A stretch of DNA of 50,919 bases from a virus, in IMG/VR virus record IMGVR_UViG_3300032271_001647, positions 1-50,919 of that record; one strand, written 5' to 3'. Numbering within the stretch: position 1 is the first letter of the stretch; each line of letters begins with the position of its first letter. Below, one piece after another: positions 1 to 50,919 of the stretch. The notes below the pieces were generated by a model that made no database searches, was not told where the DNA came from, and saw nothing but the letters and a program-made list of their open reading frames with translations. A program made the position numbers and the translations under genes.

Positions 1-104
1 TATATGGGGTTAAGGCTACATTTGATAAACTCACGACGCTGAAATTCAGTCATGGAAGTTTTTCCAGGCTTTTTGATTATTTCATAGTCGCTGTTGGTTG
101 GCAT
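1..104 (-). CDS. 17: Terminase large subunit gp17, 5' end only (partial)
   Basis: An open frame starts with ATG at 104 on the minus strand and runs off the left edge. It encodes about 34 residues, beginning MPTNSDYEIIKKPGK and ending with FIKCSLNPI. The pattern [EF]-I-K-C-x-x-N-P shortly after the start resembles the N-terminal segment of T4-like gp17, just before the ATPase domain. gp17 is the ATP-driven DNA packaging motor and headful nuclease. The position fits: it is the next leftward gene after the gp16 cluster, and an AAGG purine run lies about 12 nt upstream of the ATG. Only the first residues are visible, so the assignment rests on this short match plus synteny. Confidence 0.6.
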   Translation of the reverse strand, partial: MPTNSDYEIIKKPGKTSMTEFQRREFIKCSLNPI

Positions 105-149
105 TACACTAGTTAGCCTTAACGAGCAAGTGTTAACTCAACAACACTG

Positions 150-872
150 CTATTTTTTTAACGACTGCCTTTTGATTCTAGACAAGGGACTACGAGAACC
201 GTTTGTTACTGGATCTTCCTCAGCCAAGGGATCCTTGTCAAATTCGTCACGCACAGTTGCTGTGAGAGGGCTTTGAGTACCAGATGAGATGTCAATGTCT
301 TCTAGCAAGAATTTGGCATACTCACCAGTGAGATATTCCAACAGGTTTTCTTCTGCTGCATCGTCTTCCATGGTGTTGTCAACCCCTGCATGACCAAACT
401 TTTGCTTGGGATTCAATGGAGTGTAAGATGACGCATCTTCGTATTTTTTCAATCTTGCTAGACTGTGCTCCACAGTGTGACCATAGTCGTACATTTCGTT
501 AAGATCATTTGATTCCATCATGCCAGTGCCATAGCACTCATTGCAAATTTCTTCATTTAGATGATCGTATCCAGTGCCGTCGCAATTGCTGCACGCAGCG
601 GCATCGCCAGTGTTGGCAACTGCTTGATCAGCAGCATCGTGCGGGCACATGCCGGACCCACTGCAGTGAGTGCAATCACTACCAGTTGCATCACAACCGA
701 TACCATGGCATGCGCAGCATTTGTACATGGTTTGCACAGCATGGTCAGAAACTTCTATTCCGCTCAACTGCTTCAAGCGAGCCAACTCATGGCCGTCAGC
801 TGGTTGAACAACCACATCAAGATTTGGAATGTCAGTGGTGATTGTCATGTGATAAGGTGTATTATCTGTCAT
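150..872 (-). CDS. DnaJ-type zinc-finger protein
   Basis: This 240-residue protein has four CxxCxGxG motifs at about residues 52-59, 67-74, 94-101 and 110-117. That is the arrangement of the cysteine-rich domain of DnaJ/Hsp40, which binds two zinc ions and helps present unfolded clients to DnaK. There is no J-domain (no HPD motif), so it cannot be a full co-chaperone. The C-terminal half is acidic, then basic at the very end. The start overlaps the preceding gene by 4 nt (ATGA), which indicates translational coupling, and the gene sits just before gp17. A role in folding or assembly of packaging or head proteins is possible but is inference. Confidence 0.7.
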   Translation of the reverse strand: MTDNTPYHMTITTDIPNLDVVVQPADGHELARLKQLSGIEVSDHAVQTMYKCCACHGIGCDATGSDCTHCSGSGMCPHDAADQAVANTGDAAACSNCDGTGYDHLNEEICNECYGTGMMESNDLNEMYDYGHTVEHSLARLKKYEDASSYTPLNPKQKFGHAGVDNTMEDDAAEENLLEYLTGEYAKFLLEDIDISSGTQSPLTATVRDEFDKDPLAEEDPVTNGSRSPLSRIKRQSLKK

Positions 873-1675
873 TTGGAAGTCCTTGGGCTATTGCGACTGC
901 GGCGTGTTGATTTTTCAAAGTGTTCGGTTTTGGGTTGAGCAACATCTGCAAAACCACCTGAACGATTCATTAGTTCGTGATCGATGGGTAGTTTACCAGA
1001 AATTTTGCCGGCTGCTAGCGGAGCATCGGTAATGTGACTATTGAAATTTTGCATGTCTTGAACTGGTTCAAGTGTGGTGCTTTTAACAAATTCGTCCATT
1101 TGTAACCACGAAAACAATGGGTCACTGGGTTCAACACGATCACTTTTTCTAGTGCGAGCAATATCACTGAGATATCCTAAAAAGTTTTTATTGTATTCGT
1201 TGCCGTACATGTCGATGTCAGCTGGTTGCTCATCATCGCGATAAAGTCGGTCAGTGGACAGCCTTACAATCTTTGACAATCCTTCTGCTGCAGCTTGTGC
1301 ATGTTGTTCAAGCTCCAGTTCGCGATCAGCTGACGATTGCTCAACTGGTTCTTGTTCGTTACGAACCAATACAAAATTTTCAGATACATTTAGTAAACTT
1401 TTGATTTCAGTTTGTAACACATATGGACTGATTGGAACTTGAACTTCGGCTTGTATTTTGAACACTCGACGATTTGGTATATTGTAAAAATCCAAACCAT
1501 CGTTGTCGACTTCCATGGGACGTTGTATCTCAGTTAAACCAAAGCGTTTTAGATATCGTTCAACTGCATCAAACTGTGCATCAGATGGCGAAAAAGCAAA
1601 CTTGATAGAAATTTTGCCTCGGTGCACAGACTCGTTCAAATAATTTTTTAATGTTTTGTTCACGTATGTTACCAC
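869..1675 (-). CDS. Unknown protein between gp16 and the DnaJ-like gene
   Basis: I do not recognise this 268-residue protein. The N-terminal 100 residues look like a compact alpha/beta domain. The middle (about 105-135) is Glu/Gln-rich and helical. The C-terminal 70 residues are Ser/Pro/Arg-rich and probably disordered. No catalytic motif, signal peptide or membrane segment is visible. It lies 23 nt after gp16 and overlaps the next gene by 4 nt, so it is co-expressed with the packaging genes. A packaging or head-related role is suggested only by position. Confidence 0.75.
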   Translation of the reverse strand: MVTYVNKTLKNYLNESVHRGKISIKFAFSPSDAQFDAVERYLKRFGLTEIQRPMEVDNDGLDFYNIPNRRVFKIQAEVQVPISPYVLQTEIKSLLNVSENFVLVRNEQEPVEQSSADRELELEQHAQAAAEGLSKIVRLSTDRLYRDDEQPADIDMYGNEYNKNFLGYLSDIARTRKSDRVEPSDPLFSWLQMDEFVKSTTLEPVQDMQNFNSHITDAPLAAGKISGKLPIDHELMNRSGGFADVAQPKTEHFEKSTRRSRNSPRTSK

Positions 1676-1698
1676 CGCTATTGTTCAAAAGTTATGCT

Positions 1699-2214
1699 TT
1701 ATTTATTATCGTTATCAATTTCACTCAATTCTTTACGAACCTGAGCCAGTAATTCATTTCGATCTATCAGTGTTGCATCACCGTCGATTGCATTATCGTG
1801 TTTGGCTGGAGATTGATTTTCCAGACGCATTTTGTCCAACTGCAACTTGAGCAGTTTAAGCTTTTTATCAACTTTGGAATTCTTGGCTTCAAGACCAATT
1901 TTGAGCATTTGACCACTGCTGGAAAATATTTCTCCCGCATGTCTTATTTCCACACTCATGCCAAGGTCTCGCAAATCTCTATGTGCTTGAATGGCAAGCT
2001 CTGCAATTTCATCCATTTCGCGATCATGCGCATCTCGACCACGAAATTGTCTAAACTGTTCGTCAATTAATTCAGCATGACTGAGAGCTTTGGTAATCAC
2101 CTCTTCGGTGAGTTCATCATCGTCGATTGCTGGTACATCGTTATCAGTAACATTGTCAGCAATTGATTCCAGGTCAAAAGTTTCTTCAAGTTTGGAAAAT
2201 GGTGTTGTGTTCAT
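1699..2214 (-). CDS. 16: Terminase small subunit gp16
   Basis: This 171-residue protein is similar in size to T4 gp16 (164 aa). It has an acidic N-terminus, then a long helical core (about residues 55-135) with a pattern typical of the T4-like small terminase: an AELAIQAHRDLRDLG helix followed by a second coiled-coil helix around KKLKLLKLQLDKMR. gp16 forms rings that recognise DNA and regulate the gp17 motor. Its start overlaps the 3' end of the gp4-like gene by 4 nt. Two extra genes separate it from gp17, whereas in T4 genes 16 and 17 are adjacent. Confidence 0.7.
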   Translation of the reverse strand: MNTTPFSKLEETFDLESIADNVTDNDVPAIDDDELTEEVITKALSHAELIDEQFRQFRGRDAHDREMDEIAELAIQAHRDLRDLGMSVEIRHAGEIFSSSGQMLKIGLEAKNSKVDKKLKLLKLQLDKMRLENQSPAKHDNAIDGDATLIDRNELLAQVRKELSEIDNDNK

Positions 2215-2648
2215 CGTTTTTTACCCTTGGTGACCCAAATGTCATCTTCGGTAATTACCCTAAAAGCTAAACCATTCTTTTTGGCATATGTCATGGCCGC
2301 AGCCCACTTGGCAGTGTTTAGTATCAATGCTGCTTTGTCTCTGCGACTGGTTGCACTTTCAACCATTGCTTCTTTCTTGGGTTTAACTTCCACTAACTCG
2401 GCTCGTCTAGCACCGTTCTTGTCCTGATATAAAACCAAAAAATCTGGTACATATTGACTTTGTTTTCCAGTTAATGGATTTCTATAAGGAATACGCACGC
2501 TTTCACTTGCCCACTGTATTACACTTGGATGTTGATCTAAAAAATGCATTACTCTGTACTCCCACGAACTTCTTGCAAACGGTGTTGGATTACCAATAAG
2601 CTTTTGCGGATTCTTTGGTACGAAGTACTGCTGATTGTATTTGCTCAT
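2211..2648 (-). CDS. 4: Head completion protein gp4 (gp50/65)
   Basis: This 145-residue protein matches T4 gp4 in length (150 aa) and in its landmarks. These are VPKNPQKLIGNPTPFARSSWE near the N-terminus, IQWASESVRIPY at about residues 44-55, PDFLVLYQDK, then LVEVKPKKE at about 86-94 and a C-terminal FRVITEDD. The acidic residue plus E-x-K arrangement resembles PD-(D/E)XK/TnsA-type nucleases. gp4 acts on filled heads before tail joining. A late-promoter-like CATAAATA ends 6 nt upstream of the ATG and no Shine-Dalgarno is visible, so the mRNA may be leaderless. Confidence 0.85.
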   Translation of the reverse strand: MSKYNQQYFVPKNPQKLIGNPTPFARSSWEYRVMHFLDQHPSVIQWASESVRIPYRNPLTGKQSQYVPDFLVLYQDKNGARRAELVEVKPKKEAMVESATSRRDKAALILNTAKWAAAMTYAKKNGLAFRVITEDDIWVTKGKKR

Positions 2649-2654
2649 AAAAAT

Positions 2655-2662
2655 TATTTATG
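2655..2662 (-). promoter_or_regulatory. Late-promoter-like CATAAATA before gp4
   Basis: On the minus strand CATAAATA is followed by six T/A bases and then the gp4 ATG. This matches the T4-type late consensus TATAAATA at 7 of 8 positions. With a start site about 6 nt downstream, the transcript would begin at or next to the start codon. Confidence 0.5.
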
Positions 2663-2676
2663 AAAAATTTCTTATA

Positions 2677-2970
2677 CTAGGTTGATAATGTTGCAACTTT
2701 TATCGATGCATTCAATACTATGTTATGTGACCAGTTGGGATCTTGATTGGTTGTCATGTACCCCATCTGATTGTGGTCGGTTTTGACCGAGTTTAGTGCT
2801 GATAGAAATGCCGGATCTAGCTGTCCATTCACATATATACTGTCGACACTTTTACCAGTCTGCCGACAATACTGCACAGCAATTGCTGCCATGGTTTGTG
2901 CCATTTCGTCGCTGGCACCGTGCTGACTAAACATTCCATATGCATAATCATAAATGTTTCCTGTTGACAT
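2677..2970 (-). CDS. Small unknown virion-module protein
   Basis: I do not recognise this 97-residue protein. It begins MSTGNIYDYAYGMFSQHG and has a short helical N-terminal half and a polar C-terminus. There is no membrane segment and no cysteine pair. It lies 9 nt after the tail-tube-like gene and just ahead of gp4 in the leftward unit, so it is expected to be expressed late with tail and head genes. Confidence 0.65.
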   Translation of the reverse strand: MSTGNIYDYAYGMFSQHGASDEMAQTMAAIAVQYCRQTGKSVDSIYVNGQLDPAFLSALNSVKTDHNQMGYMTTNQDPNWSHNIVLNASIKVATLST

Positions 2971-2979
2971 GGTCGATCC

Positions 2980-4623
2980 TTACGTGCGTGTAATGGGAGT
3001 TGATGTATTAGATGTTGAGTCACTAATTGACTCCCCGGGTGATATCTGATTTCCATAATTATCGAGAACTAGAGCACGGTGTGTGGTACTGCCCGATGTC
3101 ACCTGAAACGAATTAAGATTTTGTATTTGTGGGTTTTCACGTGTGTCTGTTACTGGATCCTGCAAATTGGTTGGGTCGTTATCAAAGTCTTCTTGTGGAT
3201 TACCAGTTTTGCCCAATCGGTCCAAGTCGTCATCACTGCCGTCAGGTAGATCTTGACCAGGTCCTTTTAGGGCTTGCTCAAAGTCTTGATCCGTATCATC
3301 GGAATCTGGTATATCGTCTATGTATGGGTCTGGCGAACTATAATCTTGTGCCTCATGTCCATAATCACTTGGTATCTCGTAATATGCTCCGTCGCCGTAT
3401 AGTGTGGTAGCAGCAGTTGCTGCAGATATCGTACCAATTTCTGCAGCTGGCTGAGTAGACGATTGCGGATAAAAAGGAGTAGAGAAAGTATTAGACAATT
3501 GACTAAAACCATAAGAAATCTGATTGGTCGACGATGCCAACTGATTGGTGGTCAGTTGCACTTGATTTAGCAATGTTCCCACTGAGTTCACAGTGGGATG
3601 AGTAAACACTTGTTTGATGTCGCTTGATATACTGCCAAAGTTAACAGCGCCAAATGCTCCCAGCACACTGTGCGAAAACACACTGGGTGCAGCAATCACG
3701 TTGTTAATCTTTGACACCACACTGTTGAATGCTGACCCAACTCCAAACAAGTTGTTAATTGAGTTGTTTGCTATACCAGAAAATTGCGCAGTTGGAAAAT
3801 TTTTGGGTAAAAAGTTTGAAGAAGTATTTGTGCCTCGAAAAGTATTTGTGATATAGTTTTTGTCAGCTGTAGTTATTTCGCCAAGTTGAGTAGGTGGTTC
3901 AAGGTGCACATCCACTGCGAAACCAAATTGACTAGCCAAGTCAGCAGTGATGGTAGCGCCACTGGCTGCATATTCAAGTGATTCGTAATCAACTGTCATG
4001 CTCATTTCTTCAGACCCGGGTTGTTCACTGTCAAAATTTTGCCAATCCACATTGCCTATTCTTGGATTGATATAGTTGATCTGAGTGTATTTTCTACCAA
4101 ACAGTGCATATAGTTCAAGTCGTTTGAAAAAATTAATTTGCTCACTAACTGGTCGCAAACCCCAACCGCTGCTGTCGTTGAATTTTCCAACCACACTATC
4201 GTCAAATACCGAACTATCCTTGGGACGGCTATCGCCAAAATAATATCTGAAATAATTAACCCATACCTGCAGTATTCTATCGTCCACTGTATCGTGGAAT
4301 CTTATTTGTATGGGATTGTACTTTAATCGTGTGTATGCATATCTTTTACGGTTGTACTGATTAAGCTCTTGTACCTGCAGATCAACCTTGGGTTTGTCAA
4401 TTGATTTGATCATGAAACTGATACCCTGCTCGTATTTGCCGATATCCTTTAGGTTGGGAAACAAATTCTGTGCATCGCTGTTGACAACAAACGTTGCATA
4501 GTACATGAACTTGTATCTTGGTATACTGCGCATGCGCTGACCAGGATTGTTCGCTCCAAAAAAGTTGGTGGCCAACTGCTTGCTTCTGTAAAATGCCGGA
4601 GGATTGGTCTTGGGTATGCTCAT
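2980..4623 (-). CDS. Tail-tube-like protein, candidate baseplate tube initiator (gp54/gp48-like)
   Basis: This 547-residue protein follows gp19 directly. Residues ~30-240 look like a tail-tube fold: strand-rich, with YESLEYAASGATIT near residue 215, which mirrors YESLDYSSSEAVTIQ in the gp19 next door. The middle (~250-400) is Ser/Asn/Gln-rich, and ~420-500 is strongly acidic (runs such as DDIPDSDDTDQD), probably disordered. T4 gp54 and gp48, which nucleate the tube on the baseplate, are also tube-fold paralogues, so one of these is the best guess. A CTAAATA element ends 5 nt before the ATG with no Shine-Dalgarno, and a terminator separates it from gp19. Confidence 0.6.
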   Translation of the reverse strand: MSIPKTNPPAFYRSKQLATNFFGANNPGQRMRSIPRYKFMYYATFVVNSDAQNLFPNLKDIGKYEQGISFMIKSIDKPKVDLQVQELNQYNRKRYAYTRLKYNPIQIRFHDTVDDRILQVWVNYFRYYFGDSRPKDSSVFDDSVVGKFNDSSGWGLRPVSEQINFFKRLELYALFGRKYTQINYINPRIGNVDWQNFDSEQPGSEEMSMTVDYESLEYAASGATITADLASQFGFAVDVHLEPPTQLGEITTADKNYITNTFRGTNTSSNFLPKNFPTAQFSGIANNSINNLFGVGSAFNSVVSKINNVIAAPSVFSHSVLGAFGAVNFGSISSDIKQVFTHPTVNSVGTLLNQVQLTTNQLASSTNQISYGFSQLSNTFSTPFYPQSSTQPAAEIGTISAATAATTLYGDGAYYEIPSDYGHEAQDYSSPDPYIDDIPDSDDTDQDFEQALKGPGQDLPDGSDDDLDRLGKTGNPQEDFDNDPTNLQDPVTDTRENPQIQNLNSFQVTSGSTTHRALVLDNYGNQISPGESISDSTSNTSTPITRT

Positions 4624-4628
4624 AGAAA

Positions 4629-4635
4629 TATTTAG
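4629..4635 (-). promoter_or_regulatory. Late-promoter-like CTAAATA abutting a start codon
   Basis: On the minus strand CTAAATA, then TTTCT, then the ATG at 4623. CTAAATA is a known variant of the late promoter -10 element in T4-like marine phages. The 5-nt gap leaves no room for a leader with a ribosome binding site. Confidence 0.5.
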
Positions 4636-4651
4636 CTATAAAAAAATCAAA

Positions 4652-4681
4652 AAAATAGGCTGTACTAGTACAGCCTATTTT
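4652..4681 (-). terminator. Perfect 30-nt palindrome terminator after gp19
   Basis: Two exact 15-nt arms (AAAATAGGCTGTACT and its complement) form a self-complementary palindrome. On the minus strand it is followed by TTT, GA and a long T run, the layout of an intrinsic terminator for gp19. On the plus strand only a short T run follows, so any activity there would be weaker. Confidence 0.8.
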
Positions 4682-4705
4682 GTAAAAACATTTGAGTACT
4701 AGTAA

Positions 4706-5302
4706 TTATCCAACCAGTGTTCCTGTACCGGTTGCTGCCTGTCTTAATGGCATTATGGTACTGTCTTGTGTGGCATTGTCGTATCGCACCTGCATTTGAA
4801 TGGTAACTGCTTCACTGCTGGAATAGTCTAGTGATTCGTAGTTAACTGACTGCAAGAAGCAACCCTCTAGATACCAATTTTCCAACACTCCAGTGTTTCC
4901 ACCATCAAGCATTTCAATCTTGGTTGTAAACTTGTAATTGATACCACTGAGCGGGCTGGTTTGATCAAAGTGGTTCATTTGCTTTTGTAGCTGAGCACCA
5001 ATCAAACTGCTCACACTGTTGTTGACATCGTCGCGTACAGTCAGGTTAATGGGTTGCCATTCTGGCTTGTTGGCATAATACATCACACTGTTATAACTGT
5101 GAATGGCTGTATCATTATGGTTGATATTGGGACGATCTACTGTTTGCACCTGTCTAGTCAGTTCAAGCCCTGCACCAACTGGTCCAAAATTCTGCATGCT
5201 GACTCTAAAACGATAACGTAACTTTGGCATCAATATGCCATTACCACTGGTACCCGGTGTCAGTGGTACACCAAATTTGCTTAATGTTGGTTGAAAAGCC
5301 AT
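4706..5302 (-). CDS. 19: Tail tube protein gp19
   Basis: This 198-residue protein has the usual gp19 layout. The N-terminus is MAFQPTLSKFGVPL with LRYRFRVSMQNFG at about 28-40. A VDRPNI segment follows near residue 54, and a C-terminal strand region has SVNYESLDYSSSEAVTIQMQVRYDNA. gp19 hexamers stack to form the inner tube through which DNA passes. An upstream GGAGA provides a ribosome binding site and a CTAAATA element lies about 29 nt before the ATG. A strong terminator lies 3' of the gene, so it is probably transcribed alone at high level. Confidence 0.88.
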   Translation of the reverse strand: MAFQPTLSKFGVPLTPGTSGNGILMPKLRYRFRVSMQNFGPVGAGLELTRQVQTVDRPNINHNDTAIHSYNSVMYYANKPEWQPINLTVRDDVNNSVSSLIGAQLQKQMNHFDQTSPLSGINYKFTTKIEMLDGGNTGVLENWYLEGCFLQSVNYESLDYSSSEAVTIQMQVRYDNATQDSTIMPLRQAATGTGTLVG

Positions 5303-5330
5303 AATACATTGTCTCCAATACTGCTAATAT

Positions 5331-5337
5331 TATTTAG
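5331..5337 (-). promoter_or_regulatory. Late-promoter-like CTAAATA upstream of gp19
   Basis: CTAAATA on the minus strand lies 28 nt before the gp19 ATG. The leader contains TTGGAGACA, a good Shine-Dalgarno, so this unit has a normal leader, unlike several others in the window. Confidence 0.55.
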
Positions 5338-5398
5338 CATCATTGAATGGAGACGCTTTATATACCAAGTTTATTGATAGTTTTGCAACAAACCCTAA

Positions 5399-6259
5399 CT
5401 AGATGCTGTCCTTGTACTTGTTTTCCACAAGTGGTTTCCATTCAGATATTCGATCATATTGATGAAGTATACTATATTTTTTACCAATACTGGTTGTAGC
5501 GTACTCGCCATCAAATACAGGCGCTGGTTCCAATAGATACGGTGTAAAATTCTTAGATGTGTCTTTACTGGTCCCTGCTTGGCACGCCCAGCCGTCTTCA
5601 CTAAGTGCAAACTTGGTGATGGACTTATATGGCTCAGTGTTAAGCAGCACATTCAATGCTGCTTGGTCTGGATTATGTACCGGATTGTTGATGCTGAGAA
5701 GATAGATGTGCAAAAATAAATCTTTCATGACAGTTACTTCACCAGCAAGTACTCCGCAGTTCCAGATGGTGTTGTTTTTCATATGGTTGTATACAGCTGG
5801 AAAACTGTTCAATAGATTTTCATTACCCCAGGGTTCGTTGCAGTATTGAATACTTTCGCTGCTAACACAGATCTTTTTATCTCCGAGATTGTGTTCTAAC
5901 CATTTGGTTGGATCTTGTTGAAACACAACATCCTTGACATCGGTGGTTATTACATATCTGTATTCATCAAGATTGGGTAACGAATTAAAAAATTCCCAAA
6001 GATGAAAAAACCTAGAAACCACAACTACAAATGCATGAGGATAATAAAAAATTTGTTTGGCATCATCTCTAGCAAATGCACGTATGTTAAATTGTTTATC
6101 AAGTAATTTTTGCACTGTGGCAAATGTGGAATTATACACTATCATGAGTTTCTCTCCGGAGAAACCAGATTGGTCCACACTGTTTGCCCAAAATTGTATT
6201 TTATCCCAGTCATAGTCGGTAAAACATCCAACTATGATATCTCGTTTTGTTTGAGTCAT
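5399..6259 (-). CDS. Putative glycosyltransferase (GT-A-like)
   Basis: This 286-residue protein begins TKRDIIVGCFTDYDWDKIQFW. A hydrophobic strand followed by ITTDVKDVVFQQDP at about residues 104-117 is a DxxD arrangement like the metal/nucleotide-sugar DxD site of GT-A enzymes. Downstream NCGVLAGEV and a late NPDQAALN segment are also typical of such folds, where the acceptor region often carries a D-Q pair. There is no membrane segment. It lies alone between tail genes gp19 and gp15, so it may glycosylate a virion protein or be a cargo gene. The substrate is unknown. Confidence 0.6.
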   Translation of the reverse strand: MTQTKRDIIVGCFTDYDWDKIQFWANSVDQSGFSGEKLMIVYNSTFATVQKLLDKQFNIRAFARDDAKQIFYYPHAFVVVVSRFFHLWEFFNSLPNLDEYRYVITTDVKDVVFQQDPTKWLEHNLGDKKICVSSESIQYCNEPWGNENLLNSFPAVYNHMKNNTIWNCGVLAGEVTVMKDLFLHIYLLSINNPVHNPDQAALNVLLNTEPYKSITKFALSEDGWACQAGTSKDTSKNFTPYLLEPAPVFDGEYATTSIGKKYSILHQYDRISEWKPLVENKYKDSI

Positions 6260-6325
6260 TTAATGCCATCATAACAGTGTACACTAAATGATAGTGCACA
6301 AAAACACAATATCTGTCAATATTTG

Positions 6326-7978
6326 TTATAAGGCTATGCGCCATATACCTGGAGCAGCCGACGACGGTATAAAGCTAGACCATGCGCCATCGCTCCATTC
6401 CAGTAATCGTTGGTTGTACAGGTTGTTGACAAACTGTGTAGTGGTGGTATTGAGACGACTGTTAAAACTCACAGTCCAATGGCTGCCGTTGTATTCAATA
6501 ATGTCATCGGCAACTGCATTTAATGTACCCCATAGTTGACTGGAGGTTGCCAAATTGCTCAACAATAGATATCGTTGTCCAAGAGATGCTGCACTTAGTC
6601 CTGCGCCTGGACCAACCTTGGTGGGATCAATTACTGCTGTTATTGGGGTCAATGTTGTTGCAGGCAATTTAGAAGTGTCTAAAAACCACAGCAGCTTGTT
6701 TTGATCGGTGGCGTGATATTGTATCCTACCCACCAAGTCACTTGGATTCCAAGTGAGATTAGATGAATCAGCAAGTAGTCTTATCTCGCTAGCATTTTGA
6801 TCATATACGCTGTATTCTCTAACTTGTCCATATGCTTCAAACAGTCTCCACCAGGCCAGCGTACCTCCTGGATAAGCAGCAGCTTGTATACCCAGGCCAA
6901 TGGTGGGATGACCAGTTACGTCCACAAACACATTGTCGCTGCCATTATAGTTGATAAATTTCACTTGATTGAAGTCGTATAGCTCGCAAGTGAAATTGGT
7001 ATTGGCCAATGCAGACTTTGCAGAATTTATAAAAGACCCGATATCATTTGAAGTTATTGCTATGTCAATACCATTAAATGACAGCACCTGCCCTGGTGTA
7101 AACGATGGTGTTACTGCACTAAATGTCACAGTTGGCAATAGATCGGCATCAGCAGTATTACCATTTGATTGCACAAGACTCAATTCATACTTGTTGATGC
7201 CCACTGGATTTATTTTTATTCCATAGTCACCGGGTGTGGTAACCACTCGATTTATAAATTCATAATCGGTCCACTCAACATCAGCTTCATCTTTGCTGCC
7301 TTGAATAATGTTGGTAACAATCTCTTCGATTATGGCCTGTCTCTTGAGTTTTGCAGGTGGGTTCAGCCAAGCATGCACTTTGAATTGCATGCTGGTGATA
7401 TCTATTGCTGTGTCAGTACCAACTGGTACTGCAACACTGGACCATGTGATACTGTCCATTAGCTCAATATAACTCAGCATGGTCCAATCCAGTGGATTAT
7501 TGCTGGTTTGAAAATCTATTGCAGGATTATACAGTGTTAAAATTTGTTCTAGTAACTGTTCTTTGACGTCAATGCTGCTGACCCAAATGGTAACTTCAAA
7601 CGTGAGATTATATGGTACCGGCATGTACCTTTCCACTGTGTATCTATTGCCCATTTGATTGGTATACTTTTGTTGCTCTTCATCATAATATCTTTCATTG
7701 ACTTGCACACGCTCAACCAAAGAAGGATCTTGTCTGCGTTCTGGGGACATGTTGATACTGGTAAGGTAACATGCAATAAATGGAGTAGTGGGTAGTTTGT
7801 TTTCACTGTTGCCTTTGATGATGGATGCTGCGATTCTTGATTGCTCGCCATAACGACACGGCACTCGATGCAGGGTTTCATTTGCTGTACCTGCACCAAA
7901 TTTCACATAGAAGTTGCTGAATGCTCGCACAAACTGCAATCTATAGGCACGTAACTGTTCGCTATACCACCAGTCCAT
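6326..7978 (-). CDS. 15: Tail terminator / sheath stabiliser gp15 with C-terminal extension
   Basis: The protein has 550 residues against 272 in T4 gp15. The first ~240 residues have the gp15 plan: an N-terminal YSEQLRAYRLQFVRAFSNFYVKF helix, RVPCRYGEQSRIA (residues ~38-50), FEVTIWVSS and LEQILTLYNPAIDF, then a strand region ending FKVHAWLNPPAK. gp15 caps the tail and contacts the neck. The extra ~300 residues contain a segment beginning LSFNGIDIAITSND, which resembles modules inserted in this phage's gp18, and further Trp/Gly-rich strands. A ribosome binding site (AGAGG) precedes the ATG, and the gene lies 5 nt after the endolysin gene. Confidence 0.75.
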   Translation of the reverse strand: MDWWYSEQLRAYRLQFVRAFSNFYVKFGAGTANETLHRVPCRYGEQSRIAASIIKGNSENKLPTTPFIACYLTSINMSPERRQDPSLVERVQVNERYYDEEQQKYTNQMGNRYTVERYMPVPYNLTFEVTIWVSSIDVKEQLLEQILTLYNPAIDFQTSNNPLDWTMLSYIELMDSITWSSVAVPVGTDTAIDITSMQFKVHAWLNPPAKLKRQAIIEEIVTNIIQGSKDEADVEWTDYEFINRVVTTPGDYGIKINPVGINKYELSLVQSNGNTADADLLPTVTFSAVTPSFTPGQVLSFNGIDIAITSNDIGSFINSAKSALANTNFTCELYDFNQVKFINYNGSDNVFVDVTGHPTIGLGIQAAAYPGGTLAWWRLFEAYGQVREYSVYDQNASEIRLLADSSNLTWNPSDLVGRIQYHATDQNKLLWFLDTSKLPATTLTPITAVIDPTKVGPGAGLSAASLGQRYLLLSNLATSSQLWGTLNAVADDIIEYNGSHWTVSFNSRLNTTTTQFVNNLYNQRLLEWSDGAWSSFIPSSAAPGIWRIAL

Positions 7979-7983
7979 CGATC

Positions 7984-8616
7984 TTAACCTCTAAGAATAG
8001 ATAAAAATTTAGTATAATTGCTTTCTCTTTCACTTTCACCCAGGTAGCCACCATTGATCCTGTGAGTAACTTCTCTAAAGTTTCCCTGATCAGTTAATGC
8101 TGTTAATCCATGTTTGGTCCAAAACCAGCATGCACTATCAACAGCACCCTGATAGTCTTGTAACAGATCTGGGTTGGTAAGCAATCTATCATCATGGTAG
8201 AGGTCCTGGCTGCATGTGGCATAATTGGATCGGCCAGTGATCTGCAGTATTCCTCTACCTCTGTACCGATATCCATCTCCAGAAGACTCGTCGCCATTGC
8301 CAATGCGATTTGCATAAATCTTATTGCCAATTTTTTCAGGCTGTCTAGCATAGGGCACAGCTGATTCAACTGTGGGAAACAAACGCGGAAATGTTGCATG
8401 AAGACCAGCTGAACTGTAATTTAAATTTTCGTGTAATTGTGTATAGTTATTGCTTTCGTGTGCAGTTTGTGCTAGAAACTCAGCAACTTCTTCAACAGTT
8501 ACAATGTTATGACTGGGTAGAGAGTTAGACAGTGCTGCAAACCATTCTGCAGCATGTGCATTGGCAAGACATGCTGCCAATTTGTCTTGGGTGAAGTTGA
8601 AATTAAACTGTGTCAT
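7984..8616 (-). CDS. GH19 family endolysin (chitinase/lysozyme-like)
   Basis: This 210-residue protein has hallmarks of glycoside hydrolase family 19. AQTAHESNNYTQLHENLNYS at about 49-68 contains the catalytic Glu, YRYRGRGILQITGRSNY at about 117-133 has the GRG-IQ/LTGR-NY signature, and DSACWFWTKHGL follows. Phage GH19 enzymes cleave peptidoglycan glycan strands during lysis. No signal peptide is visible, so export would need a holin, which I do not see in the window. It sits between gp14 and gp15, with an AAGGAA ribosome binding site. Confidence 0.85.
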   Translation of the reverse strand: MTQFNFNFTQDKLAACLANAHAAEWFAALSNSLPSHNIVTVEEVAEFLAQTAHESNNYTQLHENLNYSSAGLHATFPRLFPTVESAVPYARQPEKIGNKIYANRIGNGDESSGDGYRYRGRGILQITGRSNYATCSQDLYHDDRLLTNPDLLQDYQGAVDSACWFWTKHGLTALTDQGNFREVTHRINGGYLGESERESNYTKFLSILRG

Positions 8617-8625
8617 GTTGATTCC

Positions 8626-9741
8626 TTAAACTATGTCTGGATCTAATTTGGCTTTTACCACATTACGCAAGTTTTGCTGCTCGGGCACCTGTGTGCCGTC
8701 AGTCATGGTAGAAGTATTTTTGTTGTTAATAAAGGTGGCAAGAGTTTCATTGGCCGGTAGCCAAGGTTGTCTATAGTTGACTTCAACTCTGGACCATTTG
8801 TTTTGCTTTCTCTGATACAGCACACTGGGCTGATAATCAGTTCGCAGGAAATAGTCGCCAATATTGGGATCAAGTGGGAAAGTTGATCCACTGTTAACAG
8901 GTTTACTGCCGTTTGGCGGTATACCGTCGCCAGCCCAGATGCTTACCGGTACATTTAAATCACCCTGCAGTACATAATAGTGTGCACCTTGAAAATTTCT
9001 AAAAGGTACTTCGATTTCAGCTTGTGCTACGATTGCATCATTGATGGCTATTTCTTGATTGTATGTACTCAATAGGTCACTAAGTGTTGTAATATTGCCA
9101 TTGGGGTTATTGCTGGGTATGGGGTCACCATTGACATCAGTTGCAGGCAAGTCAAGAATTTGTTTGAACTCTTGACTGTCAGGCATGGGAGAACATTTTA
9201 CTCTCCATATGTGAGCATGCCATGTGGGACTGTATCCTTCTGCTGGGCGCACACCTTCGTCAACAACATAAAACTTGGAAACTGCGTTTTCCTGCCCCAT
9301 CACTAGATTATCACGCATGTGAACAATTTCTACAACATCGCCGCTCATGAGCTTGCGACCAATTTGGTCCACCATGTTGTTGAGATGAAAGGTAATAAAC
9401 ACAGTGTCATTTGACAAAAACAATCCAAACTGTCTTAGGTCGAATTCTTGATCACTGACTGCATGATGCCCTTTCATGATATAAATGTCCGGATCGTATT
9501 TGCGATCACGTATTTCCATGTTGAGCACATCTTGGATCACCAACTCTGGAGTTGCTGATGTAGTTGTGGTTATATTGGGTTTGGTTGCATCATTGCTGTT
9601 TAACTGATCTTGTGGACCGAGATATTTGTGTATCCAAAATTCAGTGCCACCTATAGAAAATTGTTCAGCAACTTGCCGATCAATTAGTTGATAATCTTTG
9701 GTGCGTGCTGCTGCACCTTTCCACAATGTTAACTTGGGCAT
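8626..9741 (-). CDS. 14: Probable neck protein gp14
   Basis: This 371-residue protein is assigned mainly from synteny (adjacent to gp15 and close to gp13) and from a segment at about 80-150: DIYIMKGHH, EFDLRQFGLFLSNDTVFITF, then GRKLMSGDVVEIVHMRDN. That pattern recalls the conserved region of T4-like gp14, where a strand is followed by a 'GD-x-I/V-E' turn. gp14 forms part of the neck that seals the head and receives the tail. It is longer than T4 gp14 (256 aa). CTAAATA ends 7 nt before the ATG and there is no clear Shine-Dalgarno. Confidence 0.6.
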   Translation of the reverse strand: MPKLTLWKGAAARTKDYQLIDRQVAEQFSIGGTEFWIHKYLGPQDQLNSNDATKPNITTTTSATPELVIQDVLNMEIRDRKYDPDIYIMKGHHAVSDQEFDLRQFGLFLSNDTVFITFHLNNMVDQIGRKLMSGDVVEIVHMRDNLVMGQENAVSKFYVVDEGVRPAEGYSPTWHAHIWRVKCSPMPDSQEFKQILDLPATDVNGDPIPSNNPNGNITTLSDLLSTYNQEIAINDAIVAQAEIEVPFRNFQGAHYYVLQGDLNVPVSIWAGDGIPPNGSKPVNSGSTFPLDPNIGDYFLRTDYQPSVLYQRKQNKWSRVEVNYRQPWLPANETLATFINNKNTSTMTDGTQVPEQQNLRNVVKAKLDPDIV

Positions 9742-9748
9742 AACGTTG

Positions 9749-9755
9749 TATTTAG
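9749..9755 (-). promoter_or_regulatory. Late-promoter-like CTAAATA before gp14
   Basis: On the minus strand CTAAATA is followed by CAACGTT and the ATG at 9741. The 7-nt gap predicts a transcript starting at the start codon. Confidence 0.5.
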
Positions 9756-9769
9756 TTTGGTATTTTAGC

Positions 9770-9798
9770 TCGACATTAAACCCATAAGCTGTTATAAT
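9770..9798 (+). promoter_or_regulatory. Sigma70-type promoter for the rightward gp13 unit
   Basis: TCGACA at 9770-9775 and a perfect TATAAT at 9793-9798 are separated by 17 nt, close to the bacterial housekeeping consensus. It drives rightward into the gene at 9839, whose ATG has an AAGGAA ribosome binding site. This is one of few host-type promoters visible in the window. Confidence 0.65.
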
Positions 9799-9838
9799 AG
9801 TTAGTGAAAAGTTGTATGATTTTTAAGGAATGTAATCA

Positions 9839-10906
9839 ATGATAAATTCTGCGTTCAACGACAAGCATACTCGGGGCAGCGAGCCAGATTGGTATGCGAT
9901 CAATCCCAGCAGCGAAAATCATGTTGAATTGTACAGAAATGCCATGACATGGACCAGATACGAGTTTGATTATTCTGCTCTCAAAGAGCAAACAGCCGAA
10001 TATTGCAAGCTCAACAACATTGACTGGGAGCGCATGTGTCATGCACCAGATTGGCAATTTTGCACTGTGGGACAAATTGCTGCCATCATGAATTTTGGCG
10101 GACAAGTGCCTGAGCAGTCCATGACATGGTTCATGGACCAATTGGAGAACAAAATTGCACCTGCATCCAAAAAGGTTGCTGCACAAATATCCGAAGAGTT
10201 AATCAATTACGATGAGTTGGATGCTCGACAAAAAAATATTTTGCTGTATGTGGATCTATACAGCCGTATTGATTTACTGCGCACCAAATACAACCACGAT
10301 ACCGAACAACTGGTGGTGCATTTGAACCGATTGATGGGAAGATATAATCCCAAAATCGGCATGATCAAAACTCTCTATCGTCATTACAAAGAACTGTTTG
10401 ATGACGAAATCAAGCACATACAGCAGCCAGGGTATGCTGACTCAATTGAATCTCTAATGTGCGTGGTTAATTTTATTGCCAATCGCAGCGGCAATGCGTC
10501 AGCTGTGATAAACAGCAAAAAACTGGACAAAAAGGTCATGTTGCGGGCTAGCAAAATGACCATTAAGAATTTTGATTCACAACTGGGACTGGTTGGAATT
10601 GATCCAGGTCTAGTGGTGGGAGCCAAAATGGCACTGGCATTCAACAGCAAAACAAGAAAGCTGTCGGTGTACATTGCCGAAGAAAACCAAACGCTTGACA
10701 TCAAGGGCCAGTATATCATTAATTTTGATCAATCACGCAGCTTTGCAAAAACCATTCGCAAACCCAAAGACACACTGACAGCAGTCAACATGTCCAGTCA
10801 AAAGCGAGTCACGGTGGTGTTTAGCGAACACACCAAGGGTAAAAATCACGAGCTCACAGGAAAAATGGGCAAAGACGTTATCTTGATAAAAGCTTTCAAA
10901 AATTAA
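9839..10906 (+). CDS. Unknown 355-residue protein upstream of gp13
   Basis: I do not recognise this protein. The first 60 residues are rich in aromatic and charged residues. Residues ~100-220 are helical. Residues ~235-355 are strand-rich and basic, with GLVGIDPGLVVGAKMALAFNSKTRK and a lysine-rich C-terminus, suggesting possible nucleic-acid contact. There is no membrane segment or catalytic motif. It is the first gene of a rightward unit with gp13 and has a sigma70-type promoter (TCGACA-17-TATAAT) and a good Shine-Dalgarno, so it may be expressed earlier than the structural genes around it. Confidence 0.75.
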   Translation: MINSAFNDKHTRGSEPDWYAINPSSENHVELYRNAMTWTRYEFDYSALKEQTAEYCKLNNIDWERMCHAPDWQFCTVGQIAAIMNFGGQVPEQSMTWFMDQLENKIAPASKKVAAQISEELINYDELDARQKNILLYVDLYSRIDLLRTKYNHDTEQLVVHLNRLMGRYNPKIGMIKTLYRHYKELFDDEIKHIQQPGYADSIESLMCVVNFIANRSGNASAVINSKKLDKKVMLRASKMTIKNFDSQLGLVGIDPGLVVGAKMALAFNSKTRKLSVYIAEENQTLDIKGQYIINFDQSRSFAKTIRKPKDTLTAVNMSSQKRVTVVFSEHTKGKNHELTGKMGKDVILIKAFKN

Positions 10907-10934
10907 CTCAGCAGACTACATGGTCCGTTTGCTC

Positions 10935-10942
10935 GATAAATA
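10935..10942 (+). promoter_or_regulatory. Late-promoter-like GATAAATA upstream of gp13
   Basis: GATAAATA on the plus strand lies 23 nt before the gp13 ATG. The leader includes GAAGGATG, a good Shine-Dalgarno about 9 nt before the start. Confidence 0.55.
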
Positions 10943-10965
10943 TCAGCAAAGAAGGATGTGTATGC

Positions 10966-11721
10966 ATGAGCAATAGTGATCTAAGACAACAGATAATCGA
11001 TGATGTACAACGCATGCTGGGCGGTAGCATGGTTGACATTGAGTTGGATCCCGAAGATTATACTACTGCATTAAATCTAGCATTTGATCGATATAGACAA
11101 CGTGCCAGCAATGCAACCGAAGAAGCATACTTGTTTTTGAGATTGGTTTACGAGCAGTCTGAATACACACTGCCCGATGAAATAATTTCAGTTAGAGGAA
11201 TTTTTAGACGAGGCATTGGCGAGACCACTGGAGGAACTCAGTTGGATCCATTTGCACTAGCATATACCAATTTGTACTTGTTGCAAGCTGGTGCTGGTGG
11301 AGGATACAGTGCTGGATTGCTCACATTCGAACTGTTCTACGATTATCTCAAGCAAGCTGGACGCATGTTTGGTCGAGATTTTAACTACACATACAATGTT
11401 GCTACCAAAAAGTTATCAATAGTGCGTAAACCCACCGGCGGCGAAGATGTGCTGTTATGGGTTTACAAAATTAGACCAGATGAAGAAATTTTAAACGACC
11501 CATTTAGCCGGCCATGGATCAGAAATTACACACTGGCATGGGCCAAACAAATGCTAGGTGAAGCATACAGCAAGTTCAATTCCGTTGTTGGACCACAGGG
11601 AGGCACAACCCTCAAAGGTGACGCTCTCAAGAACGAAGCCAAAGAAATGATGACCGAGCTGGAAAAAGAATTGGACCTATACATTGATAACAGTCAGCCC
11701 TTGGGTATAATAATAGGCTAG
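10966..11721 (+). CDS. 13: Neck protein gp13
   Basis: This 251-residue protein has the features of gp13 in T4-like marine phages. These are an N-terminal helix with a MVDIELDPEDYTTALNLAF segment, YTLPDEIISVRGIFRRG at about 71-87, a DPFALAYTN segment, AGRMFGRDF, and a C-terminal FSRPWIRNYTLAWAKQMLGE followed by VGPQGGTTLKGDALKNEA. gp13 works with gp14 to complete the head neck. It is encoded on the opposite strand from gp14 and gp15, unlike T4, where these are neighbours in one direction. Confidence 0.78.
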   Translation: MSNSDLRQQIIDDVQRMLGGSMVDIELDPEDYTTALNLAFDRYRQRASNATEEAYLFLRLVYEQSEYTLPDEIISVRGIFRRGIGETTGGTQLDPFALAYTNLYLLQAGAGGGYSAGLLTFELFYDYLKQAGRMFGRDFNYTYNVATKKLSIVRKPTGGEDVLLWVYKIRPDEEILNDPFSRPWIRNYTLAWAKQMLGEAYSKFNSVVGPQGGTTLKGDALKNEAKEMMTELEKELDLYIDNSQPLGIIIG

Positions 11722-11746
11722 TTGCGTTCAATTTTGTATATATTTT

Positions 11747-11766
11747 ACTAATGTTGTATCATTAGT
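11747..11766 (+). terminator. Hairpin after gp13, possible weak terminator
   Basis: ACTAATG and CATTAGT form a 7-bp stem with a TTGTAT loop, 25 nt downstream of gp13. No T run follows, so it may be a weak terminator or an RNA end-protecting stem. Confidence 0.3.
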
Positions 11767-11793
11767 GACTGTCTCCAGATACGGCTTAACCAT

Positions 11794-13407
11794 ATGAGTG
11801 TGATATGTCAACTGTGTAATCAAGTGTTTGACAAACAAATCACCAACCGTCATCTCAAATACAAGCATAATATAACCACTACCGAGTATAAAAATCAGTT
11901 TGGCAAGTACAGCCTCACTAGTGAAGAATACCGTGCGGCCAAAAGCCAGCAGTCAAGTGGAACAAACAATTCCATGTATGGTAAAACTCATACCACTGAT
12001 ACCAAAAAAAGAATAAGCACCCGTAAAAAAGGACAACCTGCGCATAATTTAGGCAAAAAAATAACTGACGAGCAAAAACAGCTTCTCAGCAGCAAAGCCC
12101 ACGAACGAGCACAAAAATACAAAGAAACTCAAACTCATCCAAGAGTTGGTAAACCTATCAAGGCCGAAACAAAAAATAAAATCAGTCAATCATTAACTGG
12201 TCGTGTCACTGCAACCATCGAGTCAAAACAAAAATCAAAAGCAACCAAGATATTAAATGGTACATACGGATTGGCTCCCATGCAGGGTAAAAAACACTCG
12301 GATGCTACCAAGCAAAAAATAAAAGCATCGCTGTTAAATTTGGCTGAAACTAGACACCACACGACTTATGAGAAAATAATAAATTTACTAAGCTCTATCA
12401 ATATATCGGTAGTCCAGTTTGATCAACACAATCAATACATGTTGCTTGAGTGTCAGGCATGTAATAATCAGTTTGAATTTACCAAGCAATATACAACACC
12501 GTCAAAATTTCGAAAAGATTTATGTCCATATTGTCGACAGTCAGTTGCACACAGTGCAGCAGAATATCAAATACTTGATTTTATCAAAAGCTTGTTACCC
12601 GAGCAAACAATATTAAGCGGTAATCGATCAAAAATTTATCCACTTGAGCTGGACATATATATACCAAATCTAAATATAGCAGTTGAATATTGCGGATTAT
12701 ATTGGCATAGCGAGCTTAATGGTAAAGACTCAAAATATCACCTGCATAAATTACAAAAATGTCAAGAAAAGGGCATCAAGCTAGTCACTATTTTTGAAGA
12801 CGAATGGATAAACCATTCTCATCTGGTAAAAAGTCGTCTGAAAAATTTGCTGGGAAAAACTACAAATAAAATTTCAGCAAGATCATGTACTGTAGTAACA
12901 TTAGATAGTCATAGTGCTAATCAATTCTGTAAAAACAATCATATACAAGGTTCTGGACGAACCAACCATGCACAGGGACTTGTTTATCAGCAGCAGTTGG
13001 TGGCTGTAATGACTTTTTCTAAACCATCGGTTGCCAAAGGTGCAGCCAAACATGATTTCGAGCTTAATCGTTTTTGTTGCAGTATTGACACTGTGGTTAT
13101 TGGTGCAGCATCTAGACTATTCGCAGCATTGATCAAAGATTTGGATCCAACCACTGTGATATCCTATAGCGATCTTCGGTGGAATTCAGGAAAAGTATAC
13201 GAGATACTTGGATTTAATTTTGATGGTCAAATAACTCCCAACTATTGGTATATAGATTTTGCTCAATGCAAAAGAATACATCGGTATGCATTAAGAAAAA
13301 ACACATCGGATGATAAAAATCTAACCGAGTGGCAAAATCGACAATTGCAAGGTTACGACCGAATATGGGACTGCGGTAATCTACGATACATCTGGACAAA
13401 AAAATAG
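11794..13407 (+). CDS. Free-standing homing endonuclease with NUMOD3 repeats and VSR-like nuclease domain
   Basis: The protein has 537 residues. The N-terminus has a C-x2-C...H-x4-H zinc-finger-like motif (residues ~5-26). Next come at least three NUMOD3-type DNA-binding repeats (pattern GK-x-x-x-x-x-TK-x-KIS, residues ~60-180). A second zinc cluster (CxxC near 218 and 247) precedes the nuclease core ELDIYIPNLNIAVEYCGLYW, followed by H-S, at about 287-308. The D...E...H arrangement is typical of Hef-like endonucleases with a VSR fold. The C-terminal ~200 residues (ending WDCGNLRYIWTKK) match the same region of the second endonuclease at 29.9 kb. No good ribosome binding site is seen. It lies convergent to the sheath gene. 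Confidence 0.8.
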   Translation: MSVICQLCNQVFDKQITNRHLKYKHNITTTEYKNQFGKYSLTSEEYRAAKSQQSSGTNNSMYGKTHTTDTKKRISTRKKGQPAHNLGKKITDEQKQLLSSKAHERAQKYKETQTHPRVGKPIKAETKNKISQSLTGRVTATIESKQKSKATKILNGTYGLAPMQGKKHSDATKQKIKASLLNLAETRHHTTYEKIINLLSSINISVVQFDQHNQYMLLECQACNNQFEFTKQYTTPSKFRKDLCPYCRQSVAHSAAEYQILDFIKSLLPEQTILSGNRSKIYPLELDIYIPNLNIAVEYCGLYWHSELNGKDSKYHLHKLQKCQEKGIKLVTIFEDEWINHSHLVKSRLKNLLGKTTNKISARSCTVVTLDSHSANQFCKNNHIQGSGRTNHAQGLVYQQQLVAVMTFSKPSVAKGAAKHDFELNRFCCSIDTVVIGAASRLFAALIKDLDPTTVISYSDLRWNSGKVYEILGFNFDGQITPNYWYIDFAQCKRIHRYALRKNTSDDKNLTEWQNRQLQGYDRIWDCGNLRYIWTKK

Positions 13408-13430
13408 CTGGGATAGTATCCCAGCTATTT
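13402..13430. terminator. Bidirectional terminator between endonuclease and gp18
   Basis: A 14-bp stem (AAATAGCTGGGATA and its complement around a single G) lies between two convergent genes. T-rich sequence follows on the plus strand (TATTTTATTT is partly in the arm) and TTTTTTTGTCC on the minus strand. The endonuclease stop codon lies inside the left arm. Confidence 0.8.
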
Positions 13431-13456
13431 TATTTATATAGTAAATTACACTAGAT

Positions 13457-16400
13457 TTATACCGCTCGGTTAGATCCTGGCAAAGGTGTACCAGTGTTGA
13501 GAATACGTAGTGGTATATAAATGAATTCGATTGCTTTTTCAGGCTTGATTGCAACATCGATCCATAATTCGTTGCGATCGATTCTATCTGGAGTATTATT
13601 GGTTTCGTCACAAACCACTGCAAAGTCATACAGTGCACGCAATCCAACCAAGCTGTTCATAAAGCTCTGGAATGTATTGGTCACTGCATCACGTGTTTGT
13701 TTGTCATTGGGTTCAAACAAGAATGGTTTTGCTAGATTATCCAAGTTGACCACTAGATAGTTAACCAATCGTGCCACGTTAACACGATCCAGTGCACTGC
13801 TCACAGGGTTCAGTGTCTTCTGTCCATAGATCACCAATCCGCGATTTGGTATGTATGCAATTGGGTTGATGCTGTTGGTGTACAACACATCTCTCTGAGA
13901 CTGATTCAATACCACTGGCACATATGTGTCATTGTTGTTGGCATCTAGATATCCAACACTGGTTGCACCAGTTACAAGACCACGGTTAAATCCAGCTGGT
14001 GCAAACCAAGGATAAGCCACCTGATCATTGTATGCATATGTTCTCAGGGCCAACACACTGGGCGGAACAAATATTTCTGATCCATCCAAGTTGGTGGCCA
14101 GTGCCCAGGGATAGTATAGTGATGCATATGGGCTGTGCGAAACCAATCCAGTTTCTCCGTCCATGCTTGCACCTGCTGCATTGGTTGCCCAATTTTGAAT
14201 ACTTGTACCATTGGCACTGAGTCTTGCTGGTGTATCACCAATGATGAATGCAGTGTTTTTCTTGTCTGTATTCATGATAATCATGTCATCTAACAATTCT
14301 GGATATCCGGGCACTGTGAGCAAGGTAAACGATGTGGTTTCAGCTCGTGCTTCTTGCGAATTTTCAATAGCACCCTGAAGAGCTTTTACCACTATTGCAC
14401 GTTGTGCATGATATCCCATGTATGGTGTACCATCTGATCTGTTGCCGCTGGCAGTGACCCAACGATCTGTGTATGCACCGCTGGGTAGGTATCCAGGCGT
14501 CCATACCTTGACATTGTTGGTGCTGTATCGTGTGTTGAACAGCAGTAAGCCAGCTGGGTAAAGTTCTGCATTTGGTGCATCACTGTCAACGTAGTCGCTT
14601 GTGGCCATGGCTGCAGTGGTTGGTACGCCGCTTGCAGTTCCGTCATTATTGGGTCTTGCATCAGCAAAAATTATACCAGCTGGGCTGGAATGATCTGTAT
14701 TGCTGATCAATTGCCAGGTTTTATTGCTGGCAATGTAACGATACAATTTTGGATAATTGGCTGTGTCTTTGCTGTCCAACCAAAGATCATAATCCACTAG
14801 TGGTGTAAGGTCACTGTGCACTGTTGGTGCAGTGGCACTGATTATTATTCCGTTTGGATCGGTTGCAGGATAAACATTGCGATAGCCTTTCCATACTTGA
14901 CCATTGCTAACCATTACATCAGCAACCAAGTTAGTATTATACCAGAAAGTGCCTGCTGCTGGTGGGCCCAGCGGTGCAATGTTGCTGGCAGTATATGCAA
15001 ATGGGCTCCATGCAGTACCATCCCACACCAAGAACTGCTGTGCAGCTGATGCTGGTGTGGTGTCTTCCGAATTGTATCTCAGATACACACTACTAATGGA
15101 TTTGGCTGCACCAAAGCCTCCATTTGCAGCAGCATCCGAAGAGTACATGGGCACACTGCCGGTATTGGGCAAGCTGTTCAACACAATCCAGTTTCCACCT
15201 TGATATTGCTTGAGCACATAATTTGCACCTCTATCACTGGGTGTGGTGTTGATCCACACACTGCCAGATGCCAGAGCAGCAACTGAACTTGGCACAGTCA
15301 AAGAAGGACTGTATCCCTGATATGTCAGTTGTCTGCCATATGTTACGCCCACATCAATGCCTGCAGAATATAGTGGAGTTCCACTGACGTCTTGCATGGT
15401 AAAGTTGGTGCCGTTTGTGTTGGTGATAAACAATTTGTTGTTAACAGTAGTGGCCACAATTGGACCGCTAGCAAATGAATTGTTAATTTCATTAATAACA
15501 CCGCCTAAGGTGTTGTTTGGACTTGCTGGCACATGTATAGTTACTGGACCACCACCTGCATCAATTGTAAACACATCACTGGTGAGATATCCTGGTGTCA
15601 AGTTAAAGGCTGCTCCGGCGGCACCTGCAGTTCCGCCAGTTACAATCACCGGATTAGTGGGATATGCTGAATAATTGCCTGCTGTGGACACAGACACAGA
15701 TGCCACGCCCCAGGTGATGTTGATCGCTGCTCCAGATCCATTGCCGCTGGTGGCGCTGGGTGTTACAGGATTTGACGGAGTTGGACCAATGTACTGACCA
15801 GCTTGTATGATGGCCATTTGAGTAATTGTTCCGCCGCTGATGGCTTGAACCACCATGATAACTGGTGTTAGATAGTTTGCACCACTAAAGGTAAGTGTGT
15901 CATTAACTGCAAATCCTATACCACCAGTGGCTCCACTGCCAGTGGTAGCATATGCCACTGCCTGAATACTGGTTACATTGAGCACTGTGGAAGTTGCGTG
16001 TGTTCCGCCACTCACAGTCAGCAAATCATTTACTGCATATCCGCTACCGGTATTTGCCGGTACAGCTGATGTGGTTAACAAAGTAGCAGCATTAAATGTT
16101 GGATTTGATACTGTACCAGCAGCTGATCCAAAGTAAGTCTGTGTTGCCAATATACCAGCTGTTCGCAATGGATGATGTGTTTGTGATTGATCGTCGTTGT
16201 CTTTGAGGTATACGTTGTCGCCATCAAAGTTGGTAATACGCAAATAGTTATTGCTGCCTGTGCTGTATACACTGGCCACTGCATTGGTTCCGCCACTTGA
16301 GTTCAGCTGAATATTGATTGCTGCCACCAAGGCATTCAATGAAGTTGTGGGAGGCACAAGAACTGTTACTGGTGCACTTGAACCAACTTTTATGGTAAAA

Positions 16401-17548
16401 CTGTCAGTGGTGTTGAATACAGGATTTGACACACTGCCAGTGATCACGCGAGGCACAGCTTCTCTCCAACCCCAACCTGCATAACGATTGTCGCCGTATG
16501 ATGTGTCAGTGCTGCCAACTCTGAACCACCAAGCTTGAGTACCAAGTGTGGTGTTGAGAGTAAGTTTTTCCCAGATTCTATTTTGTTGATTGACATCACC
16601 GGGATCTGTGTTAACTACGTCTATGGCAAAATCGCCTGGATTGCCAAATGAGGATGCTGGCAAAACTGAGTTATATGGTTCAGCTGATTCAAATCCTAGA
16701 TCAGTTAACACACTGGATGTGGTGTTCAACAAATCAATCACAGTGGAATTGCCTGCTGCCACAATGCGCAAATTATAGATGTCGCCATATGCTGTAGAAG
16801 TTGGAGAAAATTTACCAACTCTGCTGAAGATAGTGGCAGAAATATTTTTCATGCTCAGCTTGTTGTTGCCGTTGATTTTGCTCACAATTGAAGTTAGTGA
16901 GTCGCTTGTGGTAACTGGAATCACAATACCATTGATCACCAACGAACCGTTAGCTGAAATTACTGCAGCAGTACCGCTTGTGATAACACTTGCTGTCATT
17001 GCACTGTTGCCTTGCACCACAGTCTCAAGATTGAGACCACTGGTTATAACTTTTGGTGCATGCGATCCCCAAGCAAGTGCACTATTAACACTGCCATTGG
17101 ATCTGAATATACCATATGTGCTCATGCTGGTATCAAGCCAGTATGTACCGTCAGTTACTGCACCAGCTGGTTGAACAGTTCTTGGAGCAAGCTGTGCCAA
17201 GTCAACATCGGCACGTATGACATATGCAGTGTTTGCAATGCCCAAAAACTCGTACAATGCATATAGACCATGCTCGTTAAGTTCGTTTCCGTATTGTGGT
17301 GTACCGCCAGCAGTGTAATAATTTGGATTACCAAATGTTTGAAGTACGTCGCGCTGGCTGGTTACTAGGTATAATTTTCCTGCATTTGAAGGAACTGTAC
17401 CTGTAGCCAGTGCTGTGGTGCTGCCGGGTTGAAATTTGTTAGATGCTGTTGCAATAACTACCAGTGGCACTGTACCCGCTGTGGCGCTGGCATAAAAACT
17501 CTCATCAACTACTGAGACTGAAACGCCTGGGGAAACTAATGTAGCCAT
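13457..17548 (-). CDS. 18: Tail sheath protein gp18, greatly enlarged
   Basis: The protein has 1363 residues against 659 in T4. The N-terminal ~120 residues (MATLVSPGVSVSVVDES..., then VTSQRDVLQTFGNPNY and YALYEFLGIANTAYVIRADVDL) and the C-terminal ~350 residues (TVPGYPELLDDMI..., SPYASLYYPWA, VPPSVLALRTYAYNDQVAYPWFAPAG, VNYLVVNLDNLAKPFLFEPND) are classic contractile sheath. Between them lie ~850 residues of strand-rich, Gly/Ser/Thr/Val-rich modules. At least three copies share a pattern F-x-I-x-(V/I)...V...SL-x-x-(I/V)-x-x-I-N (about 200-290, 385-455, 690-760), and there are two 'YAVNDxLTxSGG' units. The inserts would sit on the sheath surface, perhaps for protection or adhesion. It has a CTAAATA promoter and an AGAGGT ribosome binding site. 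Confidence 0.9.
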   Translation of the reverse strand: MATLVSPGVSVSVVDESFYASATAGTVPLVVIATASNKFQPGSTTALATGTVPSNAGKLYLVTSQRDVLQTFGNPNYYTAGGTPQYGNELNEHGLYALYEFLGIANTAYVIRADVDLAQLAPRTVQPAGAVTDGTYWLDTSMSTYGIFRSNGSVNSALAWGSHAPKVITSGLNLETVVQGNSAMTASVITSGTAAVISANGSLVINGIVIPVTTSDSLTSIVSKINGNNKLSMKNISATIFSRVGKFSPTSTAYGDIYNLRIVAAGNSTVIDLLNTTSSVLTDLGFESAEPYNSVLPASSFGNPGDFAIDVVNTDPGDVNQQNRIWEKLTLNTTLGTQAWWFRVGSTDTSYGDNRYAGWGWREAVPRVITGSVSNPVFNTTDSFTIKVGSSAPVTVLVPPTTSLNALVAAINIQLNSSGGTNAVASVYSTGSNNYLRITNFDGDNVYLKDNDDQSQTHHPLRTAGILATQTYFGSAAGTVSNPTFNAATLLTTSAVPANTGSGYAVNDLLTVSGGTHATSTVLNVTSIQAVAYATTGSGATGGIGFAVNDTLTFSGANYLTPVIMVVQAISGGTITQMAIIQAGQYIGPTPSNPVTPSATSGNGSGAAINITWGVASVSVSTAGNYSAYPTNPVIVTGGTAGAAGAAFNLTPGYLTSDVFTIDAGGGPVTIHVPASPNNTLGGVINEINNSFASGPIVATTVNNKLFITNTNGTNFTMQDVSGTPLYSAGIDVGVTYGRQLTYQGYSPSLTVPSSVAALASGSVWINTTPSDRGANYVLKQYQGGNWIVLNSLPNTGSVPMYSSDAAANGGFGAAKSISSVYLRYNSEDTTPASAAQQFLVWDGTAWSPFAYTASNIAPLGPPAAGTFWYNTNLVADVMVSNGQVWKGYRNVYPATDPNGIIISATAPTVHSDLTPLVDYDLWLDSKDTANYPKLYRYIASNKTWQLISNTDHSSPAGIIFADARPNNDGTASGVPTTAAMATSDYVDSDAPNAELYPAGLLLFNTRYSTNNVKVWTPGYLPSGAYTDRWVTASGNRSDGTPYMGYHAQRAIVVKALQGAIENSQEARAETTSFTLLTVPGYPELLDDMIIMNTDKKNTAFIIGDTPARLSANGTSIQNWATNAAGASMDGETGLVSHSPYASLYYPWALATNLDGSEIFVPPSVLALRTYAYNDQVAYPWFAPAGFNRGLVTGATSVGYLDANNNDTYVPVVLNQSQRDVLYTNSINPIAYIPNRGLVIYGQKTLNPVSSALDRVNVARLVNYLVVNLDNLAKPFLFEPNDKQTRDAVTNTFQSFMNSLVGLRALYDFAVVCDETNNTPDRIDRNELWIDVAIKPEKAIEFIYIPLRILNTGTPLPGSNRAV

Positions 17549-17587
17549 ATTTTACCTCTTGTATGAATGAATATATCTGCGTGTGTT

Positions 17588-17594
17588 TATTTAG
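17588..17594 (-). promoter_or_regulatory. Late-promoter-like CTAAATA upstream of gp18
   Basis: CTAAATA on the minus strand, 39 nt before the gp18 ATG. The leader ends with AGAGGT as ribosome binding site. Confidence 0.55.
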
Positions 17595-17681
17595 TGAAAT
17601 GTTGATTAAATCATTGGTTTTTCATCACAAGGTCCTTGAGGAATCTTGAAGAGTTTGACATATTTGTATTACATTACAACT

Positions 17682-18311
17682 ATGAAGAGAATTATAATAG
17701 GTGCAGTTGGATTCATTGGCAGTGGCAAAGGCACTGTGGGCGAATACCTGGTTAACAATCACAATTTTTACAATTTGAGTTTTGCAAAAACTCTCAAAGA
17801 TGCAGTTGCAGCTATTTTTGGCTGGCCTCGCAATCTTCTAGAAGGCGACACTGCAGAAAGTAGATTGTGGAGAGAACAACCAGATGCATACTGGACCTAC
17901 AAGCTGGGAAAACCCATTACACCTCGATGGGTGTTGCAATACATTGGCACTGATGTCATGCGCGATCATTTTCATAACAATATCTGGATTGATAGTTTGG
18001 AAAAACAAATACACAACCATACTGGAAATATTGTAATCACAGATGTGAGATTTGCAAACGAAATTCAAATGATACAACGGTTAAATGGAGCAATAATGTG
18101 GATTAAAAAAGATCCACTACCAATTTGGTTTAGCACAGCACAACAAGCCAGTCTTGGAAACACCGAAGCAAAAGATCTCATGAACAACCATTATCGTGTG
18201 CATGAAAGCGAGTGGGCCTGGACTGGACAAAATATTCAGATAACCATCAACAACAATGGGTCTATCACAGAATTATACAATAATGTTGAAAAGTGTATTA
18301 GCAATTTATAG
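17682..18311 (+). CDS. 1: Deoxynucleoside monophosphate kinase (T4 gp1-like)
   Basis: Starting at the ATG at 17682 gives 209 residues. MKRIIIGAVGFIGSGKGTVG contains the P-loop G-x4-GKG-T. Further matches to the T4 gp1/dNMP kinase family are FYNLSFAKTLKDAVAAIFGW, the PTTPRWVLQYIGTDVMR-like segment, and IVITDVRFANEIQMI at about residues 113-127 (Walker B-like). The enzyme phosphorylates dNMPs to dNDPs for phage DNA synthesis. An in-frame TTG lies upstream at 17646, but the protein family starts at the P-loop strand, which favours the ATG. A TTGACA hexamer lies 22 nt before the ATG, with only a poor -10. Confidence 0.85.
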   Translation: MKRIIIGAVGFIGSGKGTVGEYLVNNHNFYNLSFAKTLKDAVAAIFGWPRNLLEGDTAESRLWREQPDAYWTYKLGKPITPRWVLQYIGTDVMRDHFHNNIWIDSLEKQIHNHTGNIVITDVRFANEIQMIQRLNGAIMWIKKDPLPIWFSTAQQASLGNTEAKDLMNNHYRVHESEWAWTGQNIQITINNNGSITELYNNVEKCISNL

Positions 18312-18314
18312 CAG

Positions 18315-19085
18315 TTAGAATCGACAACCGTTTTTGTATTCTGCAATACATGCGTCAATCCAGATGTACAACGGCGAACTGCTAGAGAGCAAACCCAGAT
18401 AGTAATATGCAAAAGAGTCTGCCCAAAATTCAAAGCTATCAGTAGTTGAATATTGAGTAGGGAACAAACTATGATCATTATTCATTGCATGATAATACAT
18501 TGCATCCACTGCTTGATGCAAGTTCAACCCATTGGTTGACCCTCTAGCAACGCTGTTACCACACATGAATTGAAACCTATGACCTAATTCGTGTATGAGC
18601 ACAAATTGATAACTTCCATTATGATATGCACCCAGGTCCACTGAAATTTGTATATAATCCCGAGGTGGGAACCAATACAGTCCTGCTGCACCATAAGTCA
18701 AGTTGTAATCAAAATCAATATTTTCATTGAGTATGTTGCCTATCCCATCAGCATCCAGCAATGTTTTAGTAGCATAAAAATCTTTATTGAACTGAGTTCT
18801 TGCTGCATCCGATGCATACGAAGAAAATTTAATTTTAAATCCAGCAGGAGGTTGGACTGTTGGGTTGGTGTTAATTGTTACAGTTGGCGGAAGTGGCGGT
18901 GGCTGCCAATCGGGACTGGTATATTCATCATCATAATTGTCAATCTCGTCATTTGTGATGAGACCGTCTTGACCTCTGCGGTCAATTGACACACCTCGTT
19001 CTGCATGTGGCAACTGCTGATCTAGAAATTCGATCAATCTTGAATTGGAATTTTTATTTTTTTGTGCAGGTGGATGTCTTTTCAT
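18315..19085 (-). CDS. Putative zinc metallopeptidase (HExxH)
   Basis: This 256-residue protein carries VLIHELGHRFQFMCG at about residues 162-176, a zinc-binding HExxH. A downstream FEFWADSFAYYYLG at about 219-232 supplies a likely third ligand Glu, as in gluzincin-type peptidases (ExxxD). The N-terminal 90 residues are polar with Pro and Asp runs (LPPTVTINTNPTVQPPAG) and look like a linker. There is no signal peptide. Targets are unknown: virion protein processing or host factor cleavage are both possible. It is convergent with the dNMP kinase gene, 3 nt apart. Confidence 0.65.
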   Translation of the reverse strand: MKRHPPAQKNKNSNSRLIEFLDQQLPHAERGVSIDRRGQDGLITNDEIDNYDDEYTSPDWQPPPLPPTVTINTNPTVQPPAGFKIKFSSYASDAARTQFNKDFYATKTLLDADGIGNILNENIDFDYNLTYGAAGLYWFPPRDYIQISVDLGAYHNGSYQFVLIHELGHRFQFMCGNSVARGSTNGLNLHQAVDAMYYHAMNNDHSLFPTQYSTTDSFEFWADSFAYYYLGLLSSSSPLYIWIDACIAEYKNGCRF

Positions 19086-19114
19086 TTGCAGAGATCTCAG
19101 TATATAAAATTTTT

Positions 19115-20059
19115 CTATTCGTACCGGTAATTATCGCCGTATTGGCCATTTGACAATTGATAAGCCAAATTTCTAGCACGTACAGTTTGTTTGCTTTCAG
19201 AAATATACATGATAGCCATTGGTTTTAGTCGAACTGCTTCAAGTTGTATCTCCTCACTGGGATCTTCAATTAATCGAATCATGATTGGGTCGCGTCTTAC
19301 CAAACTCAACTGTCTATTTCTGTTTCTTTTCATGTTATCTGGCATAACTGAATATGCCTGTGGACATTGACGAAATGCTGTGTCTAAAATTTTCGGTGTT
19401 AATGCATGAGTATATGCAATGTGCAGTACAACACATGGATCTTTGATCACTTCATTCATGAGTTCGTCTTCAGACAGCCTTTCGCCGCGAATCATGTCTG
19501 CACGCAAACGACTAATCACATATGGTACCTTGCTTATATCGATTTCATGTGTGTTAGCATATTTTTGAGGATCTGCCAAAATCTCGTCAATTTGCTGTTG
19601 CAAACTCATGCGAATAATAATCCTGTCATGTGTGCTAGCACTATACTCTATCAACAGTTGAGAAATTTTCTTCTTTATAGAAACCGATTCATTTAAAAGA
19701 TGAGATTTAACCAATTTATCAACATGCTGAGTGTTTTTTAATTGTAGTGTTATTTGATCAAGCGTTTCTTCAAGTATATGTATTCTTTCTAGCTGACTAG
19801 GCGGGCAGCTGGAAAAACAATTTATAGAAATCTTTGATTCGTCAACAGGAGAAATATCCTGCTCGTTATCGGTGTCAACCTCATCAGACGGTGGATTGCC
19901 AATAATAAAGTTTGGTGGCGGAGGACCAGTGTGCAAATCTTTTGGCAAGTCAACTATAACACGCCTAGATGTCTTGTAAGATTTAATTTCAGTTGGCCCA
20001 GGCAGATCCCGGCCAGTTATTTGGTGGAATATTTGATTTAGCTTGCTGGTCTTAGCCAT
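19115..20059 (-). CDS. Unknown protein with DUF4116-like repeats
   Basis: The protein has 314 residues. The first 90 are polar and Pro-rich (HTGPPPPNFIIGNPPSDEV) and probably disordered. Residues ~95-150 form a long amphipathic helix, a possible coiled coil. The last ~120 residues contain helix-pair repeats such as DPSEEIQLEAVRLKPMAIMYI, which recall the 'x-AV-x-x-x-P-x-A-x-x-Y(I)' pattern of DUF4116 proteins. No catalytic motif is seen. It lies downstream of a CTAAATA element and 29 nt ahead of the metallopeptidase gene in the same direction. Confidence 0.65.
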   Translation of the reverse strand: MAKTSKLNQIFHQITGRDLPGPTEIKSYKTSRRVIVDLPKDLHTGPPPPNFIIGNPPSDEVDTDNEQDISPVDESKISINCFSSCPPSQLERIHILEETLDQITLQLKNTQHVDKLVKSHLLNESVSIKKKISQLLIEYSASTHDRIIIRMSLQQQIDEILADPQKYANTHEIDISKVPYVISRLRADMIRGERLSEDELMNEVIKDPCVVLHIAYTHALTPKILDTAFRQCPQAYSVMPDNMKRNRNRQLSLVRRDPIMIRLIEDPSEEIQLEAVRLKPMAIMYISESKQTVRARNLAYQLSNGQYGDNYRYE

Positions 20060-20097
20060 TGATCGATAGTACTCATGCTGCTGGTGTTTATATCATG

Positions 20098-20104
20098 TAT
20101 TTAG
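20098..20104 (-). promoter_or_regulatory. Late-promoter-like CTAAATA at 20.1 kb
   Basis: CTAAATA on the minus strand, 38 nt upstream of the ATG at 20059. No convincing Shine-Dalgarno is seen in the leader. Confidence 0.45.
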
Positions 20105-20141
20105 TTAAGTTAATACACTTGATATCAAACATGAACAAGTG

Positions 20142-20612
20142 TTACAGCAGCTTTAACCCATCCAATGCCGACTTAAACAATATGTCACTGCGATCGCCAA
20201 GACACCATGCACAGGTTAATTCTTGCCTGGTAAACAAATCTTGACTGCCAGTGGCCTGAGGTTTAATCATGGACATTTTTTTATTGTCCAGCAGATAAGG
20301 CGTTAATTCTCGATCAACCAAAAATGGATATGATGGATCAACAACAATTCCATAGATGCATTCTGTGTTGTGCAAGCGAGCTATGACATTTTCGATGTCG
20401 GCAACTGATGCAGACAGCACAATAGTTGTGGAAAATGCATCAGCACCTTCTATTTGACCTTCGCCGATGTAAGTTTGAAATATGGGATGCTCTGCACACT
20501 TGGTTGCCATCTGCACACCTGCATGATGCACCTGTGCCATGGCCTTTCCCGGAGTCATGCTGGGTAAATCATTGCGCACCAGTATGTATGTGTATAATTC
20601 AGCAGTCATCAT
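20142..20612 (-). CDS. Peptidyl-tRNA hydrolase, PTH2 family
   Basis: This 156-residue protein starts LYTYILVRNDLPSMTPGKAM followed by AQVHHAG, the PTH2 signature (a strand, then a GK-x-x-AQ-x-x-HA helix). A central TTIVLSASVADIENVIARL segment and a GIVVDPSYP segment are also in line with the family. PTH2 recycles peptidyl-tRNA by ester hydrolysis. A ribosome binding site (AAAGGTGC) precedes a double ATG. The C-terminal third (after ~115) ends with QELTCAWCLGD, which is not part of the minimal PTH2 domain. It is divergent from the nucleotidyltransferase-like gene. Confidence 0.75.
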   Translation of the reverse strand: MMTAELYTYILVRNDLPSMTPGKAMAQVHHAGVQMATKCAEHPIFQTYIGEGQIEGADAFSTTIVLSASVADIENVIARLHNTECIYGIVVDPSYPFLVDRELTPYLLDNKKMSMIKPQATGSQDLFTRQELTCAWCLGDRSDILFKSALDGLKLL

Positions 20613-20666
20613 GCACCTTTTTATCTACAGAATATTTTAGCACAATACCACAAGGTTTTGCTAGTT

Positions 20667-20674
20667 TATAAATA
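20667..20674 (+). promoter_or_regulatory. Consensus late promoter TATAAATA abutting a start codon
   Basis: A perfect TATAAATA is followed by ACGG and the ATG at 20679. The gap is 4 nt, so the mRNA would be leaderless if this element is the -10. Confidence 0.55.
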
Positions 20675-20678
20675 ACGG

Positions 20679-21443
20679 ATGAAATATATTGAATTTTGTC
20701 AGACAAGTAGCATCATACTAGAGGGTGGTAATGTGTTCAAATCTCTTGCAGGAGATTTATTAACCACTAGAATTGCACTAAAAGACATAGTGCCCACCAT
20801 CAAGTGGTTAGAACGCATGGTACACCTGCCGCTGTTGAACAATACTCTGGGCAGCGTGGGTCATAAAGCCACCAGTGGTGATCTAGACATAGGTGTGGAA
20901 TCCAAATACAAACAACAGTTGTATGCTGCATTAGTTGATTGGGCCGAGCAACAGGGTTTTAACAGCAGGGACTACATTCGCAGAAGCGGTATCAGTATAC
21001 ATTTTAAAACTCCAATCATGGGCAATGTTGCAAACGGCTATGTGCAAACTGATTTCATGTTTGGCGACAGTGTGGATTGGTTGAAGTTTGTGATTTACAG
21101 TCCGGGAGATAGATCACAATTCACTGGCAGCGATCGAAACATTGCCTTGGCTAGCTTGGCCAAACATCACGGATTGAAATTAAGCCAGACACAAGGGCTA
21201 GTGTCAAGGTCCACTGGCAAAGTCATCAGCATGGATCCGGATCGTGTTGCTGTCTTGCTGCTGGGACCAAATGCAACTCGAGAGGACACCCACAGTGTGG
21301 AAAACATCATACACGCACTGAAAAACAATAATCTAAGTGTGGGAGAAATAAGATCTCAGTTGGAAGACTTTGTCAACAACTTGAGTAATATACAGTTCAA
21401 CCAACCGCTAGCAGACGTTGCTATAGAATTGATAACCAGTTAA
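20679..21443 (+). CDS. Nucleotidyltransferase-fold protein (Pol beta superfamily-like)
   Basis: This 254-residue protein has LGSVGHKATSGDLDIGVES at about residues 57-75. The GS-x(n)-GDxD arrangement is the signature of Pol beta-type nucleotidyltransferases. A later FMFGD near residue 126 could supply the third acidic residue. Members act on tRNA, proteins, antibiotics or DNA; the substrate here cannot be told. An upstream EGGNVFK segment is shared by related phage proteins. Its start codon lies 4 nt after TATAAATA, so it is probably a late gene. It is divergent from PTH2. Confidence 0.65.
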   Translation: MKYIEFCQTSSIILEGGNVFKSLAGDLLTTRIALKDIVPTIKWLERMVHLPLLNNTLGSVGHKATSGDLDIGVESKYKQQLYAALVDWAEQQGFNSRDYIRRSGISIHFKTPIMGNVANGYVQTDFMFGDSVDWLKFVIYSPGDRSQFTGSDRNIALASLAKHHGLKLSQTQGLVSRSTGKVISMDPDRVAVLLLGPNATREDTHSVENIIHALKNNNLSVGEIRSQLEDFVNNLSNIQFNQPLADVAIELITS

Positions 21444-21528
21444 AAAGCATTAAACACTATCAAACCAACATGATCAATCTATTTTTCTAAACAAATTCAA
21501 ATTAGTAGTAGACTAATTTTAGTAATTG

Positions 21529-22308
21529 TTATGATCCAGGCAAGTACGGCTTGTTTATAATATCGTCAATGGTTTCGTACTGCATGCGATTGGGACCAAG
21601 GTCGTCTAATGTTGTAAAAATTGAGCCTGTGCCATTACTGCGAATCAAAAATGGTGCAAACTCTTTATCATTAACAATGTCAAAATATCTACGCATCAGC
21701 TCATCGTGATTTTCTTCTGTGGGATTTTCGCCGTGCGTGCGCAACCAGTTTTTTGTAAATGTAATTTCTGGTGCAGATCCACCGTCTCTACTGGTCTCCA
21801 GTATACCATTGTGTAGGTTTTGCAAAGTCAGATTAAAGGTTTTTAGCAATGCTTCTGTTTTGCCCATGAACAAGTGATCTGCTGCATGGTAAGGGTAATA
21901 TACCTTGGGTCCGAACACCATGCTGCCGCAAACCCACTTGGAATCATCAAGCATAAACTTGTCAACAAGTTTTTCCAAATTTGAGTAGCGCTCGTCTGTT
22001 CTATGTTTAATTGTGTATCTGGTATAACATGAGCGCAGGCCAGCTGCAGTGGTATACGAATGCAAGAATATGTTGTTGTCATTTCTTACATTTCCCACCT
22101 GTTGAGTTTGATGCACAATGTTTATATCATGCTCTTTACAAAAATCAATAAAGCCAGTATTACCAACAAGATGTTCTGTGTAGGTTGACACAATGATTTG
22201 AGTAAACAATGTTTTGTAATATGGCACTGCAGCAACAAAGTCCAGTTTGTCATTGAACAACGGTCCCTGTATCATTAATGATACATCAGGATACTTTACT
22301 TTCTCCAT
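21529..22308 (-). CDS. WavE-like glycosyltransferase (LPS/capsule type)
   Basis: This 259-residue protein has an N-terminal PDVSLMIQGPLFND followed by FTQIIVSTYTEH, then NDNNIFLHSYTTAAGLRSC and YTIKHRTDERYSNLE at about residues 96-112. This order (IQGP, strand with STW/STY, N-x-N-x-Q/F-x-x-ST, then K-x-R-T/S-D) is that of the WavE lipopolysaccharide synthesis family. It is the last gene of the nine-gene cassette and overlaps the preceding gene by 13 nt. Likely job: transfer of a sugar or sugar-like group onto a glycan. The substrate is unknown. Confidence 0.65.
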   Translation of the reverse strand: MEKVKYPDVSLMIQGPLFNDKLDFVAAVPYYKTLFTQIIVSTYTEHLVGNTGFIDFCKEHDINIVHQTQQVGNVRNDNNIFLHSYTTAAGLRSCYTRYTIKHRTDERYSNLEKLVDKFMLDDSKWVCGSMVFGPKVYYPYHAADHLFMGKTEALLKTFNLTLQNLHNGILETSRDGGSAPEITFTKNWLRTHGENPTEENHDELMRRYFDIVNDKEFAPFLIRSNGTGSIFTTLDDLGPNRMQYETIDDIINKPYLPGS

Positions 22309-22952
22309 GCAAATCCTATTCCATAATCATTTTCATTTACACTGCAGCAATTTTCTACTACATGCCAAGTTTTTTTATCTAGGTATTTTACAAACATTGT
22401 GGGCCCAGGATGTATCGATGTGTCATGAAAACCAACTATGCCATTTGGTGATAGAAACTTGGTATATTCCCACTCTGTTAACACTTGGTTGATACTGTGC
22501 CAACCGTCAATGAATAAAAAGTCAATTTCGCTAACACCTTTATCATTTAAAAATTGCATAACTTCATCAAGATTTGATGAATCAGTTCTTAAAGTATAGA
22601 TATTTTTATCAACATTGTTCAAGTAACTGCTGTCATCGATATCAACTCCCAGGTACACAGTGTTAATATTTTTATTATCAAGAAATGTACGTGTTGATGT
22701 CATTTCGGTTGGAGTGCCGTTACAATCAACACCAATTTCCAATATACATTTACATGTGTCTTTGATTTTAGAAAAATGTTCAATTATTGCATCTATGTTG
22801 CACTGGCTCATGGTTTGATCAATTCCAGTTACAGGGTTCACCACTGAGAAGGACCGATCTGGTACTTCGGGAAATCTACCATGGTTACCATCAAGGTCAT
22901 CTCGATCATCATGAAACCGAATATCTTGAACCAAGTCTTCTTGCCACTTCAT
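22296..22952 (-). CDS. SAM-dependent methyltransferase, CmcI/Methyltransf_24-like (copy 2)
   Basis: This 218-residue protein has KCILEIGVDCNGTPTEMTST at about 69-88 (SAM-binding motif I region), YLGVDIDDSSYL (motif II acidic), and IDFLFIDGWHSINQVLTEWE at about 139-158, followed by LSPNGIVGFHDTS. That is the cephalosporin-hydroxylase/CmcI-like class I methyltransferase layout with a D-x-W-H metal-type motif. It is a clear paralogue of the gene at 28328-29035. Its start overlaps the FkbM-like gene by 4 nt. Probable role is O-methylation of a cassette product. Confidence 0.75.
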   Translation of the reverse strand: MKWQEDLVQDIRFHDDRDDLDGNHGRFPEVPDRSFSVVNPVTGIDQTMSQCNIDAIIEHFSKIKDTCKCILEIGVDCNGTPTEMTSTRTFLDNKNINTVYLGVDIDDSSYLNNVDKNIYTLRTDSSNLDEVMQFLNDKGVSEIDFLFIDGWHSINQVLTEWEYTKFLSPNGIVGFHDTSIHPGPTMFVKYLDKKTWHVVENCCSVNENDYGIGFAWRK

Positions 22953-23752
22953 ATGATAATTCTCCGATTTGTATATTCTTCAGTGTACCAAGCAGTGTTC
23001 ACATACACCACATCAAGCTCGTAACTGTGACACAGTTTTCTCAATTCAGTGACTTCTACAAATCCCAAATTGTTCAAGTATTGATCGATATCGTTAAACA
23101 GCCCATGTCCGTGATAGTAAGGTTTTATCCCGGCTTCGGTGATGATGACCTTGGTATTGGCTAGGCAGTTTGCGCCACCTTTTAACACATCAAGCTCGGC
23201 ACCTTGGACATCCATCCAGACCAAGTCCGGGCCAGATATGCCAATGCTGTTACAATAATCATCAAGCGAATATGCATCAACTGTGATTTCTTTTTGTATC
23301 CAATGCTCGTTTAAAAAAGTGCCATTGAGTCCGTCAATTAACTTCAACTTGCTGGCAACACCATGATTATAATTGCCCCAACTGGGAACACTGTGTTCAG
23401 TGTCTAGTGGATAAAAATTAATTTTTCCGCTAATGTCATTGACTGCAAAATCATTTATCTTGATTCTGTCTTGAAAATCTCTAGAGAGTTTAGACCAGTT
23501 GTTGTTGCACATGGTAACACATGCTGGAGATGCTTCAAATGCATGAACCACAGTGTGCGGAAATGCAGTTGCTAAACTAATTGACTCATTTAAATCTCTA
23601 CTGCCGATATCAAAGCAGTGCAGGAAATTGTCAAAGTCCAGTCGGTCAGCAACTGCAGCTAGTCGTTGATGCATTTCCCTGGCATTGTCGTCATGTGTTC
23701 TTGGCAATAGGTTTGCTAGGTATTGACCATTGTTCACTTCACAAGTCCCCAT
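22949..23752 (-). CDS. FkbM family methyltransferase
   Basis: This 267-residue protein has CFDIGSRDLNESISLATAF near residue 45 (motif I), VHAFEASPAC (motif II acid) and GPDLVWMDVQGAELDVLKGG at about 174-193, which is the diagnostic FkbM motif D-V-x-G-x-E-x-x-V/L-L-x-G. FkbM enzymes methylate hydroxyls on sugars or polyketides. The ATG overlaps the 3' end of the RuBisCO-like gene by 19 nt and has no Shine-Dalgarno, so translation is probably coupled. It is a central member of the cassette. Confidence 0.85.
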   Translation of the reverse strand: MGTCEVNNGQYLANLLPRTHDDNAREMHQRLAAVADRLDFDNFLHCFDIGSRDLNESISLATAFPHTVVHAFEASPACVTMCNNNWSKLSRDFQDRIKINDFAVNDISGKINFYPLDTEHSVPSWGNYNHGVASKLKLIDGLNGTFLNEHWIQKEITVDAYSLDDYCNSIGISGPDLVWMDVQGAELDVLKGGANCLANTKVIITEAGIKPYYHGHGLFNDIDQYLNNLGFVEVTELRKLCHSYELDVVYVNTAWYTEEYTNRRIII

Positions 23753-24927
23753 TTGGCAATGGCTTGTTCATACTCTGTACCATATGTGCGGTCCACAGCT
23801 TGACGCATGGCCGTTGCACCTGCTAGAGTGCCACCTGGGTGTCCATGAACAGCTCCTCCAACGTTGGCAAGATAGTCAATGCCTGCCAGTTCTGTGACCT
23901 TTTCAACCAGCCCAGGATGCATACCACAGCTGAGAGCAGGTACAGTATTACCTGCTCCCAATACATTGATGCATTGCTTGATTTCTTCAGGGTTATCATT
24001 GCTGTACCCACCAACCATGCCAGTTTGTATGGTGTCCACACCCATCAGTGTTGCCAGCTGACACATCACAGGCCATGCAATACTGAACCTGTGATTTACA
24101 TCGGTAAACACCTTAGCGCCACTGCTTTGATAGTGTAGGTAAATGGGAAGGTCCAGCTTGCGAATGCTGTTGTAAACACCCAGTCCACTGAACACATTGA
24201 TGTGCACTCCGTTGCCTCCCAGCTCGTGCACACGCCGCACCCGATCAACTACCACATGCGGATCACAGTTGATGGTATGGCATATGACCACTTGACGACT
24301 CTGCTTGGCCATGTAGTTGGCTATAATATCAACTCTGCGTTCCAGTGGTGCACAAACAGGATTACTCATGATTTCATCTTCTTTGATAAAATCCACTCCG
24401 CCATCTACCATTTGCTTGATCATTTCCAGCAAGGTTTCAGCACTTATGCCAATCTTGGGTTTTACAATACTTCCAAACAGCGGCTTGTTGTATTGGCCAG
24501 TAAATTGTCTAATACCGCTAAGTCCAAACTTGGGTCCAAGAAAATGCTTGCGCACACATTCTGGCAATTCAAGTTTGATCAATCTACAGCCAGTGATGAT
24601 ATCAATGTCCACATGGCCGCCCATGAGCTGACACAGGAGGTGACTGATGCCGTCAGTTTCCCAGTCAGTATTGGCGACTGGAAAACCAAATGCAACTTCC
24701 AATGTGCCGGTTGTATCCAATCTTTGTTCACTGTCCAGTATGATACAGCTATGATTTTCAAACAGTTCGTCGGTTTCCCATTCATTTCGTACATTGGGAT
24801 TTCCAACACTTTGTCCAATTGCTAGATTCCACGCTGCATCTTTAATTGACACATTGCTGGTCAAAAGATATGTTGCAATCACATAATCTTCACTGTTGAT
24901 TTCGTTACGAGTTCTATAAAACTTCAT
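23734..24927 (-). CDS. RuBisCO-like protein (form IV-type, large-subunit fold)
   Basis: This 397-residue protein aligns by eye along the whole large subunit. Kept: KPK at 156-158 (K175/K177 of spinach RuBisCO), GGVDFIKEDE at 176-185 (K182 = carbamylated K201; D184/E185 = metal ligands D203/E204), His265 (H294), Ser333 (S379) and GG at 357-358 (G403/G404). Changed: the N-terminal catalytic E60/T65/W66 region reads GQSVGNPNV, N123 is replaced near GGHVDI, R295 to Tyr, H327 to Gln, and loop-6 K334 to about Tyr308. It is therefore unlikely to be a CO2-fixing enzyme; form IV proteins are enolases, isomerases or decarboxylases on sugar phosphates. A ribosome binding site AGAGG lies 6 nt before the ATG. 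It is the sixth gene of the cassette. Confidence 0.9.
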   Translation of the reverse strand: MKFYRTRNEINSEDYVIATYLLTSNVSIKDAAWNLAIGQSVGNPNVRNEWETDELFENHSCIILDSEQRLDTTGTLEVAFGFPVANTDWETDGISHLLCQLMGGHVDIDIITGCRLIKLELPECVRKHFLGPKFGLSGIRQFTGQYNKPLFGSIVKPKIGISAETLLEMIKQMVDGGVDFIKEDEIMSNPVCAPLERRVDIIANYMAKQSRQVVICHTINCDPHVVVDRVRRVHELGGNGVHINVFSGLGVYNSIRKLDLPIYLHYQSSGAKVFTDVNHRFSIAWPVMCQLATLMGVDTIQTGMVGGYSNDNPEEIKQCINVLGAGNTVPALSCGMHPGLVEKVTELAGIDYLANVGGAVHGHPGGTLAGATAMRQAVDRTYGTEYEQAIAKWGLVK

Positions 24928-24954
24928 CTATGCCTCTTTGTGCTGTTTCTACTG

Positions 24955-25722
24955 TCACCACTGCGGACCTCGACAGTTGTTACCTCTCACTATTCTAACG
25001 GGTAAAGAGATCGGTTTCAAATATTCTAATGAAAAATTTCTTCTAAAGCTGTTGAATTTCATTGCTTCTGCATTGGGTTCCCACAAACTGTATAATTCGT
25101 CATCTGATATGTTGATGGTGTTGTCAAACATGTGTGTAAAAGCTGGCAAAAATACAGGATCGAAAATAAATCCCAGATCTGGAAATTTAGCATGATGATT
25201 GCTCAGATAAAATCGTCTTGGTTCCAACAAGCCAAGTTCAGGATAGTCCCATATACAAATATCGGGTCTTGATATTAGCACCAAATCATATGATTGCTGA
25301 TTTCGCAACATGTGCATGTCCAGCATTTTGGCCACACGTTGTACACTGTACATCTGGCTCAAGATGTTGTTAAATGCATTGGGTGTTTCAAACCATCCTG
25401 CTTGCCATATGTGCGGCCAATCCCGAGCTTTGGCTCGATCATACATGATTTGTTCTTGTGGAAACTTTATTGGATTGTCAAACTTTACTTCTGTAAAGCG
25501 ATATTTTTCCTGTACCTTGGCCATGGCATCTGGATCACTGGGAGATGCTTCGTATGAGACATGACTGCTTTGACTCAAGCGTGCACTGGTCTCAGGTGAC
25601 CAAAAGTGACCAAATACATCAACATCTCGATATCGATTGATTATGAATTGATGATGGCTTTCAGTAGTATGCGGATTATCAATCCATCTCAATTGGCCAA
25701 ACAGTAAAAGAGCAATTTTCAT
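24955..25722 (-). CDS. Putative glycosyltransferase
   Basis: This 255-residue protein starts MKIALLLFGQLRWID. The hydrophobic strand followed by FGQLR is common in a family of phage and bacterial glycosyltransferase-like proteins. A later YDLVLISRPDICIWD at about residues 144-158 is the 'strand-R-x-D-x' site analogous to DxD. It ends in a basic tail (RIVRGNNCRGPQW). The gene precedes the RuBisCO-like gene by 27 nt. Substrates are unknown, and assignment rests on motif order, not a close match. Confidence 0.5.
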   Translation of the reverse strand: MKIALLLFGQLRWIDNPHTTESHHQFIINRYRDVDVFGHFWSPETSARLSQSSHVSYEASPSDPDAMAKVQEKYRFTEVKFDNPIKFPQEQIMYDRAKARDWPHIWQAGWFETPNAFNNILSQMYSVQRVAKMLDMHMLRNQQSYDLVLISRPDICIWDYPELGLLEPRRFYLSNHHAKFPDLGFIFDPVFLPAFTHMFDNTINISDDELYSLWEPNAEAMKFNSFRRNFSLEYLKPISLPVRIVRGNNCRGPQW

Positions 25723-25756
25723 TTATAAACATCTCTACCCACAACATCAACCAGTA

Positions 25757-26392
25757 TCAGCTGCATTTTTGCTCAGCCTGTGCTTCTGTGATGGTACACA
25801 ATTGATCAAAAGAATCGAGCTGATACTTGGTCCATTTACCGCATGGAATACCCTGGGGTGCACGATATCCCACACTGGTATCCAGTATAACTTCAACTGC
25901 TCGCAGTCCTTGATATGCACTGTTGGGTATTGCATAAAAATAAAATCGATCTTGCTGCTTGCTATAACAAACAGCTCGAATCAACCCAACTTTGTTTTTG
26001 ACATCACTGATGGTGAAAGTGTTCATCCAGCAATCTTTACGTAGATTGTTACATCTAAAAACACTGACTGCTTTTTTGGCATCACTGTTGTCAGTGAAGT
26101 CACGACCGTGTTCTGCTATTCGACTATATTGACCGTTGCTGTTGCAGGCCAAGGCATTTTCCAATAGTGTTTCAATGTGTATAATACCTTGCTCCACTAA
26201 AGACCTAGCAAAATTAATATATTCAGTTGGTTGACCTTTGAATGCATATGGTGCAAGTAAGTCAAAAAACTTATAGTCCTCGGCAGTGACCATCACAGTA
26301 CTCATCAAACACAATCCTTCTACACATGTGTATTTGTGCGATTGTGCAAGAATAGGTTTGGCAAAATCAAAATGATTCAGACTTACCAGCAT
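25757..26392 (-). CDS. Unknown cassette protein
   Basis: I do not recognise this 211-residue protein. The N-terminal third is helical (YKFFDLLAPYAFKGQPTEY). The C-terminal half contains VSVFRCNNLRKDCWMNTFTI, then strands with DRFYFYAIPNS and a YRAPQGIPCGKW turn. Cysteines are frequent but show no zinc pattern. The ATG overlaps the preceding stop codon (TGATG), so it is translated by coupling with the nucleotidyltransferase-phosphatase gene; an in-frame GTG lies one codon upstream. Its job in the cassette is unknown. Confidence 0.65.
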   Translation of the reverse strand: MLVSLNHFDFAKPILAQSHKYTCVEGLCLMSTVMVTAEDYKFFDLLAPYAFKGQPTEYINFARSLVEQGIIHIETLLENALACNSNGQYSRIAEHGRDFTDNSDAKKAVSVFRCNNLRKDCWMNTFTISDVKNKVGLIRAVCYSKQQDRFYFYAIPNSAYQGLRAVEVILDTSVGYRAPQGIPCGKWTKYQLDSFDQLCTITEAQAEQKCS

Positions 26393-27453
26393 CACGCTAA
26401 GTACAAGGTGTCTGAATCTCTAGGAATGTTTATGCTTTCGCATGCTGGATATGGATTTGATGCAGCATAGTCGTTGACAATAATGCGCTTGCTGTGAGGT
26501 AAAGACATGATGAGATGATCAAATGGTATTTGATACTTATCTAGCTCAGCAACAGTTTCTACTCTATATCGCTCAGGGCGGCTGGTGGTTAAAATTATAA
26601 CTGTATTGCCCTGCTGGTATAGCTTTTGTAACTGTTGTATATTGTTCAACATGGGTTTACCCATGCCCATCATTGGATATAGGTTTACGCCAGTATTGGT
26701 AATCAAAGTACCATCGATATCACAAAAAACTGTTTTGAACTGACTTTTGTACTCGAGCCAATTGTCAAGTGTGCCCCAGTCAACATAATGACTAACCGGT
26801 GTGCCTGTGAAATTTTGGTTGTCAAGTATCATTTGAAAAATCACATGACTGATATAGCATTCTTGACCATGTGTGTATTGGGTGCAAATGAGCTCAAAAT
26901 ATTTTACAAAGTCGCTGGCATTTTTAAAACCATAACCACCCACACTGAAAAAACTGCTGACCACTTTTTTCTCAATAATACCTGTAATTAGATTGTTATA
27001 ATCCATGCTGATGTAACTTTTATTACTGGCATTGATTCTCTGGTGTTGTTCAAGACTGCTAAAGCACACCTGGTTATTATCAAATTCAATGTTGGCAACA
27101 AAGTAGTTGTCACTGTCTTTGACAAATATATATCCCTGTATATTCATCTGTTTAATGATTGTGTATACTGTTTCGCTTTGAGAACTGGTAGCAGTGTCCA
27201 ACGAACAAAAATACACTCGGTCTAATATGCCTAGCTCATCTAGTTCTTGTTTGAGCCCACTGAGAAAACCATACTTGGTTTCATGTTCAGACAAAAATCC
27301 AATGTATATGCAATCAAATGCTGTTAGGTCAAGACCTTCAATGCTGCTGGTCACCATGAATCTTGAAGTCTTGGGATGAGTCAACATCCATTTGGGTCTA
27401 GTGGTTGCAAACCTGGTGGATTTGCCTGCTATGGGTATTATTAAATTCTTCAT
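26392..27453 (-). CDS. Bifunctional sugar nucleotidyltransferase-HAD phosphatase fusion
   Basis: The protein has 353 residues in two domains. Residues 1-~235 start LIIPIAGKSTRFATTRPKWM, a variant of the nucleotidyltransferase signature (AG-x-x-TR...PK), with VKDSDNYF at about 111-118 as the metal/product site. Residues ~238-353 are a HAD domain: FCDIDGTL at 243-250 (nucleophile D245, D247), IILTTSRPERY (motif II Thr) and HSKRIIVNDYAA (Lys and motif IV). It could activate a small phosphorylated group as an NDP derivative and dephosphorylate an intermediate. Its start overlaps the kinase gene by 56 nt. Similar fusions occur in capsule loci. Confidence 0.7.
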   Translation of the reverse strand: MKNLIIPIAGKSTRFATTRPKWMLTHPKTSRFMVTSSIEGLDLTAFDCIYIGFLSEHETKYGFLSGLKQELDELGILDRVYFCSLDTATSSQSETVYTIIKQMNIQGYIFVKDSDNYFVANIEFDNNQVCFSSLEQHQRINASNKSYISMDYNNLITGIIEKKVVSSFFSVGGYGFKNASDFVKYFELICTQYTHGQECYISHVIFQMILDNQNFTGTPVSHYVDWGTLDNWLEYKSQFKTVFCDIDGTLITNTGVNLYPMMGMGKPMLNNIQQLQKLYQQGNTVIILTTSRPERYRVETVAELDKYQIPFDHLIMSLPHSKRIIVNDYAASNPYPACESINIPRDSDTLYLA

Positions 27454-28306
27454 AAAGATCCAGTTTGGCTATTGCACAATCTAGAATGTCTTTCTTGTAT
27501 TGATCCATTGCATAAGGTTCAATTCTCAACAATGTTAATGCATCAATCATGAAAAAACTACTAGATGTATAAACTAAATTGTATTGCTTGCTGAGTAAAT
27601 TCCAAATATAATTTATAGACTGTGCAATTTTTAACTGGTTATTATTTTTCATTCGATCATGTTCAATACTGCTGCTCCAGTGATAGTATAGATCTTGTTT
27701 GAGTTTGGAAAAATCATACAATGGAGTTTCAATATGCGAGTCTAAGAAGTCTATCAAACAGTATTGCCCAGGCTTGAACAATATGTTGCTTAATGTTAGG
27801 TCACCATGACAGAATCCAGTATTCACCAATGTCTTGGTATTGCGTTTGCGTAAAAATCTAATAAACTCTTTGTGTCTACTAGGTGGTTCAAGTGCAGCAA
27901 GTTTTCTATCCACTTGATGTGTTACATCAATCATGGTATCTTGCCAATTATGATCCAAATATTCTCTCAAGGCTTGATAAAAATCATCCAAGTCTACTCT
28001 GGTACACGTGGCAAAAAACTCAATAAACGATGCCCCAGCAATATATGGCATGTCAAAATACACACACCCTTGATCTGTGCCAGTTCGCAATATGGGAGCA
28101 GTTGAAAATGTTAAATCAAAATTTTTGTCATAGCGCAACTGTTTGGAAATTTGTCGCAATAATCGATCATTGCCGCTAACCGCGGATGCAGATTTACGAA
28201 TAGTTGATTGATCAAGTATGGTTAAATTACAGCTTGATAATCCAGTATTGATCATGGAATCAATTGTCAATGTTGATATTACTGCTTTAGCACAGTAGTA
28301 TTGCAA
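27398..28306 (-). CDS. APH/choline-kinase-like small-molecule kinase
   Basis: The 302-residue frame opens with TTG at 28306; the first in-frame ATG is at 28255 (285 residues) and neither has a good Shine-Dalgarno, so the start is uncertain. FCHGDLTLSNILFKPG near residue 173 is the Brenner motif (H-G-D-x-x-x-x-N) of aminoglycoside phosphotransferases and choline/LicA-type kinases, and YCLIDFLDSHIETPLYDFSK supplies the metal-binding Asp. It probably phosphorylates a small hydroxyl compound that the downstream nucleotidyltransferase then activates, in the manner of LicA-LicC. The substrate is not determined. Confidence 0.7.
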   Translation of the reverse strand: MQYYCAKAVISTLTIDSMINTGLSSCNLTILDQSTIRKSASAVSGNDRLLRQISKQLRYDKNFDLTFSTAPILRTGTDQGCVYFDMPYIAGASFIEFFATCTRVDLDDFYQALREYLDHNWQDTMIDVTHQVDRKLAALEPPSRHKEFIRFLRKRNTKTLVNTGFCHGDLTLSNILFKPGQYCLIDFLDSHIETPLYDFSKLKQDLYYHWSSSIEHDRMKNNNQLKIAQSINYIWNLLSKQYNLVYTSSSFFMIDALTLLRIEPYAMDQYKKDILDCAIAKLDLYEEFNNTHSRQIHQVCNH

Positions 28307-28327
28307 TCACGCAGCACATGATTAACA

Positions 28328-29035
28328 TTATCGACGCCATGCAAATCCTATACCATAATCAATGTCGTGTATTACACAACTATTATCAATCACATGCCAT
28401 TTGCGTTGGTCTAGGTTACGGGTAAACAGGTACGGTCCAGGATGAGATGCAGTATCGTGCCAGGCCACGATACCATTTGGTGCAAGCCAACGTGTGTATT
28501 CCCACTCAAGTAAACATTGATTGATGCTGTGCCATCCGTCAATGAAAAGAAAGTCAATACTGTCTACACCAAGTGAGCTAACAAATGACCAAATTTTTTC
28601 CACATCAGACGATGTATGTTGTATGGTAAACACATTTTTAGCAGCATTGGTTAGATAGCTTTTGTCCATGATATCCACACCAACATACACAGTGTCCGGT
28701 AATTTGTTATCTAAAAATGTTCTTGTACTGGTCATCTCTGTGGGTGACAAGTTACAATCTACACCAATTTCTAAAATGCATCGTGCATGATCTCTTACTC
28801 GGCCAAAATGCGTTTGCAAGTTATCAATGTTGCATTGACTCATGGTCTGTGGTTGTGCAGTAAGTGGATGTCTAACCACTATACCTCTAGTGCGGTTGGG
28901 ACAGTTGGGTATACTACCATCATTTTCATCTAGATCATCACGATAATCATGAAATCGAATATCCTGTGCTAGATCTTGTTGCCATTGATAAGTTGTCTGT
29001 GTCATGTTATTGCTTGAGATTGTAGTTGTATTCAT
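28328..29035 (-). CDS. SAM-dependent methyltransferase, CmcI/Methyltransf_24-like (copy 1)
   Basis: This 235-residue protein is the paralogue of the methyltransferase at 22.3-22.95 kb. Shared segments include LAQDIRFHDYRDDLDENDGS, CILEIGVDCNLSPTEMTSTR (motif I), YVGVDIMDKSYL and IDFLFIDGWHSINQCLLEWE (about 156-175), then LAPNGIVAWHDT and a C-terminal DYGIGFAWRR. It opens the cassette. A late-promoter-like CATAAATA lies about 45 nt upstream of its ATG. Role: probable O-methylation of a sugar or sugar-like intermediate. Confidence 0.75.
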   Translation of the reverse strand: MNTTTISSNNMTQTTYQWQQDLAQDIRFHDYRDDLDENDGSIPNCPNRTRGIVVRHPLTAQPQTMSQCNIDNLQTHFGRVRDHARCILEIGVDCNLSPTEMTSTRTFLDNKLPDTVYVGVDIMDKSYLTNAAKNVFTIQHTSSDVEKIWSFVSSLGVDSIDFLFIDGWHSINQCLLEWEYTRWLAPNGIVAWHDTASHPGPYLFTRNLDQRKWHVIDNSCVIHDIDYGIGFAWRR

Positions 29036-29080
29036 ATGCTCACTAATATTAATAGTGTTATGCCAGTTAAGTATATATTT

Positions 29081-29088
29081 TATTTATG
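29081..29088 (-). promoter_or_regulatory. Late-promoter-like CATAAATA for the sugar/RuBisCO-like cassette
   Basis: On the minus strand CATAAATA lies 45 nt before the first cassette ATG (29035). No other promoter-like element is evident inside the tightly overlapped cassette, so the nine genes may share this one transcript. A small inverted repeat (CACTA...TAGTG, 29041-29057) lies between promoter and gene. Confidence 0.45.
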
Positions 29089-29133
29089 TAGAGTTTTAAT
29101 AAACGTGGTCCACAGTGGAGATCAAAATGCATT

Positions 29134-29141
29134 AATAAATA
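29134..29141 (+). promoter_or_regulatory. Late-promoter-like AATAAATA abutting a start codon
   Basis: AATAAATA on the plus strand is followed by CAGA and the ATG at 29146. The gap is 4 nt and there is no Shine-Dalgarno. Confidence 0.5.
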
Positions 29142-29145
29142 CAGA

Positions 29146-29784
29146 ATGAAAAGCATTGAATTAGAATCATACACAGGTGCGCCACTAGAACGTGGGGGCA
29201 CTGCCATGCGAACAACAACTCCTGCTCCGGCACTGGTGTGGTTGGTGAATTCTCACTATTGGCCCAATCCCATACAGGTATTGGACTACGGTGCTGGACA
29301 TGGTAGAAACGCACATTACTTGAGATCTCTAGGACTGCAAGTGTATGCATATGATCCATTCAATGGCACACATCATGATGGTTGGATCGGTGTTTCAAAA
29401 AAATTACCAAACATGGCATTTGATGTGGCCATTACGTGTTTTGTGTTGAATGTAGTACCCAGACCAGACGAAGAAAATATATTGGAAACTGTGCAAAGCT
29501 ACAGCAGCAACAGTTTTCACATCACTAGAAATCTAGACATAGCGGAAATGGCAGTGCATGCATTGCTAAAAAAAGATCGGTTGGTGTCTAAATTTTGGCA
29601 AGAAAATTTTCTAGTCAGCCTGGGATTGCCAGCAGACACTGTGCCCACTCGTGAGTTAGTTATGGATTTTTGCAAATACGGATTCCAAACCACCAAGGGT
29701 TTTCAACGTATACCCATGCTGGAAGCAGACTACGGATACTCACTTATCAAACGCAGCAGCGGTTATAAAATTTATCAAGCATAA
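29146..29784 (+). CDS. SAM-dependent methyltransferase
   Basis: This 212-residue protein has PIQVLDYGAGHGRNAHYLRS at about 41-60, the class I SAM-binding motif I. VYAYDPFNG (motif II) and FDVAITCFVLNVVPRPDEE at about 92-110 (motifs IV-V region) follow. Acceptor type is unknown; such free methyltransferases in T4-like phages may act on small molecules or nucleic acid. It is divergent from the cassette and has its own late-promoter-like element 4 nt upstream of the ATG. Confidence 0.75.
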   Translation: MKSIELESYTGAPLERGGTAMRTTTPAPALVWLVNSHYWPNPIQVLDYGAGHGRNAHYLRSLGLQVYAYDPFNGTHHDGWIGVSKKLPNMAFDVAITCFVLNVVPRPDEENILETVQSYSSNSFHITRNLDIAEMAVHALLKKDRLVSKFWQENFLVSLGLPADTVPTRELVMDFCKYGFQTTKGFQRIPMLEADYGYSLIKRSSGYKIYQA

Positions 29785-29893
29785 TGCTGATAAAAATGTA
29801 AATCAAGCAGATATCTTGTATTTTACTCTTGTACTAATAAGTATGATAATTGATATATTAGCATATTAATGCTTGACAAACTACAAGCACGAT

Positions 29894-29901
29894 TATAAAT
29901 A
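29894..29901 (+). promoter_or_regulatory. Consensus late promoter TATAAATA upstream of the second endonuclease
   Basis: A perfect TATAAATA lies 20 nt before the ATG at 29922. AAGGAAA at about 29908 gives a normal Shine-Dalgarno. Confidence 0.6.
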
Positions 29902-29921
29902 TAGTATAAGGAAACTTTACT

Positions 29922-31379
29922 ATGTTTTTTGAAAAAGATGAAATTCTAAAATTAGTTAAACAATATCCAAAACACTATAGTATTATTATACGTAAAAATC
30001 CGATATTATTTGCATGGGTTGAAGCTAATCACAAATTAGCGAATAACACTGATTCAATTGGTGCAAAAATTTATAGTGCTGTGTATCAAGAATCTGATGT
30101 ATGTTCGGTAGGAAATGTTAAAAAATACACTAGATGGTCTACAGGCTTTTCAAACTGCGGACCAGCCGCTATATGCAAGTGCACACAACAGCAAATTTCA
30201 GAAAACGTACAAAAAACTAAATCTGCATATAGTCAAGAAGATCATGATCGAATCAATCAAAAACGTAAAGACACTATGAAAAGTATATATGGCGTTGAAA
30301 GTACATTTCAACGTCCAGAAATGCAACCTTTCTTGACCAGGGCAAAGGTTGATATGGATGTGTACAACAAGATAACTGACCGAGAATGGCTAAATGAAGA
30401 GTACATTAATAAGAAGCGCACTTCAGTTGACATTGCAGATGAACTTGGTATTGATTACAGCACAGTAATATTTCACTGTAATAAGTCGGATATTGAAACC
30501 AGAAGTGGCAGTAATTATTCACTAGTGGAAAGAAAGGTCTCCGTATTTTTAGATGAGTTAGGTGTAGAACACAAAACGAATGTAACGCGGATGTTATCTG
30601 GCAAACTTGAGTTAGATATCTATGTACCAACTCATAATTTTGCAATAGAAATTAATGGTCTATATCATCATTCAACTAAACGGGTAGATGCCAAACAGGC
30701 TGTCAATAAACATATTAGCAAAACACTGCTGGCCAATGAAAAAAATATTGAGTTGTTTCATGTAACCGATTGGGAATGGGATAACAAACAAGATATCATA
30801 AAAAGCATGATTAAAACTAAGCTTGGATTTAATCAGAAAATTCATGCTAGAAAATGTACTATCAAACAAGTTAGTACTGCACAGTCTAGAGAATTTTTAG
30901 ATCAATACCATTTGCAAGGTTATATTCCCAGCAAATTTTATCTAGGACTTTACTACAATAATGATTTAATCATGATGATGACTGCTGGTAAACCAAGATT
31001 TAATAAAACCAAATATGATTTAGAAATATACCGTATGTGCTCAAAAAGCGGGATAACAGTTGTAGGTGGTGCATCAAAACTACTTGCATATTTACGTGAT
31101 CAGTACAATGTATCAAGTATTATCACATACTGCGACAGAAGTAAAAGTGTTGGCAATGGATATATGCAAATGGGTTTTAAAAAGATTGGCGCCACAGAAC
31201 CAGGATATTTTTGGACAAATGGAAATCTTGTTGTATCAAGATATCAAACTCAAAAGTCTAGACTACAATCTTGGCTAAAATCCTATGATGCATCAAAGTC
31301 TCAAACAGAAAACATGATCGCTGCTGGTTATGGTAAATTTTGGGATTGCGGTAACTATATTTTTGTATATAATACATAA
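29922..31379 (+). CDS. Free-standing homing endonuclease, VSR-like nuclease domain
   Basis: The protein has 485 residues. The middle holds a helix-turn-helix-like segment (SVDIADELGIDYSTVIFHC, about 168-186). The nuclease core is LELDIYVPTHNFAIEINGLY followed by HHS at about 228-250, the same D...E...GLY-x-HS arrangement as the endonuclease at 11.8 kb. The C-terminal ~180 residues match that protein too (TVVGGASKLLAYL, then YGKFWDCGNYIFVYNT). It lacks the NUMOD3 repeats of the first copy. It lies convergent to the major capsid gene, has its own late promoter and a good ribosome binding site, and looks intact. Confidence 0.8.
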   Translation: MFFEKDEILKLVKQYPKHYSIIIRKNPILFAWVEANHKLANNTDSIGAKIYSAVYQESDVCSVGNVKKYTRWSTGFSNCGPAAICKCTQQQISENVQKTKSAYSQEDHDRINQKRKDTMKSIYGVESTFQRPEMQPFLTRAKVDMDVYNKITDREWLNEEYINKKRTSVDIADELGIDYSTVIFHCNKSDIETRSGSNYSLVERKVSVFLDELGVEHKTNVTRMLSGKLELDIYVPTHNFAIEINGLYHHSTKRVDAKQAVNKHISKTLLANEKNIELFHVTDWEWDNKQDIIKSMIKTKLGFNQKIHARKCTIKQVSTAQSREFLDQYHLQGYIPSKFYLGLYYNNDLIMMMTAGKPRFNKTKYDLEIYRMCSKSGITVVGGASKLLAYLRDQYNVSSIITYCDRSKSVGNGYMQMGFKKIGATEPGYFWTNGNLVVSRYQTQKSRLQSWLKSYDASKSQTENMIAAGYGKFWDCGNYIFVYNT

Positions 31380-31384
31380 AAGAA

Positions 31385-31414
31385 TTAGCACCCAGTGTTG
31401 CCACTGGGTGCTAA
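31385..31414. terminator. Bidirectional terminator between endonuclease and gp23
   Basis: Perfect 13-bp stem (TTAGCACCCAGTG and its complement) with a TTGC loop lies between convergent genes. T-rich stretches follow on both strands: TTATTTTTATT downstream on plus, TTCTTTTATG on minus. It ends the capsid operon on the minus strand. Confidence 0.85.
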
Positions 31415-31440
31415 AGTTAAGTAGTTATTTTTATTAAATT

Positions 31441-32640
31441 TTACAGGAACTTCAAATGTGCTGTATTGATAGCGATACCAGCCACGTAGTCTGCTGCGTT
31501 ACCAAGTGAACTTGAGCTGTTGCTGAGTTCCAAATAACCATATCGTGTCATAAAGGACACAACTGGTTCAAATGTATTTGGATCAATGATAACGCCTGAG
31601 CTTGTCAGCGGAACGTATGGGCAGAAGTAAGCTGCTGCGTCAATTTCGCCAGGCCCCTTGTAACCAACGAGTACTGCTGTATCGTCAGCTGCATACTGGT
31701 CCACATACACGCGCATGCTGTTGTTCAAAGTACCAACAAAACGGGTGTTGGTTGGTGCTTCAAATGTACCTTCAGTGGTACGAGCAAATGCTGATGTTGT
31801 AGCTGACTGTAACACTGTGAGTGCGGTTGGTGAAACCACAACCCAGTTACCTGCACCACGACGTGTGCGGGCAGCAATCAAGTTAGCAGCACGGTTTACT
31901 AGTGTAGCAAGAGCAGCATGCTCGTCACCAACGAATGTTGCAGTACCGCTAACGGCTGCTTGGTCGTAGGTTAGAGTCACGCCTGCAAGTGTACGCAAGC
32001 TAACCAAGATTTCCTGGTCAATTTCTGCAGTGATTTCTTGAGCCAGTGCAGCCATGATCTCTGCTTCAATGTCAATGCCCTGCTGAGCTTGTGCATCTTG
32101 AGCAGCTTCAAAGGTCCAACGAGCTGAAAGCTTACGGGTCTTGGCTTCAACTGTTTCCTTCAAGATCTGGATGTTCAGGCGCTTGCCTGCAGTGCCTTCT
32201 AGTGAAGTCACGTTAGCACCCTTGGGTGCAGTGCTGTTGCCATTGCCGCTGTAGAAACGTGCAATGTCAAATGGGCTTAGTGCTTCAGCACCAGCCACTG
32301 TGCTTGAGGGCGAGCCAAAAGCGTCAGCGTAACGAACACGCAGTGTGTGGATCTGTCCAACTGGGCCAGTCATGGGCTGAACGCCAATGATTTCGTTAGC
32401 AATAACAGTTGGCATCACACGACGGATTACTGGTAGAATGACCTTGTTGAGAGTAGCAATGTTACCAGCACCAGTGGCACCAGTTGTTGCACTTTCCAAC
32501 AACATCATTGGATTGTTCATCATTTCTTTTCTTGTATTTTCTAGAACAGACTCCATTACCTTTTTGCGATTGCCGGTAAGACCTTCGCAAAGAGCGGTCT
32601 TGGTAGCTGCCCAATGTGTTTCAAAGAGGTTCACTTTCAT
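31441..32640 (-). CDS. 23: Major capsid protein gp23
   Basis: This 399-residue protein has the gp23 pattern. The N-terminal helical propeptide is followed by MMLLESATTGATGAGNIATL at about 45-64, then VILPVIRRVMPTVIANEIIG and VQPMTGPVGQIHTLRVRY. The C-terminus has GPGEIDAAAYFCPYVPL and FEPVVSFMTRYGYLELSN. LLE/S at residues 47-50 fits the gp21 cleavage rule (L/I-x-E, then cut). It is shorter than T4 gp23 (521 aa). It begins 3 nt after the gp22 stop, with GGAGA as ribosome binding site, and a strong terminator follows. Confidence 0.93.
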   Translation of the reverse strand: MKVNLFETHWAATKTALCEGLTGNRKKVMESVLENTRKEMMNNPMMLLESATTGATGAGNIATLNKVILPVIRRVMPTVIANEIIGVQPMTGPVGQIHTLRVRYADAFGSPSSTVAGAEALSPFDIARFYSGNGNSTAPKGANVTSLEGTAGKRLNIQILKETVEAKTRKLSARWTFEAAQDAQAQQGIDIEAEIMAALAQEITAEIDQEILVSLRTLAGVTLTYDQAAVSGTATFVGDEHAALATLVNRAANLIAARTRRGAGNWVVVSPTALTVLQSATTSAFARTTEGTFEAPTNTRFVGTLNNSMRVYVDQYAADDTAVLVGYKGPGEIDAAAYFCPYVPLTSSGVIIDPNTFEPVVSFMTRYGYLELSNSSSSLGNAADYVAGIAINTAHLKFL

Positions 32641-32643
32641 GAT

Positions 32644-33879
32644 TTATTTCTCCATAACTTCTTTGTTGGTTATACCTGCTAGATAAAGAATCTGTCCAAT
32701 CTCACTGTTTTGCGCAGTTTCTGTTGGTTGTACTGTCTCTGCAAGTGTTGCTCTGTTACCAGTAATGGCAACATTGCGTTGGGCGTTTTCCACAAGCTCC
32801 CGCTGCTTGCTTGCGACGCTGGGCGCATTGCCGTTGTTAAGAACAGTTGGCAAATATCTATTAAATGCTTCTTTAAGATTGTTATTTTTAACATCTTCAA
32901 GCATTTCTAACATAATTGCTCGCTTTTCGCGGCTTAACGGACCAGTTAACTCAGTGAGTGTTTCCAGTCTCTTTGCTCGGTCGTTAGCTTCTTGAATTAG
33001 CTTCTTAGCTGATTCGGCCAAGCGTGTTTTTTCTTGCACATGGGATTGTGCAGTTTTAAGTTGTTTGCGATTTTCTTCAAGTTGTAGCTTGAGCTTTTTG
33101 AGTTCGCTACCTTCACTGAGATAGCTGCTCATGTACTCAGCAACAAATGATTCAAAAATGCGACGTCCAAAATTATTTTCGCGTGCACTCTTGATATCGT
33201 CGCGCCATTGTACTAATTCGTTCTTGATAACTTCGTTGAGGGTTTTATCCAACAATGCAACTGAACGATTAATCAATTTCTGTTGACTTTCTTGTATTTT
33301 CTTTTTGCCTAGTTTGGCCAATTGCACACGCTGTTCAACGAGTGCTTTCTTATCAACTTGGAATTCAGTGATCTCTTCGCTCAGTTGCTTGAGTACAAAG
33401 CTTTCCAACTTGTTGATTCTTTCTGCCAACTTGGCATTGTTTGATTCCTTGAGCTGTTGCACTTCACGAGCCAAACGCTTGCGCTCGGTTAGAGCTGCTC
33501 TACGGTCCTTTTGAAATTCTACAATTTCTTTACGCAGTTGAGCAGTTGCAAAATCCATGAACTTTTTATTATTTTCATGTATTTGCTGCTTCATTTCAGT
33601 TTTGATCTTGACAGTTTCTTCAGCTAGTTTTGCACGTTGCTTGCTTACTGCGGTACGATCAATTTGGAATTCATTGAGTTCTTTTTTGATGCTGTCTTGC
33701 ATCAAACGATCCATTGCTTCAACCAGTACTGCTTTGTCATGGGCATAACGAGCAGCATATGTTTCTTGAAGCTGGGCTTCTGCTAATTTAATCTTGTTGT
33801 CAAAAGCTTCTTGAAGTGCTGTCTTGACTTCGGGGCCAAGTACTTCACTTTCCAGCAGCTCTTTAAGTTGATCTGTCAT
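32644..33879 (-). CDS. 22: Prohead core scaffold gp22
   Basis: This 411-residue protein is almost entirely charged helix, as expected of the gp22 scaffold that fills the prohead and is later degraded by gp21. T4 gp22 has 269 residues; the enlargement here comes from an internal repeat. The pattern EFQ-x-D-(R/K)-x-A-x5-R-x-x-LA recurs at residues 70, 121 and 172, exactly 51 residues apart, with a degenerate fourth copy near 221. The C-terminus has LTGPLSREKRAIMLEMLEDV and FNRYLPTVLN, typical of the family. It lies between gp21 and gp23, with GAGGAG before its ATG. Confidence 0.85.
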   Translation of the reverse strand: MTDQLKELLESEVLGPEVKTALQEAFDNKIKLAEAQLQETYAARYAHDKAVLVEAMDRLMQDSIKKELNEFQIDRTAVSKQRAKLAEETVKIKTEMKQQIHENNKKFMDFATAQLRKEIVEFQKDRRAALTERKRLAREVQQLKESNNAKLAERINKLESFVLKQLSEEITEFQVDKKALVEQRVQLAKLGKKKIQESQQKLINRSVALLDKTLNEVIKNELVQWRDDIKSARENNFGRRIFESFVAEYMSSYLSEGSELKKLKLQLEENRKQLKTAQSHVQEKTRLAESAKKLIQEANDRAKRLETLTELTGPLSREKRAIMLEMLEDVKNNNLKEAFNRYLPTVLNNGNAPSVASKQRELVENAQRNVAITGNRATLAETVQPTETAQNSEIGQILYLAGITNKEVMEK

Positions 33880-33895
33880 TGGACGTTACTCCTCA

Positions 33896-34534
33896 TTAAA
33901 GTTTCAAATTGTCGATCCAGTTGAGCAGTATGGTTTTGAGCCCATGTTGTGCATGGGGATCATGTCTCACTGTTTCAGCTAAATCTATAATTTTATGACC
34001 ATATCTGCGTCCCATGATAGCTTCATAAACTGGTACTGGGTATGCATTAGGAGCAGATGGTTTGGCTACGATATCCACGGTCAGCATGTCAAACTCGCTA
34101 ACATAACCGCTGTCGTCAACATTACCAGAACCTCGTGAACTTACGCCCAGTTTGATTCCAGATTCCAACAATGTCTTGACAATGGTACCGCATGGTGTTG
34201 GTAAAATTTCCAATTTACCATAACCGTTATTACCGTCCATCCACATTTTGGTGATTTTATGACTCACACGATCCAGGTGTATTTGCAGTTCCTGTGGGTG
34301 ATCGCATTCACCAAGCACTCCATTGTCCTTGCTAATTGATTCATTGAGTGCATCAACAGCTTTTCTAATTTCAGTCACAGGATAAACACGGCCGTTGTGA
34401 TTTCGACGACCGCCTTCTACAAATATACCTTGCATGTACATTTTTTTCTGACCGCTGGCATCATCCTGCTCAGTTAAGACTTGAGCATTTGCTGCATCGT
34501 AGGTTAAATGTTCGACCAATATGTTGTTTTTCAT
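33896..34534 (-). CDS. 21: Prohead core protease gp21
   Basis: From the ATG at 34534 the protein has 212 residues, equal to T4 gp21. KKMYMQGIFVEGGRRNHNGR near the N-terminus, VLGECDHPQELQIHLDRVSH at about 73-92 (likely catalytic His) and LESGIKLGVSSRGSGNVDD at about 124-142 (nucleophile Ser in GVSSRGSG) are the hallmarks of this serine protease. It cleaves core and capsid proteins after L/I-x-E. The frame also extends 7 codons upstream to a TTG; the ATG is preferred. A TATAAATA element lies 24 nt before it. Confidence 0.88.
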   Translation of the reverse strand: MKNNILVEHLTYDAANAQVLTEQDDASGQKKMYMQGIFVEGGRRNHNGRVYPVTEIRKAVDALNESISKDNGVLGECDHPQELQIHLDRVSHKITKMWMDGNNGYGKLEILPTPCGTIVKTLLESGIKLGVSSRGSGNVDDSGYVSEFDMLTVDIVAKPSAPNAYPVPVYEAIMGRRYGHKIIDLAETVRHDPHAQHGLKTILLNWIDNLKL

Positions 34535-34558
34535 GGCATGTATTTGGCTATCCAATGA

Positions 34559-34566
34559 TATTTATA
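34559..34566 (-). promoter_or_regulatory. Consensus late promoter TATAAATA for gp21-gp22-gp23
   Basis: A perfect TATAAATA on the minus strand, 24 nt before the gp21 ATG and just after a terminator. It gives the protease-scaffold-capsid genes their own transcript. Confidence 0.65.
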
Positions 34567-34610
34567 TGTAATTTTAAAAACCGGTATAAAACGGTGGTTT
34601 TTTAATGAAA

Positions 34611-34639
34611 AAGCACTGCAAGGGTTTCTTGCAGTGCTT
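34611..34639 (-). terminator. Terminator before the gp21-gp23 unit
   Basis: Perfect 12-bp stem (AAGCACTGCAAG and its complement) with a 5-nt loop. On the minus strand it is followed by TTTTTC. It lies 30 nt downstream of the core protein gene ending at 34670. Confidence 0.8.
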
Positions 34640-34669
34640 GATACATAGATATAAGCAATTTAATGTGTA

Positions 34670-35671
34670 TTATTTGTCGTCTGTATTAACTTTGTAAAAT
34701 GGAGACTTGCTCTTGCCGGTTTTGAATTCGTCTTGAGTTGTTTCCAATCGACTATCAGGTATGCGCCGAGCACCATATTCTCCAGATGCAAGATTGCTGG
34801 TATCGTCCATGGACTTTTTGCGACGATTATCTGCCTTGGTACCCTTGGGTAAACCTCGAGCACCAGTTTCGCTGTTGTACACACCCCGGGGAGCATGTTC
34901 GCGATCAAAGTTGCGAGCATGAGGTCCTTTGCCAATGGTCACAGGTTTTGCACCCATGCGGCTAGATCGTGCACCTGCAACTGGACTTGTCTTACTTGAA
35001 TTGGGTTTGGCAAATTTACCAGAACCAACTTCGTGATCACGATCACCGCCAGCATATAGATCACTGCGAACAATGTCCAAGATCAGTGACTCTGATATTG
35101 CAGTGTCACTGGTCAGGGCATCGGCAATCTTGTTAACCACTGCTTCCTGTTCTGGGGTTGTTACCATACTGTTTAGATCAGTTATAAACTGTCGCTGATC
35201 GCGCTCAGCTTGTGTAAGCTGCATTGCCAGCTGCATGACTTCTTTTCTTTGTTCTGGAGACATTTCTGTCCATCTTGTCTTGAGTTGTTGCTGAATTACA
35301 CTGGGTAGAGAATCCATGCTGCAACCAATTAACTCACATAATTTGTTGGCTATAGCAGTTGATTCGTCTGGCTCGTCTTGCTCTTCAAGTTGATGGTCAT
35401 CATCTTTATGTCTGCTGAAAAATCTGCTGAGTTCGTTAGCTATTGCAAGCAACAACATTGGTCCAAAAGTTATTGCTCCGGCTATACCAGCAAACACCAA
35501 ATCTTTCATGACATCGGTTTCGTCAATCATTTCATTTTCTAGTTGCATGCTGTCGTGGATATCTCTAGCCTTGTCAATGAATGCTTCATGCAGCAGTTGT
35601 TCAGCTTCGTCTTTACGATTATTGATGTAAAGTTCCAAAACTTTTTCTAATTTCTTTTTTGTATCTCTCAT
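34670..35671 (-). CDS. Prohead core-type protein, gp67-like paralogue 3
   Basis: This 333-residue protein opens with KLEKVLELYINNRKDEAEQL then LHEAFIDKARDIHDSM. This helix pair resembles the start of T4 gp67 (Pip), a small acidic core protein. A hydrophobic stretch (GIAGAITFGPMLLLAIANEL, about 57-76) follows, then an acidic linker and a helical middle. The last ~120 residues, from DLYAGGDRDHEVGSGKFAKP to SPFYKVNTDDK, are nearly the same as in the next gene upstream. That shared region is basic and disordered. Located in the core gene block before gp21, it is probably packed in the prohead and cut by gp21. Duplication of the gene at 35754-36824 is evident. Confidence 0.65.
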   Translation of the reverse strand: MRDTKKKLEKVLELYINNRKDEAEQLLHEAFIDKARDIHDSMQLENEMIDETDVMKDLVFAGIAGAITFGPMLLLAIANELSRFFSRHKDDDHQLEEQDEPDESTAIANKLCELIGCSMDSLPSVIQQQLKTRWTEMSPEQRKEVMQLAMQLTQAERDQRQFITDLNSMVTTPEQEAVVNKIADALTSDTAISESLILDIVRSDLYAGGDRDHEVGSGKFAKPNSSKTSPVAGARSSRMGAKPVTIGKGPHARNFDREHAPRGVYNSETGARGLPKGTKADNRRKKSMDDTSNLASGEYGARRIPDSRLETTQDEFKTGKSKSPFYKVNTDDK

Positions 35672-35694
35672 AAAATTATCCTTCTATAATGTGA

Positions 35695-35727
35695 CAATAG
35701 AGAGCATGCAGTGCATGCTCTCTATTG
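35695..35727. repeat. Perfect 16-bp hairpin between core genes
   Basis: Arms of 16 nt (CAATAGAGAGCATGCA and its complement) flank a single G. There is no T run on the minus strand (TTGTCAC follows), so this could be an RNA processing or stability stem and not a full terminator. It lies between two gp67-like genes. Confidence 0.7.
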
Positions 35728-35753
35728 CAATCGACAGTTAAATTACCATTTGA

Positions 35754-36824
35754 TTAGTTATCACGCTTGACGTTATAGAATGGTGATTTGCTCTTGCCAG
35801 TCTTGAATTCGTCTTGAGTTGTTTCCAATCGGCTGCCGGACACACGCTTGGCACCATATTCTCCAGCACTCATGTCGCTCATGCCATCAGTGGCCTTTTT
35901 GCGACGATTGTCTGATTTGGCGCTCTTGGGCATGCCATTGTCTGATCCGCGAGTTTCGCCATATACACCATTTGGTGCATGCTCACGATCAAATCCGCGA
36001 GGCTTAGGTCCCTGACCAGTTTTTACTGGCTTGGCTCCCATGAGTTCAGCTCTTGACTTAGCAACTGGACTGGTACGGCTGGTATTTGGCTTGGCAAACT
36101 TGCCAGAACCAATTTCTCCGTCACGATCTCCGCCAGTGTATAGATCAGCACGCAGTACGTCTAGATCTAGACTTTCCATGAAATCGTCAAACTCGTCGAG
36201 TTCCTCATGCTTGCCTTCGTCTTCCATGTCCTCATCTTCATCTTCGTCGTGATCTTCGTCTTCGTCGTGATCTTCGTCTTCAGCTGCATGCTTGCCTTCG
36301 ATACGCTCAAATTCAGCTTTGAGTTCTTCAAGCGCGTCTTCTAGGTCGCTAATTCTATGATCGACGTCGTCTTCGTCTTCCATGTCTTCGTGTTCTTCGT
36401 CGTCCATGTCCTCATCGTCCATGTCTTCGTGTTCTTCGTCGTCCATGTCCTCATCGTCCATGTCTTCGTCGTGATCTTCGTCTTCGTCTTCATCGTCGAC
36501 TACTTCAACTTCTTCGTCTTCGTCGTCCATGTCATGCTCAAGAGCTTCCATGAAGGCTTCTTCTTGGTCAATTTCATCGTTCATCTCGTCCAAATCATCA
36601 ACGTCATGATGTGGTCTCATACGGTTGAATGTTTCGTCCTCGTCACCGCCATAGGTATCAACATGATCAAACTCGGCACCTTCATCAGCTGCCATCAATG
36701 ATTCATGAATACGACGAGCTTTTTCAATAAACACTTCATGTAGTAGTGCTTCAGCTGCGTCGGTCTTGTTGTTGATAACAAGTTCCATAACTCGCTCCAA
36801 CTTGGTCTTCATTGGTTTCTTCAT
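35754..36824 (-). CDS. Acidic prohead core protein, gp67/gp68-like paralogue 2
   Basis: The protein has 356 residues. KLERVMELVINNKTDAAEAL then LHEVFIEKARRIHESL forms the shared N-terminal helix pair. Residues ~50-215 are extremely acidic (Asp/Glu/His/Met runs, e.g. DEDMDDEEHEDMD), partly encoded by a 39-bp tandem repeat. Residues ~225-356 are the basic tail (DLYTGGDRDGEIGSGKFAKP ... SPFYNVKRDN) shared with the gene at 34.7 kb. T4 gp67 is likewise a short helical head followed by an acidic tail, so this is probably its enlarged counterpart. It has an AAAGGAGAG ribosome binding site, among the best in the window. Confidence 0.7.
   Translation of the reverse strand: MKKPMKTKLERVMELVINNKTDAAEALLHEVFIEKARRIHESLMAADEGAEFDHVDTYGGDEDETFNRMRPHHDVDDLDEMNDEIDQEEAFMEALEHDMDDEDEEVEVVDDEDEDEDHDEDMDDEDMDDEEHEDMDDEDMDDEEHEDMEDEDDVDHRISDLEDALEELKAEFERIEGKHAAEDEDHDEDEDHDEDEDEDMEDEGKHEELDEFDDFMESLDLDVLRADLYTGGDRDGEIGSGKFAKPNTSRTSPVAKSRAELMGAKPVKTGQGPKPRGFDREHAPNGVYGETRGSDNGMPKSAKSDNRRKKATDGMSDMSAGEYGAKRVSGSRLETTQDEFKTGKSKSPFYNVKRDN
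36379..36470. repeat. 39-bp tandem repeat encoding the acidic tract
   Basis: Two exact 39-bp units (36379-36417 and 36418-36456) are followed by a partial third of about 14 bp. Each unit encodes 13 residues of the DMDDE/DEEHE type. Copy number is likely variable between strains. Confidence 0.8.
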
Positions 36825-36927
36825 AAGTTCAGCTCTCCTTTTGTAGTATTAAGCATAGTCAGACTCATACGATATTTAACACGGTTTAATATTAACGTAC
36901 TATAATGGTGGAAAAAGCACTATTTTA

Positions 36928-37557
36928 TTATTTGATTTGTTCAACTAAAACTTCAAATGATTGGTCAACTCTATAGATTCTAGTTTCGGTGACTAATTTT
37001 GGTTCATTTTTGTTAACAAGTGAAATGGTGACTTTTTCAAAACCAAATGTTTCGCAAATTTCATTTATAGCGTTTACCAATTTTTGAATAGCTTGTATAG
37101 CAAATGCTCGAGCTGCATCTTTATTTGCTAACCCAAATCTTTCTGCATCCTTTAAAGTTTTAATGGTTTGCTTGAGGTCTTCTGAAGTTAATCTAGACAG
37201 TTCTGATAGATTGTTTTGACGTCTTATCTCATTTACTATTTTAATGAGTATTCGATTATCAGATACACTGTTTACTATGTTTTTTATCCAGAACAACAGC
37301 ATTATTAATATACGTAGTAATAAACTTAATCCAAGTCCGCCTAATGCGCCGCCTGCAATAAATGCTGTTACTGGACCAACTTCAGTGATAAACTTTGTAT
37401 CCATTGGTTGTATTTTTGTACCTTCGCTGGTTTGCATCTGTTCGTAGATTTGTTGTGCTTTACTAACAAAAACTTCGTGCAGCAGTTGTTCAGCTTGATC
37501 AGGTTGTTCATTGACAATGTGCCAAACCACTTGTTCTAATTTGCTCGTGTCAGACAT
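36928..37557 (-). CDS. Prohead core-type protein, gp67-like paralogue 1
   Basis: The protein has 209 residues. The N-terminus KLEQVVWHIVNEQPDQAEQL then LHEVFVSKAQQIYEQM matches the helix pair of the two following genes. A strongly hydrophobic segment (AFIAGGALGGLGLSLLLRIL followed by IMLLFWI, about 65-91) could span or associate with a membrane. The rest is helical and polar. It lacks the acidic tract and the basic tail. An AATAAATA element is 29 nt upstream of the ATG. It is the first of three paralogues in a row; function is inferred from position in the core block. Confidence 0.65.
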   Translation of the reverse strand: MSDTSKLEQVVWHIVNEQPDQAEQLLHEVFVSKAQQIYEQMQTSEGTKIQPMDTKFITEVGPVTAFIAGGALGGLGLSLLLRILIMLLFWIKNIVNSVSDNRILIKIVNEIRRQNNLSELSRLTSEDLKQTIKTLKDAERFGLANKDAARAFAIQAIQKLVNAINEICETFGFEKVTISLVNKNEPKLVTETRIYRVDQSFEVLVEQIK

Positions 37558-37586
37558 TGTATATGTTTCCAGTTATGTTAAAACAA

Positions 37587-37594
37587 TATTTATT
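37587..37594 (-). promoter_or_regulatory. Late-promoter-like AATAAATA before core gene block
   Basis: AATAAATA on the minus strand lies 29 nt before the ATG at 37557. The leader has TGGAAA as a weak Shine-Dalgarno. Confidence 0.5.
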
Positions 37595-37606
37595 CGGTAC
37601 TGGGAA

Positions 37607-38992
37607 TTATGTCTTCATGATATAAGCAAGTGCATAGAACGGTGGAGTAATATCAATTGGCGTGCCGCTTCCGGTGTCACCTGTTATAGATCCAGTTGCT
37701 CCTCCAGTTGAATCCATATAAATTTGCAAGTCGCCACCGGTGGCGTTGTGGAAAGGATACTGGGTAGGACTTGTAGTGATGTCCCAGGAGTGATGGTGAG
37801 CTGGTAAATTATTAACTGACAGAGAAACTGTACTTGATCCGCCAGTGCTGCCCGGAGTGTATGTGGTTCCAGCACCCAGTACAAACTGGTTTCTCAAATC
37901 TGGAGTGCCATTGCTACCATCGCACAATACCCATCCGCTGGGTATTGTACCAAGAGCCCCACTCCATAACAATATCGAACCTCTGGGCACTAGATATGCC
38001 AGCAACCCAGCTGTTACATCCACATTACTGCCACCGGTTACCAGTCCTTGCGCATTAACGTTCACAATGTTATATGTACCAGCAGACACAACATCGGGTG
38101 CAGCACCGGTTACAAATCCATGATTGTTTACCACCACGCTGGTATAAGTTCCAGCCACTTGTAGATTTGGCAAGCTGGTGCTAACTATTGCAACATTGTC
38201 AACCACAGTGGCATTGCCACTAACATCTCCCACTATCTGCACATTGCTTATGGGATAGTAACCCAGGCTCTGCTGTATGTCATACCCATCTATGCCTATT
38301 TGGCCACTGATCACAATGCCGTTTGATGCAACAGTGACTTTGTTATAGCTAGCCGATGTTACCACATCATGTAATTTCACATTAACAGTTACATCTTTGC
38401 TGCCGTTTATGCTCACTGAACCAGTTGCATCTCCTCCAACTGACAGTGTAAATGGATTGGTCAACTGGTCAGCTTGAAACACAACACCAGTAAACTTGTA
38501 GGTGTTGACTGGGTCAGTGGCAAGAGTTATGCCAGGATATATGCCATTGGGAAATCTAGTTCCAAACTCGTAATTGATGTCATTGATCACTTGATTGTTG
38601 GGTAGCTGTGCTCGAGCAAGATACACATGACTAATTGCAGACACAATTACCCCATCGCTAATCAGCACATCAATGATGTCTGATCCCACCACCACTGTGG
38701 CTATGCCAGCTGATCCATCAGCTGGTGGCATGATAGCACGCCAGGTGTAACCATTGAATACCTTGAGAGTACCTGCAATGGTATCATACCACATTTGACC
38801 CTGCAAGGGATTTATTGGTGATGCAGTGTTTGCAAAATGCTGCATGAGATTGATCAAGTCTTGGTTGATACTGGAACCAAAGTTCAATGAATTTTTACCC
38901 ACAAGCGTGAGGCTGGTGCTGGTGTTGTCCAGTGTGCTGTCGCCCAGTGTCAACAGTGGAGTGCCATCGCTGCGTTTGAGATTGTAAACCAT
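37607..38992 (-). CDS. Tail-fibre-like protein with C-terminal phage tail collar domain
   Basis: The protein has 461 residues. The N-terminal ~100 residues (VYNLKRSDGTPLLTLGDSTL, then GQMWYDTIAGTLKVFNGYTW) are a short conserved module seen in structural proteins of T4-like marine phages. The middle has repeats of the S/A-G-T-Y-x-x-V-x-V-x-x-x-G-x-V-T-G-x type, as in fibres. Residues ~340-461 are a tail collar domain (RGSILLWSGALGTIPSGWVL, CDGSNGTPDLRNQFVLGAG, NNLPAHHHSW). It could be a short tail fibre or a head/neck fibre. Its ATG overlaps the stop of the preceding gene by 1 nt (TAATG). Confidence 0.75.
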   Translation of the reverse strand: MVYNLKRSDGTPLLTLGDSTLDNTSTSLTLVGKNSLNFGSSINQDLINLMQHFANTASPINPLQGQMWYDTIAGTLKVFNGYTWRAIMPPADGSAGIATVVVGSDIIDVLISDGVIVSAISHVYLARAQLPNNQVINDINYEFGTRFPNGIYPGITLATDPVNTYKFTGVVFQADQLTNPFTLSVGGDATGSVSINGSKDVTVNVKLHDVVTSASYNKVTVASNGIVISGQIGIDGYDIQQSLGYYPISNVQIVGDVSGNATVVDNVAIVSTSLPNLQVAGTYTSVVVNNHGFVTGAAPDVVSAGTYNIVNVNAQGLVTGGSNVDVTAGLLAYLVPRGSILLWSGALGTIPSGWVLCDGSNGTPDLRNQFVLGAGTTYTPGSTGGSSTVSLSVNNLPAHHHSWDITTSPTQYPFHNATGGDLQIYMDSTGGATGSITGDTGSGTPIDITPPFYALAYIMKT

Positions 38993-39216
38993 TATAAGCC
39001 TCCGCCTCCTCCGCCTTCAGCTGCAGGAGAGCCATAAATTATTTCCAAGAAATCTTCTCTTACTAAATTTTCTAGATCTTTAGCAGTTCTCATTTTTTTC
39101 AGTTTGTTCAAATGACGCAGTGTGAGACGAGGTCCTCTACTTTTGTCTATTTCGGCTCGGTTATAATTGTCTTCAGCTGGATTATAAAATTCGCCTTGAA
39201 ATTCGTTGCTGTCCAT
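38992..39216 (-). CDS. Small unknown protein following the portal gene
   Basis: I do not recognise this 74-residue protein. It is polar, with a basic helical centre (RGPRLTLRHLNKLKKMRTAK) and an odd C-terminus of six glycines then Leu. The glycine codons are GGA/GGC and form a long purine-rich G run (GGAGG twice) directly before the start of the tail-fibre-like gene, so they double as its ribosome binding site. It is linked by a 1-nt stop/start overlap. Confidence 0.65.
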   Translation of the reverse strand: MDSNEFQGEFYNPAEDNYNRAEIDKSRGPRLTLRHLNKLKKMRTAKDLENLVREDFLEIIYGSPAAEGGGGGGL

Positions 39217-39252
39217 TGGTTAATGCACCTTGTTCATGCTTGTAGCTGCTGT

Positions 39253-39259
39253 TATTTAG
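39253..39259 (-). promoter_or_regulatory. Late-promoter-like CTAAATA overlapping the gp20 stop codon
   Basis: CTAAATA on the minus strand contains the TAA stop codon of gp20 and lies 36 nt before the ATG at 39216. An AAGGTGC ribosome binding site follows. Confidence 0.45.
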
Positions 39260-41055
39260 ACTGATTCTAACCCGGTACCTTCGGTGGCACTGTTTTGTAA
39301 TTCATCGCTGCCGGGTCCAGGAGTGGTTGTGGCTTCTGGTGGTACTTCAGTGGGTGTGGGTTCTTCACCTGCGGCAGGTTCTGCAGCACCAGACTCATCA
39401 AATGACGGACGCACGCCCACACTGGTTAATCCAAGACCATTGTCACTCATGCTGGGTCGTTTGTTGGTGGTACTGACCTTGGAGGGATTTTCCTGTTTCC
39501 ACATCATTTCGTTTTCCAGTATTTCGTCTTCGGTCAAGCCAAGATACTTGGACAGTGCAAATCTCTTGCTCATGTACTTGCCTGCATCACTGTTCATGAT
39601 GGAAGTGAACACATTGATTCGTTCGCCGTCCAACTGCAGTTGACGATATTCACTAAAGCTTTGTGGAGGCCACATCTGCAACTCAAACAAGCTGCTGTCA
39701 ATTTCAATACCTCTATTTTTGAGAAACATCTTAAATTCTCTGTCAAAAATAGGACTGGCAAGATTTTGCAGTCGCTGACAGTATTTGCTGAATCTAAATT
39801 CCTGTACATAGGCAGTGCCCACTTTGCCGTCACTGTACGCAGTTGTACCGTCATCTGGACCAGTGGGCAAATAGCTGCTGGGGATACCCAAACCTCTAAT
39901 CATCTTGTTGTTGAAATACTTGAGGTCATCAATCACACCAAGATTTTCACCACCACCCAGTGTTTCAATTTTGGTACCCTTGCCTTCAGCATTGGTAGCC
40001 AAAAAGTAGTCGTCGTTGATGCCAATCGGGTTGTACGATGCATCAATTGCATTTTGTCCGCCGCCTGTTTTGTTGGGAATGCGACGCTGATATATTTCAT
40101 TCTTGATTCGTTCCACATATTGCATGGCGCGAGCACCACTCAGGCTGCCCACGTCAATGTAGAATGCACGACGTTCGGGTGCACGCACAATACGATAAAT
40201 GATGATGGCATCTTCTAGTAGATCTTTTTGCTTGTATACTTTGTAGATGCTTTCCAAGATACTGGTACCAAACGGCCACTGGCTGTCCAAGCCTTCACTC
40301 AAGCTAAAATGCACCACGTGCGCTGCATCAACTGCTTGACCAGTGCTGCTTTGGATAAATCTGCTGTTGCGGCTACCAGGAGAACGATTGCTGGATCCTG
40401 CACCGTAATTGACGGTGCCTGCACCTGCACCAGGGTTGCTGCTGCGAGGATATCCACCTGGGAAACTGAACTGGTCATGTATGAGCATGTTGGTACCCAC
40501 CAAGCTCATGAGATTGAGATCAAGATCTTGAATCATGTATTGTTCAATGGTCTTACCCTTGTTTTCGTTAACAATGATTTTTTCCACTTTCACTGGATCA
40601 ATCCAGATCATTTTGAATGTTTCTGGATCTCGTATGTAGACTTGATCTCCATACTTGAGCATGTTTCTAAATGTACGCCACAGTCGCTGCTGCCAGCGAT
40701 TGATACTGCACCACTGACTCATTGTTTCTTTGATCAGCTTGATTTCAGTTTCGCTCATTTGGCCTTTGTAGACCACAGTGAATGGCTCGTTATCAATACC
40801 GTAGTTCTGTGTGGAAAAATCACTAATGGTGTCCAGTGCACGACTGACTTCGCTGTCTAGATCCATTTGTTCGTATTGCACATATCGTTCAACACGGTTT
40901 GGAGCGCCACTGTATACCTCAGGCAAATAGCTGGCATATTTGGCTGCGGTGCTGCCTGAACTGCTTGCACCGCCATCGGCAGTCATTTTTTCGTAATTTT
41001 GTATAAATCTATCTTGAGAATTTACAACTGTAAAATATTTGCGCCACGATGACAT
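39256..41055 (-). CDS. 20: Portal protein gp20
   Basis: This 599-residue protein (T4: 524) has the gp20 signature throughout. These are LPEVYSGAPNRVERYVQYEQ followed by MDLDSEVSRALDTISDF at about 44-81, RTFRNMLKYGDQVYIRDPE, then HFSLSEGLDSQWPFGTSILE, APERRAFYIDVGSL, YNPIGINDDYFLATNAEGKG and GGGENLGVIDDLKYFNNKMI followed by RGLGIPSSYL. gp20 forms the dodecameric portal through which DNA enters and nucleates the prohead. The C-terminal ~70 residues are Pro/Glu/Thr-rich and disordered. An AATAAATA element is about 42 nt upstream. Confidence 0.93.
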   Translation of the reverse strand: MSSWRKYFTVVNSQDRFIQNYEKMTADGGASSSGSTAAKYASYLPEVYSGAPNRVERYVQYEQMDLDSEVSRALDTISDFSTQNYGIDNEPFTVVYKGQMSETEIKLIKETMSQWCSINRWQQRLWRTFRNMLKYGDQVYIRDPETFKMIWIDPVKVEKIIVNENKGKTIEQYMIQDLDLNLMSLVGTNMLIHDQFSFPGGYPRSSNPGAGAGTVNYGAGSSNRSPGSRNSRFIQSSTGQAVDAAHVVHFSLSEGLDSQWPFGTSILESIYKVYKQKDLLEDAIIIYRIVRAPERRAFYIDVGSLSGARAMQYVERIKNEIYQRRIPNKTGGGQNAIDASYNPIGINDDYFLATNAEGKGTKIETLGGGENLGVIDDLKYFNNKMIRGLGIPSSYLPTGPDDGTTAYSDGKVGTAYVQEFRFSKYCQRLQNLASPIFDREFKMFLKNRGIEIDSSLFELQMWPPQSFSEYRQLQLDGERINVFTSIMNSDAGKYMSKRFALSKYLGLTEDEILENEMMWKQENPSKVSTTNKRPSMSDNGLGLTSVGVRPSFDESGAAEPAAGEEPTPTEVPPEATTTPGPGSDELQNSATEGTGLESV

Positions 41056-41096
41056 GGATGTAAGATGCCTATTGCTGTTTGAAAAGTTATTCTATC

Positions 41097-41104
41097 TATT
41101 TATT
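41097..41104 (-). promoter_or_regulatory. Late-promoter-like AATAAATA before gp20
   Basis: AATAAATA on the minus strand, 41 nt before the gp20 ATG; it would head the head-gene block. Confidence 0.5.
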
Positions 41105-41192
41105 ATTAAAATACAATAGTGTCACTTGACACCGTGCAATAACAATATATATTAGTAGTGTTAGTCAACACCAGCTTGTGTTAGGAACCCAC

Positions 41193-41414
41193 ATGAGTAG
41201 CTCCAACAACAACGACTCAGGTCACAACTCAATATTTATATTTCTGTTTCCCATCCTTCTTATTCTGGGATACTTCGTGTGTCTGATAAGGTGGCCAGTT
41301 AGTACCATTATTGTTACTATATTGCTTGTAATCCTTAACCAGTGTGTCCCTGACCCTCCAGAAGAATCCAGCTGGATTAATAATGCACCCATGGTGCATG
41401 TACAAGAAGTCTAG
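41193..41414 (+). CDS. Small membrane protein
   Basis: A 73-residue frame starts at the ATG at 41193, with AGGAA about 7 nt upstream. A polar, Asn/Ser-rich N-terminus is followed by two hydrophobic segments (SIFIFLFPILLILGYFVCLI and STIIVTILLVILNQCV) with a short RWPV turn, then an acidic, Pro-rich tail. The layout is like a small hairpin membrane protein. A holin is one possibility given the GH19 endolysin elsewhere, but nothing specific supports it. It is divergent from gp20 and convergent with the tape measure gene. Confidence 0.5.
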   Translation: MSSSNNNDSGHNSIFIFLFPILLILGYFVCLIRWPVSTIIVTILLVILNQCVPDPPEESSWINNAPMVHVQEV

Positions 41415-44008
41415 TATACTTGTCCTGACTTCTTGACTGCAGTAATCAAACGGTCATGTCCTGTGTCTGTTTGGTGATTAAGCACTTTCAGCTGATGGTC
41501 GCAACTGATTAATAGCTCAACCATTTGTTTGGTCATGTCCTGCATGCTCTTTTGATGTGCTGCGGTAGCAGCAGCTAGGTCAATTTTTTGTGGAGTATGT
41601 GCTGCAGTAGCAGCAGACGCAGCACCAGCTCCTCCAAATCGTCGAGCAATGCTTGATAGAACTCCACCTGCTGCTGCCGCTGCGGTGCCAACACCAAATG
41701 GCACCAGTGATGCTCCAACTGCTGCAATAGCTGGTGCCACAGCATACAATTTGCCTGGGTTAATCGTAGAAATGGTCATGAGTGACTGTGCTGCACCATG
41801 CATCACAGCCACAATTGAATCACCCACACTCTTGATCACCATGCCCACTGCATCACCTATTTTGGTAATTATTACACTTGCGCTGGCCAATCCGTCTCCG
41901 ATGCCTTGGAACACCAATTTCATCATGCGGCCAAATGGTTCAAATGCAGGTGCAGCAATGCGCATGGCAAACGCCAAACCATTGATGGCCAATGTCACTG
42001 CTGCCAATCCAAGAATAGTCTCTGGATTTCCAAATGCAGCCAGGCCGCTGGCAACTCCCTTGAGTAGCCCACTGATACCGCCGCCCAGGCCTTTACCCAG
42101 GTCTCCAAGACCTTTACCCAAGCTGCTTAGAGAGCCACCGAGACCCTGAGAACCTTTTGCAGCAAGTCGATCAGCCCTGTTCTTGCTTGACCTTTTTGCA
42201 CCCGGTAGTTCTGGCAGTTCGGGTTCGTCTGGTAATTCTGGTACTTCTGGTTCACCTTTCTTTTTGCGTGTGAGCAGTGCTTTTAAGAAGCCACCACCGT
42301 GTTTTAATGCTGCCCTCATGCCCAAGCCTGCTACCATGAGTGCAGAAAGTTGGGCACCGCCGGCAGCACCTTGTGCAATTTGATGAATCAATGGATTTTT
42401 AAAATTGCCATCCTTGTCCTGGGTATTACCTGCCGTCTTGTCTATTAAACCACCTAACTGTCCAATTGTGTTTATTATTTTAGACAAACCTTCCATTGGT
42501 CCAGTCAATGCATTCACCACACCAGTTAAAATTTGCAAACTTGATATCACAGCTGGTGTAGCAGAAATAGCAAACTTCATGAACTCTGTTTTCATTTTGT
42601 TGGTTGCTGTGTTGAATTCTTCCATTGCTTGGCGACGTTTTCGATCTTCCTCAATGGTCATTTTACCGTCGGCAGTGAGTCCTTTGCGTGCATTTTCACT
42701 AGCCATTTTGAGTTCCATCATTTGTCTAGCAGCATCGCCAATTGGACCAGGCAAAGTTGCAAACTTGCTCATCGAGGCAAGCATTTGCGGATCGCTTAAT
42801 TTGTTACCAAATTCCTTCAGTGCTTCAGTGGGATCTCCTCCTGCTTTGGTTATTTCTCCAATTTTTTGAAATGCTTCAAATGTACCCGAAGTTGACAACA
42901 AATTGGCAAACTCTGGTCCAATTCCTCCCATGCCTCTGGCCAGGTAACCAATCAAGGGCTTTTGCAGTATGTCTGCACCCCGTTCACCAAACACACCCGA
43001 AATTGCTGGCAAAACCTTGCCCAGCATGTTTTCTCTTATTTGGTCAGGCAATGCAGCCAATGCCACTTGCATGTCAAGGTCAGTGAATCTTTTCTTGACA
43101 GATTCCTCAAGCTGTTTGCGACTCTCACCAGTTAGTGCCACAACTTGACCAAGCTCTCGCTGATACTTGTCATTGAGATTTACAATATCGCTGGTGCTTC
43201 TGTGTTGCAACATGCCAGTCATGCGCAGTGTGTCTGCGTAATTCAACAGTTCATCATCAGCTTCGGCTTGAGTTATACCATATTCGCTACCGCGTTTGCT
43301 CAGGGTGTTGAATTGAGTAATCAAACCGCTTGTGGCTTTGGTACCCAAATAATTGGTGGTTGCAGCATTTTTTTTCAGTATATTAGAATATTCTTCCAGC
43401 GATAATCCAGTACGATCAGCTTGTGCAGCAATTGCACGCATGGAAGTACCATATGTGATACCGTTTTCAGTGAGACCAACAAACTGCTTGTCTACCTCTG
43501 TGCTGTTAGCAATTAAACCAGCCATGAGTATTGCAAAACCTTCCAGGGCCAATGCCATTGGCCCAAGTAATACATGATTAATGTTGCCAAGTTCAGTTGA
43601 AAACTCACGTATCACATACAGTGAGCTGCCAACCACAGAAGCAGCGTCTAAATTGTGACTGAAAAGGCCAGATACCAGTCCTTGCAGTGCACTATGCGTT
43701 TCGGTAAAACGTTTTTGTTCTTGTTTTTCTTTTTCTTTATCGCCTTTATTATTATTCTTGTCTGTCTCTTTTGCTCGGCCATCACTTGTTTTGGCCGTGT
43801 TTTTAACAGTTTCGGTTAGCTCCTTGATCTTGTCTGCAACTTTGTCTTCGGGTTCTCTGGTCAGTTGCAGTTCAAGTAGTTTATTAGTTAATTCAACATT
43901 TTTACTCATGCCATGAAGAGTAGATTCGGTTGCCCAGTCAGGCAACACGCTAAGATTGTACTCTTCCTTAATATTGCCAGATTTTTTTACTACTTTAATT
44001 TCAGCCAT
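41411..44008 (-). CDS. Tail tape measure protein (probable)
   Basis: From the ATG at 44008 the protein has 865 residues (the frame opens 8 codons earlier with GTG). The N-terminal ~130 residues are charged helix. The middle holds long helices with hydrophobic patches (HVLLGPMALALEGFAILMAG; SLQILTGVVNALTGPMEGLS). Residues ~600-850 are Gly/Ala-rich with several membrane-like segments (GTAAAAAGGVLSSIARRF). Size, composition and place next to gp26 fit a tape measure, which sets tail length and may help DNA cross the inner membrane; T4's counterpart gp29 has 590 residues. A CTAAATA element is 63 nt upstream. Confidence 0.7.
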   Translation of the reverse strand: MAEIKVVKKSGNIKEEYNLSVLPDWATESTLHGMSKNVELTNKLLELQLTREPEDKVADKIKELTETVKNTAKTSDGRAKETDKNNNKGDKEKEKQEQKRFTETHSALQGLVSGLFSHNLDAASVVGSSLYVIREFSTELGNINHVLLGPMALALEGFAILMAGLIANSTEVDKQFVGLTENGITYGTSMRAIAAQADRTGLSLEEYSNILKKNAATTNYLGTKATSGLITQFNTLSKRGSEYGITQAEADDELLNYADTLRMTGMLQHRSTSDIVNLNDKYQRELGQVVALTGESRKQLEESVKKRFTDLDMQVALAALPDQIRENMLGKVLPAISGVFGERGADILQKPLIGYLARGMGGIGPEFANLLSTSGTFEAFQKIGEITKAGGDPTEALKEFGNKLSDPQMLASMSKFATLPGPIGDAARQMMELKMASENARKGLTADGKMTIEEDRKRRQAMEEFNTATNKMKTEFMKFAISATPAVISSLQILTGVVNALTGPMEGLSKIINTIGQLGGLIDKTAGNTQDKDGNFKNPLIHQIAQGAAGGAQLSALMVAGLGMRAALKHGGGFLKALLTRKKKGEPEVPELPDEPELPELPGAKRSSKNRADRLAAKGSQGLGGSLSSLGKGLGDLGKGLGGGISGLLKGVASGLAAFGNPETILGLAAVTLAINGLAFAMRIAAPAFEPFGRMMKLVFQGIGDGLASASVIITKIGDAVGMVIKSVGDSIVAVMHGAAQSLMTISTINPGKLYAVAPAIAAVGASLVPFGVGTAAAAAGGVLSSIARRFGGAGAASAATAAHTPQKIDLAAATAAHQKSMQDMTKQMVELLISCDHQLKVLNHQTDTGHDRLITAVKKSGQVY

Positions 44009-44033
44009 GTGTTTTTTTTCAATTAAATGCACA

Positions 44034-44041
44034 TATAAATA
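44034..44041 (+). promoter_or_regulatory. Consensus late promoter TATAAATA for gp26
   Basis: A perfect TATAAATA on the plus strand 48 nt before the gp26 ATG. It lies between two divergent genes and overlaps the leader of the leftward tape measure transcript. Confidence 0.6.
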
Positions 44042-44070
44042 CGTGCTGTTGCAAAACCCTGTTCAACAAA

Positions 44071-44077
44071 TATTTAG
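44071..44077 (-). promoter_or_regulatory. Late-promoter-like CTAAATA for the tape measure gene
   Basis: CTAAATA on the minus strand, 62 nt before the tape measure ATG. With the rightward TATAAATA at 44034 it forms a face-to-face pair, so the two transcripts would overlap by a few tens of bases. Confidence 0.45.
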
Positions 44078-44089
44078 TGAGAATTTTTC

Positions 44090-44926
44090 ATGAGTCAAAA
44101 CCCACTGCAGCGATACTTTAGACAACCCAGCCTGTATCTAACCCTGCCCAGCATGAACCGTTGGTACACTGCAACAGACATTGCTGCTGCTGAAAATGGT
44201 GAAGTTGCTGTATATGGTCTCACTGCCATTGATGACATCATGCTCAACACGCCAGATGCCATGCTAAACGGACAAGCACTGGAAAAGGTCATCAGCAACT
44301 GTGTGCCCAGTATTAAAAATGTCAAGAGCCTGCTGTTGCCAGATCTTGATGCCATATTTGTGGCCATCAAGCTGGCCACAACTGGTCAGGGTTATCCCAT
44401 GGACCGCAACTGTCCCAAGTGTGCACACGACAACACACAGGACCTCAACTGCCAGCATGTGCTGGACAACATGACCTTTGTTGATAACAGTGATTGTTCA
44501 CTGGAACTCAATGAGCTTAAAATATTTGTTCGTCCCTATACATTTGAAATGCGACACATTTTCATGCAGCGTCAATTTGAAGAACAAAATCTAGTGAATC
44601 AATTGTCAACTGAACTTGATGATTTTGCTCGCAGCAAGATCATAGCTGAGAGTGTGGAACGTTTGAGCAGGATCACATACGAACTTGTATCACGCAGCGT
44701 GGAAAAAATACAGCTACCCGATGGCAACATGGTCACAGATCATGATCAAATCAAGGAATGGCTGTTCAACATTACCAGCAGTCAAGCCGAAGCTGTGATC
44801 AATCAAGTCAACACACTAAACCAAGTGGGTGTGCAAAAAAACATACAGTTCACCTGTGCAGCATGTGCACATGAGTGGAACGAACAGGTGGAGTTTGATC
44901 CCATAAGTTTTTTCGGCAAACGCTGA
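44090..44926 (+). CDS. 26: Baseplate hub subunit gp26-like
   Basis: This 278-residue protein begins SQNPLQRYFRQPSLYLTLPS, has IDDIMLNTPDAMLNGQAL and a central LLLPDLDAIFVAIKLATTG, then two cysteine pairs (CPKC at about 104-107; CAAC near 258) that could bind zinc, and ends EQVEFDPISFFGKR. The order (LxLPS, TPD-x-L-x-NG, C-x-x-C, VxFDPxxFF) is that of gp26 homologues in T4-like marine phages. T4 gp26 itself is a small hub/spike subunit. Its stop codon overlaps the next start (TGATG). Confidence 0.75.
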   Translation: MSQNPLQRYFRQPSLYLTLPSMNRWYTATDIAAAENGEVAVYGLTAIDDIMLNTPDAMLNGQALEKVISNCVPSIKNVKSLLLPDLDAIFVAIKLATTGQGYPMDRNCPKCAHDNTQDLNCQHVLDNMTFVDNSDCSLELNELKIFVRPYTFEMRHIFMQRQFEEQNLVNQLSTELDDFARSKIIAESVERLSRITYELVSRSVEKIQLPDGNMVTDHDQIKEWLFNITSSQAEAVINQVNTLNQVGVQKNIQFTCAACAHEWNEQVEFDPISFFGKR

Positions 44927-45141
44927 TGGTGGGCTCTGCTGAAGATATTCAGCAGATATTAAAAGCCATGCAGCAGAATAGAAACACAATTGAAGAAGAA
45001 ATTGCCATGTTGGTGTTTTACATGGAAGGTGGACTGGATTTCAATGACGCATATGCACTGAGCTCACTGCAGCGTCAAAGACTGGCCAAAGTGATCGAAC
45101 AACATTACGAAAAACGAGCTGCATCCAAAAGCATGCTATAA
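44926..45141 (+). CDS. gp51-like baseplate hub assembly protein (candidate)
   Basis: This 71-residue protein is all helix: ILKAMQQNRNTIEEEIAMLV followed by FYMEGGLDFNDAYALSSLQR. Small proteins of this type directly follow gp26 in many T4-like marine phages and are called gp51, the hub assembly catalyst. The T4 protein is much longer (249 aa), so this assignment relies on position and a remembered helix pattern. Translation is coupled to gp26 by a 1-nt stop/start overlap. Confidence 0.5.
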   Translation: MVGSAEDIQQILKAMQQNRNTIEEEIAMLVFYMEGGLDFNDAYALSSLQRQRLAKVIEQHYEKRAASKSML

Positions 45142-45150
45142 CACCAGCTG

Positions 45151-45178
45151 TTGAATAGTCACACTATCTCATTATTAA
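45151..45178 (+). promoter_or_regulatory. Possible sigma70-type promoter before the structured region
   Basis: TTGAAT (45151-45156) and TATTAA (45173-45178) are 16 nt apart. Each matches 4 of 6 consensus bases. A transcript would begin near 45185, just before the first stem of the structured region. Confidence 0.3.
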
Positions 45179-45189
45179 TCACATATCAC

Positions 45190-45880
45190 TGTGTTTAACG
45201 AGTGCTTGTTTCACTGCGCACTTCGTTGTTTTGATGTCAAACTGCACTCGACAAGCTCGTTGGTTTGACATCAAATCTGATTTAATACCAATACCGTTTA
45301 ACACGTTTCTACAACAACTGTGCATTACCAGCATTGAGTGTATGTTGTGTTGTTTTGTTTTGAACAATTAAATCTTTCTCAAATCATGCACTTCTTGATA
45401 GGACAGCCACAATACTCCCTGGGACAGGAAGTACCGTTAAGATGGCTCGTGGAAGATTTTTCACTTCTTGATGAGGCGTAGCTTACTCACAATCATATCC
45501 TACATGTTGTTTTCAACATGAGCTGGCGGAATACCTATTTCCAGCATGTGGACAAAATACTCAAGGACCAAGTCCTTTATTCGGTTATAGGATACGCACG
45601 TGGCACTGCGTATGACCCTAAGCCCCACATGATGCCGATTGCATTAGCATGCATGTGAGTTCCATTAAACATCCGAGACTAGATCAGATGTGGGAATCCT
45701 TTTTGACTTATTTGCGCAGTCTAAGGGCCTAGTCTAAGGACCTTGTTTCGTAATTACGACCTCGCCGTCGTACTTTGAACGGGTAGAAGGGTTACTACCA
45801 TACAATGCTGCTATGTTAATGTTTACAACAATAAGTATTTGCAACTGATTGTGTCAATATAATTTACCAAAAAAAGTAAA
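45190..45880 (+). ncRNA. Large structured non-coding RNA candidate
   Basis: About 690 nt without a plausible gene hold a series of strong stems: 45197-45205/45218-45227 (9 bp, one bulge); 45230-45242/45263-45275 (13 bp perfect); 45503-45509/45514-45520 (7 bp, UUUU loop); 45522-45526/45541-45545; 45563-45568/45572-45577 (6 bp); 45592-45598/45607-45613 (7 bp); 45626-45635/45647-45657 (10 bp, one bulge); 45755-45760/45767-45772 (6 bp); 45782-45786/45795-45799. A GACTAG/CTAGTC pair (45677, 45729) could make a long-range contact. One stem (45450-45463) uses a G-U pair only possible on the plus strand. Size and density recall giant phage RNAs such as GOLLD or ROOL, but I see no diagnostic sequence for either. 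A degraded gene is a less likely alternative. Confidence 0.6.
45389..45472 (+). repeat. Direct repeats inside the structured region
   Basis: CACTTCTTGAT occurs at 45389-45399 and again at 45462-45472. A separate pair AGTCTAAGG occurs at 45718-45726 and 45731-45739, 13 nt apart. Confidence 0.6.
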
Positions 45881-45892
45881 AAACACATGAAA

Positions 45893-45925
45893 AAGCAGAC
45901 AGCTGGGGCGAGCAACTGTCTGCTT
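45893..45925 (-). terminator. Terminator for the leftward gp55-gp47-gp46-nuclease unit
   Basis: Perfect 10-bp stem (AAGCAGACAG and its complement) with a 13-nt loop. On the minus strand TTTTTC follows directly. It would stop leftward transcripts that have read through antisense to acb1. Confidence 0.65.
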
Positions 45926-45935
45926 AGTGAGGGAG

Positions 45936-45960
45936 TCAGCAACACAATGCGCTGTTGACT
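45936..45960 (+). repeat. Stem-loop upstream of acb1
   Basis: GTCAGCA (45936-45942) pairs with TGTTGAC (45954-45960), 7 bp including one G-U pair that only the plus-strand RNA could form. Confidence 0.4.
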
Positions 45961-46030
45961 TAAATATTATTAAACATCTTGCACAGTATTGCAATTAAAA
46001 TCAAACCTTAAATTAGAAAAGATTCTTTGT

Positions 46031-46059
46031 TTGACAACATTTACACAAACTTATACAAT
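46031..46059 (+). promoter_or_regulatory. Near-consensus sigma70 promoter for acb1
   Basis: A perfect TTGACA (46031-46036) and TACAAT (46054-46059) are 17 nt apart. Transcription would start about 7 nt later, at the ATG at 46067. This is the best host-type promoter in the window and implies early expression. Confidence 0.7.
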
Positions 46060-46066
46060 TGAACAC

Positions 46067-46543
46067 ATGAGATTATTCAACATTAGCGCAAGTACTTTGT
46101 ATGTTAGCCGTCCTCTTGTGAATGCCCAGGATCTATACAACTGGGCCAAGCAGCAGGGATTTCCTGATATTTTAGATCCTCAGCACATGCATGTGACCAT
46201 TGCATATAGTAGAAAATCGTTTGATATTTCTGTTATCGATCAACTGGTATCACGGGAGTTGCATGCACATTACGAACATGACAGACATGTGCAGTCACTG
46301 GGCAACAGTGGTGCAGTGGTGTTGATGTTTGGCAGCGATGACTTGCATGCAAGATGGCAGCACATTTGTGATTGCGGCGCCAGTTGGGACTATCAACAAT
46401 ACCAACCACATGTGACCATTACTTATAATTCAGTGCCGGCTGGTTTTGATACATCTGCAGTTGAACCTTTTGCAGACACATTGCTGTTTGGGCCCGAGCA
46501 TTGGGAACCACTTGACGAATCTTGGTCACCTGGTGAAAAATAA
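46067..46543 (+). CDS. acb1: Acb1-like anti-CBASS 2H phosphoesterase
   Basis: From the ATG at 46067 the protein has 158 residues, close to T4 Acb1 (gene 57B, 152 aa). LYNWAKQQGFPDILDPQHMH followed by VTIAYSRK contains the first HxT motif (H42-V-T44), and YQPHVTITYN the second (H115-V-T117), the two catalytic motifs of 2H phosphoesterases. The order and spacing, with LDP just before the first motif and FGPEHWEPL near the end, fit Acb1, which degrades cyclic oligonucleotide signals of CBASS defence. No Shine-Dalgarno precedes the ATG; the frame extends upstream only via a TTG. The 3' end overlaps a convergent gene by 121 nt. Confidence 0.8.
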   Translation: MRLFNISASTLYVSRPLVNAQDLYNWAKQQGFPDILDPQHMHVTIAYSRKSFDISVIDQLVSRELHAHYEHDRHVQSLGNSGAVVLMFGSDDLHARWQHICDCGASWDYQQYQPHVTITYNSVPAGFDTSAVEPFADTLLFGPEHWEPLDESWSPGEK

Positions 46544-47025
46544 TAATCGTCATCACACTTGAGAAAATCATCAAGCTTGTAAATTACAAATTCTCGATAT
46601 TGCAATGTGTTTGCTGCAATGGGTAACTGTAGCTGAACAAAAACAATTTCATCTACATTGTTGTATTTTACTATCAAGGCCATTAGCTTCTTGGCCTGTG
46701 CAGCATCTTGCAGGGCCTGTTTTAACCAACCATCCCACTGTGTGACCTTGTGGCTCATGATGCTTTGAAAGCTGGGAGCACTTTTATAGTGTTTGCACTC
46801 AATGGAAAACTTGAACAGCTTTGGACACACTAGATCGCCAAACACTGCATAGTCCAGATCATGTGTGGTGGTACGACGTTGATTGCTGCCTCCGAAAAAC
46901 GACCCAGAATCTATGTTTCTGCGAAATGCGGTGCTGATTCCGGTCTTGAGTTGAAAACGCTTGCTCAACTGGTTGGCTATTTTGCGTTCAAAGGCGCTGC
47001 CTTTGTTTTTTCCATTTGTTGACAT
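46423..47025 (-). CDS. PD-(D/E)XK nuclease (Holliday-junction-resolvase-like)
   Basis: This 200-residue protein has KGSAFERKIANQLSKRF (helix with Glu at about 8-24), GSFFGG, HDLDYAVFGDLV with D near residue 58-64, and FKFSIECKHYK at about 71-81. The E...D...E-x-K array is the PD-(D/E)XK core of resolvase-like nucleases. It lies just downstream of gp46 in the same direction, so a role in DNA recombination or processing is likely. The last ~40 residues (after residue 160) are Ser/Gly-rich, low complexity, and lie antisense to the 3' end of acb1; they look like a tail gained by reading past an older stop. Confidence 0.7.
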   Translation of the reverse strand: MSTNGKNKGSAFERKIANQLSKRFQLKTGISTAFRRNIDSGSFFGGSNQRRTTTHDLDYAVFGDLVCPKLFKFSIECKHYKSAPSFQSIMSHKVTQWDGWLKQALQDAAQAKKLMALIVKYNNVDEIVFVQLQLPIAANTLQYREFVIYKLDDFLKCDDDYYFSPGDQDSSSGSQCSGPNSNVSAKGSTADVSKPAGTEL

Positions 47026-47061
47026 TGCATAAACACCATTAAGTACAGCGTTTATTTACAG

Positions 47062-48840
47062 CTAGTTTGTGGGGTTCCAGTCCCAATCAAACCTGCTGAA
47101 GTTGTTTTCTTTCACCACTGTGAGAATGTTTTCCACACGGTTCACCAGTTCTTCTCTGTGTGATATTACAAAAATATTTTTCTTACGTTCTCTAGCCATA
47201 CGCTTGAGTATTTCCACTGCTGCTTCGATGCCGCTGGGATCAATACCGTTGTCCAGCACTTCGTCAATGAACAACAAACTCACAGCATGTTGGGTGTTTT
47301 CAAATATGTCTCTAAAGGCCATGCTCAAGCCCAGTATCAGTCTGGTGCGTTCACCTCTTGATAGATTGTCAAAGTCCAGTTCCTGCCCCAGCAAAGATAT
47401 TTCCACATTTAGGTCACTGAGAAATACCACTTGGTGTGGTAAACCCAGTCTATTGAGATAGTCACTGAGTCTGCTGTTGAGATATGCAAGATTTTGATCA
47501 ATGATGCTTTTGCGAATGAAACTTTCTTTGTTGGTCAGCAATCGCAATAGAAACTCCTGATGTTCTTTTTCCTTGACCAGTTCATTGAGATTGGCATAGT
47601 TGATTTCTTGCACAGTGCTCATCAATGATGCAGCTTGATCACTGAATGGATTTTTAGTTGCACATTCTCTGTCTAGGTCTTTTTGCAGTTGATTGATAGT
47701 GGTCTTGTGATCATGTGCTTGAGATAGGTTTTGGTAAAACACTGTGGGTGTTGGTATGTCGGCCATTGCCTGTTCAAGATCAAGTTTTTGCTTGGCAAGA
47801 TTTTGAATTTCTTCAAGCTCGTTTCTAACTGCCATGTCCAGCACTGCAATCTTGTCTTCTAGATCCTGCTTGATCTGTTGGTGCCCATGTAGGTCAATGC
47901 TTTGATTGCAGGTGGGACACTTTTGTTCTTGTGCAAGTGCATAGCTGTTGAGATTGCTGTTCAGTTGAGCCTGCAACTGTGCAGCGTGTCTGCTTTTCAG
48001 TTGATGGTCTTTGGCAACTTGTGCAACACTTGACTTGAGTGTTTGGATCATGCTCAAGTCATGGTGTGCAGCAAGTTCAGCATCGATGTCTAAGTTGCCA
48101 AGATTGTCTATGGCAGTTTGCAAATTGGCAATGGTTTCTGCATGAGTTTGATTCCATTGACTCACTTTGTTTTGAAACTCAGTGATGGTGTTTTGAATTC
48201 TGTCGTTGCTTTGCTTGACAGTCTTGATTTGAAACTCTTCTTGCTCAGCAGCAGACTTGGTCAGTTTGACCAATTCTCTCAAGTTTTCAGCTTTTTGACT
48301 CAGCACTGTGATGCCCAGCAGTTCTTCAATGATTGCACGCTGCTTGGCAGCTCCCAAACTGAGAAAAGGTATGGTGTACGTGTTTAGTGCAATCACATGG
48401 GTAAACATGTCATGGGACATGCCCAGTATCTTTTCAATTTCCTGCTGTGTTTCTCTGCTTTCGCCTTGCGCTTCGTCGGTTTCGTTTTCATTGATGAATT
48501 TGTTGTCAACAAAAAACTTAAAGTACTGCGGCTTTCTTCCTCGTTCAATGCGATAGCTGTGACTGTCTTTTTCAAATTCAATGGTCACACTCATGTTTTT
48601 TTGATTGATCTTGTTGACAAGATTGTCTTTTCGTATGTTGGTAAGTGCTTGTCCATACAGTCCAAAACTGATGGCACTGAGCAAGCTGCTTTTGCCCACT
48701 CCATTGCGGGATCCATTACCGCCAAGATCTATGTTTTCGCCCAGTATGAGACTGAGGCCAGCTTTTTCCAAATCCACACATTGAGTAACTGCACCGATAC
48801 TCATGAAGTTCTTCATGGTAACTGATTTGATTTTGAGCAT
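47062..48840 (-). CDS. 46: Recombination endonuclease subunit gp46 (SbcC/Rad50-like ATPase)
   Basis: This 592-residue protein (T4: 560) has MLKIKSVTMKNFMSIG at the start, a Walker A near residue 46 (NGVGKSS), long coiled-coil arms and a zinc hook KCPTCNQSI near residue 310. The C-terminus has the ABC signature LSRGERTRLILGLSMAF and Walker B SLLFIDEVLDNGID followed by PSG. With gp47 it resects DNA ends for recombination-dependent replication. It follows gp47 by 12 nt. Confidence 0.93.
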   Translation of the reverse strand: MLKIKSVTMKNFMSIGAVTQCVDLEKAGLSLILGENIDLGGNGSRNGVGKSSLLSAISFGLYGQALTNIRKDNLVNKINQKNMSVTIEFEKDSHSYRIERGRKPQYFKFFVDNKFINENETDEAQGESRETQQEIEKILGMSHDMFTHVIALNTYTIPFLSLGAAKQRAIIEELLGITVLSQKAENLRELVKLTKSAAEQEEFQIKTVKQSNDRIQNTITEFQNKVSQWNQTHAETIANLQTAIDNLGNLDIDAELAAHHDLSMIQTLKSSVAQVAKDHQLKSRHAAQLQAQLNSNLNSYALAQEQKCPTCNQSIDLHGHQQIKQDLEDKIAVLDMAVRNELEEIQNLAKQKLDLEQAMADIPTPTVFYQNLSQAHDHKTTINQLQKDLDRECATKNPFSDQAASLMSTVQEINYANLNELVKEKEHQEFLLRLLTNKESFIRKSIIDQNLAYLNSRLSDYLNRLGLPHQVVFLSDLNVEISLLGQELDFDNLSRGERTRLILGLSMAFRDIFENTQHAVSLLFIDEVLDNGIDPSGIEAAVEILKRMARERKKNIFVISHREELVNRVENILTVVKENNFSRFDWDWNPTN

Positions 48841-48852
48841 GTTTGGCTGTTC

Positions 48853-49896
48853 CTAAAGGCTGTTGTATATGTCTACTAGACGCTGCTTGTCAATGCTGCT
48901 GCTGTCTATGGTATGCAAGTAGCTTACCACCATGGTGTCCACACTTTGAAAATTGATCTCACCATTTTCGCCATGTGTGATAGAATCCATGGTTTGATTG
49001 GGAATCAAAGTTATTTCCCGAGCATTGAGTTCGGTGAGCAACATTTCCTTGACAAATGTCATTTCTTCGTATGTTAAATCCACATCCACTGTGATTCTTG
49101 CATAGGTGTTTGCATCAACATATGCAGTGGGATTGCCCAACACATCACTGAGATTGGCAGTGCGATATTTTGGTGCATCCGGCCATGCTGCAAATTGAGG
49201 AGCATCTCCTGGCGTCCAAATCATCATGCCGCGTTCGTCATCCCAAGCATCGGCATAGTTGTGTGGAAACGTGTTGCCAATGTACCATATCTTGCCTTGG
49301 TTTTGACGTTTGTGAAAATGCCCGCTGAATATCATTTCTTGATTTTCAAAATGCTCGCGATTGAGCTGACCATGATCGGGCATTTCAACCATGGCATTCA
49401 TTTTGAACTTGGGTAATTCAAAATGTCCAAACATGTATTTCTGTTTGACCCGGGTGACTTTTTTCCATTCTTCATTGGTGAGCCATGGTATGAATGCAAA
49501 GTCACCAATGGTGGTAATGTCTTCAATGGCATGAATATTGGGAAACTCCTTGATATAGGGCAAACTGTGTATTTCAAATTTGTCTCTATGAAACAAATCG
49601 TGATTGCCGATAATGAAAAAGAAGTTGTCAAAATAGTCGTTTAGCAGTTGCAACACATTGACACTGTAGTTGAGAGTGGATATGTTGATGGCTGCACGCA
49701 CATGATGGAAGTCTCCAAGAAACACGCCGGTTTTGCAGTTTTCTTTTCGAGCCTGCTCAATGAACCACTTGATAAAATTTTCACAACTGGTGTTGTGTTC
49801 GCGACTGTTGTTTTTCAAACCCAAATGTATGTCTGTAAATGCTACAACTTTACCGAAGTCTACTTTTCGATTTTTGAGTTCTTGTCGCGTGGCCAT
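48853..49896 (-). CDS. 47: Recombination endonuclease subunit gp47 (SbcD/Mre11-like nuclease)
   Basis: The protein has 347 residues, like T4 gp47 (339). Metallophosphoesterase motifs appear in order: FTDIHLGLKN (about 20-29), GVFLGDFHHVRAAIN (about 58-72), IIGNHDLFHRD (about 94-104), MFGHFELPKF and IFSGHFHKRQ (about 190-199). It is the nuclease partner of gp46. Its start codon lies inside the 3' arm of a perfect 12-bp inverted repeat, with AGGTG in the loop as ribosome binding site, suggesting translational control. Confidence 0.93.
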   Translation of the reverse strand: MATRQELKNRKVDFGKVVAFTDIHLGLKNNSREHNTSCENFIKWFIEQARKENCKTGVFLGDFHHVRAAINISTLNYSVNVLQLLNDYFDNFFFIIGNHDLFHRDKFEIHSLPYIKEFPNIHAIEDITTIGDFAFIPWLTNEEWKKVTRVKQKYMFGHFELPKFKMNAMVEMPDHGQLNREHFENQEMIFSGHFHKRQNQGKIWYIGNTFPHNYADAWDDERGMMIWTPGDAPQFAAWPDAPKYRTANLSDVLGNPTAYVDANTYARITVDVDLTYEEMTFVKEMLLTELNAREITLIPNQTMDSITHGENGEINFQSVDTMVVSYLHTIDSSSIDKQRLVDIYNSL

Positions 49897-49943
49897 CGAT
49901 CACCTATTGAGTGCTGCCAAATAATACCACAATCGATGGCCAC
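49889..49943 (-). promoter_or_regulatory. RNA hairpin sequestering the gp47 start codon
   Basis: GTGGCCATCGAT (49889-49900) and its exact complement (49932-49943) flank a 31-nt loop. In the minus-strand mRNA the second arm contains the gp47 ATG (ATCG-ATG-GCC) and the AGGTG ribosome binding site is at the loop's end. It also lies 10 nt downstream of the gp55 stop, so it may act in mRNA processing or as an attenuator. Confidence 0.65.
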
Positions 49944-49953
49944 AATTCAACTT

Positions 49954-50859
49954 TTATGTTTTAGCAGATGCTTTTGCTTTGCGTTTGCTTACGGGGGTAA
50001 CAGTTTCCTGAGGTTTTTCGCTGCTGGCAGTTTTGTCAGCTGTTGCAGCAACAGCAGCACGCTGTTCAAGTTCGTTGTCAGTTTGTCGGGTATAGCTGGG
50101 CATTGCACCATGCATGATCAGCAGGTCGTCGCGTATGTTTTGATTCTTTTTCTCCAAGCTGAGTACTCTCAAGAAACTGGTGCTCAAGCATGCAGTGTAG
50201 TATGAGAATGGATTGGGCACAGCTTGTTTGCTTTCGTCAAATTGCAAACCCACTTGACTCAACTGCACAAGAGCTTGACTTTTCATTTCATCAAGATAGG
50301 TGTAGCCTCGCCAGTTGCCTCTATGTCCATATTTCTCCACCATTTCAATAAACATCAATGCCAGTCGGTTGGTCATCTTGCCGTGTGTGGTACAAAATTC
50401 GCCATTTTTTTGATGGCTTTTTCCCACACATACAAATTCTCCATTGCTGTAAATGAAATGTTGAAATGGTGGAAAATTACAGCGCATGTGTGCTTCGCTA
50501 ACACTTTTGGCTCGACCAACTTTGTCTGGATTGATTGGTATATGGTTATGTGTCATCAATCTAATAACAATACCGTTCATGGGAATGTCATCAAGCGAAA
50601 TGCTGGGTTTGGGATTTTTAACCCCTTGTGCAACCAATTCCTTTTTTCTTTTTGATATGGTATCGTCGAGCTTTTTTTGTCGAGCTTGGTCCAGTCTTTC
50701 AGGAGTAGCATCTGCTAGATCTGTTACGATAAAATCATAATCACTATATTTGGCTTCGGTAAATTCGCTGTAGCTGTTTTTGCTTTTGTGTATTTCAGCT
50801 AATAGGTCTTTATTGGTTAAAAATTTTACTGGTTTTTTTACTGGACTTGATGATGACAT
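49954..50859 (-). CDS. 55: Late sigma factor gp55
   Basis: From the ATG at 50859 (AAGGAAAA ribosome binding site 5 nt upstream) the protein has 301 residues against 185 in T4. HRGNWRGYTYLDEMKSQALV followed by QLSQVGLQFDES and PNPFSYYTACLSTSFLRVLS followed by LEKKNQNIRDD (about 180-250) are the core of gp55-type late sigma factors. Upstream lies a HMRCNFPPFQHFIYSNGEFV, then CVGKSH and CTTHGK region shared with cyanophage-like gp55. It directs RNA polymerase to TATAAATA-type late promoters, many of which are visible in this window. The N- and C-terminal tails are Lys/Ser-rich. Confidence 0.85.
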   Translation of the reverse strand: MSSSSPVKKPVKFLTNKDLLAEIHKSKNSYSEFTEAKYSDYDFIVTDLADATPERLDQARQKKLDDTISKRKKELVAQGVKNPKPSISLDDIPMNGIVIRLMTHNHIPINPDKVGRAKSVSEAHMRCNFPPFQHFIYSNGEFVCVGKSHQKNGEFCTTHGKMTNRLALMFIEMVEKYGHRGNWRGYTYLDEMKSQALVQLSQVGLQFDESKQAVPNPFSYYTACLSTSFLRVLSLEKKNQNIRDDLLIMHGAMPSYTRQTDNELEQRAAVAATADKTASSEKPQETVTPVSKRKAKASAKT

Positions 50860-50919
50860 CGTTTTCCTTACAATATACAAATACTTGTTATGATATTGTA
50901 TTAATTTAAGAAAGGTCAA

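Follow-up and report, generated by a model that had tools for sequence, protein, structure and literature searches.

GOLLD and ROOL form multimeric cages that consist of RNA only. GOLLD is a large structured phage RNA of unknown function that is induced in phage lysis, and ROOL is an RNA of about 0.6 kb with several pseudoknots, encoded by phages and prophages, for which no known protein is needed (PMC12286853). As a case for comparison, we considered a gene-free region in a 50,919-base stretch of viral DNA (the window), the source of which is a T4-like phage; the products recognised in it are a portal and a late sigma factor, proteins like SbcC and SbcD, and a baseplate hub of the gp26 type. 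The RNA predicted from this region resembles GOLLD in being large, structured and phage-borne, but it has no tRNA nearby, stays under the 800+ nt typical of GOLLD and occurs in several copies per genome. With ROOL it shares a size of about 0.6 kb, a pseudoknot structure and its encoding by phages, but it gives no covariance-model match, lies in no tRNA island, is multicopy and has, as seen here, a different host and phage range. A further object of comparison is ncRNA004 of Pseudomonas phage PA5oct, which has the same strand logic, length and element order, and a sister copy at the PA5oct gp26 locus, but the sequence of which is nearly unrecognisable beyond a 17-nt word and the annotation of which is a single one, without family, structure or copies.

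Neither the window nor six homologous loci and seven cultured-phage loci gave an Rfam match at the gathering score; the models of GOLLD, ROOL, group I and group II introns, HEARO and OLE were not matched, and a search up to E 10 with segments of the window and of locus L037 returned chance matches only. With ARAGORN, the window and L021-L040 proved free of tRNA genes. The RNA is not GOLLD, ROOL or an intron, in agreement with a preliminary description of the window, made from its letters, in which no known family was recognised. We found no description of the family in the open-access literature; among the large structured phage RNAs, a known kind, it forms a new family, one likely relative of which had been annotated singly before.

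The gp26-gp51 locus and its homologues

Two conserved neighbours, the genes for the gp26-like baseplate hub (44090-44926, plus strand) and for a gp51-like protein (44926-45141, plus strand; named by position and size only, with no PHROGs match), are followed in the window by 925 nt without a credible gene (45142-46066), which extend to an Acb1-like gene starting at 46067. The preliminary description had singled out 45190-45880 as the sole large gene-free stretch, with perfect stems of up to 13 bp, internal repeats and no reasonable reading frame, and this is borne out: the longest ORF inside it has 62 aa, the other candidate gap (17.5-18.3 kb) contains a 221-aa ORF with a nucleotide-kinase match, a perfect 13-bp stem is present at 45230-45242/45263-45275 (a second 13-bp stem, 92% paired, lies at 45893-45905/45913-45925), and there are repeats of 10-25 nt, part of them probably due to chance. 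The stretch folds better than its dinucleotide shuffles on both strands (z -2.6 on plus and -4.8 on minus; 0 of 20 shuffles as good), and blastn of it against phage records gave no match.

The Acb1-like gene directly beside the RNA (46067-46543, plus strand) encodes an anti-CBASS protein (Pfam PF23474, E 1.5e-36), a relative of which is found at the same place in L018/L023, L026 and L039. About 120 bases of it are overlapped by the 3' part of an opposite-strand gene for a PDDEXK/RusA-like nuclease (46423-47025, minus strand). Elsewhere in the window, a 485-aa homing endonuclease-like protein is encoded at 29922-31379 (plus strand; PHROGs E 4e-100).

Using the gp26-like protein, we reached homologous loci, which have a short motif in common at the same place. 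Scanning IMG/VR with this motif gave 20 contigs and a relaxed scan 13 further real ones, and all 33 (up to 518 kb long) have a gp26 relative upstream, with identity down to 34%; the RNA adjoins gp26/gp51 in each of these 33 contigs recovered by motif, and further copies lie elsewhere. Most of the 51 extra matches of the relaxed scan were coding, with a far strand that did not match, and were taken as chance, as were six matches from the genome contig scan that have a shorter loop and lie within long ORFs. Also set aside were L059 and L092, in which the pair is absent and only a model fragment matched, the R1 matches in Phosso and RaK2 (E about 1), which have no core motif, and, after inspection, G002:69591. 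No RNA was detected at this place in L006-L009, L011 and L013-L016, loci with the same gene order in related phages.

The aligned homologues have in common a core some 400 nt long; it contains conserved boxes as well as helices in which the letters have changed and the pairing has been kept. A conserved protein had been named in the preliminary description as evidence against an RNA; no ORF is common to the aligned homologues of the window's branch. The core design is a hairpin, GCTGG-CGGARYRCCTA-TT-CCAGC, five loop letters of which pair 30-45 nt downstream, directly before GGT. In the window, this pseudoknot (45529..45582, minus strand), found in a 16-sequence alignment and in a free-letter scan, joins GAATA at 45529-45533 with TATTC at 45578-45582. 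All five pairs are formed in 16 of 16 aligned sequences, three of them with changes on both sides. The scan with four loop letters left free returned family members only. Four of these loci have GGGCA as a new loop, each with TGCCC before GGTT; the four are near-identical and are counted as one event.

Copies in cultured jumbo phages

By gp26 and portal, the nearest cultured phages are jumbo T4-like phages, in which the gene order is unchanged and a gap lies at the corresponding position. Of these gaps, that of Serratia phage BF has matches at 139 places in 31 phage records, and the records of this divergent branch are cultured jumbo phages, including Serratia phage BF, CBB, GAP32, 121Q, Munch and XbC2. 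Each of six complete genomes mapped (BF, XbC2, Munch, GAP32, CBB and XaC1) carries five copies, on one strand, and 121Q carries four or five. The 50.9-kb record of the window holds one copy, and second copies within its branch were found in contigs G005 (L165) and G002 (L168), the latter with a matching pseudoknot; the two to five copies per genome of the relatives were not visible from the window alone, from which the preliminary description had been made.

In three copies of the cultured branch (BF_93, Xb_95 and Mu_100), the core reads ACTGG or GCTGG-CGG-GTTGT-CC..-CCAGT/C, with ACAAC before GGT, which is the design of the window; because of this same core design and the shared place, we regard the two branches as homologous. 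The pair is kept in all of ten further IMG/VR contigs of the cultured branch, some of which are the same isolates. The alignment of 14 cultured-branch copies holds 84 pairs, 97.5% formed, of which 49 (187 cells) are changed on both sides, as compared with 32 pairs and 54 cells in the shuffled control, which carries a caveat of relatedness, and at most 16 pairs and 15-25 cells in the slid control, which flatters the result as the structure was derived from this same alignment. Compensatory variants of the stem of the core hairpin in this branch are ACTGG/CCAGT, GGGAG/CTTCC and GAGAG/CTTTC. Covariation among homologues, which the preliminary description had proposed as a check, is thus strong, with compensatory changes in both branches.

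The copies of BF are intergenic, with unrelated genes around them (methyltransferase, spanin, ADP-ribosylglycohydrolase, DksA-like), and do not serve as leaders of a single gene type. In a tree, BF and XbC2 copies from matching positions fall together, in two groups with Munch as well, which indicates that the duplications are old. The copies at 174.7 and 30.5 kb of BF (NC_041917.1) share a variant, GTGTCTTATGTCGCATTTGATTGACTGCACGTA, that is absent from their XbC2 counterparts, and this sharing suggests conversion between copies within the BF genome. In Erwinia phage Kaldavass (L173, 173-816) and in Paride (L105, 6285-7504), short 'hypothetical protein' genes are annotated inside the RNA region; they are probably spurious.

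In Pseudomonas phage PA5oct, the corresponding place is a long gap, where a consensus promoter lies on the same strand, and the gap sequence matches two other places in the genome, giving three copies, all on one strand and unevenly spaced (13, 76 and 246 kb). One of these copies is ncRNA004 (NC_071039.1, 246116-246734, plus strand, 619 nt), given in GenBank as 'putative lncRNA' with the remark 'Annotation based on RNA-Seq data'; its strand is that of the predicted RNA, the record gives transcription of one PA5oct copy, and its start lies about 20 nt past a TTGACA-N17-TAAACT site. PA5oct-type sequence occurs in 11 Pseudomonas phage records. What PA5oct has in common with the family is the place, the element order, a 17-nt word (E 0.02) and a 3' C/G hairpin, and the R1 search of PA5oct gave no match. 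Read by eye, one pair of strands covaries in the PA5oct branch (TGAAG/CTTCA, TGATG/CATCA, TGTTG/CAACA), its equivalence to the core pseudoknot being putative. By these sequence comparisons, the PA5oct RNA is a probable member of the family.

Strand, promoters and parts of the RNA

The preliminary description had placed the RNA on the plus strand, citing stems with G-U pairs that only this strand allows and a weak sigma70-like promoter ahead of the feature. The gp26 direction was also our starting assumption, and was dropped on the mismatch counts and the BF/XbC2 promoters. For the strand test, helices were defined by Watson-Crick pairs alone, and G-U and A-C were handled alike. Read in the gp26 direction, A-C mismatches outnumber G-U in the cultured branch (26 vs 5, p 2e-4), there is a lean in the window's branch (31 vs 19, p 0.12), and both branches together give 57 vs 24 (p 3e-4; the cells are not independent); since A-C becomes G-U on the other strand, this excess favours the minus strand. 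A comparison of the strands by folding energy alone was indecisive (mean z -2.5 vs -3.0), Alifold run on both strands favoured minus in nine of ten separate groups, by small margins, and the window itself folds better on minus.

At the 5' end of each of the ten BF and XbC2 copies lies a TGRAAC/TGGATC-N17-TATAAT promoter that points against the gp26 direction. This is the second promoter type of CBB and GAP32, which has a TGAAACG -35 box (PMC5259590); the BF plus strand has about 45 such sites, of which five fall exactly at RNA copies. In the window, the promoter scan found no sigma70-like site upstream of the feature on the plus strand. On the minus strand, a promoter-like TTGACA-N18-TATTGT (10/12) lies at 45828..45857, at the predicted 5' end; the site is weak alone, the whole scan having given no more sites than chance expects, and its position agrees with that of the promoters of the BF/XbC2 and PA5oct copies. 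In the window's branch, a clear sigma70 promoter at the 5' end is missing from most relatives. A terminator-like hairpin of 13 pairs, followed by a T-run on minus (45893..45925), precedes the RNA on the same strand and would shield it from upstream minus-strand transcription. The large, dense phage RNA of the preliminary description therefore stands as to its kind and probably not as to its strand: to judge from its relatives and the lean in its own branch, minus is the most likely strand of the RNA, which would run from about 45821 to 45390 or 45227.

The structured RNA is predicted at 45227..45821 by homology and structure, its strand being predicted from folding, mismatch counts and promoters, and by analogy with PA5oct ncRNA004; the predicted 5' end is at about 45821, the conserved core at about 45390-45811 and a tentative 3' end at about 45227, on the condition that the RNA includes the 13-bp hairpin. 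All its parts are given here on the minus strand. The closing helix, GCAG/CTGC, read from the alignment, has its 5' arm at 45808..45811 and its partner at 45716-45719, and reads TTGGC/GCCAA, CTGGC/GCCAG, TCAGC/GCTGA and CTAGC/GCTAG in relatives, by alignment reading with no formal count. In an anchored search of five other helices, four were above their shuffles (0 of 60), the exception being Hh (GGTAG/CTACC, 45782..45799), a weak hairpin no better than its shuffled control. Hg, at 45755..45772, is TACGAC/GTCGTA in the window and GATAAC/GTTATC in most relatives (0/60 shuffles as high), and He, at 45624..45694, pairs CCCACAT (45624-45630) with ATGTGGG (45688-45694), with a mean of 7.4 vs 4.7 shuffled, and adjoins a conserved ATCCTTT box. 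Hd (TAGG/CCTA, 45588..45620), found by alignment and the anchored helix search, contains an extra hairpin seen in the window only (ATACGCA/TGCGTAT, 45592-45598/45607-45613), and in Hc (AAGGAC CAA GTCCTT, 45563..45577) the letters differ per clade, with the pairing always kept. The core hairpin Hb (GCTGG..CCAGC, 45522..45545), identified by motif scans, carries the near-invariant loop CGGARYRCCTA. A C/G-rich hairpin from the alignment, hp1 (ACTCCCT..AGGAAGT, 45410..45436), is flanked by two CTTCTTGAT repeats (45389-45399 and 45462-45472), and the perfect 13-bp hairpin (45230..45275) marks the predicted 3' end; by its place, a hairpin of other sequence in the relatives may be its counterpart.

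Possible roles of the RNA

The basis of the RNA family is its conserved place, its helices with compensatory changes, its pseudoknot, its absence from Rfam, its dispersed copies and its 5' promoters. We think it rather probable that the gap encodes a minus-strand ncRNA of about 0.5-0.6 kb, belonging to an undescribed family of large T4-like (jumbo) phages, and that this RNA is an independent trans-acting unit. At the gp26 locus it is not the leader of a downstream gene, because it runs towards the 3' ends of gp51 and gp26, and the copies among unrelated genes are best explained by an independently expressed trans RNA. Such an RNA would be transcribed as its own unit early or mid infection, would fold on itself and would act in trans as a folded molecule, serving as a scaffold or decoy with a protein, or a second copy of the RNA, as its binding partner, and the several copies per genome would raise its dose.

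The main rival, which we consider unlikely, is a replication-origin transcript that, once folded, would prime replication through an R-loop, with the copies as origins of a very long genome. ColE1 RNA II and the T4 origin transcripts are, like the new RNA, promoter-driven, structured or middle-mode RNAs without an ORF. In five genomes of RaK2-like phages, the copies lie on one strand with even spacing (CV 0.14-0.17, P about 0.001 each, on a circle), and XaC1 gives a CV of 0.32 (P 0.02), but these tests are not independent, as the genomes share orthologous positions, and the PA5oct copies are uneven. Each RaK2-like copy also has the second-type promoter of CBB, a type that is mostly found upstream of a region rich in DNA-synthesis genes (PMC5259590); against an origin speak the two copies on opposite strands in contig G002, a GC skew without a switch at the copies, and strong covariation over about 500 nt, which exceeds the needs of priming.

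We regard as improbable a plus-strand RNA, either the 3' tail of a gp26-gp51 transcript or the product of its own promoter: chosen helix extensions in the window's branch (helix 4) do have G-U pairs in plus orientation, but the unbiased mismatch counts favour minus, the other strand is the one that bears the BF/XbC2 promoters and the PA5oct RNA-Seq annotation, and in BF the equivalent RNA would oppose both neighbouring genes at four of five copies. At this locus, the minus-strand RNA is convergent with gp51 and gp26, as would be a cis-acting antisense regulator of these genes, but other copies with the same structure lie among unrelated genes, which makes such a regulator, or the leader of a neighbouring gene, very improbable. 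Least probable of all is the spread of a mobile or selfish element (an intron or an RNA linked to a transposon) to several sites; the several copies and the conversion suggested by the two BF copies would fit it, but there is no Rfam intron or HEARO match, the intergenic copies have no linked enzyme gene in common, and the grouping of copies by position across genera, in several of five groups of the tree, indicates an old and stable arrangement.

For the independent trans-acting RNA that we prefer, a more specific and doubtful possibility is that, in jumbo T4-like phages of many hosts, the RNA from up to five dispersed genes forms a multimeric or ribonucleoprotein particle during infection. 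If true, phage RNA particles would be of three kinds, GOLLD, ROOL and this one, which would also be the first in lytic phages amenable to genetics, e.g. 121Q or PA5oct. The RNA gaps of many jumbo phage genomes, now left blank or filled with doubtful short ORFs, can be corrected in their annotation. Large phage RNAs such as GOLLD and ROOL have remained without a known function partly because most sit in phages that are hard to handle; the well-known lytic phages that carry the family described here have as hosts E. coli, Serratia, Cronobacter, Pectobacterium, Salmonella and probably Pseudomonas, and the presence of the family in such phages, with several copies in each, opens the function of a large phage RNA to direct tests.
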